From Volutella citrinella (taxonomy: Eukaryota > Ascomycota > Sordariomycetes > Hypocreales > Nectriaceae), in contig JAWZSP010000005.1 in assembly GCA_034401135.1 (NCBI GenBank), positions 806,001 to 870,000 of the forward strand: a stretch of DNA of 64,000 nt, in the 5' to 3' direction. The position numbers and the translations under genes are program-made. The notes under the pieces were generated by a model. That model did no database searches. It was not told where the DNA came from and saw nothing but the letters and a program-made list of their open reading frames with translations. Shown in pieces: positions 1-64,000 of the stretch; within the stretch, counting starts at the first letter, position 1; every line of letters begins with the position of its first letter.

Positions 1-752
1 ATCATGCCAACTACTGCGTCATATTTGCCAGAACTTCAGGACAAGATGGCGATGCAATGGGTATCACCGCGTTCCTGGTGCCTGTTGAAACTCCTGGTCT
101 GAGTGTTGTGTCCTACGAATGGACCCTCAATATGCCAACCGACCACGCCACTATCAAGCTTGAGAATGTCCGCGTTCCCGCCTCTGCCATATTGGGACCA
201 CCTACCAACGGCCTTGCCATTGCACAAACATTTACACACGAGAATCGCCTCCGTCAGGCCGCAGCTAGCTGTGGCGCGGCTCGCTTCTGCGTTGATCGAA
301 GTGTCGAGTATGCCAATAAGCGAAAGCCCTTCGGCAAGCCATTGTCAGCAAACCAAGCCATACAATGGCCTTTGGTTGAGATTGCAACCCAGGAAGAGAT
401 GCTAAGGCTCTTGATTCTCCGAACGGCCACCGAGATGGATCAAGTACGGGACGAAGCGGTAGCGGCCGGGAAGTATCCTTGGATCGCCATTGAGAAGGAG
501 CTTGGCCATAAGATTGGAATGTGCAACTACTACGCCAACAGGCTTGCCTGTGAGGCAGCTGATCGTGCGATTCAGATACACGGTGGAGATGGATACTCAA
601 GGCATTATCCATTCGAGCACATGTGGCGACACTTCCGACGATATCGGATTACTGAGGGCAGCGAGGAGGTTCAGATCCGCAAGGTTGCTGCGTATCTCTT
701 TGGCTACAAGTCGACGGGAAAGACGACTGGCAAGGCGGACGCAAAGCTTTAG
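1..752 (+). CDS. acyl-CoA dehydrogenase, C-terminal part (cut by window edge)
   Basis: This is the 3' end of an acyl-CoA dehydrogenase, a flavoenzyme that makes trans-2-enoyl-CoA. The frame is open from base 3 (HANYCVIFAR...) and runs about 249 codons to TAG at 750-752; the N-terminal part lies outside the window. The middle beta domain (GITAFLVPVETPG) is followed by the helical C-terminal domain with RLRQAAASCG, KRKPFGKPLSANQAIQ and IQIHGGDGYSRHYP. The usual catalytic segment is present as RYRITEGSEEVQ, keeping the Glu of the EG(S/T) motif. The protein ends in AKL, a good type 1 peroxisomal targeting signal, so the step is probably peroxisomal, as in filamentous fungi that use dehydrogenases there. 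It is the first of five lipid-catabolism genes in the first 9 kb. Family call is firm; substrate chain length cannot be told. Confidence 0.93.
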   Translation, partial: HANYCVIFARTSGQDGDAMGITAFLVPVETPGLSVVSYEWTLNMPTDHATIKLENVRVPASAILGPPTNGLAIAQTFTHENRLRQAAASCGAARFCVDRSVEYANKRKPFGKPLSANQAIQWPLVEIATQEEMLRLLILRTATEMDQVRDEAVAAGKYPWIAIEKELGHKIGMCNYYANRLACEAADRAIQIHGGDGYSRHYPFEHMWRHFRRYRITEGSEEVQIRKVAAYLFGYKSTGKTTGKADAKL

Positions 753-1196
753 AACTACAGACATGAAGCTTGAGTGGAAGCATTAGAATGGAAGTAAATG
801 TATATTTAGTAGGCGGTAGGTTTCAAAATACTAGTTTACGCATTCGATTCCGGTACATTTTAGTCGCGGCCAACTTGGGGACCGTGGTGTGATGACATCG
901 TAACAACGAAGACGGCCAAGCTCAAATGTTGGCCCGATGCTACCTTACGTACATTTGACCCTTTTCTCATTAACTTCCATTGGGATGGGCTAGGAACTAT
1001 GGGCTTTCTGGGTCGTATGTACTCTGCCGGGGCGGCTACTTCGCCGAGAAGAATGCCGGCGATGCTACCTCGGGCAAGAGTCTCGCTCGGGTATGTGTGA
1101 GTACACGCAGTAAGGCCGTTCATTATTTGTCCACAAATACCACGCTTAAGTTGAAGAGATAAACAGCACTAGGCTCCATGGTGCACCGAAGTCACC
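753..1196. other. intergenic spacer with one FarA-type motif
   Basis: Spacer between the dehydrogenase and the esterase, both on the plus strand. It serves as terminator of the first and promoter of the second. It holds CCTCGG at 1068-1073, the core bound by fungal FarA/FarB/Ctf1 fatty-acid regulators. No coding sequence is supported. Confidence 0.6.
1068..1073 (+). promoter_or_regulatory. CCTCGG, FarA/FarB-type motif
   Basis: CCTCGG lies 124 bases upstream of the esterase start. The motif (or its complement CCGAGG) is the known core site of the Zn2Cys6 fatty-acid regulators FarA/FarB of Aspergillus and Ctf1 of Fusarium. Alone a 6-mer proves little; its recurrence across this block is what supports it. 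Confidence 0.4.
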
Positions 1197-2150
1197 ATGT
1201 CGCTGCATTACGACCCCGAGTGGTACGAAACCACCGGCCCAGCACTCACGTCTCAGGCCGAAGTCCTTCCCATTGGCGATGTGAAGACCCGGCGAGAGAG
1301 ATACGCGGCCTTATTTGTCAATTACGACATTAAGCTTCCAGATGACTTGGAACTCAAGGTGCACAAAGCGCCTGCATCAGACGGCTATAAGGTGTCAATC
1401 TACCACATCTCGAACAAGGGCACCCAGGCGTCAGCCAAGAAGACACCGGCTGTTTTACACATTCACGGAGGAGGTTTTACCTCTGTCAATGCAAAGGATG
1501 TGCTGCCCAGCATCGCTCCATACGTATCCAAGACTGGCATACCAATATTCTCAGTCGACTACCGATGGGCACCCGAGAATCCGTTTCCCATCCCCGTTGA
1601 GGACTGCTGGACTGGGCTTCAATATCTCCAGAGCCATGCAGACGAGTACGATATTAACAAAAGTCGCATAGCCATCATGGGAGAGAGCGCTGGAGGATGT
1701 CTGGCTGCGTCGCTGGCCATGATTGCCCGGGACCGCAAATTCTCACCACCATTAGTGAAGCAAATCCTGATCTACCCCATGTTGGATGATCGGACTGTCT
1801 CGGACTACACAGGCGGTCTAGCAGTTTTCAGTGCGAACGATGTAATCACTGGTTGGTCCGCGTACCTCGGCAAAGCATACGGAACCGACCATGTCTCCCC
1901 AATCGGTGCACCAGCACGAGCTGCAGACGTGACTGGTTTGCCGGAGCTCTATCTGGACGTGGGCCAGCTCGACGTCTTCCTCCATGAAGATATTTCATAC
2001 GCGCAGAAGTTCCTTGAGGCGGGGATCCAGACAGAGCTACATGTTTACCCAGGGGTCATTCACGCGTTCCAAAGGTGGAGCAAGGAATCTCATGTTGTGA
2101 AGCAGGCTTTTGTTAACAGGGCGAATGCGATTGCCACCCTGGCTACTTAG
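1197..2150 (+). CDS. alpha/beta hydrolase, HSL-type lipase/esterase
   Basis: An intronless 317-residue alpha/beta hydrolase of the hormone-sensitive-lipase group (alpha/beta hydrolase fold-3). The oxyanion loop HGGGF starts at about residue 90. The nucleophile elbow is GESAGG with Ser about 164. The acid lies in LDVGQLDVF and the histidine in PGVIHAFQRW. The start is the ATG at 1197 in CACCATG context. There is no signal peptide or membrane segment, and the C terminus (ATLAT) is not a PTS1, so a cytosolic ester or lactone hydrolase is likely. It sits between two acyl-CoA dehydrogenases and is convergent with the second. This suggests it releases or opens a substrate (ester, lactone or thioester) feeding the neighbouring beta-oxidation enzymes; that role is an inference. 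Substrate unknown. Confidence 0.9.
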   Translation: MSLHYDPEWYETTGPALTSQAEVLPIGDVKTRRERYAALFVNYDIKLPDDLELKVHKAPASDGYKVSIYHISNKGTQASAKKTPAVLHIHGGGFTSVNAKDVLPSIAPYVSKTGIPIFSVDYRWAPENPFPIPVEDCWTGLQYLQSHADEYDINKSRIAIMGESAGGCLAASLAMIARDRKFSPPLVKQILIYPMLDDRTVSDYTGGLAVFSANDVITGWSAYLGKAYGTDHVSPIGAPARAADVTGLPELYLDVGQLDVFLHEDISYAQKFLEAGIQTELHVYPGVIHAFQRWSKESHVVKQAFVNRANAIATLAT

Positions 2151-2284
2151 TCGCAGCGTTTCGTTTCAGCGAGGCAGTTGCGTCTCATCAATAGGAACAT
2201 TTAAACTCGGATGGGAGTGTATGTATGTGACATATTCTCAAGACAATGGTTGCTCAAATCTCAGATGCTATTTACAACCTCGGT

Positions 2285-3727
2285 CTACAGATTTGCTCTC
2301 GTCAAAGCCCGGGTCTTCGATTTGTACGTCTTGACCATTTGCCGAATCGCCAAATCGAACATGACATCCTCGCTACCACCTGGGATCCTGGCTGCTGGAA
2401 TCTCACGATAGATCTTCTCGACAAGCTCGCCCTGTCCCGTCCGGGTGTACCCATTGCCGCCAAACAGGAGCACCGCACACCGGCCGCATTCATCAATCAC
2501 GGTACCTGCGGTCGCCTTAGCAAGAGCCATGAGCCCACCGAGCTCCCTGTCGGCCTGCTCCTTGGGCATAGTCGCCATTTCGTATACCAGCTGATCAACC
2601 CACGCCGAGAGACTTTCTAGCTGCCCGCCGCATCGAGCAAGGCGGTGGCGCACCACCGGCTGCTCCACGAGGGCTTTTCCAAACGCCTCGCGCTTCATGA
2701 CGTACTCAAAGGCTGCCGAGAGCGCCACACGCGCCGTCCTGACGATGCCGACAATTATACCGAGTCGCTCGTGGTTGAAGTTCCTGGTAATCATCTTCAT
2801 GCCTTCACCCTCCTAGATTTGCCAAACTCATCAGTGCCATGAACGAAACGGATGCTGTGCTGTTTAAATACTCACCTTTCCAATCAAGTTCTCAACAGGT
2901 ACTTTCACGTCTTCAAGATCAATGAATGTCGTTCCACTAGCCGTACCTCCTGTCGTCTTCATTCGGCGGCTTTCGACCCCTTCCTGGTCAAGTAGTGGGA
3001 CAACCAACAGAGAAAGACCCTTGGCCCCATCCTCGCCGGTTCGCACAGCCATTGTCGCATAATGTGACCAAATTCCATTGGTGATCCTGTCATTCATATC
3101 ATGTCAGCGTCGATCTTGTCAGTTGAATCATCTCACGCACCATTTCTTCTGCCCATTGACTATGTAGTACTTTCCGCAGTCGCTTTTGACAGCCGTCGTA
3201 GTGATGTTGGCCACGTCACTTCCAGCGTCCGGCTCTGTAATGGCAATACAGATTCTCGTTTTACCGCGAATTAGATCGGGAAGTAAGCGTTGTTGCAGCT
3301 CCTTGGATCCGTAGCTGATGATCGGAGGCATCCCGTACGCCATGCCGGTGGACATGGACGATGTAGGGCCACCAACACCTGCCCGTCGCATCTCATTGAT
3401 GTAAATGGAAAAGTGGAAGTAGTCAAATTGGTCGATCTTGACACCACCTAGAAGTTCTGTGATGTCCAGCGACTTGAGCATCTCAACTGGGAGAGGCGCA
3501 GGTAGGTTCGGTATCAGCATATTGTGCTTTGAAAAGATGTCGAATACGTGCGACGGAACATCTCCTGCAGTCTCCCAGTCCAGAGCATACGGTGCAAGAT
3601 GCTCGCCGATAAACTCGCGACATGCCCTCTGCCACCGGATGTGAGATTCATTGTAGTACGGCGACGGATGGCCCAGAAGCCACGGGGGCTCAGAAAACGG
3701 CACAGGGACAGTGGGCTCGCGCAACAT
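2285..3727 (-). CDS. acyl-CoA dehydrogenase (3 exons)
   Basis: A complete acyl-CoA dehydrogenase on the minus strand. Exons are 3727-3141, 3086-2876 and 2812-2285, giving 441 residues. Both introns are short GT-AG and restore the family's continuous sequence: QKKW/ITNGIW across intron 1 and ENLIGK/EGEGM across intron 2, then NFNHER. FAD and substrate regions are complete (TEPDAGSD, FGKALVEQPVVRHRLA, LFGGNGYTR). The last catalytic segment reads RIPGGSEDVM, so the Glu of the usual EGT motif is Gly; other dehydrogenases of this type carry the base elsewhere. The C terminus is ANL, a non-canonical PTS1-like end, weaker than the AKL of the first dehydrogenase. It is convergent with the esterase and divergent from the multifunctional enzyme, with which it shares a 581-base promoter region. 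Confidence 0.93.
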
Positions 3728-4308
3728 GGTGACGTATTTGATTGGGTAAATCCAGAATGGTTCAGCGTCGCACCCGTAAAGCCATACACAAGGCTGCTCT
3801 TTTCAGGCGCGAAGAGACACGAAGAGGCATTCCCAGTCGGCTCCAGCCTGCGATATCGGTCCGTGGCAAACCTCGGAGTCGTTTCATTAATGCTGCGGAT
3901 GATTTGCCATAACTCTTTAAACACTAATGGGCCATCCCATCGCAGGCGTTTAGTTGCCGAGGGCCGAGTATGTCGTGAATTACCAACCAGCCAATCACAA
4001 CACGCAACAGCGGAAGCATTCGTTGCCTTCCATCAAGGAGAAGCGGCGATGCTCGTGCGGCTGAATAAAGCCGGTATTATCGAACAAATACTACCATAAC
4101 TCGGTGGAGGGCTCCGACTCATTTGACCTTCCCGTGCATACCCGCGGTCCGACGCATTCGATGCCAAGCGGGTTTTAGACGAGTGCATGTCTTCTTTCCG
4201 GGGTCAATTCCCGGCACTCCTTTAATCTTCATTCGCGCCCGTACATCGCTCTCTCTGTTACTCTGGCCACCATCAACTTCATCTACTGCGCGGGACGAAT
4301 CAACCACC
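3728..4308. other. divergent promoter region of dehydrogenase and multifunctional enzyme
   Basis: 581 bases separate the start codons of the second dehydrogenase (minus) and the multifunctional enzyme (plus). Two FarA-type cores lie inside: CCTCGG 3871-3876 and CCGAGG 3957-3962, in opposite orientation about 85 bases apart. The frame of the multifunctional enzyme is open upstream to an ATG at 4123, but that extension has no family counterpart. Confidence 0.6.
3871..3962. promoter_or_regulatory. paired CCTCGG / CCGAGG fatty-acid regulator motifs
   Basis: CCTCGG at 3871-3876 and its complement CCGAGG at 3957-3962 lie in the shared promoter of two beta-oxidation genes. The FarA/FarB/Ctf1 family is known to bind this core upstream of peroxisomal beta-oxidation genes. 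Function here is inferred from motif and context only. Confidence 0.45.
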
Positions 4309-7160
4309 ATGAGTTTGCGTTTTGACGGGCAGGTTGCCGTGGTCACGGGCGCAGGCTCTGGACTTGGCAAGGCGTATGCAATCCACCTCGCATCAAGAGG
4401 TGCGGCCGTCGTGGTCAATGATCTAGGAGGATCCATGACAGGCGCCGGAGGCAGTTCAAAGGTGTGCCACTGATGCCAGCAACTGTAGATTCTGAACGGA
4501 CTAACATGAGATCCCGCAGGCTGCGGACACAGTAGTCCAAGAGATCAAGGCAGCGGGCGGCAAGGCTGTAGCCAATTATGACAGCGTTGAGCATGGTGAA
4601 AAGCTCATTGAGACGGCCATCGCGGCGTTTGGCCGCATTGACATTCTAATCAACAACGCCGGGATTTTACGGGATGTCAGCTTTAAGAACATCAGAGATA
4701 ATGACTGGGACATCATCAACGCGGTTCATGTTCGTGGCGTCTACAAGACAACCCATGCCGCGTGGCCGTATTTCCGCAAGCAAAAGTACGGCCGGGTCAT
4801 TGTCACATCTTCAGCCTCAGGACTGTACGGCAACTTTGGTCAGAGCAACTACTCAGCCGCGAAACATAGCATGGTTGGATTCGGCGAGACGCTGGCCAAG
4901 GAGGGTGCCAAGTATAACATCAAGACCAATATCATCGCTCCAGTTGCAGCGAGCCGAATGACGGCTACAGTCCTACCACCGGATGTCCTACAGTATCTTG
5001 GCCCGGAATGGGTTGTCCCAGTCGTTTCAACGTTGGTGCATTCTAGCACCACTGAGAATGGATCTATTTTTGAAATTGGCGCAGGGCACGTTGCTAAGAT
5101 CAGATGGGAAAGGGCGGGCGGTGCTCTTCTGAAACCAGATGAGTCTTTCACACCAGGTGCCGTTCTGGCTCGATGGCAACACGTGAATGACTTCACCAAT
5201 GCCGCGCACCCTGACACAACTGCCGATATGGTCGGCAACTTGCGCCTTGCTGAGGCCCTCCCAAGCAACCCCCCGGCTGAGGAGATTCGGTTTGATGGAA
5301 GGGTGGCTGTGGTCACTGGTGGAGGTGCTGGGTGAGTCCCCATGTCACCAACTGTTCTAAACAGAAAGACTGACGACAATACAGGTTGGGCCGCGCCTAC
5401 TCAATTCTCCTTGCTAAGCTAGGTGCATCCGTGGTGGTCAACGACTTGACAAACCCTTACTCAGTTGTTGAAGAAATTCGTACCTTTGGAGGCACCGCAG
5501 TTCCCAACAACTCTTCAGTGGAAGACGGTGATGCAGTAGTCGAAACTGCCATTGCACACTTTGGCAGGGTTGATATCTTGATCAACAACGCCGGCATCCT
5601 CCGAGACAAGTCCTTCCAAAACATGACGGAGCAGCAGTGGGATCAAATCATGGCTGTGCATCTCCGAGGCACTTACAAGTGTAGCAAAGCCGCCTACCCG
5701 TACATGGTCAAGCAGAAGTATGGCAGAATTGTCAACACGACGAGTACCAGCGGCATATACGGTAACTTTGGGCAAGCCAATTACTCGGCAGCTGTAAGTA
5801 ACCGTGTTTCAGAGACTAACCCGACCAAAGAGCTAACATGAAGAAGAAAACGGGCATCATCGGATTTTCAAAAGCATTGGCTATCGAAGGCAAGAAGAAT
5901 AACATCATGGTCAATGTCATCTCGCCATCTGCTGGCACTGCTCTCACCGCCGGCGTGCTGCCGGAAGAGATAGTCAAGTCACGCAAGCCGGAATATGTCG
6001 CACCCATCGTCGTTCTCCTCAGTTCGCACAAGGTGCCGAGCAACGCAACCGGCCAACTCTTCGAGTCTGGCTGCGGCTGGCAGGGCCGGATCCGATGGCA
6101 GCGAAGCGGAGGCCACGATTTCCCCCTCGACACTCCGTTGACTCCCGAAAAGGTTGCCGAGAAGTGGCAGTCTATTGTCAATTTTGATGACGGAAGAGCG
6201 GACCACCCCGAGTCAATCGCAGACTCGAGGAAGCTCGTCTTGGCCAATGTGCAACGAGCAACTCGCGCGCAGCAGGGGCCAAGAGACTACAATGCCGCCA
6301 TTGAGAAGGCCAAGCGTGCTCAGCCGGTCGAGTCCAAGTTTTCATTCACTGACAAGGATACAATTCTCTACAACTATTCCTTAGGAGCGACACGTGAGCA
6401 GCTGCATCTGGTATACGAGGGAAATCCCGACTTCCAGATACTGCCAACATTTGGAGTCATCCCCGGAACAACAGCCAAGCGGCCATTCGACCTGGAGGAT
6501 CTGGTGCCAAACTTCTCATACAAGAAACTACTACACGGAGAGCACTTTTTGGAGATTCGCAAGTACCCACTGCCAACATCTGGCGACCTTGTCTCCACTT
6601 CGCAGCTCATTGAGATTGTTGACAAGGGCAGCGCAAGCATCGCCGTCATTGGAACTACAACTAAAGACAGCAAGGGCGAGGATGTATTCTACAACGAGCT
6701 CTCCCTATTCCTTCGCGGTGCTGGAGGTTTCAATGGGCCCAAATCGAGAGCTGACAAGGGCGCAGCCACAGCCTCGTACTCCATCCTCTCGCGAAAGGCT
6801 GATGAGGTGGTCGAAGAAGCCACTGCACCAGACCAGGCCGTTATTTACCGATTGAACGGTGACAGAAACCCGCTCCATATTGACCCTGCGGCGAGCGCCG
6901 TCGGTGGCTTCAAGACTCCGATTCTGCATGGGTTGTGCAGTTTTGGTCTCAGTGGCAAGCATATTCTGACCAAATACGGTCCTATCAAGAGCATCAAGGC
7001 TCGTTTCGTGGGCACTGTGCTGCCTGGACAGACCTTGAGAACGGAGATGTGGAAGCAGGGCTCCAAGGTCGTGTTCCAGATCAAGATCAAGGAGACTGGC
7101 AAGCTGTGCATTGGTGGTGGAGGTGCCGAGTTGTTGGATGGCCCCAAGACCCGTCTGTGA
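4309..7160 (+). CDS. peroxisomal multifunctional beta-oxidation enzyme type 2 (FOX2-like)
   Basis: Bifunctional enzyme for the hydration and second oxidation of peroxisomal beta-oxidation (enoyl-CoA hydratase-2 plus (3R)-hydroxyacyl-CoA dehydrogenase). Exons are 4309-4461, 4520-5331, 5385-5793 and 5847-7160, giving 895 residues, the normal fungal length. Two short-chain dehydrogenase domains come first, each with a TGxxxGxG loop ([16 protein letters not shown]) and a catalytic YSAAK; the second YSAAK is split by intron 3. A MaoC/hydratase-2 domain follows with [13 protein letters not shown]. The chosen ATG (CACCATG, 4309) places MSLRFDGQ at the usual family start; an in-frame ATG at 4123 would add 62 unrelated residues. 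The protein ends in TRL, a weak PTS1 variant. It diverges noticeably from the textbook FOX2 sequences I remember, so it may be a paralogue belonging to this local block. Confidence 0.95.
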
Positions 7161-7886
7161 CATGAGATGGTCAAGTTAAATCTACACTAGACTCTCCCTT
7201 GTCTCACAATCCTTAAGGAGTATTCGTCAAGCCATCAATTACTTTCATAACGTTCTGTCCAACTTGAAAGAAATCTTTAACAACATCATTTAGTTCACCT
7301 TGATTGAAACTTTACATCATGTGAGCATTTCTACGACATAACTATACGTGTCAGGCGGCAAAGCCAATAGCTCCTTCAAATCTATTCGAGGCAGAGCAGC
7401 CCACGATTTGAAGACTGCTAGCATACGGACCAGCCTTTCATTGTCTTGGGGTCGAGAATATAAGGGTAGCCTCGGCAATGCTCGGTGAAGTTGAATTAGT
7501 TGAGCTCTTCAGCACAACGGGGTGAGCAGGGTGGCTGCATCATAGCCATGTTCTGCTCCGCCGGTACGGTACCGAATTTTCTGAGGCTGCAGCTGCAGAT
7601 TCAACCGAGGCAATCAGATTCTGTACCTTTTCTATTTGTACCGAAGTGCATAAGAAAATAACAGAAAATTCTGTCTCCGGACCAATAACCCTAAGGCTGC
7701 GCTGTAAGTCCTCGGGCCATGTTAGTCGCCGAGGTGCCTATTGGGCGCCCAATCGGATCACGTTGTTGTTTAGGAATCCGTTGCCGTTTCTTTCTGAGGT
7801 CGTTGTGCTCCTTTCAGACTGTTGGTCTATTTCGTTGGCTGTATGAATTGAATCAAGGAGTGCTTCACGTCCGTGGAAAGCGTGCA
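7161..7886. other. intergenic region upstream of thioesterase, four FarA-type motifs
   Basis: 726 bases between the multifunctional enzyme and the thioesterase. Four FarA-type cores occur: 7470-7475, 7605-7610, 7710-7715 and 7729-7734. The thioesterase frame is open upstream to an ATG at 7719, but the residues before 7887 do not resemble the family. Confidence 0.55.
7470..7734. promoter_or_regulatory. cluster of four CCTCGG/CCGAGG motifs
   Basis: CCTCGG at 7470 and 7710, CCGAGG at 7605 and 7729. The last two form a close inverted pair (CCTCGG, 13 bases, CCGAGG). They lie 150-420 bases upstream of the likely thioesterase start. They match the known FarA/FarB/Ctf1 core; binding here is inferred. 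Confidence 0.5.
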
Positions 7887-8993
7887 ATGATACCTAAAAT
7901 GGACAAACAGGCTAATGAAGTGCTGCCCACCGAGCGCATGTTGTCGATCGTGCCTGCACCTGACAAAGGCAAAGATGTTTACAAGAATGCACAGAGCTTG
8001 TGGCATCCGCTGTGGGCACGCGGGCTCTATGGCGGCGCGATAATCGCCCAGGCCCTCATTGTGGCCCAGGAGACAATGGCTACACGTTACGTGGCAGAGA
8101 GTATGCATAGCCATTTTCTGCTGCCAGCGCGCAGTACATCTCCTGTGTTCTACCATGTCGAAAGAATGCGAGATGGCCGAAGTATGAGCGCAAGAAGAGT
8201 GGAAGCGTATCAGTTGGACGAGCGCATTTTCACAAGCATCGTCAATTTTTCTCTCATACCTGCCCACAGCAACAGGAGAGAGCTGAAGCATCAAACATCA
8301 ATGCCAGCTATCGCCAGGTCTGCTGGCCCGCCATCAGGTTACAGAGAGTCAGTGGACAGAGATTTATTGACAAAGACTTGTCAACCGGATGGAGGTAGCT
8401 TGTATGAGTGTGTGAGAGTTGCTGCAGAAAATAGCCAACAGCGTCAGAGGCCAGACGAAAAACGATTCCAGCATTGGATCAGACTACAAAACGAAGAAAT
8501 CGGACAACCATCCACCAGCAAAATTAGGAAAGGCTACTCGAATACCAACGCCCATCTTGCAGCTCTTGCCTACCTAACCGATCATTACTTCATTGGCACA
8601 GCTGCTCGGGTGCACTATGCTGACCGCTTTCAAAATTCGACATCAATCAAGTCACTGGTTGAGTCCTTGAACTCTGAAGATCCTTCAACACCACACGTGT
8701 TTCGTTCGGTAGAGGAACTGCAAAGGGAAGAAGCAGCAGAAAATAGTGCTGCCAATCCCTCTCGCGAGGTTATTGAGATGATGGTAACTTTGGACCACAC
8801 CATTTACTTCCACAACCAGACGACGGTTCGAGCAAACGACTGGATGTTTGCTGAGTGTCAAGCTCCTTGGGCAGGACAGGAGAAAGGCCTTGTAACACAG
8901 CATATATGGAGTAGTGACGGGGTTCTTATTGCGACGTGCATTCAGGAAGGACTTATTCGCCTGGGACAGAATGCGGGACAAAGCAGACTATAG
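7887..8993 (+). CDS. peroxisomal acyl-CoA thioesterase (TesB/Pte1 family)
   Basis: Double-hotdog acyl-CoA thioesterase II that hydrolyses acyl-CoA to free acid and CoA; 368 residues from the ATG at 7887. The N-terminal hotdog shows RGLYGGAIIAQAL and MHSHFLLPARSTSPVFY. The C-terminal hotdog shows LDHTIYFHNQTTVRANDW and the family's IQEGLIRLG, giving the expected Asp and Gln. The C terminus is SRL, a canonical PTS1, so it acts in peroxisomes. The start is uncertain: the frame is open to an ATG at 7719 and another lies at 7899, but family similarity begins only near TERMLSIV. It closes the five-gene lipid block and may release intermediates or end products or recover CoA. The middle (about residues 130-230) is longer and more divergent than in bacterial TesB. 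Confidence 0.9.
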   Translation: MIPKMDKQANEVLPTERMLSIVPAPDKGKDVYKNAQSLWHPLWARGLYGGAIIAQALIVAQETMATRYVAESMHSHFLLPARSTSPVFYHVERMRDGRSMSARRVEAYQLDERIFTSIVNFSLIPAHSNRRELKHQTSMPAIARSAGPPSGYRESVDRDLLTKTCQPDGGSLYECVRVAAENSQQRQRPDEKRFQHWIRLQNEEIGQPSTSKIRKGYSNTNAHLAALAYLTDHYFIGTAARVHYADRFQNSTSIKSLVESLNSEDPSTPHVFRSVEELQREEAAENSAANPSREVIEMMVTLDHTIYFHNQTTVRANDWMFAECQAPWAGQEKGLVTQHIWSSDGVLIATCIQEGLIRLGQNAGQSRL

Positions 8994-9393
8994 TGGTATA
9001 TTTCGGGGGAGATTGATCTGCTAGTGGATAGTGTGCTAGACAAATGTCTTTCGTTGCTTAAGCCAGACGACAAAACGTATCGGATGGGCAGTATTACAGG
9101 CCCTGGCGGATATCACTATGATGCCAAAAGACGAGGCCTAGCCTGTTTTCATGCTCTTATACTTTCTCAATTCAAAACTGTGCATCATCCAAGGAAAACG
9201 CCTGTCCAGCAGCACAACTAACACCTCCAACAGCCACGCCAGAAGCCGAGGCATAGAGCACACTAACTTGGTACCACTTGTTCAAGAAATTCTCTCTGTT
9301 AATCTGTTGGTAGTTGGTGGTACAAGCCTCGCTGCAGGTGTAGTTTGTAATAGTCAGCCAGGGCAGATATAGAATACTAACTCAGGGGCAGGG
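8994..9393. other. convergent intergenic region, nothing recognised
   Basis: 400 bases between the 3' ends of the thioesterase and the F-box gene. I see no coding sequence, RNA gene or repeat. Confidence 0.5.
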
Positions 9394-10677
9394 TTAGCTT
9401 GCTCGGCTGGGGACTTCGTCCGAGCTCGTTTTCGCCCATTTTTCCTCCTCTATTTCCGCAAAGGAGTCTTCCCCACGAGGAACTATGCCGTTTCCAAATC
9501 TCAAGGCTCCATCATCTGAGTTCTGGTCGTGCCAGGGCGAAGGCTCCCTGCAGATGTCAAAGGTGCGATATCTGTGGGCGAAGCGACCTCCAAAGTCCAT
9601 GCATGTCAGATTAGGGAGATTCGTGCGGATGAGACTGAAAAAGTGCGCCCAAGTCCCCGGGAAGTGATAAACTTGGTCATCCTCAGCAGTGAAGCCAAAT
9701 GCATTCTTGGGCAACCGATGCCAGTCGTGGATTGGGATCCCCCAGTCTTGTATGTACGAGCCGTTGCTCCGGATGTAGCAGGCGATAAAGCAATCTCGTA
9801 GCTTCAGAGTGTTCAGTGACTTTTGGGCGAGTATCCAGTCGATGTGTTCGTAATGCGAGACGGCAAAGTTGCCCACTGTCAGACTCTTCAAGTGTGGAAA
9901 GTGCAGGTCATAACCGTCGCAAAACGCTGGGATTGTCCCCCAAGGACAGTCAAATGTAAGGGCCAGCGACGTGAGTCGGTCCTTCAGTGGAGATAACCAC
10001 CCTTGAAACAGATATGGCGGGAAATCTCGGTGCTCTGGGCGGTATATGTCGGGGCCTTCGGTCCAGGGAGGATACTCTTCGATGACACCAAGGTCAAGCG
10101 AGCAGATGTCCTTGGTAACCCCTTTGAACACCTCGGATCCGGTAAAATCGGGTGTTAAATGGTTCTGAAGGTTGACGATTGTCAAGGAGGATATGCGCGT
10201 GTATCCATGCTTCCTTATGTAGCCTTTTCGGGTCAATATGGCCTTGAATGTATGGAGCAACGTCTTCTCCCGTATTACATGCGTCTCCCGTGTCCGCCCG
10301 CTTTCAGCATCCTCTTTTGGGAATCTGCTTGTGAAGAGAAGACTCAGCGATGTAAGCGATGGCAGCTTCTGGATACGCATCACGGCGTATCTAAACTGCC
10401 ACTCGAACCAGTCGAACCTGCTCACCATTAGAGGCTCATGGTTTCCGGGCGAGTATATTCTGACGCTTCGGACCAAGTGCCTCACAGATTCGCAGTCTGT
10501 TATCTCAGTCCATTTGTCCATACTGTACTCCTCTGATGGGTACACGGTGACGGTGTGGAAGAGGTGCGGTGCCCCGAGTGCGCTCCATTGGCGACAAACG
10601 AGACGTGCCTCCTTGAGATCTGGGAGGAAGCCGATGACAATGCCCAAGACTTCTGCTGGTAGTTTTGTGAGCTCCAT
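9394..10677 (-). CDS. F-box domain protein
   Basis: A single-exon 427-residue protein with an N-terminal F-box: LPAEVLGIVIGFLPDL then ARLVCRQWSALGAPHLFHTV within residues 5-45. F-box proteins bind Skp1 and act as substrate adaptors of SCF ubiquitin ligases. The rest has leucine-rich, loosely repeated segments (LTSLALTF, LKSLTVGNFAVSH, LNTLKLRDCF), typical of the large and variable F-box families of Sordariomycetes. The start at 10677 puts the F-box right at the N terminus. The target protein cannot be guessed. A second, broken F-box gene lies 8.5 kb to the right (19232-20969). Confidence 0.85.
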   Translation of the reverse strand: MELTKLPAEVLGIVIGFLPDLKEARLVCRQWSALGAPHLFHTVTVYPSEEYSMDKWTEITDCESVRHLVRSVRIYSPGNHEPLMVSRFDWFEWQFRYAVMRIQKLPSLTSLSLLFTSRFPKEDAESGRTRETHVIREKTLLHTFKAILTRKGYIRKHGYTRISSLTIVNLQNHLTPDFTGSEVFKGVTKDICSLDLGVIEEYPPWTEGPDIYRPEHRDFPPYLFQGWLSPLKDRLTSLALTFDCPWGTIPAFCDGYDLHFPHLKSLTVGNFAVSHYEHIDWILAQKSLNTLKLRDCFIACYIRSNGSYIQDWGIPIHDWHRLPKNAFGFTAEDDQVYHFPGTWAHFFSLIRTNLPNLTCMDFGGRFAHRYRTFDICREPSPWHDQNSDDGALRFGNGIVPRGEDSFAEIEEEKWAKTSSDEVPSRAS

Positions 10678-11072
10678 TGATGTGAGTGATGAAGCCGTGT
10701 CAAGTGTGCAATTAGCGGTCAGGCCGCAGGCATAAAAAGTTGAGAACTTGAGGCCTCTCGGGGGCTTAGCTCACCAAAGTACCATGACGCCCAATCAACG
10801 TCTGCAACGCGGCTTATTACTGCCTCCGCTGACAACTTGACTCAAGCATCTGTATTACGTCTTGTATTATGTCTGCAAACTCACGCTTCCGTGGGTCAAT
10901 TGCAGTCCATCCTGTTCAACATCTCCACGGACAAGAGACACAACGGGACATGGACACAAACTATTCTCAATATCACAATTGAATACAATCACTAAGGCCG
11001 TAATCATACATAATAGCCCATAACCGGCTCAAAAGCTCAATATATCATACTTCATCACTCCAGCGCCTCATC
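10678..11072. other. intergenic, nothing recognised
   Basis: 395 bases upstream of the F-box gene and downstream of the amidohydrolase. No feature is supported. Confidence 0.5.
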
Positions 11073-12663
11073 TTAGTTAAAGTCGCCTCGCTTGGCTCGC
11101 AGCTTATCATACTTGAGCACAGCACCCAGCAGCACACTGGCACCAAGAGCACTATTTCAGATTAGCAAAGTACCCAAACCACTACAACAAAAGCCACTCA
11201 CCAGTCCTCAGCAGAGCAGTACTCTGTCGGGTTGTGACTTATGCCCGCCCTCGTCGGCGTAAAGATCATGCTCGTCGGACACCGCCTGTTGGTGTAGCAG
11301 CTGTCGTGCCCTGCGCCGCTGATCATAGGCCTCCACAGCTTCTCAGTCGCCGAGTACCCAGGCAGCGTTGAGCAGATCTCTTCGGCGCTCTGCTCAACGG
11401 CGGCGATGCAACCGGGGTCGAAAACGACGGCGGGGCTGTCGACGAGCAGCTTGAAGTCGACCTGGCAGCCCCTCTCGCTGTCGTCCTTGGCGATGCGCTG
11501 GAACTCGGCCTGGCACTCAGTGACCATGCTCTGCAGCACCTCGTCCTGGACGTGGCGCACGTCGAGCGTGAACTTGACCGTGTGAGCCATAGTGTTGACG
11601 GTTCCGGGGTCGGTGGTGAAGATGCCCGTCGTTGTCAGGCCGTCAAACTTCTTGGCGATGGCGTTGGCCGCAACAATCATCTTGGTCGCCGCCAGCACTG
11701 GGTCTTGTCTTGCGTAGAGAGGCGTTGTTCCAGCGTGGCAGTCGACTCCGCGCACGGTAACGTCGAACCACTTGAATGCCTGGACGCCTGTTTCCATCGT
11801 CGTCAGCACGGGGAGAGACAAGGGCAGTATGATGGCCGGGATTTACCTTGCACGACGCCAATCTTTTGCTTCTTGTCTTCGAGAATCGGCCCCTGCTCAA
11901 TGTGCAACTCAAAGTGCGCGGCAAAGGGATTGGTCTGGTACGAGGCTCGGTGCTCGCCGCAGTAGCCGATGCGATCCAGCTCCTCCTTCATCGACTTGGG
12001 GTCGTCTCCAGTATGTGTCACTTCACGAAGATTCCACGCCGTCTCTAGTGGAATGGCGTCGGCCCAGACGCCGGATGAAACAGCCATCATAGGGAATCGA
12101 GCGCCCTCTTCGCTGAACCACGAGTCAGACGAGCTTTCAATGCTGTAGATCCAAGGGCAGACTTACTTTGTCCAGTTGACCACACCAATGCTACCCTCAG
12201 TCTCGTAAGAGTTCTCGTTGAGCACTTTCAAGACCTCGAGGCCGGATAGAACACCCAAGATGCCGTCGTACCGACCGCCCGTGGGCTGCGTATCCAAGTG
12301 CGAGCCCATCATGATGGGTGGTGCATCCTTGTTCTTGCCCTCACGGATGGCGAACAGATTGCCCATCTCATCGTAAAAGGCGCGGCAGCCCAGCGACTCG
12401 GCAGTCTTCATGAACCAGTCACGAACCTGCTTGTCCGAGTCGTTGAGACTGAGCCTCGCCATGCCCGTCTCGGTGGACAGCCTGGGAGCCTTGTTAGAGC
12501 CCGCGATCAAGGATGGCACATCAATAATCAGTCATGGGGCGACTACTCACTCGCCATAGGAGTGCGCGGCGCCAAACTGGCAGCTCTCGTGCAAGGATTC
12601 GGCCAGGCGTTGCTGGTTCACCTTGAGGGTGGAGACGCCCTCTTGCTCCATTCTGGCTGGCAT
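11073..12663 (-). CDS. M20-family N-carbamoyl-amino-acid hydrolase / allantoate-type amidohydrolase (5 exons)
   Basis: Metal-dependent amidohydrolase of the hydantoinase/carbamoylase branch of M20. It cleaves carbamoyl or ureido groups, releasing ammonia and CO2. Exons are 12663-12551, 12481-12167, 12112-11847, 11787-11202 and 11151-11073, giving 452 residues with all frames consistent. Metal-site motifs appear in order: GSHLDTQPTGGRYDGILG, NEEGARFP (its Asn codon is split by intron 2), HIEQGPILE, SGAGHD and GISHNPTEYCSAED. The dimerisation domain (VRGVDCHAGTTPLYARQDP) lies between. No targeting signal is seen. It is divergent from a Dal5-like permease, a pairing that fits uptake and breakdown of a ureido compound such as allantoate or a carbamoyl amino acid. 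Choice among allantoate, ureidoglycolate, beta-ureidopropionate or N-carbamoyl-L-amino acid cannot be made from sequence alone. Confidence 0.93.
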
Positions 12664-12818
12664 CTTGGTAATCGCTAGTCAGATTGTCGAGTCTAAAGAG
12701 GTAAAATGTGTCTAGGGGTCAAGGTCGTGTCTGGAATAACGTTTCTTGTATCTTGACAAAATCGCAACACCACGATAACGACAGACGATGGCACGCTGAT
12801 TTGTAGGAATCCGCATCG

Positions 12819-13143
12819 CTATCTCGGCCGGCTCCGCACCTCTGATGCAACCCATGGCCGTGGGCCAATCCCCCGTCGGCCTCAACCGCATCACAACCGC
12901 CGTCGGCTGGCAACGGACATAGCCCGGGGGTGGTAATGGGTGGTGGGGACCATGACACATAGCACCGCCGTCGGGGGAGATCTGAGCCTATCTGCGATTG
13001 GCAAGACGTAATCATGCCATGGGTCCTCTTGCCGGATTCTTGCCGCTCCTGAGTCGCTCCAAACCATATCTTATCCGCCGTCGGCGGTGCTGCCCCCGTC
13101 GCGGTGGGGCCGACGCTGGCCATGTTGGATTACCCCAGATAAG
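12819..13143. promoter_or_regulatory. GATA sites (AreA-type nitrogen control)
   Basis: HGATAR sites or their complement: CTATCT 12819-12824, CTATCT 12988-12993, CTTATC 13070-13075 and GATAAG 13138-13143. GATA factors such as AreA/Nit2 activate nitrogen-scavenging genes when preferred sources run out. The placement between an amidohydrolase and its likely permease fits. The sites are short, so binding is an inference. Confidence 0.5.
12873..13084 (+). repeat. four copies of CCGTCGG in the divergent promoter
   Basis: CCGTCGG occurs at 12873-12879, 12900-12906, 12968-12974 and 13078-13084, three of them as GCCGTCGG, all in the same orientation. The CCG/CGG content resembles Zn2Cys6 binding half-sites. 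A pathway regulator site is possible, but simple GC-rich drift is not excluded. Confidence 0.45.
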
Positions 13144-13316
13144 CCACCTGCCGATTAATGGTGGTCAATAATCCGGGGTACATTTTCTGTTCGCGAGGAC
13201 GAGATCGGAACTACTTAATAGACGGGGGTTTCGTTCTCCTGCATCCGTGCTGTCCCCATCTGTTCGCCCCGTCTCACAACACCAAGGACTCAGGAGACAC
13301 ACCCGCCTCCCTCAGC

Positions 13317-14941
13317 ATGTCACAGACACTCAAGGAGATGAGCGATGGCGACACAGCCATGGAAAAGTCTGTGCAGTACGTCACAGCCTCGGGCGAGTCC
13401 ACCGAGCTTGACAAGGAATCCCAGCGCCGGGTGCTCTCCAAGTTTGACCGCTTCGTGATGCCGCAGATGGCGCTGCTGGTGCTCTTTGCCTACCTCGACA
13501 GAACCAACATTGGTACGCCGGAATTCGCCGTAGTCTCTCCAAAATCCTGCTAAAACTCTTCTTCACAGGAAACGCCCGTGTCTTCGGCTTCGAAGAGAGC
13601 ACCGGCATGAAGGGCACCGACTTCAATGATGTGTCCATGTACTTTTACATCCCGTACGTCATCTTTGAGACGCCCTGGGTCATGGCCGTCAAGAGGTTTG
13701 GTCCTGGAAAAGTCCTCGCTATTGCCATCATCTGCTGGAGCGCCATCACCCTCGGCACCGGCTTCGTCCACAGCTATGGCCAAGTCATTGCCTGCCGCAT
13801 CCTGCTCGGAGCCTTTGAGGCCGGGCTCTTCCCCGCCTTGACGTTTGTCATCTCGTCCATCTACCCGGCCGCCAACCAGGGCAAGCGAGTCGCCGTTTTG
13901 TACATCTCCATTGCCATGTCCGGGGCTCTCGGCGGGCTTATCGCCTATGGCATCCAGTCTATGGGGGCTCGGCACGGACTGGAGGCCTGGAGGTGGCTCT
14001 TCATCATTGAGGGCGCCATCTCCCTGGTCGTTGGTGCGGGCTGCTGGCTGAGTCTCCCTACCAGCCCCGAAACCGCCTGGTTCCTCAAGCCAGAGGAGAA
14101 GTCCATCATGATGGCCATCAAGGCGCGCAGCCAGCCGTTTGAGGAGACGCACAAGTTTTCGTGGAAGCAAGTAAGGATGGCCTTTACCGACCCCATGGTT
14201 CTTCTCGCCTCGGTTTCGCTCTTCTGCTCTTCCATCGCTCTGTTCGGATTTGGAACCTTCCTTCCTACCCTCCTCAAGGGCCTCAAGTAAGCTTCTCTTC
14301 TCAACCTCTCACCCAGTTGACGTGTTGCTAACTAGATCAACAGATACACGTCCCTGCAGGCCAACTATCTCAGCATCCCCGTCTACATCGTTGCTTCCAT
14401 CGGCACGGCGATTACAACATTCCTTTCCGACCGATACAAGCGCCGTGCCGCCTTCCTGATCCACCCCCCTCTCCTTGTCATGACCGGGTATGCCATTGCA
14501 GTGGGAACCGGAAACAAGTCCGTGGGCTTCTTCGCCATGTTCGTTGTTGGTGCTGGTGTATACTCTTACAACACCGTTCTCGTAACGTATGTCCATTTCA
14601 TTTCACAAAGCAAAGGCAGAAAAATGCTAACATGCGACAGCTGGGTCTCAAACAACGTTCACCCCGACTACAAGCGGTCCGTGGCTATCTCCCTCGTCAT
14701 CTCCGTCGGCAACGCCTCTGGACTCGCTGCTTCACAGATCTACCCAATCTCTGACGGGCCGCGATACATCATGGGCAATTCAATTTCTCTTGGTGCAGAG
14801 ACACTCTCTCTCATTGGAGTTGGCCTCATCTACCTGCTTCTCAAGTACCGCATGAGGGTGAAGAACCGCTTGATCGCAGAAGGCAAGGAAAGCAACGGCA
14901 AGGAGGGAGACGGTGCTCTTGAGTTCAAGTATGTGTTTTAA
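13317..14941 (+). CDS. Dal5-like MFS permease (allantoate/ureidosuccinate-type anion:cation symporter)
   Basis: Twelve-helix transporter of the anion:cation symporter branch of the MFS. Exons are 13317-13512, 13569-14286, 14344-14586 and 14641-14941, giving 485 residues. It shows FDRFVMPQMALLVLFAYLDRTNIGNARVFG at the first helix (the NIG codons are split by intron 1), the loop-2-like start VMAVKRFGPGKVLA, and CRILLGAFEAGLFPALTFVISSIYP in helices 4-5, the family signature. The tail is short and charged. The start is the ATG at 13317. The gene is divergent from an M20 carbamoylase and shares GATA sites with it, so a ureido or carbamoyl nitrogen source is the likely substrate. Nicotinate or other carboxylate permeases of the same family look alike, so the substrate is inferred from the neighbour. 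Confidence 0.9.
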
Positions 14942-15226
14942 AACTGGGGCGTAAGCCGAATAATTCTTGCTCGTCAACGCAGCCAGATATAGCTCCTCAG
15001 CGATGAAAGAAAAAGATGGAAACATGGGTCAGCAACGCTATTATACAACCATGTAATTCATGGGGGTCGAATTTGACAGGCGATTACTTGTACATAAGCA
15101 GGCAGAGTGGTGTCCAACACGGATAGAGAGCTCTAAAATCTATTTGCAAACGCCTGTTGCCGGCCAGGGTATCTATACAACTTTTCTATAACTTTCATCT
15201 TACATCATCAATAAAATCGCCCGCCA

Positions 15227-16123
15227 TCATAGGCGAAGCGGCGTTTTCTCATTCGTGGGGAGTCGAACGCTCCTGAGATCCCCGATGGTCCCCCAAAGGA
15301 AGATCAGCCCAGACGCAAAAACGAGGTTGGTTGTAGATATCCAGCCCCCATTCAGGTACCAGGAGGTAAAGGATATCCCCGCAGGCATGTTCCATCGAGA
15401 TGGCCAAAGAAAGCCAACCGACAAGAAGACGGGGCTCTGGACAAGTAAACCGACAGAGCTGACACCTGAGCCTTCGAGGTCAGGCAGCTCATAGAGAAGA
15501 TCGTTCTGACAGCATATGGAGAGAATCGATGTCAGAGTTATCAGTGGGTTGACCACCAATCGTTGCACAGAGACGAACAAGCCTTCCAGGAGGCGGTCGT
15601 CGTCGCGTCCCGAGGTTACTATGCAGACTGCTGGCACAACCGACAAGAGGATATAACAGATGTATCCTGCAGCGACCTGGTACTTGGCTGATCGCTTTTC
15701 GGATGGATAATAAAGGAACATGCCAAAACTATTTCATAATAGGTCAGCAACAACAGCAGTGCGAGCAGAAAGCGGGAGCGCGTACAGGATAAGGTGGCCG
15801 GCGAGCACAACCAGAGTCTGCGCGAGGTTCAGATAGTCGCCCATGTCGGTTGGCATCGATGTCAGGAAGCTGTCGGGTCGTGGGAGGACGATGTCGAAGA
15901 GGTGAGTAAACACCTGCTGGGTGGCAACGAGGGTGTTGAGCAGGACATAGTCGCCGGCCAGGCCAGCGCAGTTGCGGCGGGATACAATCTGCCAGTATTG
16001 AGGAACAAATGAAACAGCGGAAGCGGCAATCAGGACGCTGGATCGGTGTCAGAGATGGACGGGCGAGATGCCACACAGAGTGGAATGGACTTACATCCTG
16101 ATGGAGTTGGGTAGAATCATCAT
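15227..16123 (-). CDS. PQ-loop-like integral membrane protein (3 exons)
   Basis: A 260-residue polytopic membrane protein. Exons are 16123-16095, 16037-15786 and 15728-15227, all with GT-AG introns and consistent frame. The segment VLIAASAVSFVPQYWQIVSRRNCAGLA has the Pro-Gln and following Arg/Asn-rich loop of PQ-loop proteins (cystinosin, SWEET and lysosomal amino-acid exporter families). About six or seven hydrophobic segments follow, including YICYILLSVVPAVCIV and TNLVFASGLIFLWGTIGDL. The last exon has no clear second PQ motif, so the match is partial. Two adjacent ATGs open the frame; the first is used. No assigned substrate. It is convergent with the permease. Confidence 0.7.
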
Positions 16124-17595
16124 GCCGGTTTATGGGTGAAATTTAGAGCTGCATCTTGCCTTTTCGATGAAGAAGGTAATGCAGGTCTTTTACTGTCTAA
16201 TATTAGCCATCGAGATCTGGCGGCGAGAGTTGAAATATATGTCCGTGTCCGCATTTCCAGTGCAACGGGCGGCCCCAACGTGCGCACCCGCCCGCCCCCG
16301 CCCCGCGGCCGACCTGACTAAGGAAGCCAGGTATTTTTAAGGTTTTGGCTGCTGAGGACTGGGCGGATGGATTTAGCGCCAGCAATTCGGCCAGACTCGT
16401 TCGTTATTCCGTTCCTGCCTTTGCCAGATTCGAGCTCATGAAACTACCACGTGCGGATCGCCGCAGCCACAGGGACATTGCCTACGACGGCCGGCAATGC
16501 GGGTTGCGTGGCTCGAAGGCATCAATGGCGATCAGGGCGGCCGCAAGGGAGGAGTGCCCAGACTAGAGTTCAATGGCGACTTGTTGTGGTGGCACCTCAG
16601 GCCAGTCCGTCGCCGTTGAGGACATCGCAACGCACACCTCAACACCAGAGCCTCTACATTGGTTATTTGGCACGCGACCCGAACGCTCCGACACCAGTGC
16701 AACCCGCCACATCATGCGCTGCATTTCTGTGATTTCAAGCCGGTACGATGTGGTGGAGACGCCGGCTTGGGCGTGGTTGGCTGTGGGGGCGCCTCGATCT
16801 CGAAGGATCAAAACGGCGGCATCCTTCGGCCGCGAGGTGGGAGGCTCAAGCAACAAACCCGCTCTTGGATCGTAGTCCGCTCCACCTTTTCCGCCTGGAA
16901 CAGGGCGGGATTCTAATTTGGGAGGAGGATGAAGGAGCTACCCAGAGTTGGTCTGGATTGGTTCATTACCCAGCCATTGGGGATCTGTGATCTGTGCATT
17001 GATGACGGAAGCCACTGCGGCAAAACCCGACCGAGCACTGGTGGCTAATTAATATTATATTTATCAGTTGTGCACCAACAGGTTCTCCAGAGATTCTTAT
17101 CTCCTGCACAAGTCAACTTGGACAGACAGATTCACCATCAACCTTTGTCAGCGTCGATAAACACGTGGTGAGACGCCGCGGTGCTGGCTCCGTTTGCTTA
17201 TCGGCTCTAACCTAACCCGGCCTTCATCTTGATAAGCCATGGAAGTCCACCAGGCATGCGGTGTCGTACCAGCAGTGCAGCCAAGGGGCCAGCCATGGAC
17301 GATGCATCCTGGGTTTACTGTTGGCGAGCAGCTGCAAATATCATCTCGCCGGCAATTAATATGGCGACCTCGGATCTCGCATCGCATCACACAAATGCTA
17401 CGCGCGGGTGCCGGATCAAGGCGTGGCGGGCCGTACCCAAGCGCCACCCAGTTGGGACTCGGCAGCGACGGAAACGACGTCATCAACTCTATTACCCAAG
17501 AATTATAAACACCACACTACCATGACGCCCGCTTCACCCACCTTGCCCGCCTTGCTCTCTGCCTTCATTTCTGTCACCCTCATCCATCCCTCAAA
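16124..17595. other. 1.5 kb divergent intergenic region, no gene seen
   Basis: Lies between the start of the PQ-loop-like gene (minus) and the phosphate carrier (plus). It has a GC-rich stretch near 16260-16315 and no ORF with coding character. It most likely holds both promoters and 5' leaders. Confidence 0.5.
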
Positions 17596-18640
17596 ATGGC
17601 GCAGAAGCAGAGCGAGGTGCCCAATTTCACACCCAGTGACTATGTCAAGTTCTTCAGCGCCGGTGCCCTCGCGGCGACGTCGACGCACGGCGTGAGTTCT
17701 CCCAGATCCGTCGCACAATTGAGCTTCAATGAGCTCCAAGGCTCAGTTGGGGCTCTGACGATTGATCAATTGACTGACGCACCTCCAGGCCGTGACACCC
17801 ATCGACGTCGTCAAGACCCGCATCCAAGTCGACGATGCCCTCAAGGGCTACAACATGATCAGGGCCGGCCGCACAATCGTCGCAAACGAAGGCGCCGGCG
17901 CCCTCCTCACGGGCTTCGGCCCCACGGCCGTCGGCTACCTCGTCCAGGGCGGAGCCAAGTTCGCCGGCTACGAGTTCTGGAAGAAGCAGTACATTTCGCT
18001 CGCCGGCGGCCCCGAGAGCGCCGTCTCCAAGCGCACGGCAATCTACCTGGGCGCGAGCGCAACGGCCGAGTTCTTCGCCGACGTGCTGCTCTGCCCGCTC
18101 GAGGCCACCCGCATCCGCCTCGTGTCGCAGAGGGGCTACGCCAACGGCTTCGTCCCGGGCTTCATGCGCATGGCCCGCGAGGAGGGCCTGAGGGGCTTCT
18201 ACTCGGGCTTCGTCCCGCTGCTCTTCAAGCAGGTGCCCTTCGCCGTAGGCCAGTTCACCGTGCACGAGGCCGTCAACGAGATCATCTTCCGCACCATTGG
18301 GCCTGAGCGCAAGGCCAGGCTGACGCATCTCGAGTCGACGGGCGTCGAACTCACCTCCGGACTCGCCGCTGGTGTCGCCGCGGCCGTCCTGTCACACCCC
18401 GCTGACACTTTGCTGTCTGCCATCAACAAGGGAGCCGGCGATAAGAGCCAGAGCGCGACGAGTCGGATGTTTCAGCTAGCGCGCGAGTTTGGGCCCAGGC
18501 GGCTGTTGACGACGGGTCTCGGGCCTCGTGTGGTCATGACCTGTGGTCTGGTGTCCAGCCAATTCGTCATCTATGCCCAGTGCAAGGCTCTCACTGGCGC
18601 TCCTCCGGGGATAGAGATTCACAAGGAGAGTTCTCTCTAA
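17596..18640 (+). CDS. mitochondrial phosphate carrier (Mir1/Pic2 type)
   Basis: Inner mitochondrial membrane carrier that imports phosphate (Pic2-type members also move copper). Exons are 17596-17691 and 17789-18640, giving 315 residues; the intron falls just before the first carrier motif. Three SLC25 repeats are visible, with motifs PIDVVKTRIQ (about residue 35), CPLEATRIRLVSQ (about 135) and HPADTLLSAINKG (about 230). The aromatic-Gly boxes GFGPTAVGYLVQGGAKFAGYE and GFVPLLFKQVPFAVGQFT are the phosphate-carrier form. No cleavable presequence is obvious, as usual for the family. The start at 17596 is the first ATG with a family-like N terminus (FTPSDYVKFFSAGALA). A housekeeping gene. Confidence 0.93.
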
Positions 18641-19231
18641 ATACGGCACTGGACTCTAAGCTTTGATAATGGAAACTGGAAAACCGTGTTGCCATGGTGT
18701 ACGAGGATCTCCCGATCATCTGACACGATGCCAATCAGGCTTGGATCAGGCTTATGGCCGGTTAGGTCGGAATCAAGGGTAGTGGAACACGATTGTTCCA
18801 GTCAGAGACTTGTTAATGGAACAAACTCATTGATTGAGTTCATCACGCGAGTGGGACACCATTTCAGCTTTGATGAGTGGTTTCGCAGAGCATGGAAGAT
18901 GGTTCGACAAACCCGCACGCACAGCCTCAGATACATACAATAGAAGCAACAATAGTCAATCTCATAGCAGATTCTATCCCTACCATCTCAACTACGGTGT
19001 TTTCTCAGTAAGAGTCACAATTAAGATTCGACAGCAGCAGCAGCCAATACCCAAAATTGTCAGTTACCACCAAGGTCCCTACGCCATCAAAGGTTATTAG
19101 AACACGTCACGATGAACCTTTGCGGCCATATACGTGAAAATTCTGCGAGTACTTTATCCAGCCCTGGATTTCTGGATCTAATTTTTCTCCAGTCTCATCT
19201 TCAAGCAACTTGACCTCAATCATTCTGATCA
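18641..19231. other. intergenic, nothing recognised
   Basis: 591 bases between the carrier terminator and the F-box pseudogene. No coding or RNA feature is supported. Confidence 0.5.
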
Positions 19232-20969
19232 ATGTCCATGTCGTCAAGCAATATGGGGTGGCATCAACTGCCGCCAGAAATCCGTTGCATGATCCTACGC
19301 CAGCTCACAAAACTACATCTTACATCAGGGAGACGCACAAGCACCCATTTCCTAAAATATGCTGTTGTGTGCAAAGAATGGCAGCCTGTTTTCGAAAATG
19401 AGATCTTTCGGGTGCTATATGTTGATCAGCATCGCCTCGCAGACTTTGACAAGTTTGTGAGTCAGAAGGAAGAACGGCGCGGCTATGTTCAAATAATCCT
19501 TTTCGAGGTCAAACTCGGGGATTATTCATGCCCTGATTGTGAAAACACCGAGGATGATGCTACTTCGGAAGTGTAAGACACCTCTTTTCCTGATGCTTTG
19601 AGCAACCCCATCCTCACATGTTACAATCTTGCAGACACGACCAAAACTTTGTGTACATTTTGTGGGAATTCCTCAAGATACTCTCAGAGTGGGACAGAAG
19701 CTGCAGTCCCACGGGCATCGCGCTGGATCTAGGAGTCGTTTCCGGCAGCGATGGGAAACACTCATTTCGAGACTTTCGCCTCAGCTCAGCATACCGCTAC
19801 TCCCCAGGTTACTGCCCCGAATCCGAGCTTGGTTACTATCCGGCATACTATCAATATTTGAACCAGGAGAACATATGGCCTTGTCCCGGATGGTACAATG
19901 CTCTCAGGGGCGAAACGACGCTTCAAGCAAAAGAAAGGATTCTGTCGACAGTGGGCGCTTCTCACAGGCCGCACTTCGTGAAGCTTCTTCAAACCCAGTG
20001 GCTGACAAATCTACCTCGCGTAGAAATTGTTACCAATCTGACAATCCGACGACACTATGCGCGAACCATTGGGCCCACCATCCTGTCGAAGGTCTTGCGT
20101 GACAGCCTGACTAGTCTGGAGACTTTCCGCTATGAGAAATGACACAACGTCAATGGAGATCTCCAGACGCAATTCGAAGAGGGTGAGTTACTAGTTGGAC
20201 CAGGAAACATACTATTGGGTGTTTGGATTGCGAGCTGACATGACTGTTAGAGTACTGCCAGTTGCTGCTGACAAGCCTCCCACCCACTCTTCAACATTTA
20301 TTGATCTTTGAAGAATTCAACCCTGCTTTCCATCGAGGTGTCCACCGGAGACCCGCGTGCAGATCTTTAAGTTCTGGCCTCGCCGTGGCTTCCAGCCATT
20401 TACACAACCTCACGGCACTAAGCGGGGCTTTTCTCATAGATGCCGAGGACTTCTTCCCACAAATATCGCCACATGCAGAGAATTGGCGGCAAGACTTACA
20501 AAATGCACCACGATACCCTAACCTCGAGTACTTGGCTCTGAGTTCCAGCGTCATGGTCAACAAGACAGGCAATCACCCACGAGCCGTGAACCTGATGGTG
20601 GCAGCAGGCGTTGCCGCATTGTACCTGATGCCTAAATTGAAGATTATGGAGATCTGGGGTACGGGCGGGCTGGCTGATAGCTGGGTGTTTAGTGTGAAAG
20701 TGAAGGAAGACGTCGTTGAAATCTCCTTTTGCGGTGGAAATGGCCGGCGTTGGCTAGATCTAGATCAGGTGTTTGCAACGTTGGGCGGGATGAGCCGAGA
20801 TGCAAAGCCCGGGGTCAGAATTGTCACCAAGGGTAACGGCCTGTATGCGAAGGATCTGGAAAACTACTTGGATGTCCTTTCTTGCCTGGCCCTAAGGAAA
20901 CAAGTTTTGCATCAATTTTCCAAGTTCCAAATCGATTGGGAAACCGAAATGGCGGGCAATCGGGGATAA
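19232..20969 (+). pseudogene. F-box-type protein gene interrupted by one in-frame TGA
   Basis: Three exons, 19232-19572, 19635-20182 and 20251-20969, join in one frame with good GT-AG introns. A TGA at 20140-20142 interrupts exon 2. The N terminus (WHQLPPEIRCMILRQL, then YAVVCKEWQPVFENEIFRVLYV) is an F-box. The rest resembles the large fungal family in which F-box proteins carry leucine-rich tails (SLPPTLQHLLIFEE, NLEYLALSSSVMV). Coding character and reading frame continue for about 250 codons after the stop, so the loss looks recent. TGA could come from TGG (Trp) by one G-to-A change, the direction made by repeat-induced point mutation, but a single site proves nothing. A sequencing error or a truncated functional protein (about 283 residues) are alternatives. 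Confidence 0.72.
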
Positions 20970-22778
20970 GCAGCTGCACGGACTGATGGGAATTTCACCG
21001 ATTCTCGGCCACAGGGGAACGTGGAATTTAGACGGGGATTCTGGGGATAGATTCGCTCTATGGAGACTGCACATGACTAAAAAAAAAAAAACAGGCAATC
21101 GATTGAAGCCATCCCACTTTATAAGCTGGGAGAGCAGAGGCTGATACAGAAGCCCCTCTAGAAGAATAGTGCTACCTAACCTATACCCATGTAATGGACG
21201 CCAAGGGATGCGACAAGCGCTGCAAAGTCGGGAAACGGAATGGGCCAATGGCTTGAAATAATGCTCGTGTTCAGGTATCTCGCTTGTTTCAGTTGGGGGA
21301 CCAGGGGTGAAGTGCATGATTCACAATCGGTGCGTCCCAGAGGCGGGGTTTCTCCATTTCTGAATTTGTCGTGATTGAGGAAAAGGGGGCTCTTGCGCAT
21401 TTATTGATTGACCGACTATTCCAGCGATTGCCTATCTGGACGTTTGCTTTTTCGCATTTGGGTTCGCGTCCGATTGGCTTGAGACTGAGTGTGCCTTGAC
21501 TGAAGTTTGCCCTGCCGCGTTGGCAATCGCCTGTGCTTGGTGGCTGCTATTCAAGGCCTCACCACCTATTGAGCCCGTTATTCACACCCACGTCCTATTG
21601 TATTTGTCGCGAATCGACCAACAGCCACCCAGCCACCCGGTGAACTGAACTTCCAGGACTGCAGTGCAAATCCTGAATATTCAACGCGGGACCAGACGGG
21701 CGTTCAGCGTATAGCGTAATAAATGCTACATGCTCCTAATTTGTCCTACCTACCCTAACTCTAGATCCCTGTGCCACAACACCCCGAAATGATCACTGAG
21801 ACTATGCGCAGCGCCTAATAAATCAGCACGATATCCCAAGACTGAGAAACCTTAGGTCTGTCTATCAGCCATGGGATTAGAAGGAGAAATGATAATGGAG
21901 CACTCGGCATGAAGGCGTGTTTTGGCTTCTCAGTGGGGGAAGGGATTTCCATCAGTCAGCAGCTTGGCTGCCATAATTAGCACCATGGGGTCTCGGACGG
22001 GAACCTGGATCGCTGGTGCCAAACCCAGGAGCCCACTTGGGCCTGTGATTATACGCGCGTCCAGGAGGGTACGTGCTACGACGGTGCTGGCCGTCCTGCA
22101 CTGTCCTCCTTGCAGCGGACTAAGCCCACTTGAGACCTGCCCTTGCCCCTTCCAGAATGCATGTGTGGCGCAGGTCGAGGACCCCTATTCGCCCTCATTG
22201 GACAAGCCACCTGCATTCCAGCCGCCCCCCAGTCAGCCAGGCCAGCCATGGGCCTGCCTGGCCAGCGTGGCTGCTTGCCCAGCGCCGCACCTGCCGGAGC
22301 TAACTTCCAGGTGGCCTTGCGCTGGCTGGGGCCCGAGGCGCGGACATCAGGCACTTTCATCTCTCGATTTCAAGGGCGACCGACATACATCACCATTCGC
22401 CCCTTTGGCCGCATTCATTAACACTTTGCCCTGTCCACTGTCACGGACTCGATCCCGCTTCGCTTGGTCAATCCGTTTGGCCTCAAGGTACGATGCTTGC
22501 CCCGCTGCCTGCTACGCCTTCGTGCTGCGCCTTGCCGCTTGGCCAGCCTGTCGCGCTGACGTTACTGTGTCCTCGGCACTTGGCCCCTCCGTGGCGACGT
22601 CTGAACATCAAGACCAAAGCTAATGCCGTCAACAGCGCTCGATCATCCCGCACGATCCGATTCTCCCATCGCTCTCTTCACTGTATCTTAATGTATTAGC
22701 TTCAAACCGCACGTCCGTTCTACGCGTCCACCCGCTTCTGCGCCGCGACGGTCTCGCTCGTCCTTCGCCTCCGCCATC
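20970..22778. other. 1.8 kb upstream region of kexin, no gene seen
   Basis: Contains a run of 12 A near 21080 and C/G-rich sequence at 22080-22350 that opens spurious long frames (a Pro/Ala/Cys-rich one spans 21922-22623). Composition suggests chance rather than coding. It probably includes the kexin promoter and a long 5' leader. Confidence 0.5.
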
Positions 22779-25385
22779 ATGAAGTTCTCAGCCCTCCTTG
22801 GCCTCGCCGGCCTTGCCGCGCTGGCTGAGGGCACCCGAGTCGCTCGCGACTACGACAAGTACGACTACTATGTCATGCACCTCGAACGATCAACACCCCC
22901 TTCCGACATCGCCAAGCGCCTGGGACTGTCACACGAGGGCCAACTTAGCGAGCTGGACCATCACCACGTGTTCCGCGCTCCCAAGAACGACCACGACGTC
23001 GTCGAGCGCGAGGTCGTCGAGAGGAGGAAGAGGAAACGAGACCTCGGCGGGTCCGACCCTCTCGATGCCGTCCTTCTCACCACCAAGCAGTTCACTCGAC
23101 AGCGCCTCCACAAACGAGTCATCCCCGATCCGCCCCCTGGCTACGTCCCGACTCGACGCAATGACAAGGCCGTCGACTGGGCCGTGGAGCGCCAGGCCAA
23201 GGTCATGAAGGACCTGGAGATCAAGGACCCCATATTCGAAGGGCAATGGCATCTGTTCAACCCTGTCCAGATTGGCCACGATATCAATGTGACGGGGCTG
23301 TGGCAGGAGGGCATCACAGGCAAGAACGCCACCGTTGCCATCGTCGACGATGGCCTCGACATGAACAGCGATGATCTCAAGCCCAATTACTTTGCCGCCG
23401 GCTCTTACGACTTCAACGACCAGGACCCATCCCCGGCTCCCGAGTTGTCGGATGACAGGCATGGCACTCGTTGTGCCGGCGAGGTCTCTGCCGCTCGCAA
23501 CGATGTCTGCGGTCTCGGCGTCGCCTACGATTCTAAGATTGCTGGTATCCGAATCCTGAGCAAGCCTATAAGTGACGCTGACGAGGCCGAGGCCATGATG
23601 TACAAGATGCAAGACAACCAGATCTTCTCATGCTCATGGGGTCCGCCCGACGATGGTCGATCAATGGAGGCTCCCGATATCTTGATCAGACGCGGCATGC
23701 TCCAGGCTATCCAGAAGGGCCGCGGAGGACTTGGCTCCATTTACGTTTTTGCTAGTGGCAACGGTGCCGCTAATGGCGACAACTGCAACTTCGACGGCTA
23801 CACAAACTCCATTTACAGCATTACCGTTGGAGCTGTTGACCGCACCGGAAAGCACCCATACTACTCGGAACTCTGCTCTGCACAGCTCGTCGTCACCTAC
23901 AGCAGTGGCAGTGGTGATAGCATCGTGCGCCCCCCGCCCCTCACGCCTCCTAGACCCATCAAGCTAACAATTCGCAGCACACCACCGATGTCGGCAAAGC
24001 CGCCTGCTACAACGGCCACGGAGGTACTTCCGCTGCAGCTCCCTTGGCTGCTGGTATCTTTGCTCTCGTCATGCAAGTCCGCCCTGATCTCACCTGGAGA
24101 GACGTGCAGTACCTCGCCATGGACACGGCAATTCCCATCGATGACGGCGAGGCCGAATGGCAAGACACAGCCATTGGCAAGAAGTTCAGCCACACCTTTG
24201 GCTATGGAAAGATAGATTCATACTCCATGGTCGAAAAGGCCAAGACTTGGGAAAAGGTCAAGCCCCAGGCCTGGCTCTTTTCTCCCTGGATCCACGTGAA
24301 GAAGGATATTCCAGAGGGCCAGGATGGGTTGGCTGTGACCTTTGAGGTGACCGAGGATATGCTCAAGGAGGCCAATCTGGCTCGGGTGGAACACGTCACC
24401 GTCACCATGAACGTCGAACACACTCGCCGTGGCGACTTGAGCGTCGATCTGATCAGCCCCGCCAAGGTGGTGAGCCACATCGCCACCGCCCGTCAATTTG
24501 ATGCTCATGAGGGTGGCTACGAGGACTGGACCTTCATGAGTGTTGTTCACTGGTAAGTTCGCCTCATCCATCTCACTTTGACCTGTACTAAGAGAGTCTA
24601 GGGGCGAGTCTGGCGTTGGCAAGTGGACCGTTGTTGTCAAGGATAACGTCAAGAACGATAACAAGGGCAAGTTCGTCGATTTCCACCTGAAGCTGTGGGG
24701 TGAGTCCATCGACGCCTCCAAGGCGAAGCTGCTGCCTATGCCCAACAAGGATGACGACAAGGATCACGATATTGTCAGCACTGCGACACTGCCCGCTGCC
24801 ACATTGACTCTTGGAGAACACCCCAAGCCCACGGCCGGAGGGGAAGAGGTTTCGGATCACCCCGTCCGCCCGACCACGGCGCCTAAGCCCAGCGGCACCG
24901 AAGAGGAGTCGGCGACTGGAACAGAGGTAGCACAGGAAGCTACCTCATCGGCATCCTCTAACTGGGTGTCGTGGCTGCCCAGCTTTGGCGCGTCCAAGAC
25001 GGCCCAGGTCTGGATCTACGGAGCCATCGGCCTGATTGCCGTCTTCTGCATCGGTCTTGGTATCTACTTCTGGATCGCCCGCCGCCGCCGCCTGCGCAAC
25101 GATCCACGCAACACGTACGAGTTTGAGCTCATCGACGAGGAGGAGGCCGAGGGCCTAAACGGCGAGAAGGGCGCCGCTGGGGGCAAGAAGTCGCGCCGCA
25201 CCCGTGGCGGTGAGCTCTACGATGCGTTCGCCGAGGGTAGCGACGACGAGGCCTTTGAGGACTACCGCGACGAGCAGCAGCGCTCCTCGGAGCGGCTGCC
25301 GGCGGAAGGCGACCAGTACGTCGTGGGCGGCGAGAGCGACGACGACAGCATAGACGAGGAGAAGCCTCTAGGCGGCAGGCGTTGA
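22779..25385 (+). CDS. KEX2: kexin, subtilisin-like proprotein convertase (KEX2 homologue)
   Basis: Golgi processing protease that cuts secreted precursors after KR/RR. Exons are 22779-23924, 23978-24552 and 24602-25385, giving 834 residues. In order: signal peptide (MKFSALLGLAGLAALAEG), propeptide ending at LHKR about residue 113, S8 catalytic domain with Asp190 (IVDDGLD), His228 (DDRHGT), oxyanion Asn328 (ASGNGA) and Ser400 (GGTSAAAP), P domain (about 490-640, with VTVTMNVEHTRRGDLSVDLISP), Ser/Thr-rich linker, one membrane segment (QVWIYGAIGLIAVFCIGLGI) and an acidic cytosolic tail with YEFELI, probably for TGN retention. The first intron starts with GTGCGC, a weaker donor, but the frame and the SGDSI/HTTDVG junction fit the family. 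It is convergent with SNX4. A housekeeping secretory gene. Confidence 0.97.
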
Positions 25386-25858
25386 TTTGGACTTCGGACA
25401 ACAGTCTTGGGCACACACAGCATTGTTTCAACCAAGCCGGGTTTGACTTTTTTAAAAAAGAGGTCTCGTTATGCATGGGGACAACGGAGTTTGGTGCGTT
25501 GTGGTTGCTGCGTGTATCATCATCAATAATGTGAATCAATAAAACAGTCGGTTTGTTTATTATTAGACTTGGCATCTCCCAATCGGGTGTTCTGGCTCGA
25601 TGGAGGTGAATATGTTTACTGGCGGAACTATTCTGACAACATTACAATGCTCCGCCCACCAGGGCTTCCATGCACCCAGGATGTGTCTCCCCCTTATTTA
25701 AGTCGTCGCCAGGCTCTACGTGCCAGCAGACTTTGCTCAACTGTGGCACACCACGGTCCTGAAAACGCCATTTCGAATCCCTCAAAACGCCTCCGTATTG
25801 ATTGACTTGGCAACGGATACTTGAAACTCCCTCTCCCACCCCGCTCCGTACACCTTGT
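25386..25858. other. convergent 3' region of kexin and sorting nexin
   Basis: 473 bases between two 3' ends. AATAAA-like sequence occurs near 25535 for the kexin transcript. Nothing else is recognised. Confidence 0.5.
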
Positions 25859-27308
25859 TCACCCTCGGGCGGCCGTGACGGCGGCGTCCTTCTCCATCTC
25901 CATGATGTACTTCTCCCAGATGTCAACGACCTCGCCGTAGAACTCAACGTGGCCGTCAGCGAGACTGCCGAGCTGGGCCTTCATCTCGATGCGCTTGATG
26001 CGCTCAAAGTCGGCTACCTCCTTGACGACCTCGTCGTCGAACATGTCGCTCGTGTTACGAGCGGCCTCGACCTCGTGGGTCAGCTCCTCAACGCGCAGCT
26101 CGAGCTTGCGGGCACGCTCACGGCGGGCCTGCTCGTGGTCGACCCCGCGGACGTCCTCGAGCTTGGAGCGGAGGAAGCCGCTGGCGCTCGTCGAGTGGCC
26201 GTGGTTGGCCTGCAGGGCGTCGCGCTCCGAGGTGGACTTGTTGAGGTACTCGGTCAGCTGCTCAAAGTCGAGTTGCTTCTGCTCGCGGGCCTTGAGCAGG
26301 TTCTTGAGGGCCAGCGAGTAGGCCTGCATGTCTCGTAGGGAGCCCAGGTAGTCCTGGTCCGTCAGGTCCTTGAGGCGGCGTAGGTGGGCAGCCGTGTCCT
26401 CGACCGAGGCGGCAAAGGCGTGGATCTCGGGCTCGACACTGGGCTCGAGCGGGATGAGCTTCTGGAACTGCTCGGCCAGGTCGCGCAGGTCGGCCTCGAG
26501 GTCCGTCTCGCGGCGGGCGACGCGCGCGAGCACCTTTTCGATGTGGCCCAGGTCGTCGTCGAGCTTGTCGCTCTTGTCCTTGACCTCGATGAAGCGGCGG
26601 TCCGGGCGGTGGACCTTTGTGAAGGCGTTGATGAATGTGTCGGCAAAGTTGTCAAAGACGCCCGACGACCCGCTGGACGGGTCGCTGGCGGAGCCTGCCC
26701 GGGTGCTGCGGCTGCGCATCGTGGCGTTCCAGTCCTGGCTCTCGAGGAACGTGTGAAGAATGGGAGCCCGTCGCAGCGTCGGGTGCAGCGACAGGCGCAC
26801 CAGGAAGCGCTGCAGCGAGTAGGCTCGGCGCTGCGTGAAGTCGGCGCCGAAGCGGTCGCCCCGGACGTACTCCATGCGCTGCTTGTCAGGCAGCGGCGGG
26901 ACGGCGGCGGCAGGGAAGTCACGCGAGAGCTGCTTGAAGAGGAAGACGAAGTCGGTGAAGCGCCGGCGGACGGTCATGGTTTCGCGGGCGAACGAGGGGA
27001 AGGTGGTCTGCAAGTCGAGGTGAAGAGTTAGATGCGGATTCGCTTTCACATGGAGCTCGAACAGCTGTACATACGTGGGTGGTGATCAAATAGGATACAA
27101 ATGCGTCCTTGGAGCCGTCATTCTCCTTTAGCGGTTGGTTTACGGTGCACTCGAGCCTCTCGGTGCCGAGCGCCGGCGCATTGCGGTCGAGGTTGGTGCC
27201 ATCCGAGGCGTGGCCTTCCTCGCCAGGAGGGGCTGGTCGCGAGGTCTGCTCATGAACGTGCTCGCTCCACGAGACGTTGGAGAAGTCGTCCTGTTCCGTG
27301 GCGGCCAT
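25859..27308 (-). CDS. SNX4: sorting nexin 4 (Snx4/Atg24)
   Basis: PX-BAR protein that recycles cargo from endosomes to the Golgi and takes part in selective autophagy. Exons are 27308-27075 and 27007-25859, giving 460 residues. The PX domain starts near residue 65 and includes VSYLITTH/TTFPSF across the intron, and VRRRFTDFVFLFKQL, the phosphoinositide-binding core. It ends with RAYSLQRFLVRLSLHP. The BAR region (about 200-460) is helical, with RPDRRFIEVKDKSDKLDDDLGHIEKVLARV and repeated charged coiled-coil segments. The acidic, Pro-containing N-terminal leader is usual for fungal Snx4. It is convergent with kexin; both act at the Golgi/endosome, but the adjacency need not mean regulation. 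Confidence 0.93.
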
Positions 27309-28476
27309 GGCTTCTGGACGGACGCCGCCAGAAGGAGGACAGTCGTGATGCAGGCCTTGGGTGCAGATCTGCGTCTATCAATGGCGGGGGAGGACAGGGC
27401 GAGTAGGACCGAGCGCGGGACAGGCGATTTGAGAGCTTCGTGATATTCTCGGGTGGTTTAGGGCGAGCTCGACGTGCACGGGGCTGGCGAGTGCTGGTGG
27501 AGAAGGTGCGGAGAGGAGGAGAGTGGCTCGGTTGAGGCGAGTGAGGTGAGGTTTGTGGTGATTGGGAAGCAGTAGGTTGGCCGGAAGCTGTGGAGGTGGA
27601 CGGCATGGAGTGGCGCAGGGACCAGCCACGTCGTGGAGATGGGGCGGTACTTTGCCCAGAGCGACCAGAGGGTGGAATGGCGGCGAACAGATGTCAGAAA
27701 AATCACATAAAAATTCTAGGGCACGTCCTGGCACTCAGAGAGTCATCTTACTGCTCTTTGGTGCACTCTATTTTCGTATCGGGCCGCAAACTGTGTCTCG
27801 GATGTTCCCTCGCAGGTTGCGTTCTATCGCCAACACATGCACCTCGGGCTTAGGCGATGATGACGCAGTTTGCACCACTAATTCTTAGCGCTATGGCTCT
27901 TCTAGCTTCCAGGCGGCCACTCAGAGGCCGGTTCTGGGTTAGATCCTGGGCTGGGTAAACAGGTGCCTGGACAGGCATCAGTTTAGAACAAGCCATCCAT
28001 CCTTTCTCACTCACAGCGATCAATAATGATTGCCTTTGTCGCTGATCGGGTTGACGTGTACACAGCCATTCTTCGTCATTGGCTATCCTGATCTTCAACA
28101 TGAATGGCCTCCAACTAAGGACGATTGGGTAGGACCATTGTACCCAAGCTGCCCGTTCTCCCAGTATGCAGTATTTTACACTTCTCATTGACTAGAAGAA
28201 AATAACGTAGTGGAATCTATTGCTTTCCGTTGTGTCGAGATTTGACGTCTTGTCTATCCATCCGCCTATCCGAGCGCCAGTCCGACTCCCTTCGCGGGGT
28301 CTCTGCGCTCGTGGTGATACATATAGTGCCGCTGTTGGCCCTACCCGTGCCAGTGAATGCCTTACCATACAGTTCGTACATATGAAACAACTCCAGTCCT
28401 TGGTTTGACTTGTCTCGACCTGCCATACCCTGCCTTTGGGGTATCTGGTCTGATCATCATCGCTGTCATCTCGCTC
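27309..28476. other. intergenic, promoter of SNX4
   Basis: 1.17 kb between the SNX4 start and the 3' end of the LETM1 gene. Several GC-rich frames at 27309-27600 are shadows of the leader region. No further gene is supported. Confidence 0.5.
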
Positions 28477-30214
28477 TTACTTCTTCTCTGCCGCCTTGAC
28501 CTGGGCCTCGGCCTCCTTGGCTTGAGCCTGAGTTAGCTCCAGCTCCGCCTCGACCATCTCGGCCGCAGGCTTCTTCTCCAGGCCCTCAGCTTCGGCAGCA
28601 ACCTGCCTCTCCTCCTTCTCATCAATGTCATCAACATCACGAGGTGTAGCGTAGCCAGTGCTCTGGCTGGCGTGGTCCTGCTGGGCCTCATCCTCGATCA
28701 GCTCCTGCTGCTCCTTGATAACCTCGAGTCGCAGCTTGTTGGTCGCGGCGCCCTCGGCGTTGTGAACCTCGAGCTCAATCTCGTGGTAGAGCTCCTCGGG
28801 GATGGACGAGAGCACACCAATCAGCGCCTCAATCTGGTTGGAGCCCTCGCCGGAGCCCTGTCCGTACATGTAGGCGTTGCTCAGAACCAGAAGGGTCGAG
28901 GGGATGCCCTCCTTGAGTCGGAGGTCCAGCCAGGTCTGCAGGTCCGTTCGCATGCGCGCGGGCGAGACGCTGTGTGTGCGGATTCCACGGGCGGCGCACG
29001 CCATCTGGAGCTCGGCCACAGTCAGGCTGTCCACGCCCTCAAAGGAGATGGCCTTGTCGTCGCGCTTAATCTGGCGCATGCGGTGGCGAATCTGATATCG
29101 CAGCATCATGTCGGTGCCGAATGTGTTGAGGTTCATGTACTTGCACATGGAGACCAGCTGGGGTCGCGACAGGTTGTCCAGGGTCAAGTCGTCCTTGAAC
29201 ACCTTGCACACCTTGATGACATCCTCGGTGGTGGGCGCCTCACCGGTAGAGCGCACCTTGCGGAAGAAGTTGGAAAACTCTTCCTTTTGGGCCGTGGTGG
29301 CCGGGGTTAGCGAGAGGCCAGTCTCGCCGAGCGTCTGGCGCAGGAATGTGCTGACGTCCTTGCGGGTAGATCGCAAGAGGGCGGCCTTGGCCTCCTTGGA
29401 CTTTTGGCCCTCGTAGGTGCTGGGCAGCATGTTGGGGAAGAGCTTGAGGGCGAGGGGCAGCAGGGCCTCACCCAGAGGCACAATGATGAAGACGGAGAAG
29501 GGGATGAGGCGGCCCAGATCCTGGACGGTTCGCTGGAGCTGCTTGTTCTCGCGGCGGGTGAGCTCGTAGCCAGCGGCCATCTTGAGCGCTAGCCGCCAGC
29601 TGATCTTGACCTCAGTGGCCAGCAGCTTGGTGCCATCCCAGTAGTGCTGTGCCTCATGTTTGACCTTTTCCCAGAGCGTCAACTTCTTCTCCTCCTTCTT
29701 GGCAGCGACCACCTCCTGTCCAGCAGAGGGGTCCTGCTTGGCCACGACTTCGGTGGCAGCAGCACCCTCCTTGGCGGACTCGGGCTGCTTGGCGGCTTCG
29801 GTCTTGCTCTCGGCCTTGACCTCCTTGTCCTGCTTCTTAACCGAGGCTGTCGTATCCTTGGGGAGCGGCTTCTTGGCCTGCTCTGCGTTGAATCCGGGCG
29901 GGGGCACAGACGAGCCGTCAGGACGGTGGTGCTCGGTTCCCATGGACCGGTGGGGGATCAGAAGGGCGATGGCCGGGACCTTGACGTGGCGACTGACATG
30001 GCGGTTGATGAGGGCCGGAGTGAGGTTTCGGAGGCGGGCTGCGCAAAAATCAATCAGCACACGATACTTGCCGGCGTATGGAAGGACGGTGCCGCGAAGC
30101 CAGGACAGAGCAGGGCGGGAGAGCAGTCGCCGCAGTGTCAGCAAGAGGCTTACCATTTGCCAGCAAGGGGTTTCGGGCAACGGCCCTTCGGGCGACGCTG
30201 GACGAGGCGCTCAT
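28477..30214 (-). CDS. MDM38: LETM1/Mdm38-type mitochondrial inner membrane protein
   Basis: LETM1-domain protein for mitochondrial K+/H+ exchange and for docking ribosomes at the inner membrane. Exons are 30214-30154 and 30038-28477, giving 540 residues. The short first exon (MSASSSVARRAVARNP) supplies a basic presequence; without it the frame would have to read intron sequence. The signature RLIPFSVFIIVPLGEALLPL then ALKLFPNMLPSTYE lies at about residues 193-228 and includes the single membrane span. The LETM ribosome-binding domain follows, with LSRPQLVSMCKYMNLNTFGTD and SLTVAELQMACAARGIRTHS. The C terminus (from about 470) is an Ala/Glu/Lys-rich coiled coil. The N-terminal 80-160 region is Lys/Glu/Ala rich and probably disordered. 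A housekeeping gene. Confidence 0.95.
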
Positions 30215-31249
30215 GACGAGCAGGGGACTCGGGGTTGAGATTCGGGTTGGCGGAGAGGGAACGACGAGATGGATCGGCGGGAGTGTCGATGCAAGATGTC
30301 GGGAAGATGCAGGAGTGAAGTGCGAGGTGCACGAGGTGGATTGCGCAGCCGAGATTCCAGAACGCTACCCGCTAAAAGAGAGTTATGGCGCTGCTACGCT
30401 AAGGTGTCGACAGAGCAGACGAGACGAATGCGCCGGCCCAGGCGAGCGGAAGAGCTGGAGTTCCGCTATCCGACGTGGCCGCCGTGGCGGAACAATGTTA
30501 ATGCGGGTCGGCCACGCCTTCGCCTCCTTCTACCCTGCATCCGGGTGCTTGCTCGGCGCCCCTCGGCAGGTCACGTGGCACCTTGCCGGTTTCTTGTTGG
30601 GAGGGAAACCCTGCAGACGGCTTTGTCAGCCACGGCAGTCACGGGCATGATTGGTACAAATGGCCTCACTGGCGGAGACGAGTGAGCGGATTCCAGCCCA
30701 ACAACTGTGTTTTGCACTGCCGGAAGCCGGCAGGGACGGCTAATCAATCGCTGGCCACCACGAGGCGTGCATTCCACCAGCCTGCTAATTCATTGGCCTG
30801 CATGCGGCTTGTCCGGCTGCACAATGTGTGCCTCAGCAGACAGCGCATTGGGTGTTTGGCTGCTCTGTTCGTCTGCCCGACCTAATGCCCGAATCCGATT
30901 GACGTATGCCTAAGCTACAATGACTGTAGCTTGAACCCCGCCGTGCCTCACTAAGAATAGTTCAGTCCGCGACGATGACGATGACCTGGCCACAAGTTCT
31001 AACAGTGCATTGGGCAGCCTCGACACCCTGAGACAGGTCCAGGCACTGATCCGCGCTAATTTGTCGCCACCACACGCCATCGGTTGAAACAGACGGTGGA
31101 GCATGGTTGACGCAGCTCGGCGATGAACAATGCACGCAGCCAGCACTGGGACGGACTCGTTCGACTCGCTGTCTGTGACGCAACAAGCTGTTTCCAGTTC
31201 GTCTCCATTCATACCTGCCCTGTCTCGCCCTGCTCCAATCCCGGCCGTA
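30215..31249. other. intergenic, nothing recognised
   Basis: About 1 kb upstream of LETM1 and downstream of the FAH fusion gene. I see no coding or RNA gene here. Confidence 0.5.
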
Positions 31250-33126
31250 TCACAATTCCCCCTTCAGCCCAGCTGCAACTAGATCGACGGCTTCGTACGT
31301 ATGCCAGTGCCCCACGCCGGGGAGCACCAACAGACGCGCATTCTTCAGCGTTGATGCGTAGCGCTCGCCAACCAGTGGAGGAGACGCCTTGTCATCCGAC
31401 CCGATGACGATGATGCTCTCGGTCTCAATCTTCTCCAGCGGCACTGGCTCCGTCGCTCTGGCCGTCGCCCAGCAGCCCTTTGCATACGTTTGAGGGTCTT
31501 GGCCGAGCAGAGTCAAACGCACAGCGGTTACTGCCATGGGGTTGGAACGACGGCTTTGCTCAGACACGGACGTGGCCACAATGGTATCGACTCCCGCACC
31601 CATGCCCCTGGCCCTCACCAGGGCGGCCATCTCGTAGTAAATTTCCGACGCTGCTGGCGGAACCGGGTTCGGCGGCGGACCGATCAGTACGAGCTTCCTC
31701 ACAAGGCCCGGGTGCTCCAAAGTGAACTCGGCAGCTGCTCTGCAGCCTATGGCATGGGCTATGATGGTTGCAGGCTGTTGCGGGGAGATCTGGGCGCGCT
31801 GAAAGATGCCCGCGAGGTCAGCTGCCAGCGACGTAGTCGATATCTCGCTCAGCGGGTGAGTCGAGCTTTGTCCGTGGCCCTCGAGGTCAAATAGGTGCAG
31901 CGAATGAGTCTGTTCGAGGCCGAGCGCATGGATGAGTGGCAGCCAGAACTCCATTGTCGCACCCAAGCCGTGGACGAAGACAATATGCTTGTCTCCAGAG
32001 CCCAGCTTTTCGTAGTGGAGCGGCTTGGAGTTGGTCAAACCGGTTTCCCTAGTAATGTCTGCGGAGTTGGTCCCATTGACGGCTTGGAAGGCAGACTGCG
32101 CAGCGACCGAGGAGCTGCCATCGTCAAGAGGTGGAGCGATCCGGTTGCTCAGCGAGCCCAAGCCCGTGATTGAAACGGTGACCTCGTCACCGGCTTTGAG
32201 GTATACCGGCGGCGACTTGCCAATGCCAACCCCAGCCGGCTAATTAAGAGTAAGCTGATGAGTTGCGATTGACATGAGATGCGCGGAGCGTACCGTTCCA
32301 GTGGCAATTACGTCACCGGACTGAATTGTCTGGCCGGCGGAAATGGCGCTGATCAGAGTTGGAATTGAAAAGATGAGGTCCTCCGACGTTGCGCTCTGTC
32401 GCAGCTCGCCATTCACATGTGTCTGGACCTGAAGCGTTGATGGGAGGTCTGCCTTGGCGACTGCTATAGGACCCTGGATAGACTGTCAGCGGGTCAATTG
32501 ACAGATGCTCATCCGTCACTCACCATGGGGCAGAACGTATCCGGCGATTTTCCAATAAAGAACTGCTTGTGGTCTCGCTGCCTCTCGCGCGCCGTCACGT
32601 CGTTGATGATGGTGTAGCCCCAGACATGGTCCCAGGCGTCCTTCTCCTGGATGCGATACCCCGGCTTCCCCAGAATGACACCGATTTCACCCTCGTAATC
32701 GACGGTCTGGGAAAAGGCCTGGTGCGGGAGCACAATGTCCTCGCCGTGCGCGATTATCGAGGTGACCCTCTTGGTGAAGATGACTGGGTGGCTCGGACGG
32801 GCCACCTTGTCGGAGCTGTCAAAGCCGGAGCTGTTGAACTCGTGGGCGTGCTCCAAGTAATTCTTGCCCACGGCCAGCACGTCGCGGCCGGCAAGGGGAG
32901 GCAGCAGCTTGACCGTGGAGACGGCAATATCGTTTCCGACGGCCACAAGCCTGGCGCCGGGGCCGGCCTCGATGACCTGGTACAGGTTCGCGACGGGCGT
33001 GCCGGCCACAAAGGCCAGCGGCTGGATGAAGCCCCGGCCGGCGTCGAGGTGGCCGATGCGCCCGAGGCCCGTCTCCGGGTCCTGGTACGCGGCGTACTGC
33101 ACGACAAGGGGGGCGGGATGCTCCAT
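31250..33126 (-). CDS. fusion: fumarylacetoacetate-hydrolase-family domain + alpha/beta-hydrolase domain lacking the nucleophile Ser
   Basis: Exons 33126-32524, 32473-32294 and 32239-31250 join in phase 0 to give 590 residues. Residues 1 to about 285 are a FAH-family domain (isomerase, hydratase or decarboxylase of aromatic catabolism and acylpyruvate hydrolases) with VGKNYLEHAHEF, VDYEGEIGVILGKPG, TIINDVTARERQRDHKQFF and SGDVIATGTPAGVG, so the metal site looks intact. After VTVSITGLGS and a linker of about 50 residues comes an alpha/beta hydrolase (about 325-590) with FVHGLGATMEFW, DLEGHGQS, VIGSDDKASPP and PGVGHWHTYEA. The nucleophile elbow reads IIAHAIGC: alanine (residue 424, codon GCC at 31751-31753) replaces the usual GxSxG serine. 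The second domain is therefore probably a non-catalytic or altered partner. No targeting signal. Exon 3 carries the FAH end and the whole hydrolase domain in one open frame, so the fusion is not a splicing guess. Confidence 0.9.
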
Positions 33127-36100
33127 TGGCAGGGCTGGAATGGCGCGTAAGGTGCTTGAGGCTGGGCTGATGGGCAGTGATGGGCAGCAAAGGAATACCA
33201 GCTCACAGCGGGCGGGGTATCATTTGGATCTTGGATGACGCCTTTGGGCCCTCCTGCGTCTGCCGGCTTGGCTCTGCTGCTTCTGTCGGTTTCGTCAAGG
33301 CCGCCCCAGGCACGACATCGCGGCACTATGCCCTATGCACTAATAATACCAAGGTAGTGGAAGTCTGGGCCTGTGTGTTTCGAGTCCCATTTGGGCCGAG
33401 TTGCGAGGGGTTGTCAGTCCGCAGTGCCGCTTTATCAGCCGTCACACCGGAGAAGGGGCCGCGAAGCCCGGGCCGGAAGCCGGGATGGCATTTACTCGAA
33501 GGGACCATTCCGAAATACAACTGCACTCAGAACTTTTTAATTCCTTTCTTGGGATTTTCATCAATCTATCACTAGATATTAACATCATGGTCCCCTAGGA
33601 TGCATCCAAATTGAGGTGATGGGATGGTATGCCATTCAGCAATACAATGATCCCAATAGATGCTGAAACACCACACATTCGCTAGTCTATTATGGCTGGC
33701 CCTGAGATGTCATGTGGAAACTGCTAAAAATGCAAAATCCAGTTAATCCAGCAGTACAGGTGACCAGGTGACCAGCTTCCACAACGCCAGATCTAGCCAA
33801 AGACTCGAAGGCACTCTGTCTCGTCCACAGCACAAGCACAAGTGAGAGTTCGCCCGTAGATTCGAACATGGTAGCTCTCGTATTCCAGAACATCGCATGC
33901 ACTTAGATCTGCTAGAGTGAAGTGAGGAACGACAGTCCCAGACTCCCTTGGCCATAGAGAGGGTGATAAAACTGCAGACCGGGAAGTACATGAACTATGC
34001 AGCTCACACCGTGCGTTTACCCTTTCCATATTGCGTCCAGTCATGAGATTCGAGACATTGAAACCCGCAGATTAATCCGGAAAACATGGGTCGGCTAAAG
34101 GCGTACCAGAGGTGGGTAAAATGGTTGTGAGCTTGTGGGGATGGATGGCAGCCTGACATCAGCCAGCATGCAGAGGCCGCCAATGCCGAACAATGACAAA
34201 CCTCGCATCTATGATGGAGCCTTCAAGAAAGCTGTGTTGTTGTCCCGGGCCAAGTCTGATTATCGTATCATCCCGGCAAAACCATCGCCCGCCATGGCTA
34301 CCTCCCCGATGTACGGAGGGCTGGCATACGCGAGCTGACTTTCGACAGGTCATATGCCCTTGGACGGACACACTTCCGGCAGATTCAATCACCTATACGG
34401 CAAACCAATAGGTTTGTTCCAATTCCAGTTGACCAACAGTCCTCTGATATCGATGGTCAGCAATTGGGCCGACCCATAGTTCATGACGGCCATGCAAGTG
34501 GCGCTTCCGGTAATAACAGGACGATCTTGCCTTGATAACAATCTCCGGTCCAGGGTCAGAAGCACGAGCGGCCGCCTGGCCCATTATTTCCTTGCTGAGG
34601 CCAGAGAGATTCTATGGACAGCTGAAGCCCGAGATCGAAACGGGAACGACGCGTGGGATGAAGCACGGCCAAGACAAGCCAGCAGCAATAGTGCCATCTT
34701 GTCGTACCAAGCCGAGCTGTCTAATCTGCATCGTGATAGCCACGAGTCCGCCATTCGACTGACGATGGAGTCTGAATGGGTCGCTTCTGGGCCAGGTTCA
34801 AGCATAAAAACAAGCAACTGGGGCCATGACCAGGAATGGTGACATACTGGCGGCTCTTCTGCTTTTCCGCACATGCATATTGAGTGGGTATTCGCTTGAG
34901 GGTCAGACTGGAGCCATTTGGGCGCTAGGTTCCATAAAACTGCGAAGAAGACCCAGTTGCCAAGGATCCGAGTCCTCTGGTAAAGTGGGTTTCCGAATCT
35001 TCTGACGTTTTCCCGTCCGGAAAAGTGCTGCGGATGCACTGCCACGAAGGGATGGAGGGCAACACATATAACGTTTTGGAGCCGCACTTTTGGCCTCGTC
35101 GTTCCTGATGGAGGGTGCGACGGCTGCTACGTTGGTCTGGTTATTCCCGCGGTGTGAGCAGCCGAACCAATCGCCTGCGACGCATTTCAACGACACTTCG
35201 ATGCCGACAGACGAGTAGGACATGCGAAGTCGACACCCACCCCAAGCCTCGACGACTACTTACATGGGCGAACCCATGGACACGAATGCACCGATCATCG
35301 CAGCGAATAAAGATTAAAAATAGGAAAAACCACATGGCCAAGCGCTCGGGTTTCCGATGTGGCGGCCGTGGCATGGGGGTGACAGTCCACAGTGTGGGTG
35401 CTGGGCGGTCATTATTTCTGGGTCCTGCTCAGTCGCAACCCACTCTCTGGTCGCGAAGTCCTATCTCAGGCGGCCTGAAATCTGACGGGCAGTCTTCAGC
35501 GCGGGCGCGAATGCGGCAATTATTACCAGGTTGAGAGGCTTTTGGCTTCATACGAGGGCGACGGCCCAGCGAGGACCCGCCAACGGGGGGGAACCAAGCG
35601 TCTTGGCAGTAGCATCAGCAGGGTTGCCAGAGGTAAAAAGGGCCCAGAGAATGAAGAGGCTGCGTGCACCCATCGTTTTGTCAGTGTGTTGCCGTATATG
35701 TGTGTGAATCACATGGAACCAAGAGAGATGGAGGCCGTAGCAGAGTGTCCATAAGGGCATCCCATCACTCGCAAGTCCAACGTCGTCATCTTAAACTGTG
35801 CCTGTAAAACGCCCTACCCTTACCGGGAAGAAAAAAAGTCTGGCTGCACCATTGGCGGCTGTGAACCGTGCTCCCGCTTGCATTAGAGCTAAAGCTTGTC
35901 TGCCAACTCTGATCTGATTAGGGCCGCCTCTAGTCTTGTTGTGTTAGGCCCCCCCCTGGTCTTGGGCTGGCGGCCGCCCGGCGGTTTGTCACGCCCCTCC
36001 CACCGCGGGCGATTATCAGCCGAGCTAATCAGATTGATAAAATGGTTTGGCTCTGCGATCAAGGGAGAAAATCGTGTACTTGGGAGAGAAAGAGTGGGGG

Positions 36101-36243
36101 GCTGACTTGGTGTATATAAAGAGCCTCCGTGATCGCCTCGTCGAGAGATAATCAGCAGTCTATCGATCTCCAGTTTCCCCAATCTTACTTCTGGCTCCTC
36201 GTTTCCGCGCAAGACGCTTGATTTAGTTGTTGGTTCATTGACC
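33127..36243. other. 3.1 kb gene-poor region
   Basis: Only short frames below 170 codons occur, with no recognisable domain and no frame-consistent exon series that I could build. A TATA-box candidate for the next gene lies at 36113-36120. It could hold a non-coding transcript, a decayed gene or a small secreted protein; none is supported. Confidence 0.45.
36113..36120 (+). promoter_or_regulatory. TATA box candidate (TATATAAA)
   Basis: TATATAAA lies 124 bases upstream of the MFS start codon at 36244. The distance and sequence fit a TATA element with a short 5' leader. Confidence 0.55.
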
Positions 36244-37897
36244 ATGGAGCCCAGTCCAAAGACCGAGGCCGCCGTCGAGGAGACGCGGAAGATGTCCGCT
36301 GATGCCGTCGTCAAGACGCTCGACGAGGACGACATGAGCGACTTCCAGGAGATCCCTCCCCTTGACATCCCCTGGAAGTACAAGTGGGCAGCCCTTGCGT
36401 GCATCGTCGTCCTGCCCATGGGCGAGAAGTGGGGGAGTGCAGCCCTCGGCCCCCTCAAGAGCACCCTTCGCAAGGAGCTCGGCATCAACAACACCCAGTT
36501 TGGCATCATCTCCAGCGCAGACTCCTTCATCAACAGTATCCTGCCCATTGTTGGTGGCATCGTCCTCGACTGGTGGGGCCCCAACCCCGTCACCATTGTG
36601 TGTACCTTCATCGTCTTTCTTGGCACTGTCGTCGGCGCCCTCGGCGTCCAGTTCAGCATCTGGAGGGTCCTCGCCGCCGGTAACATTGTCTCTGGTCTAG
36701 GCGTGGCTATTCTCGACTCGGCAACACACAAGGTTTGTGGACCAGTTTGATACATACTTCCAGCGACGACTAACCATATCCTTTGTAGATGTTCTACCAT
36801 TGGTTCGGCGCTCGCGACTTCGCCTTCATCTTTGGCCTCGAGAGCGCCATCTCCAACGCCATCGGCATGGCGGGCGGCATGAGCGCAGTGCCTATTCGCG
36901 ATGGTACCGGCTGGTACGGCTGGACCTTTTGGGTCCCCGCGTGCTTCTGCTTTGTCTCCCTGTGCATCAACGTCTTCTACGTCTACTTTGAGCGCCGCGT
37001 CGTTCCCAAGGAGTACCGCTTCGCGTCCGGCCGCGCCCGCGCAAACATGAAGACGACACACAAGGAGTTCCAGTGGAACGTCCTATTCATCTTGCCGTGG
37101 CAGTTCCTCATGCTTCCCTGCACCCAGGTCCTCCAGAACGGTGGCGCGGGCGGCATCGACGTCAGCATGGCCGATATCATCGCCATGAAGGGCTACACGG
37201 ACGCCGTGGCTGGCTACCTGTCCACCGGCCGCAAGGTCATCCGCATCATTCTGAGCCCCTTTATCGGCTGGGCTATTGACAAGTACGGCCACCGCTTCCA
37301 CTACGTTGCTTTTGCGCCCCTCCTCTTCATCACCTCGTGCGCCCTGCTCGGATTCACCAACGTGCACCCCATGGTTCCCCTCGTCTTCTCCAGCCTGGCA
37401 GATACCATCAACGCGCTGCCCCTGCAAATTTGCTTCCCCCTTCTGGTGCGGGACCAGAACAAGCTCGGTACCGCCTACGGTGTGTGGCGTGCCTTCAACA
37501 ATGCCAACTCCACTATCGTGAGTGACTACTCCAATACTGTCCATTGTTAAGTAAGAGTGCTGACGAATTACTTGTACAGACCGATGTTGTGTACGGCCTC
37601 CTCCAGGACGGCACCAAGAACATGGGCTACTCTAGGGTCCTGTTGATGGCCATTGGCATCAAGTCAGTGGGCTTTGTTCTTGGTCTCATCTACATCATCA
37701 TCGACCACAAGTGGATTGGCAAGTCACTGACCATGACTCGCAAGCGCCGCGAGTCCCGCGAGGCCGACATCCTGGACCCCAACTCGGATCCTCTCACCCG
37801 CCGCAAGCCCGTCAAGTGGCTCACCATTCTCACCCTGTCTCTCCTGGTGGCCGTTATCGCTACAGCTTGGACTCTGTTCATCCGATACCTCATCTAG
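36244..37897 (+). CDS. MFS transporter, possibly MFSD1-like (3 exons)
   Basis: Polytopic membrane transporter. Exons are 36244-36732, 36789-37517 and 37580-37897, all phase 0, giving 511 residues. After an acidic 40-residue cytosolic leader come helices starting at YKWAALACIVVLPMGEKWGS. The region INNTQFGIISSADSFINSILPIVGGIVLDWWGPN recalls MFSD1-like carriers of lysosome/vacuole membranes. Further helices include NVLFILPWQFLMLPCTQVLQN and VVAVIATAWTLFIRYLI-like segments at the end. A central loop is rich in basic residues (ERRVVPKEYRFASGRARANMK). The ATG at 36244 is in ACCATGG context with a TATA box upstream. The family name is tentative; a nutrient or drug carrier of another MFS class is possible. 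Membrane and substrate unknown. Confidence 0.85.
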
Positions 37898-40353
37898 CCC
37901 AGTGTGCAGCGGTCCGGAGATTTCGAGTAGCTGGCTACTTTTGGGCTATCGGTACTATGGGGCGGAGGCATTGTGCCTGGGCAGTGGCCATAATGATGGG
38001 ATGTGTCTTGGAAGACCTTGCTTGGTGTTGTATAAAGACATTTAGTTATGCCCGAAATGAATGGATAGACTTCACTCAGACTCAACATTATTGCATTTAA
38101 CGTAAGTCAAGCACATTCAACCTTTCGCTTCCGTTTCCAAGCATACCAATGCAAGTGCCAGTCTCATCGACAATGAGTTGGTTACCGTTATTGCCTTGAT
38201 CGATCTAAATTCACTGGAAGGGGAAGGATGATTAGCCATAACGCGAAAATTGGAACCCTAACTCTAACAAACCACAGACTCACAACCTCTCAATCCTTGA
38301 CAACTCATCGTCACTACTAATGCCAACAGGGTTAGGGGAGCACTGACAGTTATTTCATATAGAGTCAAGAATGGAAACGGAGATTGTATCTGGAGCTAGA
38401 GAGTCCCATAAATATGAGCGTCTATTATTCATAGCATTACAGAGAATCGCAATGAACTGCTTGAACAGGGCTGAACCCAAGGCTATAAAAGCGGCAGGCA
38501 CGCTAAACCCAATCTGAAGTTCCATGTTCAGTATGGGAATGAGTGCCAACAAGCGAGTGCGGGGTATTGAACGCAATTGAGCCGAACCGACATGTGCAAC
38601 CGAGCCCCTTCCATGCTGATTCTGGGACGTCTATGCTTGTCGATGCCTTTTATAGACAATTTTCCAGCGCCTCCCTTAGGGCTACTACGGTGTAGCGCAG
38701 AACTACAACGGTCTTTAGAAGCTTGTTGGCAGCCTCCAGCGTTCCTTAAGGTGGGGAATCCTGGCTTCACATAAACTCGAGCACCTCAAGACTCAAGAAG
38801 CCCCGACAAATAGAATGGCAGTCAACTACCGGTTGAGCCCGGTCTGTTCTACCGAGCCATTGTTGCAGCCGTCGAGTGCCGAGTCATGCCATGGTGCCCG
38901 GACGATGCCGATGGAGACTAAGCGATGCGCACCCTCCATTGCCCCGGGCTCGTCAGTGATGTGCGAAACCCCGGACCAAGTCCGAGGTCGCTGGCGCAGT
39001 GTGATCTGCAGCAGACTAGGCCGTGACAAGTCTGCCTGATTTATCAGGACGGAAGCTAAGTATTACGCAGCTGGGGATGGTGATAGTCTACAGGTTGTCG
39101 TCTCCTCGCCGTCTGACAAATTCGCTGAGTCGCGCCAAAATCGAGGGCTAACTTTTTAAGCGTGTCTGTCCATTATAAATGCCAGATATGCTGCACAGTA
39201 ATATTAGCTTCCTGGCGGGGGCTGTCCTCTCTCTGTAATGCGGTGGCGTTTGCGCCCAGAACATGCCTGCCTGCTTCCGATCGCCCGTCAGCCCAGACGT
39301 TATGCCGTTGCTCCGTGGCGTACGGCGTGCCAGCAGCGATTCCCCGGACTTAGGACTCGGCACTAACATGCTGGCTGCGCGGGGATAGGCAGTGACGGCG
39401 CTGATGGCTGCGTGGTGTCGGACGAAGAACAGGCAATGGCGGCTATGTCGACAGATTCCATGCTAGTCTCTGGCGCCTAGCAAAAGGTAGCAGATTTGCA
39501 TCATCACGAATTGGTTCATACAGAGCATCCTATCTGATTCTGTGCAGAGCAGAGTGCAAACCACACGCTCAGAGACCTTGGTAATGCAGTACGTATCCTC
39601 GCGGTCTCGAACACTCCGAGGCTCGCAGGCAGCGGGCGGGGCCGGAAGGCGCGGGGTGTCGAATCCTCGAGTCTGGGGGGACTTGCCGTGTCATTCTAGG
39701 GGCAGTTGCAATTGCCGGCTGCCCTGGAACGGTCCTGCCAGGGAAGGAACCTCTGGCACCAGCACCAAAGCTTGCGCGGTGCAGGGACCACCCTGCACTC
39801 ACCCACCCAACATGTGTGCCTTCCTGGCCTTGCCCCAGCCAATGGCCGCGCAGATTACGACCTTGGTAGTCCCGGCTCCCATGTGCGCCCCTACCGAAGC
39901 AACCCCCCAGGAGCATGGGACGCGCTTGGCCCCCCGTCAACGCCTCAACACCATCCGGTCGCCCCGCTAAAGTTGCACCCATCCCCGTCCACCTTGTTTC
40001 TTCTTCAGCAACATCCCATCTTTCCCCCCTCTGCCTCTTTGCCGTTGCAGCGTCGCCTGTACTAATCCCTTCTTTTCCCCCACGGCGCCCTTGACCTTCT
40101 CTGTATCTGTACCTGTACCATATCCAGCGATCATGGCCTTCTTCTTCTGCTGAGGCCCATTCCAATTGTCGCTTGTTTTACCTCCCGCTGTCTCAACCAG
40201 CATCGTTTCGCCCTCCCCATCACTTCCAACCTCGCAACGCCCCGCGCCCGCCCCTTCGCATACTCGACGACCGCCCTTCTCTGCGCACTCCCCGAGCGCT
40301 TCCTCAACACTCCTACCCGTGCTCCTGGCTTTGCGACAACTAGTCAGACCGCC
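37898..40353. other. 2.5 kb gene-poor region
   Basis: No supportable gene. Pyrimidine-rich sequence at about 39960-40350 looks like the promoter and leader of the adenylate kinase gene. The rest (37.9-39.9 kb) has only short random frames. Confidence 0.5.
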
Positions 40354-41243
40354 ATGTCCGCCAAATTGAGACTCAACAAAGCCGCTCGAGTGATCCTCAT
40401 TGGCGCACCCGGCGTGGGCAAGGGCACCCAAAGCGAACGCCTGCTGCACCGCTTCCCCCAGCTCAATTCCATCAGCACCGGCGACCTCCTCCGTCACAAT
40501 GTCAAGACCAGAACCCCCCTAGGTAAGTCACCTCTCCAATGCCGTGGGCGTGACAGGATTCGCAGGTCTAATAAAATGGTTCGATTATAGGTATCAAGGT
40601 GGAGAGCACAATGAAGTCGGGTGGTTTGGTCGCCGACGAATTGATGGTGCGACTCATCTCCAACGAGCTCACGACCCGCGGCTGGCTGCAAGGCCCTCCC
40701 AACATCATGACCCTGGCGTCGGAGGCCACGAACCTCGAAGAGATCCAGCACAGCAGCCAGCCCCCCATCGACACCATTATCACCTCGCCCTTCACCCTCA
40801 ACGACCACGTTCCACCCCAGGCCTCCGAAGACCCCGCGGCATCATTCATCCTCGATGGATTCCCCCGCACAGCCATCCAAGCCAGCACCCTCGACAAGAT
40901 TGTGCCCATCAACCTGGTTGTGTCCCTCAAGACGCCTGTCTCCGTCATTCTGGATCGCATCGCCGGACGCTGGGTCCACGAGCCCTCCGGCCGAGTCTAC
41001 AACACCAGCTTCAACGCCCCCAAGGTGCCAGGTCGTGACGACATCACCGGTGAACCCCTTATCCAGCGCCCCGATGACTCCGAGGAGGTCTACCGCACAC
41101 GCTTCCAGAAGTTTACCGAGACGAGCGAGCCGCTCCTAGAGCACTACAGCAAGAAGGGAGTTCTGATTGAGATTGAGGGCATGAGCAGCGACGAGATCAC
41201 CCCCAAGCTGTTCAAGGAGTTTGAAGGTCGTTTCGCTGCATGA
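40354..41243 (+). CDS. ADK2: mitochondrial adenylate kinase / GTP:AMP phosphotransferase (Adk2/AK3 type)
   Basis: Transfers phosphate from GTP (or ATP) to AMP in the mitochondrial matrix. Exons are 40354-40522 and 40591-41243, giving 273 residues. The P-loop is [10 protein letters not shown] at about residues 18-27 and the AMP site [10 protein letters not shown] at about 41-50. Further motifs are FILDGFPRT at about 165 and the long-form LID with [13 protein letters not shown] and [12 protein letters not shown], lacking the zinc Cys of some bacterial enzymes, as in AK3. A stretch at about residues 95-140 ([15 protein letters not shown]...) is longer than in yeast Adk2. The N terminus is short and basic. 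The start is the ATG in GCCATGTCC context; a pyrimidine-rich leader precedes it. Confidence 0.94.
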
Positions 41244-41857
41244 GCGCCCCGGCGTCGCTATAGATGCCGGCTATGCCGTTGGCTCATAGACGCATAGATA
41301 CCCTTTGACCGCGACTACGTCGCGCTTTGGTTACGGACTGCAGTTATTCAATTTTTTTTGGGAGTTTTGGATAGCCTCGGAGACCAAAATCTGGCTCCTG
41401 GGAGTGCTTGTTTAGGCCAGTGAGGCTCGCCACATGTATATATATAGGTACCCATGATGTTCACCGAAGAACGACTGAATGAACGGGACGAGGCAGTTCA
41501 ACCAGGACGACAAGCCGGTTGTTTGCCCCGTGAATAAATGTCAATGCCACCAACGCATGTTTGGGATGTGAAATGCAGTCACCGGGCTGGCTGGTGCGAG
41601 GCCTTGTGGTATGAATTGAGTGTAAAATTGTCTCAAGATTTACGCTGCGTATGTTTACAATGTTTGGTAAGGAAATGACACGGACCAGTCATTACATAGC
41701 ATGAGGCCCCCGGCACGAAGACGTAGTCTACCGTGAATTATCCCCCGACTCCATCTCTTCCCTCCACGCCACTGATTGTGGCCGTTGCAATAATCCTTTC
41801 ACATTGAATCCGACCAGGCCCATATCCAGCTCCAATCACGTAACCAGACTGCTTTCC
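41244..41857. other. convergent 3' region
   Basis: 614 bases between the adenylate kinase stop and the Erd2 stop. It has T-rich and AT-repeat sequence near 41350 and 41437 typical of 3' ends. No gene is supported. Confidence 0.5.
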
Positions 41858-43038
41858 CTAGTCCCTCCACTCATCTCCGGCGCGCACAACCCCGCTGGAT
41901 TGGCCGTTGTGGTCATCGCTGCTCTGGCCAGGGCGCAGGGGCGTGTCCTCGTCGTCGTCATCGAGGGCCCGGGCCAGCTCGTCGGGGTCCTGCATCTTGG
42001 CGTCAGGGTCCACGGCTCCAAGATCGGCCTCGTCCGCATCGCGGGTCAGACGCTCCGACTCGAACGTATCCTCGTCGGCGCTGACGGAAATGCCGCGCGC
42101 ACCCCACTTGGGCCGGCCGCCTCGTCGCGGAGCAATCGTGTCCTCGCCAGCAAGGCCGCCCTGGCCCTCCTCCTCGTCCTCATCGTTGTTCTCGAAGCGC
42201 TTGCCAAAGACTCGGCGCAGGAGCCATCCGCGGCGCATATCGTCGGCGTCGACGATGCCGCCGCCACGGAGCTTGACGCGCTGGCGCGTGTAGTAGACCC
42301 AAGCGAAGTCAATGTAGAGCGCGGTCTGGATGATGCCGAAGATGACGGAGACGGCCTTGGGCTTGACAGTGCTGGCGTCGAGCTCGCGGACGAACCAGTT
42401 GAGGCAGTAGAAGGCGCGGTAGGAGCCGAGGGTGAGAAGGTAGAAGGAGTCGATGACGGTCGGCACCGTCGTCTGTCGGAGGAGGAGGAGCTGGGGCAGG
42501 ATGCAGATGGACTCGAGGATCTGGGAGAAAACCCACATCCACTATGGCGTCTCGTTAGCAGAACGGCCTTTCGTTGGGGTTGGAGTTGAACGTACCACTT
42601 TGAAGCCCCACTGCTCCTTCTTCTCGAAGATCAACATGGTGAAGGGCGAGAGAACCAGCGAAATGCCAAAGATGCCGGCGCCAATCTTCCAGGCGACCTC
42701 GCGCTCACGGGATCGGGGGAACAGCCACTGCATGACGCCGAGGGTGTAGAAGGAGGTGAGGATGTAGACGACCTTGAAGACGAGGTTCCATGTTGAGGTC
42801 TCGCTAAAGAGGTCGAGGTAGCGGGTGCAGAAGACGACAGCATACAGAATCTGGGTGATGAGCGAGACGCCCTCGGCGCTGTGGTTGCGGTGGATGGCGA
42901 CGAGGAGGATGGCCTTGGAGAGGATGTGCGACAGGTCGCCAAGGATGCGGAAGACCTGCGGTCAACGGCGTGTGTGAGCAGACAATCGATGGCGTCTAGG
43001 GGCATAGGGGGGCTGCGACTCACGTTCCAGGCTCCCAT
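41858..43038 (-). CDS. ERD2: ER-lumen HDEL/KDEL receptor Erd2 with long acidic C-terminal tail
   Basis: Seven-span Golgi receptor that returns HDEL/KDEL proteins to the ER. Exons are 43038-43024 (only 15 bases, MGAWN), 42955-42596 and 42541-41858, giving 352 residues. The body shows FRILGDLSHILSKAILLVAI then GVSLITQILYAVVFCTRYLDLF, AGIFGISLVLSPF, WVFSQILESICILPQL then YRAFYCLNWFVRE, and FAWVYYTRQ. These match yeast Erd2 closely in layout. The tail from about residue 225 to 352 is rich in Asp/Glu and Arg (FENNDEDEEEGQGG, LARALDDDDEDTP). Yeast and animal receptors end soon after the last helix, with about 212-219 residues. The tiny first exon is needed to give the conserved start. Confidence 0.94.
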
Positions 43039-44145
43039 CTTTGCGGTCGTAGCTCACCGGGAGAGGAGAGCGAAGTCGGCGATGGATGGATGAGGCCGTT
43101 TGACTGCAGCTCGGGGTAGGGAGCTGCGCGGGTGTGCTCTAGCCTGGCAACGGCGGACGAGCAGCTGTCTGGCTTGGGTGAAGTCCGGGGCAATTAGTGG
43201 TATCGCGTGCAGACGACAGCAGAGGCGAGCGGATGGAGAGAGGGGGATTGGTGTTGGCGCAGGCCAGAAGCTTGACGATGGGAGGAGGAGACGGGGGGGC
43301 TTGCGTCAGTGTCGGTAGGCAGCATGATCAACAGGCCAGCGCAGCCCAGCTCAAGCCACACTCACTCACCACAACTGCGCCACACCTGGAACTGCACCAC
43401 CCACTGCAACACGGCACGGCGCTGTGAGACACGGGCTGCGATTATGTTTTGCTCTTGCAGTGTTGATTAGCTATGGTGTCGCAGCAGTGGCCAGCTGGCC
43501 TTTCCTCGTGGTCAATTGATGTCGGCTCAAAGCCTTGCGACGGTTGTTGTGGCCCAAGAGTGCGGGAGAATGCTTGGGATATGGCGGATTAGAGAGGATT
43601 GGCCTGCACATGCAATTTAGTTCAGGGAATGCTTAGGTTTTTCTTAGTCTATGGACATGGCATCTCTGAAGACACAGCGTGGTTGGGAGACGCCCTTGTG
43701 GCAACGGGATGTGCCCGACTTAAGTAGAGAATAACCAACTTCACAGCATTTTTAACCTGCTCCAAGCAGACAACAACCACGTCCTGCTTACACAGTCGGG
43801 TGTAAAGTTAGCATGTTAGCAATTATTCGTGATCAGATAGCACCAAAGTGCGGCCGAATAGTCATAGATCACAAAGCAGTGCGAACCGCTGCATTTCACC
43901 TACAGCCACAGGGTAGGGTTCTGACCCGCGAGACACTGACACTTCAAGGCGATCTAGAACTATCAAAACAACGATTCCTTTCAAGGTAATAGTTGGGATA
44001 ATATGAAGCGGACCGGGTATTAGGCACAAGTGCTTTACACTGTAAACAATGCATCACCCAAGGGAATATGTTGGTGCAGTTCAAAGCATCATCATTATCG
44101 TGTTGTATCGCGTGGCCTCAGCTACATCACGCCAACCTGTCGGGC
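43039..44145. other. intergenic, promoter of ERD2
   Basis: 1.1 kb from the Erd2 start to the stop of the isochorismatase-like gene. No coding sequence or RNA gene is recognised. Confidence 0.5.
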
Positions 44146-44777
44146 CTATACAATATCCTTGCTCTCGACAACGGTTCCAAAGACGTCGGCAATCTCTGCC
44201 AATGCCACCCGAACCAATTCCTTGGCATCGACGCCGGGGATGTGGCGGTCACCGACGCAGTCCTTGGCTACGATGACATCCCAGCCCCTCTCTTCACCCT
44301 GTCGGGCCGTAGTGGAGACACAGACGTGAGCCTACAATGTTAGCGAGACGATCAAGGGCCATTCGCTGCTGTGACACTCACCATGTAGCCCGTCAGGACA
44401 ATCTTCTTGTGGCCCGACTTCTCCAGCACCTCCTGCAGCTCCGTGCCGGTAAAGGAGCCCGGATGGAGCTTGTGGACGACCGTCTCCCCCTCCTTGGGCG
44501 TGAGCTCGTCAAAGATGGCAGCCAGGGGAGTACCGGGCGTGAAGATGGGAGCACCCTCGGGGGTATCGTGGACCACATGGACAATGGATCCCCCGGCGGC
44601 GCGGTACTTCTCCAGCAGCGCCTTGTTGGCGGCACGGGTGTTCTCGATGTCCTCCGTCTTGAGGAGGCCGTTGATGTACTCGTTCTGGGCGTCGATGATG
44701 ACGAGCACGCTGTCGCTGGTGGACGCCTGCGAGGGAGGCAAGCCGAGCTTCTGTCGGAAAGATGTAACAGCAGCCAT
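44146..44777 (-). CDS. isochorismatase-like cysteine hydrolase
   Basis: A 193-residue hydrolase of the isochorismatase-like fold. Exons are 44777-44382 and 44331-44146, both phase 0. The catalytic triad is visible: Asp in [10 protein letters not shown], Lys in [10 protein letters not shown], and Cys in [16 protein letters not shown] (the intron sits between TGYM and AHVC). The start is the ATG of MAAVTSF; the frame runs a few codons upstream without another ATG. No targeting signal. Members of this family cleave isochorismate, nicotinamide, ureido compounds (biuret, N-carbamoylsarcosine) or peroxyureidoacrylate. Nothing in the neighbours decides the substrate. Fungal pathogens secrete isochorismatases against plant salicylate, but this protein has no signal peptide. 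Confidence 0.9.
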
Positions 44778-46205
44778 GATGGGTTTAGTCAAGGTGTTGG
44801 ATGTGAGATGCTTGAGGATGATGTCTTGGGGGATGAGTATGATGGAGAGAAATCCCGTGCTGAACCATCTGGACTATTTATCTACTGGAAGGGGCGAGCG
44901 GAACCGCTCCTCTGCCGGCGGAGCTGAGCCTGAAAAGAGTAGCATCGGTCAATGGCCTCGATGTAAATGCCAGGCGTTTGTCAGCGGGACCCTCGCGGGG
45001 TGAGGTGGGAGGACGCACATTAGTGTGGTCTTGGCGGAATTTGGTTCCTCATTTGGTTAATTAGCCGCAGGGACGGTCGCGGGGTAGATGGAATCTGATT
45101 AGTGGGCGGATGGCGTGCATTCCGTATCTCGTCATCCTGGCAGCGTCTAGCGAAACTGAAGGCCACCGGCCGTTTTACGGACTGGGCAAGGTGGTTTGTG
45201 CAATGATTAACGTATCGTATCCGCCACGTTGTGCCGACAACTGGCTCTTGGTGGAGTTGGGCTGAAATCGTGTCTCGTTGCACAATGCAAGCCCACGTCG
45301 GATTACCACCCACATGTCCTGCTTATAAAGACGATACAACCCTATTTGAAGTTCTAGATTCGAACTCCTGGGGGCCAAAATATGCTCTTGGCCTTTAGGC
45401 GAGGGGTTGCTCGCCGAGAGCTGCGAGCAACAGATGGCCATCAGCTGTGTCACGGGTCACGTGATGGTGGAAGGTCTTGGCCTTCGGCAGCCTGCCCCGC
45501 ACAGCTAGCTCTTCAGACTTCTCAACACCTTCATATCGCACACTAGGTTCCACCTACGAACCCAGTGTGCCGCGAAGGGTGGAGGCTAGCTATCTCAATT
45601 CTGTACGAGTCAACCTTCTTTTTCTCTTCTAAGCCCTCTCTTTTTCGCTTCCGGCCACCTACGTGAGCCGTCACAAGCTGGGTCTGCTATCTTGCGCTGT
45701 GGCTCCAATGATGGGATGAAATGGAACAATTTTCTGCCAGCAATACAGGAAGAGGCATGAAAGAACTGACACAATCATCTGAATCTCAAGGAAATAGCAT
45801 AGCTGCACTTCAACATGCCATGGTATTTCTCTCGTCTCTTCGCTTCCATCCAGGAACTTCCTCCGATCGAACGCTCACACATCCAAACATGCCCCTCAGC
45901 TGACACTGTAGCTGTGGTATGGACGCAGCCGATGAGCGAGCAGGAAGGATGACATCGGCAGGCATATTGTCCCAATTTTAGTTCTCGTTAAGGAAATCCA
46001 GTTCGGTTTGAAAGCTTGGTAGAGAGAGAGAGGCACAGAATCGACGTGTGATGAACACCTTTATATATCACGACTAGGTCTTCCGATGTCGTCAGGAGGG
46101 CACCAAGGCGTTCATTTGACAAATGGAGGCCTACCCTGATTAAAAAAAAAGGATTCAAGTCGAAAACGCAGTAAAAAAACGGCGAAAAGATGGCAAAAAG
46201 ACAGT
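44778..46205. other. intergenic, nothing beyond a tRNA terminator
   Basis: 1.4 kb with only short frames. The end nearest the tRNA holds its Pol III termination runs. Confidence 0.5.
46195..46199 (-). terminator. RNA polymerase III terminator (T run)
   Basis: Five T on the minus strand start 7 bases past the tRNA-Gly discriminator. Longer T runs follow near 46175 and 46145, which would catch read-through. Confidence 0.7.
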
Positions 46206-46276
46206 TGCGTAATCTGGGAATCGAACCCAGGGCTAATCGATGGCAACGATTAATTTTACCACTAAACCAATTACGC
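46206..46276 (-). tRNA. tRNA-Gly(GCC)
   Basis: A complete intronless tRNA of 71 bases including the discriminator A. The acceptor stem GCGTAAT pairs with ATTACGC. The anticodon arm is AATCG, TTGCCAT, CGATT, so the anticodon is GCC. The T arm is CTGGG, TTCGATT, CCCAG. The D arm starts GTTTAGTGGTAA. The A and B boxes are intact and a T run follows. Confidence 0.96.
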
Positions 46277-47598
46277 GTTTTGCTGATTGATATCTGACTT
46301 TACCATGGGAGCACTTATAGGCGATGGTTGTTGCCCACAGCAGACTGCCTTCAGTCAGCGTTCCTCATGCATTCTCCATGTTACTTCAGTCGCCTTTCCA
46401 CTCGCAAGAGGCCATTACCTCCTACTATTTTCTGGTCTTTCCATTCCAATTTAATATTTATTTTCACCCCCTTTGCTTCAAGCATTCTTACTGAGGATCG
46501 AGGTAGCATAAAAGTCCATCCAGTCGGCTGGGTCGGACACCTGGGCTGTAACTTGGAAGCCAATGTGTGCTTCAAGGATATGTGGCTCTGGCGCGTGCCC
46601 AACTGGACAATAGCTCAACATACTGGCCAGACTATCTGTATCTCTGTTGGCCGCATCGCATGTAGAGACAACTCTCTTGATATCAAGGAAAGTGAGAGCT
46701 CGGCATTATCATACCTGCAGGGATCTGCCAGTCTCCGATTCAATGCAGCTCAGACGTCCACATGTGCTGTATCTGCGGCATAGTTGCCCTCTTTGCTATG
46801 CCATAAACATGGCATCTTTGTAATAATTAGTAATGCCAACTCCGTTGTAACAAGTGAGTAGCTGAAACTAGGCAGGAGCACAGACTTGCACCGCTTTATC
46901 GCGCTGGGTGAAGAGAAACTTTGCAAATGCGAGATGAGTCTCGTTGGGGACAGGCAACCAATTATAGTGGTGGCCTAGGGCCTCATGAGGAGTCAAGAAG
47001 CCGACTGACTTCAAGAAGCTGCCAAAGCCTCCAGAACGTGAATGAGAACATCGCTGGCCTGTTTGGTGGCTCTTCCGGTCGTTCGTTCTGGACTCCCGGT
47101 CCACAATTTGACCACTAGGCCTCGCAGCCATTGGGCCATTTCAGCGCCGGTCCAAGCCTATTTCGATGCTAAGGCGGAACCGGCAGTGCTGATACGACAC
47201 AGCCAATAAATACCCGACTCTCGCTCGGCCCCTGCTGCTGGACTTGCAAACATCCCCAACCATTGGCGGTATCGGATCTTTCGTACACATTCATCAATGG
47301 CGGCATCCTGCATACCCATCATCCCAGAAACCCGTGCGTGAGCCGCTTTTCGATGGGCAAACATGCGCAGACGGGCGCGAAAGGCAAAGGTTCGAACCGG
47401 ATGCATATCCTGGTAGGTTTCCCCTCCATAAGCCAATAGCCCGGCGGAGGAGGGCCCACAAAGGGCGTCCTGGACAGTTCTTGGTTGACCGGCTGTGGCT
47501 GTTATCTGAAGACTAATCTCACTGACTATCTGATAGCAAGTAAGTCATTGGCACCAGTGACATGAACGACGTCTCAGTCTGACGCCTGGAAAATACAG
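46277..47598. other. intergenic, upstream of the Zn2Cys6 gene; missing first exon expected here
   Basis: 1.3 kb. The first exon of the following regulator should lie in its right half. A candidate ATG at 47353 opens a short basic leader (MGKHAQTGAKGKGSNRMH) that looks like the start of such regulators, followed by a GTAGGT donor. I could not connect it with a C-x2-C exon. Confidence 0.4.
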
Positions 47599-49084
47599 AA
47601 TCCGGCACCTGAAATGTGACGAGGGGAAGCCCGTATGCCAACGATGCACCAAGGACCGCGTCAAATGCGACGGCTATGAGGAAGTTCCAGCCCGCAAGGC
47701 CGTCACGCCTCTGCGCATAGTCCCCTTTGTTGGGGGGTACCTCCAAAGGGACACCCAGAAGCAGCCTCTGATCGTCAGGCCGGCGTTGGACGATGGGCCC
47801 TTTGTTGGCCGTGCAGGTGCCGCCCTGTTCCACCACGCGCGGCAGTTCATCAGCAACGACTTCACCAACGAGTCCGCCAAAGTATTCTGGAACCACCTCG
47901 TCCTGCCTCTGTCCCACGCCGTGGAACCCATAAAATACGCCATGTGCGCCCTCGGCGGCGCCCACCGCAGCTTCCTATCAGATCATGCCACCATGGCGTT
48001 TGGCCACCGGCCGTTGCCCGACCCTGATGTGCATGTCGAAGCGACGAGGAAATACAACGAGGCCATCATGCATCTGCAGCCCGTCATGGCCACTCCTTCC
48101 AAGGAAAACATCAAGACAACCCTCATCTGCTGTCTGCTCTTCATAAGCGTCGAGAACCTGCACGGCCGCTACAAGGAAGCCGCTCGCCACCTGCGTGCTG
48201 GGTGCCAGCTGCTTGTTTCCTACAACAAGGAGATCCAGGATACACGATCACAAACCGATGCAGGAACTCTTCAACAAGACGAGTCCTCAGACGCTGAAAC
48301 CGCAAGGACGCTGACCACTATGCTGCAAGACCTGGGACAGAGCATTGCATTCTACGAGGGAGACGTCATTTTTAGTGACCTGGGAGACCAGCTGGAAACC
48401 AGGAGCCTTGGAGACCCTAGGAAACCCTTCAGAAGTCTAAAAGAAGCAACTCGGGGCTTGACGTATGTCGACAACGTATACGACTCACTCTACAGCCTGC
48501 AGAGGACGACGAATGAGTTCAACGGCCAGGTCGTCGACGCCGAGTCAGAGTGCCACACAAGGGCCGCGGGCTCAACAAGGCAGGCCTTTCAAATTTGGAA
48601 TTCACGCTTTGAGCCACTGAGAATGACCCTGAGCTCTGCGAATCTCCAGCCGCAAGATCAGCGGGCATATGAAAATGTGCTCTTGACGCGAGATATGTGG
48701 GCTGCCTTCCTGACCAAGACACAAATTGATGACAACTACCACCCGGACGCCTGCCACACTATCCTGGATAGGGTGGAAGCCATGCACCGCCTGGAGGGTG
48801 TTACCAATAGGCCCTTGTTTTCGTTCGACGGCGAGCTCGTCGTGTCGATATCCATTGTGTACGCGTGGTGCTGGGATGAAGGCGTCCAGGCGCGCGCCAT
48901 CGAGCTGCTCCGGTCGATGAACCGGCGAGAGGGCGTGTGGGACAGCGCAGAAGTGGCGAGTCTTTTTGAGAAGGCGCTGCAGATGAGGAAGGACGGTCGA
49001 CTGCCGTGGGAGACCTTCCCTCGGGGTATTCCACAACTGATGGAAGCTGTGGCTCGCCTAGAGATGGGGTTGCCATATATATAA
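47599..49084 (+). CDS. fungal Zn2Cys6-type transcription regulator (5' end unresolved)
   Basis: The main exon begins after the acceptor ending at 47598 and encodes 494 residues plus stop. It starts RIRHLKCDEGKPVCQRCTKDRVKCDGYEE, where the first Arg codon is split by the intron: this is the second half of a Zn2Cys6 DNA-binding cluster with four of six Cys. The first C-x2-C must come from an upstream exon I could not find. The remainder is the helical regulatory domain common in fungi (FFHHARQ-like AALFHHARQFISNDF, AMCALGGAHRSFL, TTLICCLLFISVENLHGRYKEAARHL). Either a small exon lies between 47350 and 47590, or the zinc cluster is damaged and the gene is decaying. If only the ATG at 47786 were used, the protein would lack a DNA-binding domain. 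Targets unknown. Confidence 0.75.
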
Positions 49085-49249
49085 AAAGTAATGTCAGGCG
49101 TTTTAGGGCTACGTTTTGGATGATTTAGGACGGACTACACGTATAAAAGGCCGTGTAGAATGAAAGAATAACGATATTGCTCTACTATATATTGGAACCG
49201 TTTCCTGTGTTCGTAAATAGACACTGCCTGGTCACATCCATGCCTTTCC

Positions 49250-51785
49250 TTATTCCTTGGGCAGAATCGAGATGCTCCAGAGCTTGGTGCTCCAGCTGTT
49301 TGCGTGCTTCGGATCCGCAAACGGAATAAGCGAGGCAAATCGGATGCTGATTCTCGCATGTTAGCTCCGACGTGTTCAGAAGCCTGATAGAATAGAGAGA
49401 GCACTTGCGTATAGTTGCCCGGCCCGACGTAGCTGCCGTTGGCCAGCTTTCCGAACCACCACCAGTCGCTCGTGAAGCCTCCAGAGACCATGGCATTTCT
49501 TGCTTGGTCCGTCAGCGGAAACGACGTCGTGTCGTCCTGGTCATGTATGGCGGGATTGAACGTCACTCCCGACTTGGCGTTCCACGTCGCTGCAGAGCCA
49601 ATGTAGCCCTTGGAGCCCACGACCGGTGGATACTTCCAGTCCTTCTTCTCCTCAAAGTCCGAGCCATAGATCTGGGAGTGATGGTGCGTAAGCAATGGTC
49701 CAAATGGAAAGGTCATAAACACAACTTACATCGTAGCGAATCTCCCTCGTGCCCCATTTGAGCTTGGCGAACATCTTGGGGAAGTCTTGCGCCCCGACAC
49801 TCAGATCCATGTTGAAACTGTGCCCTGATTAGCTTACAAGTCCTAATACAACAGTTCCTAACCCTTACGAAGTCTTGTTGCTAAAAGTTGGCGTCGATCG
49901 GATCCAGGGGTATTTGCCCGCGTACATGTTCCGCATCTGCTCCTTGAGATCGAAAGCAAGGCCCTGGTACGGAACGGCTAGCGTGTTTCCGTCGCTGGAT
50001 TTTATCAAGATCCGGCCGCTGTATGCCGGAAGAGTCGTCTGGTTGAGGTTCTCTGGTAGGGAGAAGACAAACCTAGCACAGTTAGCCATAGTTTCATTGG
50101 TTTTCACAGGTAGACGAATTACTTGGCCTTCTTCGTCTCTCCAGGCTTCAACTTGAAGCTCTCAGGCGTCTTGACGTGCACTCCAATCTTGCGGGGCTGG
50201 ATATCGTAGCTGTAGCGCATCCGAGGCGTTTCGTCCGCCTCCCTCGGGTTCCAGTCAGCAAACATGTCAAAGCCCGCCCAGTCTTCGGCCTCGAACGTGT
50301 ACTCAAGACTCTCCTTGCCCGAGTTCCTAATCACAACGTCCTGGCTGTCCTTGAAATGAAGTGTGTCGTTGAGACCAAAGCGCGCAAACTCCATCGACGT
50401 GGACGAGTTAAAGACCATGAGAGCATCTATAAAGCCCGCGCCAACCTGATGTGTCGGAGCATGAAACTCGTCATTGGTGGATCGGTCATAATTGAGCCAG
50501 GACAGACCTTTCCCGGAGGCGATGACTCGCATGGCAAAGTTCCTTGCGAATTCGGCGCCCTCTGATGCTCTGCCCTTCTGTCCAACCCAGAGTGCAGCCA
50601 GGCCGGCAATGTACGGCCCAGCCATGCTGGTGCCGCTCGCCAAGGCAAACTCATTGTCGTTACCACCCATCCAGGTGCTGAAAATGTCTGTTCCGGGGGC
50701 CGTGATATCGGGCTTCACCGAGAGGTCGTAGAGCCCACCCCAGCTGGTAAAGTAACTCGGCTTGATGGACTTGGACGAGGCCAAAACGTGAGCGCTCGCA
50801 ATCGCCAGTACGCTTTCCCCAGAGCTTCCTGAGCTTGCATAGTATGGTCCGCCGGCGCCGGAGTTGCCTGCAGAGATGGTGACAATGACGCCCTGACGCG
50901 CAATGCGGTCCGCAACGACGGCCCAGGGGTTCGTGGAATAGCCGCCTTTGCTGCCGATGCTGGCTGTGATGACGTCCATGCCGTCTTCATATGCCTTGAT
51001 AAAGGCTTCAATGAGAATAGCGCTGTTTGTGCCGTCCTGGGAACCAAACACTTTGTACGAGTAAAGGGTCGCTTCTGGCGCAACGCCCTTCCACGTGTCG
51101 CCGACGTCTCCAGCGATGATGCCCGCAACATGGGTGCCGTGACCCAGTTGATCGATCGAGTCCGAGTCTGGTTCTCCTGGTGAGTTACCATTGCCGTAAA
51201 AGTCCCAGCCTCCAGCCACCTTGTGCCCAGGACCGAAACCTCCACCGAGCGCCGAGTGCTTGTACCAGATGCCCGTGTCAACAACCCCGACCTTGGCGCC
51301 CTTTCCGGTTATTCCCTTCTTGTGGAGCTCGTCGACTCCTGTAGCCCAGTGGACGGCGTAGTTGTCCGAAACGCCGAGCTCAACCCTGGTCTCCAGCTTC
51401 ACTGGTGCCAAGAGCCTGACTGGGTGGTTGGGCCAGACGTTGACAACCTCGGGCATCGTGCGAAAGTCATCTAGACTCTTGTTATCCGCCTTGATGCTGA
51501 TGCCGTAGAAGACGGGCGAGTCAAACGAGTGAAGCACCTCAACATCTTCAGACGCGAGTTCGGCGCGTTTCCTGCCGATATGGACACCCTATCATGGATA
51601 AGAAGGTATTCGTAGTTTCAGCATGAGTAATTACTTGCCGGAGCGTACTCAACGATGTACTTGCCCTTTTCCAACTGCAGTGTGTCGTTAACCAGCTCAT
51701 CCTCGACACCATTAGTGCCAGGCTGCTGTGCCGTCACCAGACGTGACAGCGCAGAGCCCAGAATAAACGCAGCCAAGCACCGCAT
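49250..51785 (-). CDS. secreted subtilisin-like serine protease (S8, 6 exons, two GC-AG introns)
   Basis: Extracellular endoprotease of 754 residues. Exons are 51785-51639, 51588-50123, 50072-49869, 49817-49730, 49671-49409 and 49346-49250. Signal peptide is MRCLAAFILGSALSRLVTAQ; an inhibitor-I9-like propeptide follows (KYIVEYAPGVHIG to MPEVVNVWP). The catalytic triad is Asp153 (VGVVDTGIWY), His199 (GHGTHVAG) and Ser370 (SGTSMAG), with oxyanion Asn291 (SAGNSG). No protease-associated insert separates His and Ser. The C-terminal half (about 430-754) is a beta-rich Fn3-like domain with N-glycosylation sites, like bacterial-type subtilases of insect- and plant-associated fungi (Pr1C-like group; tentative). 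Introns 1 and 5 must start GCAAGT to keep the frame and the family sequence (EYAP/GVHIG; GNYT/IRFASL). It neighbours a broken S9 peptidase gene. Confidence 0.92.
49347..49408 (-). other. GC-AG intron (subtilase intron 5)
   Basis: 62-base intron with donor GCAAGT after TATAC, a CTAAC branch point and acceptor CAG. Using GTGCTC just downstream as donor would not join in frame to the conserved RFASL segment. Confidence 0.65.
51589..51638 (-). other. GC-AG intron (subtilase intron 1)
   Basis: 50-base intron with donor GCAAGT after CCG and acceptor TAG. No GT donor nearby keeps the phase: the GT two bases later (GTAATT) shifts the frame. GC donors tolerate only close matches to the consensus, and GCAAGT is the ideal form. 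Confidence 0.75.
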
Positions 51786-52867
51786 GGTATAATGATCGAA
51801 TGCAAGCGGATCACATCTTGAGCCATGCACACGGCGGCTGGGGCTTGGTATTTAAGCAGGGCCATCATGAGCATTCAGCAGGCTCACCGTCACAATAAGC
51901 CCGCAGTCGCACGACCACCGACTTGAAATGGATACCAACCATTGAAAAAGTTCCTAGTAGCTCCGCATATCAATGGTATGCCATAGTTGACCGGCCGTTT
52001 ACCCACTCTAAATAGGCAGGTTGGCGAGACTGGAGTGGATAGTCGGGCGGATTAATAGGCTGGGTATGCAACTAACTCCAAGGCGGGAGGTATTGAGCAA
52101 ATCAGGGAGAAGACACGACATTGCAACTGCTCCTTTCAGAGGACCTTCCTGAATGGTGGAGCTGGGATCATCGGCGCATGTGCTGTGTTGGGCAGTGAGC
52201 CTCCGAATAAAGCAGCCCAACCCCACAGGTCCATCTCCCTTGTCCACATGTCAATGTGCGCAATCATGCTCTCTGCGGCCTTTAGCACCCGTACACATGC
52301 AAAGCTATCATGCAATGACGGGGGTGGCAGTACGTGATGTCGTGCACAAGATTGTTTGAGCAGCTTATTAGCCCATGTTTGCCAGCATTAGTTCCACTGA
52401 ACCTTGTCCCTCAATCCGCATCTTTCTAGGAGAAGCTCACGCCTTTTTCGGTCTACCTATCGAGCCTGATTGGTCATTCCTGTGATTCGCATCCCAAAGT
52501 TAGATATTACAGCACCAGAGTCTTCAATGGAACTCCTTGCGGTTCCTCGGAACGCATAAGCCCACTAACAAGGCGAAGCGCTGCGGTTATGGTGTCTTTA
52601 GCAGGATTGTTGAGCCCTGCATGGGTCACGGGTGGTACTCGCGGCATCGTGATTTCATATGGCAGCTTCTATAATTGAATTGGTTATGAGAAATCAGATT
52701 CACCACCCGATGATAGGTCCACACTTCAATGGTCGAGTTAGCGTGATCATTGTGGCCTTGCCTCTAGGCACCGACGCTGGTTGGTCAAGACCTCAAGGCT
52801 GCAACCTGAAGCTGACATCTGTGAATCCCCGCAGTCATCTTCCAGCAACCGACTGCTGAACATAGAA
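51786..52867. other. divergent intergenic region of the two peptidase genes
   Basis: 1.08 kb between the subtilase and the S9 peptidase gene. A TTAAAT element at about 51850-51855 is a possible TATA for the subtilase. Nothing else is recognised. Confidence 0.5.
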
Positions 52868-55300
52868 ATGAGTACCACCGCGGCTGCTCTGGAGCAACAG
52901 GCTAGCCGGGCTACCGCCGTATCACCGAACTGGCTACCAGATGGAAGTGGATTCTGGTACAGGCGTAGCCCGACGCCCGACGCGACTGAGTTCGTCTTTG
53001 TCGATCTCGAACAAAAGACTCGCAATCCAGCCTTCGACCATACCGCTTTGGCGAATGAGCTAAGGAAGCATACAGATGAGGAGATACGGGATGACTCTCT
53101 CCCTTTCAAGTGGATGGAGCTTGGTGCCGGGCAATCCTCCGTGAGGTTCCGCTTCGATGGTCGCAAGTGGGAGTACGGCAGAGATGGTACCCTGACAGAA
53201 TGGGAGGGCATATTCGGCCAGGGTTCGACAAGATTACTGCAGAAGGAAGTCCCTTCCTCCATGAGCAAGGAAAAGGTGTCTGTGAACTTTGTCAACCGTA
53301 CTGGCAGGACGCTTGATCTTGTCTGGCTTGACTGGGATTGCAAACCTGTCACTTACTCAAGGATTGCAAACGGAGAGACGCACCAGCAAGAGACATACGT
53401 TGGACACATATGGAGACTCCAGGATTCGCTGACAAAGGACGTCAAAGCCGTCTATTCCGCTCCGGATCGCGGGAGTGACGTGGTCATCATTGAGGATCGC
53501 GGTGACATTGATGAAGGCGACGCACCAGCGGAGGGCGAGGAGGCCCAGGCTGCAAACGGCGAACCAGCCGAGCCTGAAAGCAAGCCACTGTTAATCGTTG
53601 AGGAGTGTAACCTCTTCTATGAGGATGCCAACAAGGAGAAAACACAACTGTCTTTCGACGGCAAGGAGGAGAACACGTTTGACGGAAACAGCATCTACAT
53701 CTCGCCGAGCAAAGGGCATGCCGTAGCCTGGCAGTATGTCCCATCTGGCGATAGAAAGCTTCATCGCATTGAGTCAGCCCCAGAAGATCAGCTGCAGCCA
53801 AAGCTCCATGCCTCAAAGTACCTGAAGCCAGGGGACAGGGTTCGGGTGAACAGGCCTCGACTCTTTAACCTCGAGACTCGGACCGAAGTGCCCACAGACA
53901 GTAGCACATTCGAGAACCCATACAGCCTCAGGAGCTTAGGTTGGAGCGAAAACGGAGAAGAATACCGCTTCCTGTTCAACGAACGTGGCCATAAGCATAC
54001 TCGCCTGATGGGCATGGGGGCGACCGGCGAGGTCAGAACGCTGGTTGAGGAGTCGAGCCCAACCTTTGTCGACATTACGAAACAGTACTTTCAGGTCCTG
54101 GAGAACTCGGATGAAATGCTCTGGACGAGCGAACGGGATGGTCATAACCACCTCTACGTGATTGATCTGGAGAAGGGCGGCGTCAAGCACCAGGTGACGA
54201 GGGGGAGCTGGAACGTCCACCTCGTTGAGAGAGTGGATGAAGACAGGCGCCGTGTTTGGCTCCGAGTCTTGGGAGTGGTGCCTGGTCAAGACCCATACTA
54301 TGCGCACCTTGTCGCTGTCAACTTTGACGGAACCGACTTGCGCATTCTCACCGAGGGCGACGGTACACACTCGTGGGTTTGGTCCCCCGACCATCGGCAC
54401 TTTATCGACACATGGTCGAGAGTCGACTTGCCACCGAGATCGGTCCTTCGCAGCGGAAAATCGGGAGCGTCACTGGTTCATCTCGAGGAGGCAGACCCAG
54501 CTGGTCTCGAAAGCAAGGGCTGGCAGCCAGGCGAAAGATTTGCCGCCCCGGGACGCGACGGCGAGACACTCATCTACGGCATCATCGTTCGGCCTCGCAA
54601 TTTCGACGCCAGCAAAAAGTACCCCGTTCTCGAGTCCATCTACGCGGGCCCGCAGGACTTTTACACGCCAAAGGCATTCGCAGGCATCAACCGGGACCTG
54701 CGCGACTAGGCAGACAGCGGCTACATCGTGGTGCAGATGGACGGCATGGGGACCAACTGGCGGAGCAAGGCCTTCCACGACGTGTGCTACAAGAACCTCA
54801 AAGACGCCGGCTTCCCGGACCGCATCGCGTGGCTCAAGGAGGCAGCCCGAACGCGGCCGTGGATGGACCTTGCGCGGGTCGGCATCGCGGGCTGCTCGGC
54901 GGGCGGCCAGAGCGCGGCGGCGGCGGTGCTGCACCACGGCGGCTTCTACAGGGCGGCGGCGGCGGACTCGGGGTGCCACGACAACCGCATGGACAAGCTG
55001 TGGTGGAACGAGCTGTGGATGGGGTATCCCGTGGACGACTCGTACGCGGCGTCGAGCAATGTGGTTCACGCGGCCAAGCTCGACGGCGCGCTGATGCTGA
55101 TTGTGGGCGAGCTGGACGACAATGTCGACCCGGCGTCGACGCTGCAGCTGGTGCGCGCGCTGCAGAGGGCGGGAAAGGCGCATGAGCTGCTGTACATGCC
55201 GGGCGGGGGGCATGGGTGCGGAGGGACGCCGTATGGTGTTGCGCGACAGCGAGACTTCTTTCGGCGCCATTTGCAGGAGCACCACCAGCCACAGGTTTGA
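52868..55300 (+). pseudogene. S9 prolyl oligopeptidase / DPP-IV-type peptidase gene with one in-frame TAG
   Basis: An intronless frame of 811 codons, broken only by TAG at 54707-54709 (after NRDLRD, before ADSGYIVVQ). Upstream are 613 codons with the DPPIV_N beta-propeller (MLWTSERDGHNHLYVID, SWVWSPDHRHFIDTWSRVD) and the start of the hydrolase domain (YPVLESIYAGPQDFY). Downstream, in the same frame, is the catalytic end: GIAGCSAGGQS (Ser), LDDNVDP (Asp), GGGHGCGG (His). The stop therefore removes all catalytic residues. The start at 52868 gives MSTTAAALEQQ; an in-frame ATG at 52781 would add 29 unlikely residues. No signal peptide, so originally intracellular. No GT or GC donor makes an intron that removes the TAG. 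A recent nonsense mutation, a sequencing error or (less likely) read-through could explain it. Confidence 0.8.
54707..54709 (+). other. in-frame TAG stop in the S9 peptidase gene
   Basis: The only stop in an otherwise open frame of over 2.4 kb. It would follow from CAG by C-to-T, or from TTG or TCG by transversion. The next base is G, which is not the known efficient read-through context (CTA after the stop). Confidence 0.85.
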
Positions 55301-55696
55301 AGCCACACCTTCCATCAAATACAGAGCCAGGACTGGGTGTTCCCTGGCGCTGTCATTGAGCGCCATGCATTCCTTGCTTTTTTCTTTAATCAAGACTCTC
55401 CCCTGTATTTCATCAAGAGCCAGTCTCTTAATTGGCCGCCTCCTTTATTGTTGAGTCCCCTCGCGAATCCGTCACATCACCAGTCATCCTTTGTAAATCT
55501 TTGCTCCTTCATCGGCGCTACATGTGGCGCATCTGAGTCACCCAGAATTTTTTTCCCCAGCTTAAAGAGCACACCACCTGGAGTCATGGGGCGGCCCACA
55601 CCGCTGCCCCTCCATAGGTCCCTCCATTTCCTGCTTCGGACAGCTTCGCAGACTCTACACCACCATCCACACCGCCGTCCCTCCACTACAATCAAC
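55301..55696. other. LYS1 promoter region
   Basis: 396 bases between the peptidase pseudogene and LYS1. It contains TGAGTCA (55534-55540) and a pyrimidine-rich leader up to the ATG. Confidence 0.6.
55534..55540 (+). promoter_or_regulatory. Gcn4/Cpc1 site TGAGTCA
   Basis: An exact TGA(G/C)TCA element 157 bases upstream of the LYS1 start codon. Gcn4/Cpc1 activates amino-acid biosynthetic genes under starvation through this site, so cross-pathway control of lysine synthesis is likely. Confidence 0.7.
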
Positions 55697-56990
55697 ATGG
55701 CTCCCACCGTCATTCACCTGCGCTCCGAGACCAAGCCATTGGAGCGCCGCTCTCCTCGTACGCGCCCTTCCCCGTGCTCCAAAACGTCCCGCGAGAGTCG
55801 CGCCGCTGACCGCACATGCAGTGTCGCCTGAGGGAGCCAAGGCTCTCCTCGATGCTGGCTACATCGTCCGAGTCGAAGACTGGGCCGACCGAATCTACAA
55901 GACCGAAGAGTTCGCCGCCGCTGGCGCTGAGATCGTCCCCGCTGGCTCGTGGACCAAGGCCCCCCTGGAGGACATCATCCTCGGCCTCAAGGAGCTTGAC
56001 GCCGACGGCAGTACGTCGATCCCATAACATCATATTTTCTCTGTGCGAAATGCTCATTGCGCGCTCCTAGCCCCCGTGCCTCACACTTCTATCCACTTCC
56101 ACCACTGCTTCAAGAAGCAGGCCGGTTGGGAGACGGAGCTGTCCCGATTCTCCAACGCCGGCGGTCTGCTCTATGATCTCGAGTTCCTCGAGGAAAACGG
56201 CCGCCGCGTGGCTGCCTTCGGCAAGAGCGCAGGCTTCGCCGGAACTGCCCTGGCTCTCCTGTCCTGGGCTCACCAGCTCCTCCACCCCGGCGAGCCCCAA
56301 CCCGCCGCTCCCGTCCTCGACTCGGGCGATGAGCTGATCCAGCTCGTCAAGAACCAGGTCCAGGAGGCCCTGCCCCTGAACAACGGCGAATACCCTCGCG
56401 TCATCATCATCGGCGCCCTGGGTCGCTGCGGCTCTGGTGCCCTCGAGTGCCTCAACGCTGTTGGCATTCCCCTGGACTCCGTCATTCAATGGGGTAAGTT
56501 CTTTTCGCCGCTTGCCCTGGGCGCTATCGGAAGCTAACGGATGACAGACATGGCCGAGACCAGCGTTGGAGGACCCTTCCCCGAGATCACCAAGTCGGAC
56601 ATCTTCGTCAACACCGTCTACCTCGGCGCCAACCCCGCCCCTCCCTTCGTCACCTTCGAGTCCCTGCGAACCCCCGAGCGACGCCTCCGCGTCATCGCCG
56701 ACGTCTCGTGTGACCCCAACAGCGAGAACAACCCCATCCCCATCTACAGCAAGCACACCTCGTTCGAGACCCCCACCACCCCGGCCGAGGGCGAGCTCGA
56801 CGGCCCCGAGCTGCGCATCATTGCCATTGACCACCTGCCCACGCTGGTCGCTCGTGAGGCCAGTGACGAGTACTCGTCGCTGCTGCTGCCCCACCTGCTG
56901 AAGCTGGATCGCCGCGACACCGAGGGCGTATGGACCCGCGCCGAGAAGATCTACCGCGACCGCGTTGCTGAGCTGCCCCAGAACCTATAG
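55697..56990 (+). CDS. LYS1: saccharopine dehydrogenase (NAD+, L-lysine-forming), LYS1
   Basis: Last step of the fungal alpha-aminoadipate pathway: saccharopine to lysine plus 2-oxoglutarate. Exons are 55697-55757, 55822-56010, 56071-56493 and 56548-56990, giving 371 residues, the usual length. It begins with IHLRSETKPLERRSPLSPEG, the family N terminus. The active-site segment HFHHCFKKQAGWE (about residues 87-99) holds the catalytic Lys and His. The NAD-binding signature IIIGALGRCGSGALE follows at about 200. The C-terminal part has VSCDPNSENNPIPIYSKHTSFE and IAIDHLPTLVAREASDEYSSLLLPHL. The end is not a clear PTS1, although some fungal Lys1 proteins are peroxisomal. A Gcn4/Cpc1 site lies upstream. 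Confidence 0.97.
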
Positions 56991-57975
56991 TCTGTAGACT
57001 GATGACATGTTTATTTTTTGCCTGGACAGGGAAAACAGAATCCAGCAATGGAGCTGATCAAGTGCATGGGTTAAAATTACAGCTCCAGAAGTGGGCGCAT
57101 TGATCAATAGAACTTAAGACAATGCCTCATGATAATTTCTTCGTCCGGGCATGTCCCGTCATTTTTACGTACCTTAGGTTTGCGATGCGTAGCTCGGAAA
57201 AACGTCAATGACAATACGAAGGCGCGGTAGGAATTCGACATGTCACGTCAGCTCAATTGACTTTTTGCACGTTCGACTGACATGCGACAGCCACCTCGCC
57301 GCCTGAATCAGCCTCTTGACAGTCGCCTATTCCAGTCTTGGCTAAGCGATAGTCTACTTCGGCTGATGTACCAGCCTTGAGGCGATGCCTTCGTAATAAA
57401 CCGGACGACGTCCTGCGAGGAGATGACGGCATAATTAGGCCAGCCTGACCCAGACCCCTCACCCGCGCCAGATTCTTGCATGAGCCCTGCCACAGTGCAA
57501 CGAGGCAAACAAGTTGGGTGCCCATGGGCAACAAGGCCGAATATACCCAAGCGCACAATGATGCGCGCCATCAACAGACGAGGCAGAGGTATGGGCAGGC
57601 GGCCAGGCCTGGAGCCCAACGTCTACTTATGTACATTTTGTCCCGTCTACTTGCATTTGTCACAAGTACTCCGTACCAAGGCCTATCATTTTCTAGGGGC
57701 AATCAATGTGCGGGGCGAAACCTGGCGCATCCGGTGCCAATACAACAGCGCCACGTCAGCAGCGAGGCCGGCTTACCGCGTCCGCTGATCCTGGAAGCGC
57801 ACGTGCCCCGCCCAGCCAAGTTTAACACCATCATCAACCTCTCTATCATCTTCTGATTCTCTAACCAGAAGTAGTCCCGTGCGTCTAGCTTGACCCAAGC
57901 GGCCACCATGATGAGCAAAGCCGTCTAGTTGATCAAAACCCACCCCCCACGCTGCCATCTTGAAACAGACGAATA
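56991..57975. other. intergenic, nothing recognised
   Basis: 985 bases between LYS1 and the CorA-like gene. Only short random frames. Confidence 0.5.
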
Positions 57976-60117
57976 ATGCGCCAGCTAAGAAAAGTCAACA
58001 GAGCTGGTCAACCGAGGCCCTCTTTCTGGGACTTGGAGCCTGATTCCAAGCAGTTGATCCAGTCCTTGATCTGGGAGAGTGAAAACCGTTCATACTCCGA
58101 TGTATGGAAGGATGTCCGATCAGAAGTTGGCCTGGTCGAGTTTTTTATGACAAAGTCGGAGAGGGCCGGTCAACCGATTCCCATGCCAGAGGTTCTAATA
58201 GTCATGGCCTATTGCCCCAAGCACGTACTGGATGCGCTGGAGTCTGGCAAGGAAAAAACCTTTGTGAAGAAGGTGTCACTTCTCGATGACCGCACCAATG
58301 ATCATAACGACCCCATTGCTCGACCGTATCGCGGACCTCTCACTGCTTTCCAGCTGTATACAGAGCTGAAGAAAAAGGTCAAAGGAGAATCGTTCCGGAT
58401 CATACAATATCATCTTTTGTTAACTCTTCCCAGCGCTTTGGATGCCAGAAGATCATCGAGGAGAGTGACGAATCTGGCGATGCTCCGATGCCGTCATTTG
58501 AGCCAAATGCTGATCGCCGTCTAATGTAAGAAATCTACTCCTGCTGCAAGCTCAATTCTTATTTCGCTCCCGTGTAGATTTATTACCGACATGGACGCAA
58601 GTACGATGCTGGCTGTTATGGCAACCGCCTCTTCGAATCAAGCCAGAGCGCTGAGAGGTACTTTCTACCGGTATCTAACCATGGAATGCTTCCTGGGTAT
58701 CCATTCACCTGTCAGCTCCCGACTGAATTTTACTTCTATGTATTCGCCGTTCTAACCCACCCGCAGCCCATCGGCACTCCCAACGTCTTCCAGACGTTTC
58801 AGCTGGCCTTCGACCTGCCTTACTATGCTATGAGAAAGGAAGCACCCTACAGACGACCACAGGATCAGCGCAAAGGAAGCCAAGGCGTCAGCCTACGGTG
58901 TGTCACAGATTTGTCATTCCTTATTCGAAGGTCTAGTAAACCAGAGTCATTCTTGAAGCGCTACTACCTCTGTGAAGCACATATATCTTTGGTTATTTCC
59001 GGCTCTGATCCGTGGAGATGGGTTGCCTATTGTTTTGTAGACACCTACTTTGACGGAGAAGGCAGCAGCGACACAGCGGATGCATACCATGAAGACAGAG
59101 AAATTGACGAGAAAACAGGTTTTGGTTTTCAACCCGACCCTCTGACAGCTGGAACCAAGGACGCGTTCCTTCCAATTAAGGGTCCTAGAGAATATTTCTT
59201 GGCTGTTTTCCAGGCGCGCCTCGTCCGCGTTGATTACGAATGGCATGACCTGATAAAACGGCTGAAGAAGCTGGTTTCTGAATATGTAGGACAAATTCCC
59301 GAGGCCGTCCCCATTTTCAGCCTGCGTGACATGGCACTACGTTACTAACAAACCCCGAACCCGGTAGATCAGGACCTGTCCGACCCAAGCAACCGCGTCC
59401 CAGGTTGATGGGATCACTACCATCATGCAACAATCTTACGCATGGTCCACTAAGACTAACAATATGCTACGAGACCTGGCCCAGACCCTGAGAGGGACAA
59501 TGGAACAGATCGAGAGCCTACTAGCTGACAGCACATTCACGACCGTCGATGAGAGGGCATGGAATACCAACATGCCACGTATTATCGAAATTGAGAAAAG
59601 GTTCCACAAGTACTTGCAAGAAGTGGAGTTTCTGGAGGAGAAATGCAAGTTGTACACAAAAGCAGTAAGGGAGAAGCTCAATCAGCTGTTCTGCCGGGGC
59701 CCTACTAAGAATGGCGACAGATTGCCTTTCACCTGAACTCCGAAGGGGCGCACAATGCAAAGGCACAAACCAGAATAGCAGCGTACGCGCAGATGATGAC
59801 ATCTGTGATGCTTTTTGTGAGTGCATTCGCCCTCGGGCACGAGCCCACGATTCTTTGAGACTAATTAGTTGCCCATGCAGATTTTTACCCCTATTGCGCT
59901 CGCCGCCAGCATCTTATCGATGCAACCAGAAGCCATCCCCGCTCCTGTCAGACTCAACAGCACATCATTCGCAGTCTTGGTCGCCGTCTTTATGTTGTCA
60001 GTTTGGTTGGCGTTTGGTCTATTTTTGAATTGGGAGCGCATCAAGAGCGTCGTGATGCTCCTGCTCGGGTTGAGCTCGACGAAAGTGGATCCGGAGGCTG
60101 AGGATCCTGGCGCTTGA
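57976..60117 (+). CDS. fungal CorA-like protein with two C-terminal membrane segments (7 exons)
   Basis: Exons 57976-58377, 58434-58525, 58578-58710, 58767-59285, 59368-59664, 59721-59816 and 59881-60117 give 591 residues with frame kept throughout. The layout resembles a large Sordariomycete family annotated as CorA-like or hypothetical: an N-terminal domain (DRRLIFITDMDASTMLAVMA, FQTFQLAFDLPYYAMRKE), a middle (YLCEAHISLVISGSDPWRW, PREYFLAVFQARL), a coiled-coil segment (RIIEIEKRFHKYLQEVEFLEE), then two membrane segments, VMLFIFTPIALAASILSM and FAVLVAVFMLSVWLAFGLFL. The CorA GMN signature is absent, so ion transport is not shown. Introns 1 (GTCAAA), 3 (GTCAGC) and 4 (GTAGGA) have weak donors and are chosen because they keep the family sequence in frame. 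Role unknown; such genes are often strain-variable. Confidence 0.72.
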
Positions 60118-60360
60118 GTGGGTTTCAACCCCAAGGAATCGTCCATGTATCGAAGACGATGTGGCCGACTCCAAGAGCGTGAAACGGCACTGGGAGGAGG
60201 ATGAGTGCTTAGAGAAGGCGAAATTAATTGAAGCTAGCATGCTACCATATCGCCGTGTGTGTAACTAGGACCAGAGGTGCAAGGAAGACTAATTCTGTGT
60301 GATTTGTCGTCTTCTAGGGAACGTGTTGATGAGGAAGTGACAATCAAGCGTTCAAAGTTT

Positions 60361-60793
60361 TCAATTTCTTTCATCAACATGAAGGGTTAATCCTGCGTGC
60401 TTGCGGTCGCAGCAGCCTTCAATCACTTCAAGAATGCGATATCCTCTGGGGTTTGATGCACCGTCGTCCGCAGCCCGGGCAACGTCCCAGTCCTGCCGCC
60501 TTTCTTCTTCTTCTTGTTCCACTTTAACCTTCTCCACGGGACAGTATGAGCACCGTGGGATCCCGCATCCAGGGCACGGGTTCACCGTCACGCGGATCCC
60601 GCTCCCAGTACAGACGCAACAGGTCCAAATAAACACGGTCCGACGACGCTGTGGGGACAGAATTAGTTTATCATCCAGAGCGTGTGTTGATGATCCAGCA
60701 TACAAACTGGTTGGGAGGTCGCGTTAGATTGATTGGGGAGTCATCTTTGGGCCCCTGAGGGGGCCTCGTTTTCGTGGCCTCGGAGGATGCCAT
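60361..60793 (-). CDS. small Cys-rich (zinc-ribbon-like) hypothetical protein
   Basis: Exons 60793-60704 and 60648-60361, both phase 0, give 125 residues. A Cys-rich core (TCCVC, then NPCPGCGIPRCSYC, about residues 38-65) has paired CxxC motifs that could hold one zinc ion. The flanks are charged (VEKVKVEQEEEERRQDW). Similar short proteins with C-x2-C ... CPGC.H/P.C-x2-C cores are common and uncharacterised in Sordariomycetes. No signal peptide or membrane segment. The gene is convergent with the CorA-like gene, 243 bases away. No function can be given. Confidence 0.65.
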
Positions 60794-61830
60794 TGTCGTG
60801 TGGCGGAGGAACTGGTCGGCGACCTTGGGCGCTATCACAAACATTCCCATCACTGCCTCCCAGGTCCCCGCTAAGCGAGGTCGGAATTTCGATCGAGGGC
60901 GAGGATGATTCGTGGTCTGTTTTTTTCGGTCTCGTTGGGGGGTGAGATGGATGTGCGCACAGCTTGCCGTGAGGTGGTGGTCATTTATGGTGGTAGGTAC
61001 CTAACGGGGGAGGGTGGGGGAGGGGGCGACCGCCCTTTAAGCCGCCAGCGGGGCTGAAAATTGGATGGAACATTGAGCACATCCATGTTCGCAAATCATC
61101 GGTGGTGGCGTCAAATGGAGTGCTGCGTCGCCTGCGAGCCTGCAGCAGAACGTTGTTCGATACCATTGGTTAAAAAAAAGGCAATACCGAGAGATGTCTA
61201 GTGCAGAGCTCAGCGTCGTGCGAAACGGCCAGTTTACATCGCGGCCATCGCCTGAGGACCGCGTTTCTCGAGCGCGGGTGCCAAAGTAAACAGACGATAC
61301 GTTGTGTCGGCTAGGTCGTTACGGTGAGACACGTCACATCATTTGGCAAAGTCGGCCTCACCGGTGCCCTTGGAAGGCATCACGTCCGTCATCTAATTCT
61401 ACGCATACAAGGCGAGACGGTTTGTTCGAGGACAAAGCTTGAGACTATGGTGTTACATGAAACTTAAGCATCATTCCTTTGTAGGCCGGTCAGGCTTTAG
61501 TCGAGGTAACATGTCTTATTTATTTTTTTTGTTCCGCTTCACCGATGCCCTGGTACGACGACAATACATCATATGTATGGACTTACAATCAATGCGCTAA
61601 TTAGGTCTTCATCGAAAGGGGAGGATGCAGGCCGCGCGCCGTACCAGCCCCGTGTTTGTTTCCTCTCGCCTCCGCAGTGTCTGACTTCGGCGGTTCCAGG
61701 CGAGATCCACACCAGTACACAGTATCAATACGAAAATGATATCAACAACCACACCGATACTGTGTAAGAAGAAAATCAATCAACGCTGGCATTTTTGTTG
61801 ACTCAAAGGACGGAGCGAGGCGTTGCAACG
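60794..61830. other. intergenic, nothing recognised
   Basis: 1.04 kb with poly-purine/pyrimidine tracts (GGGGGAGGG near 61010; poly-T near 61525). No gene is supported. Confidence 0.5.
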
Positions 61831-63048
61831 CTATTTGCCCTTGGTACGGTGGTACTTCATACTCCGTTTTCGCCCGTATTCGCTCTCCTCAGCCTCCATA
61901 TCAGCAAGTTTCGCCAACTCCTCGTCATCTCCATCCTCCTCCTCCTCCTCGGGAACCTCCTGCTTGGGCTCCCGCAACAGCAAGGGATCGCGAGGTTTTG
62001 GCGCCTTTCCGATCTCGGCCTCGTTGGGCTCATCAGCAGCCCTGACGCCAGCGTGCTTCTGCAGCCAGGTGGCATCCCGGGGCCTGTGCCCATTCAGCCT
62101 CCAGGCGCCGGCGCCGCGGATCAGGCTCTCGAACCCCAAAAAGTAGAGAATCGACTCGGAAACGTGCTTATCCCAGTCCATGGGTGGCAGCCCGCACTCG
62201 CGATAAAGCGTCTCCGTTGTGTACAGCATGCGCAAGCACGACTGCTGGAGGCGCCGTAGGTCTTCCGTCTCAAAGTGCGTGCACTTTTCGATAAAGTGCA
62301 TGTATGCCCTGTCAAAGGTGTAGAACCCCGACGGCACCCAGCACTCGTATCCTCGGAGCCCGCCCTCTCGCGCCATCAGCTCCGGAAAGGTGCCTAGTAT
62401 GACGAGGAAGATGTACGTGCGAAGTGCATCCTCGATGCTAGTCCCCCAGCCGACGTCAACCTTGTCCCCGTATGTGTATACTCGATATCTGTACTCTGCC
62501 GTGTTCTTGACCTTTTCGCGGATGTCGCTGTCACGGGTAAGGTACAGCAGAGTGTCAATCTGTCCGCACGATACCAGTGCCTTGAGAGCGTAGGAAAACC
62601 CAACCAGCTGGCCTAGATCCGGATTCTGATACCCTTTGTACTTGGCCCAGAAAGCCCAGCGCTGCATGGACGGTTGCAGGGCGACCTTGTGGCCAACGTC
62701 ATTGTCCCACTTCCCAGGCCATATGCTAGCCATTGGGTCGTCGAGCACGTCGTCCCGGAAAAGTTTGGCATCTGAGGGCGCATGTGCACTGCGGCTGTTG
62801 CTGGTCCTCTCCTCGTCAATTGCTTTATGGATGGCCTGTGAGAACCCGGCGGCAAAGGCCTGTACAATTGGCGCCCATTCTTCTCTGGAATCTTTGGGGG
62901 TGAGAATCAAGAGCTGGCGGCCTTCGTGCTGCCTCTTCCAGCTCTCAAAGTCGCGTTTGAACCAGGCATCATGGCGTCTCGTGGTGGATGGTGTCAGATG
63001 GAAGTGCTCGCAGAGTATCGCGGTGAGTGTGTCGGTAGGACCCTCCAT
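61831..63048 (-). CDS. hypothetical protein, 405 residues, acidic then basic C terminus
   Basis: A single open frame of 405 codons with consistent fungal codon use. I do not recognise a family. The N terminus (MEGPTDTLTAILCEHFHL) and middle (MQRWAFWAKYKGYQNPDLG, EDALRTYIFLVILGTFPELM, GFYTFDRAYMHFIEKC) are mixed alpha-helical and rich in aromatic residues, without a signal peptide or clear membrane helix. The C terminus has an acidic run (PEEEEEDGDDEELAKLADM) and then a basic end (GRKRSMKYHRTKGK) that could be a nuclear signal. The frame's ATG at 63048 is the first available. Length and composition support a real gene; function unknown. Confidence 0.65.
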   Translation of the reverse strand: MEGPTDTLTAILCEHFHLTPSTTRRHDAWFKRDFESWKRQHEGRQLLILTPKDSREEWAPIVQAFAAGFSQAIHKAIDEERTSNSRSAHAPSDAKLFRDDVLDDPMASIWPGKWDNDVGHKVALQPSMQRWAFWAKYKGYQNPDLGQLVGFSYALKALVSCGQIDTLLYLTRDSDIREKVKNTAEYRYRVYTYGDKVDVGWGTSIEDALRTYIFLVILGTFPELMAREGGLRGYECWVPSGFYTFDRAYMHFIEKCTHFETEDLRRLQQSCLRMLYTTETLYRECGLPPMDWDKHVSESILYFLGFESLIRGAGAWRLNGHRPRDATWLQKHAGVRAADEPNEAEIGKAPKPRDPLLLREPKQEVPEEEEEDGDDEELAKLADMEAEESEYGRKRSMKYHRTKGK

Positions 63049-63292
63049 GGCCTGTGCTTTTTCAGTTGGATGTTTCTATGTGAGGTTATTCGAAATTTCC
63101 AATTGCAAAGGAAAAGGGTTGGCCTGGCGGCTCCCCATCTATTTAAATGCTGTCACTCGCTAGCTCGTATTCAACTGTATGCCTCGTCGAGTCTGGCGGC
63201 CGCCCGGCTCACCCACTGTGACGTGGAGGTGGCTGTGCTACACGAAACCTCTACCCTGCACTCTCTGCGCGGCATGACTCACTCACTCCTGA

Positions 63293-63871
63293 TCATGCTG
63301 GGACACCGGTTCCAACAAACCTCTCGACCTCCGCCCTCAGAGCCACATTGAATGTATTCCAATCATCCATTGGAAACTCCTTCTTCCACAAGAAGGGTTT
63401 GACGAGAGTGACCAATAGCCCTGTGAAATCCTCCCTTTGCACAAAGGTGGTCCCTCCAGGAGTCTTCTCGCTGGGAGTGAATTCGAAGTAATGTGTACCG
63501 TAAAACAGCACAGGGAAGAATCCCACCCAGGTAAAGCATTCAGGCGTGTTTCCCTGAAATTCTCAGTTAGAAAAGACTCGATGATTGGTGTTGTTCGCCA
63601 CTTACAAGTACTTTGGGTTTGAATGTTAAGCCGGGCATCGTGACTTTGACATACTCCCCGGCCTCGAGGGCCGCTGATGCGTCGCTTGCATTGGGTCGCT
63701 CGATCTTCCAATCTTTATACCACTGGTCATATCGGGGAAAATCGAGGAACTGCGATTGCTGTTAGCATGTGGATGCATCCACAGGAAGCTGGGACGACTT
63801 GCGGTAGAGCGGACAGCGGCTGGAGGGGCCGCAATCTCAATCTTTGCCATCACGGAGATTTTGCCACCCAT
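63293..63871 (-). CDS. SRPBCC/START-like fold protein (3 exons, one GC-AG intron)
   Basis: A 157-residue protein of the polyketide-cyclase/dehydrase and lipid-transport-like (SRPBCC) fold. Exons are 63871-63803, 63749-63606 and 63553-63293, all phase 0. The pattern is typical: an N-terminal strand (KIEIAAPPAAVRST), then FLDFPRYDQWYKDWK, a middle hydrophobic strand (CFTWVGFFPVLFYGTHYFEF) and FVQREDFTGLLV, and a long C-terminal helix (DDWNTFNVALRAEVERF). These small proteins bind hydrophobic ligands; no catalytic residues are evident and no partner gene is adjacent. The first intron must start GCAAGT (63802) to join VRST to FLDF in frame. The start at 63871 is the first ATG; another in-frame ATG lies 7 codons on. 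Confidence 0.8.
63750..63802 (-). other. GC-AG intron (SRPBCC gene intron 1)
   Basis: 53-base intron with donor GCAAGT after ACC, a CTAAC branch point and acceptor CAG. The only GT donor nearby (GTCGTC, four bases on) breaks the frame. Confidence 0.65.
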
Positions 63872-64000
63872 TGTGATTCGATGTAAGGAGTATATATCTT
63901 ATGGTTGTCAAGTGGGCGATTATTGTTGTTCAAGCTTCTCGTTTGGTGCTTGGTGCTTGATATAGGGAGATGCGTGGTTCTGTGATGTTCGGGGATTCGA

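What the first reader, a model, noticed from the sequence alone, without database searches (positions are those of the whole stretch)
31250..33126. FAH-family enzyme fused to an alpha/beta-hydrolase that lost its nucleophile serine
Seen: one continuous model of 590 residues joins an intact-looking FAH-family domain to an alpha/beta-hydrolase domain whose elbow reads AHAIG instead of GxSxG (Ala424, codon GCC), while the Asp (GSDDK) and His (GVGHWH) positions remain. Known: FAH-family enzymes open or isomerise beta-diketo acids in aromatic catabolism, and separate ring-opening hydrolases often act next to them. Inference: the second domain may be a structural, ligand-holding or regulatory pseudo-enzyme, or use another mechanism. 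I do not recall this pairing as a described two-domain enzyme.
Basis: partly seen in the sequence, partly recalled or inferred. Interest (0 to 1): 0.8.

Follow-up and report, generated by a model that had tools for sequence, protein, structure and literature searches.

The report
Fungal fused enzyme, one half disarmed
A fungal gene encodes two enzymes joined in one chain; the join is common in fungi and has a counterpart in neighbouring bacterial genes, but in this copy the second enzyme has lost the serine it would need to cut its target, as a few relatives have done separately, while the first enzyme looks intact.

Summary
One three-exon gene on the minus strand (33126..31250) encodes 590 residues: a YisK/FAHD-like FAH domain, then an alpha/beta-hydrolase (ABH) domain whose nucleophile position is Ala424 (GCC). 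The junction lies inside exon 3 with no stop.

The fusion is common: 120 of 120 listed homologues, all ascomycete where named, have both domains. Ala is unusual: 129 of 139 rows have Ser. Triad loss recurs: Ser424 in at least 4 tree changes, His572 in at least 4; the FAH site is invariant.

Bacteria carry FAH and ABH as adjacent genes (23 of 80 loci) or fused (2 of 80), with an amidohydrolase beside the pair in 23 of 25. This fungus has a second copy with intact Ser-Asp-His, next to an amidohydrolase gene in the bacterial order. The window gene is an orphan paralogue outside that cluster.

Most likely a duplicate that keeps FAH chemistry and uses its ABH domain as a folded non-hydrolytic module. 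Nothing was assayed. Nine open-access paper searches listed no description of it.

The parts
31250..33126 (-). FAH-ABH fusion gene, three exons, 590 codons plus stop
   Evidence: Splice model and translation; both Pfam domains; 120 of 120 listed homologues cover both domains
32524..33126 (-). Exon 1 (residues 1-201)
   Evidence: same intron position in the paralogue
32474..32523 (-). Intron 1, 50 nt, GT..AG
32294..32473 (-). Exon 2 (residues 202-261)
32240..32293 (-). Intron 2, 54 nt, GT..AG
31250..32239 (-). Exon 3 (residues 262-590 and stop): end of FAH, linker, whole ABH domain in one open frame
32138..32880 (-). FAH domain, residues 83-295 (interrupted by both introns)
   Evidence: Pfam FAA_hydrolase; YisK match
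31304..31990 (-). ABH domain, residues 345-573
   Evidence: Pfam Abhydrolase_1; fold match
31751..31753 (-). Codon 424 GCC, Ala at the nucleophile position
   Evidence: Ser in 129 of 139
31391..31393 (-). Asp544, triad acid position
31307..31309 (-). His572, triad base position
32686..32694 (-). Glu145 and Glu147, predicted metal ligands of FAH (role recalled)
   Evidence: 140 of 140 conserved; positions
32599..32601 (-). Asp176, predicted metal ligand of FAH (role recalled)
   Evidence: 140 of 140 conserved; position
32839..32850 (-). His93 and Glu96, predicted acid-base dyad of FAH (role recalled)
   Evidence: 140 of 140 conserved; positions
32548..32550 (-). Lys193 of FAH (role recalled)
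   Evidence: 140 of 140 conserved; position

Best explanation
The gene is a diverged paralogue, away from the cluster, of a widespread ascomycete two-domain protein (YisK/FAHD-like FAH plus an enol-lactonase-like alpha/beta-hydrolase). The FAH domain is probably active: a divalent metal held by Glu145, Glu147 and Asp176, with His93/Glu96 as acid-base, acts on a 2-oxo (beta-diketo or oxaloacetate-like) acid by enol-keto tautomerisation, decarboxylation or C-C cleavage. The ABH domain can no longer act as a serine hydrolase because Ala stands in for Ser424; it is kept as a folded, non-hydrolytic module that stabilises the protein, binds the ligand or pairs with the intact copy. The intact copy, next to an amidohydrolase gene on another contig, would carry out the complete reaction series. 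Shown: gene structure, fusion, Ala424, conservation, recurrent loss, intact paralogue and its neighbours. Inferred: all activities and the role of the silent domain.
For: Fusion and Ala confirmed. 120 of 120 listed homologues cover both domains. FAH residues 93, 96, 145, 147, 176 and 193 invariant in 140 of 140. Ser is normal at 424 (129 of 139) but lost in at least 4 changes; His572 lost in 27 of 139, at least 4 changes; the ten non-Ser rows as one clade rejected, p-AU 3e-9. ABH largely kept: the window copy has the majority residue in 58 of 64 strongly conserved ABH columns, and its end-branch ABH/FAH ratio is 1.77 against a median of 1.60 in 96 intact rows. ABH part of the model confident (10-residue means 82-98 pLDDT from residue 331 on) with residue 424 at the elbow. 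Ser-Asp-His paralogue in the same genome, next to an amidohydrolase; none found in the window. FAHD enzymes including YisK have oxaloacetate tautomerase activity (PMC10825186, passages).
Against: No expression or activity data. The window copy departs from the conserved residue in 6 ABH columns where the median is 2 for intact and 3 for broken rows. It has a long end branch in both domains (FAH 0.30, ABH 0.53, against 0.13 and 0.15 for the paralogue). Over all branches that lead only to broken copies the ABH/FAH ratio is 2.27 against 1.49 elsewhere. All three point to some relaxation. Asp and His are kept here, which a purely structural role does not require.
Confidence: 0.58

Rival explanations
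1. The ABH domain is still catalytic without a serine nucleophile: His572/Asp544 act as a general-base dyad on an enol or lactone substrate, as in cofactor-free dioxygenases of this fold or the ketonisation half-reaction of meta-cleavage hydrolases.
For: Asp544, His572, the HGLG loop and the DxEGHG motif are all kept here; the two other losses of Ser outside Trichoderma, P0009 (Gly) and P0037 (Ala), also keep Asp and His. That dyad chemistry is known in this fold is recalled, not from a call.
Against: The seven Trichoderma copies without Ser also lack His572, so the family tolerates losing both. Arg428 in the elbow helix is unique (1 of 140). No Ser or Cys stands directly beside 424.
Confidence: 0.17
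2. The ABH half is simply decaying: a dispensable duplicate on its way to loss, with no role for the silent domain.
For: Long branch; 6 departures in conserved ABH columns against a median of 2; Ser-Asp-His paralogue elsewhere in the genome; excess ABH change over all broken branches.
Against: Open 990-nt exon at full length; 58 of 64 conserved ABH columns kept; end-branch ABH/FAH ratio near the family median, and no significant difference between 96 intact and 31 broken rows (p 0.16). In Trichoderma a clade of 23 His572-less copies keeps the ABH domain.
Confidence: 0.17
3. Ala424 is a sequencing or assembly error, or a private mutation of the sequenced strain.
For: One assembly only; a TCC Ser codon is one base from GCC; nearest homologue only 63 percent identical, so there is no close control.
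Against: A second unique elbow residue (Arg428) lies four codons on, and a member of the same small clade, P0009, has Gly at 424.
Confidence: 0.05

Closest known systems
Uncharacterised ascomycete FAH-ABH fusion proteins (sources call some 'bifunctional 4-hydroxyphenylacetate degradation enzyme', 'yisK' or 'fumarylacetoacetate hydrolase')
   Same: Same two domains in the same order, lengths 571-801 (mostly near 590), 54-63 percent identity in the 120 listed
   Different: Ser at 424 in 129 of 139; the window copy has Ala
Bacillus subtilis YisK (PDB 8sky, 8sut, 8suu), FAHD family
   Same: Best solved relative of the FAH half, E 1.4e-71; top fold match; the His, Glu, Asp and Lys positions listed in parts are shared in the printed alignment
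   Different: The YisK chain (312 aa) has no ABH domain
3-oxoadipate enol-lactonase (PDB 2xua) and Thermogutta esterase (4uhc)
   Same: Among the nearest solved relatives of the ABH half; fold match TM 0.85-0.88 of the target
   Different: Both have Ser where the query has Ala in the printed alignments; exon 3 scores 85 against the PcaD cut-off of 255.85
Bacterial FAH-ABH-amidohydrolase gene set (Mesorhizobium, Massilia, Pacificispira and others)
   Same: Homologues of both halves adjacent (23 of 80) or fused (2 of 80)
   Different: Mostly separate genes; triad intact in 24 of 24 ABH partners with the whole domain; amidohydrolase beside the pair in 23 of 25

Membership tests
FAH superfamily (FAHD/YisK type) | FAA_hydrolase domain | tested here: met
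   226 bits against cut-off 23.9; best solved relative YisK
FAH superfamily (FAHD/YisK type) | Acidic metal ligands, His-Glu dyad and Lys (roles recalled) | tested here: met
   Glu145, Glu147, Asp176, His93, Glu96, Lys193 in 140 of 140
FAH superfamily (FAHD/YisK type) | Oxaloacetate tautomerase or related activity | not testable with these tools
   Reported for FAHD enzymes incl. YisK (PMC10825186, passages)
Serine alpha/beta-hydrolases | Alpha/beta-hydrolase fold | tested here: met
Serine alpha/beta-hydrolases | Nucleophile at the elbow | tested here: not met
   Ala424
Serine alpha/beta-hydrolases | Acid and His of the triad | tested here: met
   Asp544 and His572
3-oxoadipate enol-lactonase (PcaD) | TIGR02427 score over the curated cut-off | tested here: not met
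   Window exon 3: 85.0 against 255.85
HpaG bifunctional isomerase/decarboxylase | TIGR02303 over the cut-off; second FAH domain | tested here: not met
   Second domain is ABH; closest homologue P0001 scores 154 against 276.4. The full window FAH half was not run on NCBIfam, only its exon 3 part
Ascomycete FAH-ABH fusion family | Both domains in this order in one chain of about 590 aa | tested here: met

The most novel reading that the evidence does not exclude
Fungi repeatedly duplicate a fused catabolic enzyme that has a bacterial operon counterpart and disarm the hydrolase half of one copy, which then works as a pseudoenzyme subunit, pairing through its FAH domain with the intact copy or holding the intermediate for it. 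The window gene would be one of several independent cases.
Probability: 0.25. Interest if true: 0.65.

Novelty: new variant of a known kind. Interest (0 to 1): 0.45.

Why it matters
A serine hydrolase domain that is repeatedly disarmed while its fused partner stays invariant offers natural replicates for asking what a silent enzyme domain does. The wider context, a bacterial FAH-ABH-amidohydrolase gene set that reappears in a fungus as a fused gene beside a related amidohydrolase in the same order, points to a catabolic route whose substrate is unknown and which could be approached genetically in bacteria.

Tried and rejected
Rejected: two separate genes (exon 3 spans the junction and introns are conserved). 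Rejected: one shared origin of all ten non-Ser copies (AU test). Rejected as evidence: P0086, whose chain runs from the ABH domain into an amidohydrolase and so shows a false Arg at column 572; dropped from the final counts (140 rows to 139) but still in the 140-row figures. P0100 (gap at Asp544) and P0134 (Glu there) were left in and count as broken. Tried for standalone ABH relatives: 70 of the 120 listed carry the in-frame tail of FAH and so are pieces of the fusion; 118 of 120 have an intact triad; the origin of the ABH half stayed open. Tried to root the fusion: actinobacterial fusions group with fungi at 92 (FAH) and 75 (ABH), neither starred, and meeting long branches were flagged for FAH, so one fusion event is possible, not shown. 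In the order of L017 a match at E 1e-100 was found in 1 of 293 genomes, L017's own, with only 4 candidates scored in each listed genome. The 80 loci are the best of 545 by similarity to the fusion, which favours loci with both domains, so 25 of 80 is no frequency. Papers: nine searches were answered. Eight aimed at the fusion, its silent copies or the gene set: five of them found no paper, the other three listed 10 of 11, 1 and 4 papers of which none was opened, and no title or abstract start describes this fusion. One aimed at YisK; from it PMC10825186 was opened (passages only). Only open-access papers are held.

Full report
Observation. The gene lies on the minus strand. Three exons (33126-32524, 32473-32294, 32239-31250) with GT..AG introns give 590 residues. 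Pfam finds FAA_hydrolase at 83-295 and Abhydrolase_1 at 345-573. The elbow reads AHAIG with Ala424 = GCC; Asp544 and His572 are in place. Residues 262-590, that is the end of FAH, the linker and the whole ABH domain, share exon 3, so the join is in one reading frame. The same two intron positions occur in a paralogue elsewhere in the genome.

The fusion is a common architecture for which I found no functional study. The best 120 of 1023 homologues all cover both domains, 54-63 percent identical, from genera such as Fusarium, Trichoderma, Xylaria, Colletotrichum, Bipolaris, Talaromyces and Paecilomyces. A second search with a Trichoderma member added 18 new rows. With the window protein and its paralogue this gave 140 aligned proteins.

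Ser is the norm, but the triad is lost repeatedly. Dropping the merged model P0086 leaves 139 rows: Ser424 in 129 and not in 10 (8 Ala, 1 Gly, 1 Glu); His572 in 112 and not in 27; 107 rows have Ser-Asp-His and 32 do not. On the tree these need at least 4, 4 and 8 changes, and holding the ten non-Ser rows as one clade is rejected (p-AU 3.1e-9). In Trichoderma a 23-row clade has Gln or Arg for His572, and within it one subclade of seven also lost Ser. The window gene sits in a 7-row clade supported at 96 with P0009 (Gly424) and five Ser copies. If the window copy and P0009 were sisters the minimum for Ser would fall to three. In the environmental pieces, 118 of 120 have the intact triad and the other two have lost only His572, so loss is the exception.

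The FAH half is untouched. Residues 93, 96, 145, 147, 176 and 193 are invariant in 140 of 140. The closest solved protein is YisK (E 1.4e-71), also the top fold match. FAHD proteins including YisK show oxaloacetate tautomerase activity, with little decarboxylase activity (PMC10825186, passages only). The ABH half is nearest to an esterase and an enol-lactonase among solved structures but falls far below the enol-lactonase cut-off.

Is the silent domain still under constraint? Partly. The window copy keeps the majority residue in 58 of 64 ABH columns that are at least 90 percent conserved; its 6 departures compare with a median of 2 in intact and 3 in broken rows, and with up to 8 in an intact copy (P0055). 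Its end-branch ABH/FAH ratio is 1.77; the median is 1.60 for 96 intact rows and 1.77 for 31 broken rows (Mann-Whitney p 0.16; 13 of 140 rows with FAH end branches of 0.02 or less were left out). Against this, summed over all branches the broken subtrees have 2.27 against 1.49 elsewhere, and the window copy has longer end branches than its paralogue in both domains. The predicted model (mean pLDDT 83.3; 10-residue means 82-98 from residue 331 on, lower in much of FAH) places residue 424 between strand 418-423 and helix 425-436. It is a monomer model with pTM 0.64, and I did not measure whether the FAH site and the ABH pocket face each other.

The genome holds an intact copy with telling neighbours. 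The paralogue at C3:4585602-4587495 has AHSLGC, GDEDK and TGHWH; its FAH half is 71 percent and its ABH half 50 percent identical to the window copy. Downstream of it, on the same strand, lies an amidohydrolase gene at about C3:4582481-4584038 whose pieces are 37-68 percent identical to the bacterial amidohydrolase; the other matches in the genome are 27-30 percent identical. On its other side are a Gpr1/Fun34/YaaH transporter and a fungal transcription-factor domain. No amidohydrolase match falls in the window. Names show a broken and an intact copy together in T. arundinaceum (P0073, P0067) and, by locus-tag prefix, in one T. viride assembly (P0082, P0094).

Bacterial counterparts. A scan of bacterial and archaeal genomes kept 80 of 545 loci. 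Two (Streptomyces L017, Williamsia L018) have the two domains in one open frame and 23 have FAH followed directly by ABH; by earliest start codon, 8 of the 23 are 3 nt apart and 6 overlap by 4 nt. In 24 of 24 partners with the whole ABH domain the triad is intact; L029 is cut by the contig end. An amidohydrolase lies next to the pair in 23 of 25 (L018 only in part, at the contig end; L017 none in 3 kb; L029 has no sequence left), against 2 of 55 loci without the pair. GntR or AraC regulators and branched-chain-type transporter permeases flank some of the loci looked at. The amidohydrolase resembles Xaa-Pro dipeptidase, arginine carboxypeptidase and ochratoxinase. So the order FAH, ABH, amidohydrolase is shared by bacteria and by the fungus's intact locus. 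Whether this reflects transfer, one fusion event or two is not settled.

Mechanism. In the complete system I infer that the amidohydrolase cleaves an amide or lactam, the ABH domain an ester, lactone or C-C bond, and the FAH domain processes the resulting 2-oxo acid; fusion would pass the intermediate between the last two. The window copy would keep only the FAH step plus a binding or structural ABH module. Shown are the anatomy, conservation and context; every reaction is inference.

Verdict. The bacterial gene set and the intact clustered copy are the more informative discovery.

Noticed in passing
G000:C3 about 4582481-4591360 (L101, L102): Apparent catabolic cluster in the same genome: amidohydrolase, FAH-ABH fusion with intact triad, Gpr1/Fun34/YaaH transporter, transcription factor. 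An open frame between amidohydrolase and fusion reads like a cytochrome b5 domain (my reading, no Pfam run).
   Followed up: partly
L017-L096 (25 of 80 loci): Bacterial FAH-ABH pairs, 23 of 25 with an amidohydrolase beside them, some with GntR or AraC regulators and branched-chain-type transporter permeases; substrate unknown.
   Followed up: partly
P0086 (Colletotrichum jinshuiense): 801-aa predicted protein holding FAH, ABH and amidohydrolase parts; probably a merged gene model, which would place the amidohydrolase next to the fusion in another fungus too.
   Followed up: partly
window 1173-8993: Open frames that read like a fatty-acid degradation set: an alpha/beta-hydrolase, an acyl-CoA dehydrogenase, a multifunctional beta-oxidation enzyme and an acyl-CoA thioesterase (my reading, no family search).
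   Followed up: no
window 36133-37550: MFS transporter gene about 3 kb upstream of the fusion gene, divergently transcribed (Pfam MFS_1); possible co-regulated neighbour.
   Followed up: partly
L022 2941-4605: FAH and ABH lie in the same frame with a single TGA between them, which shows how easily such a pair could fuse.
   Followed up: no
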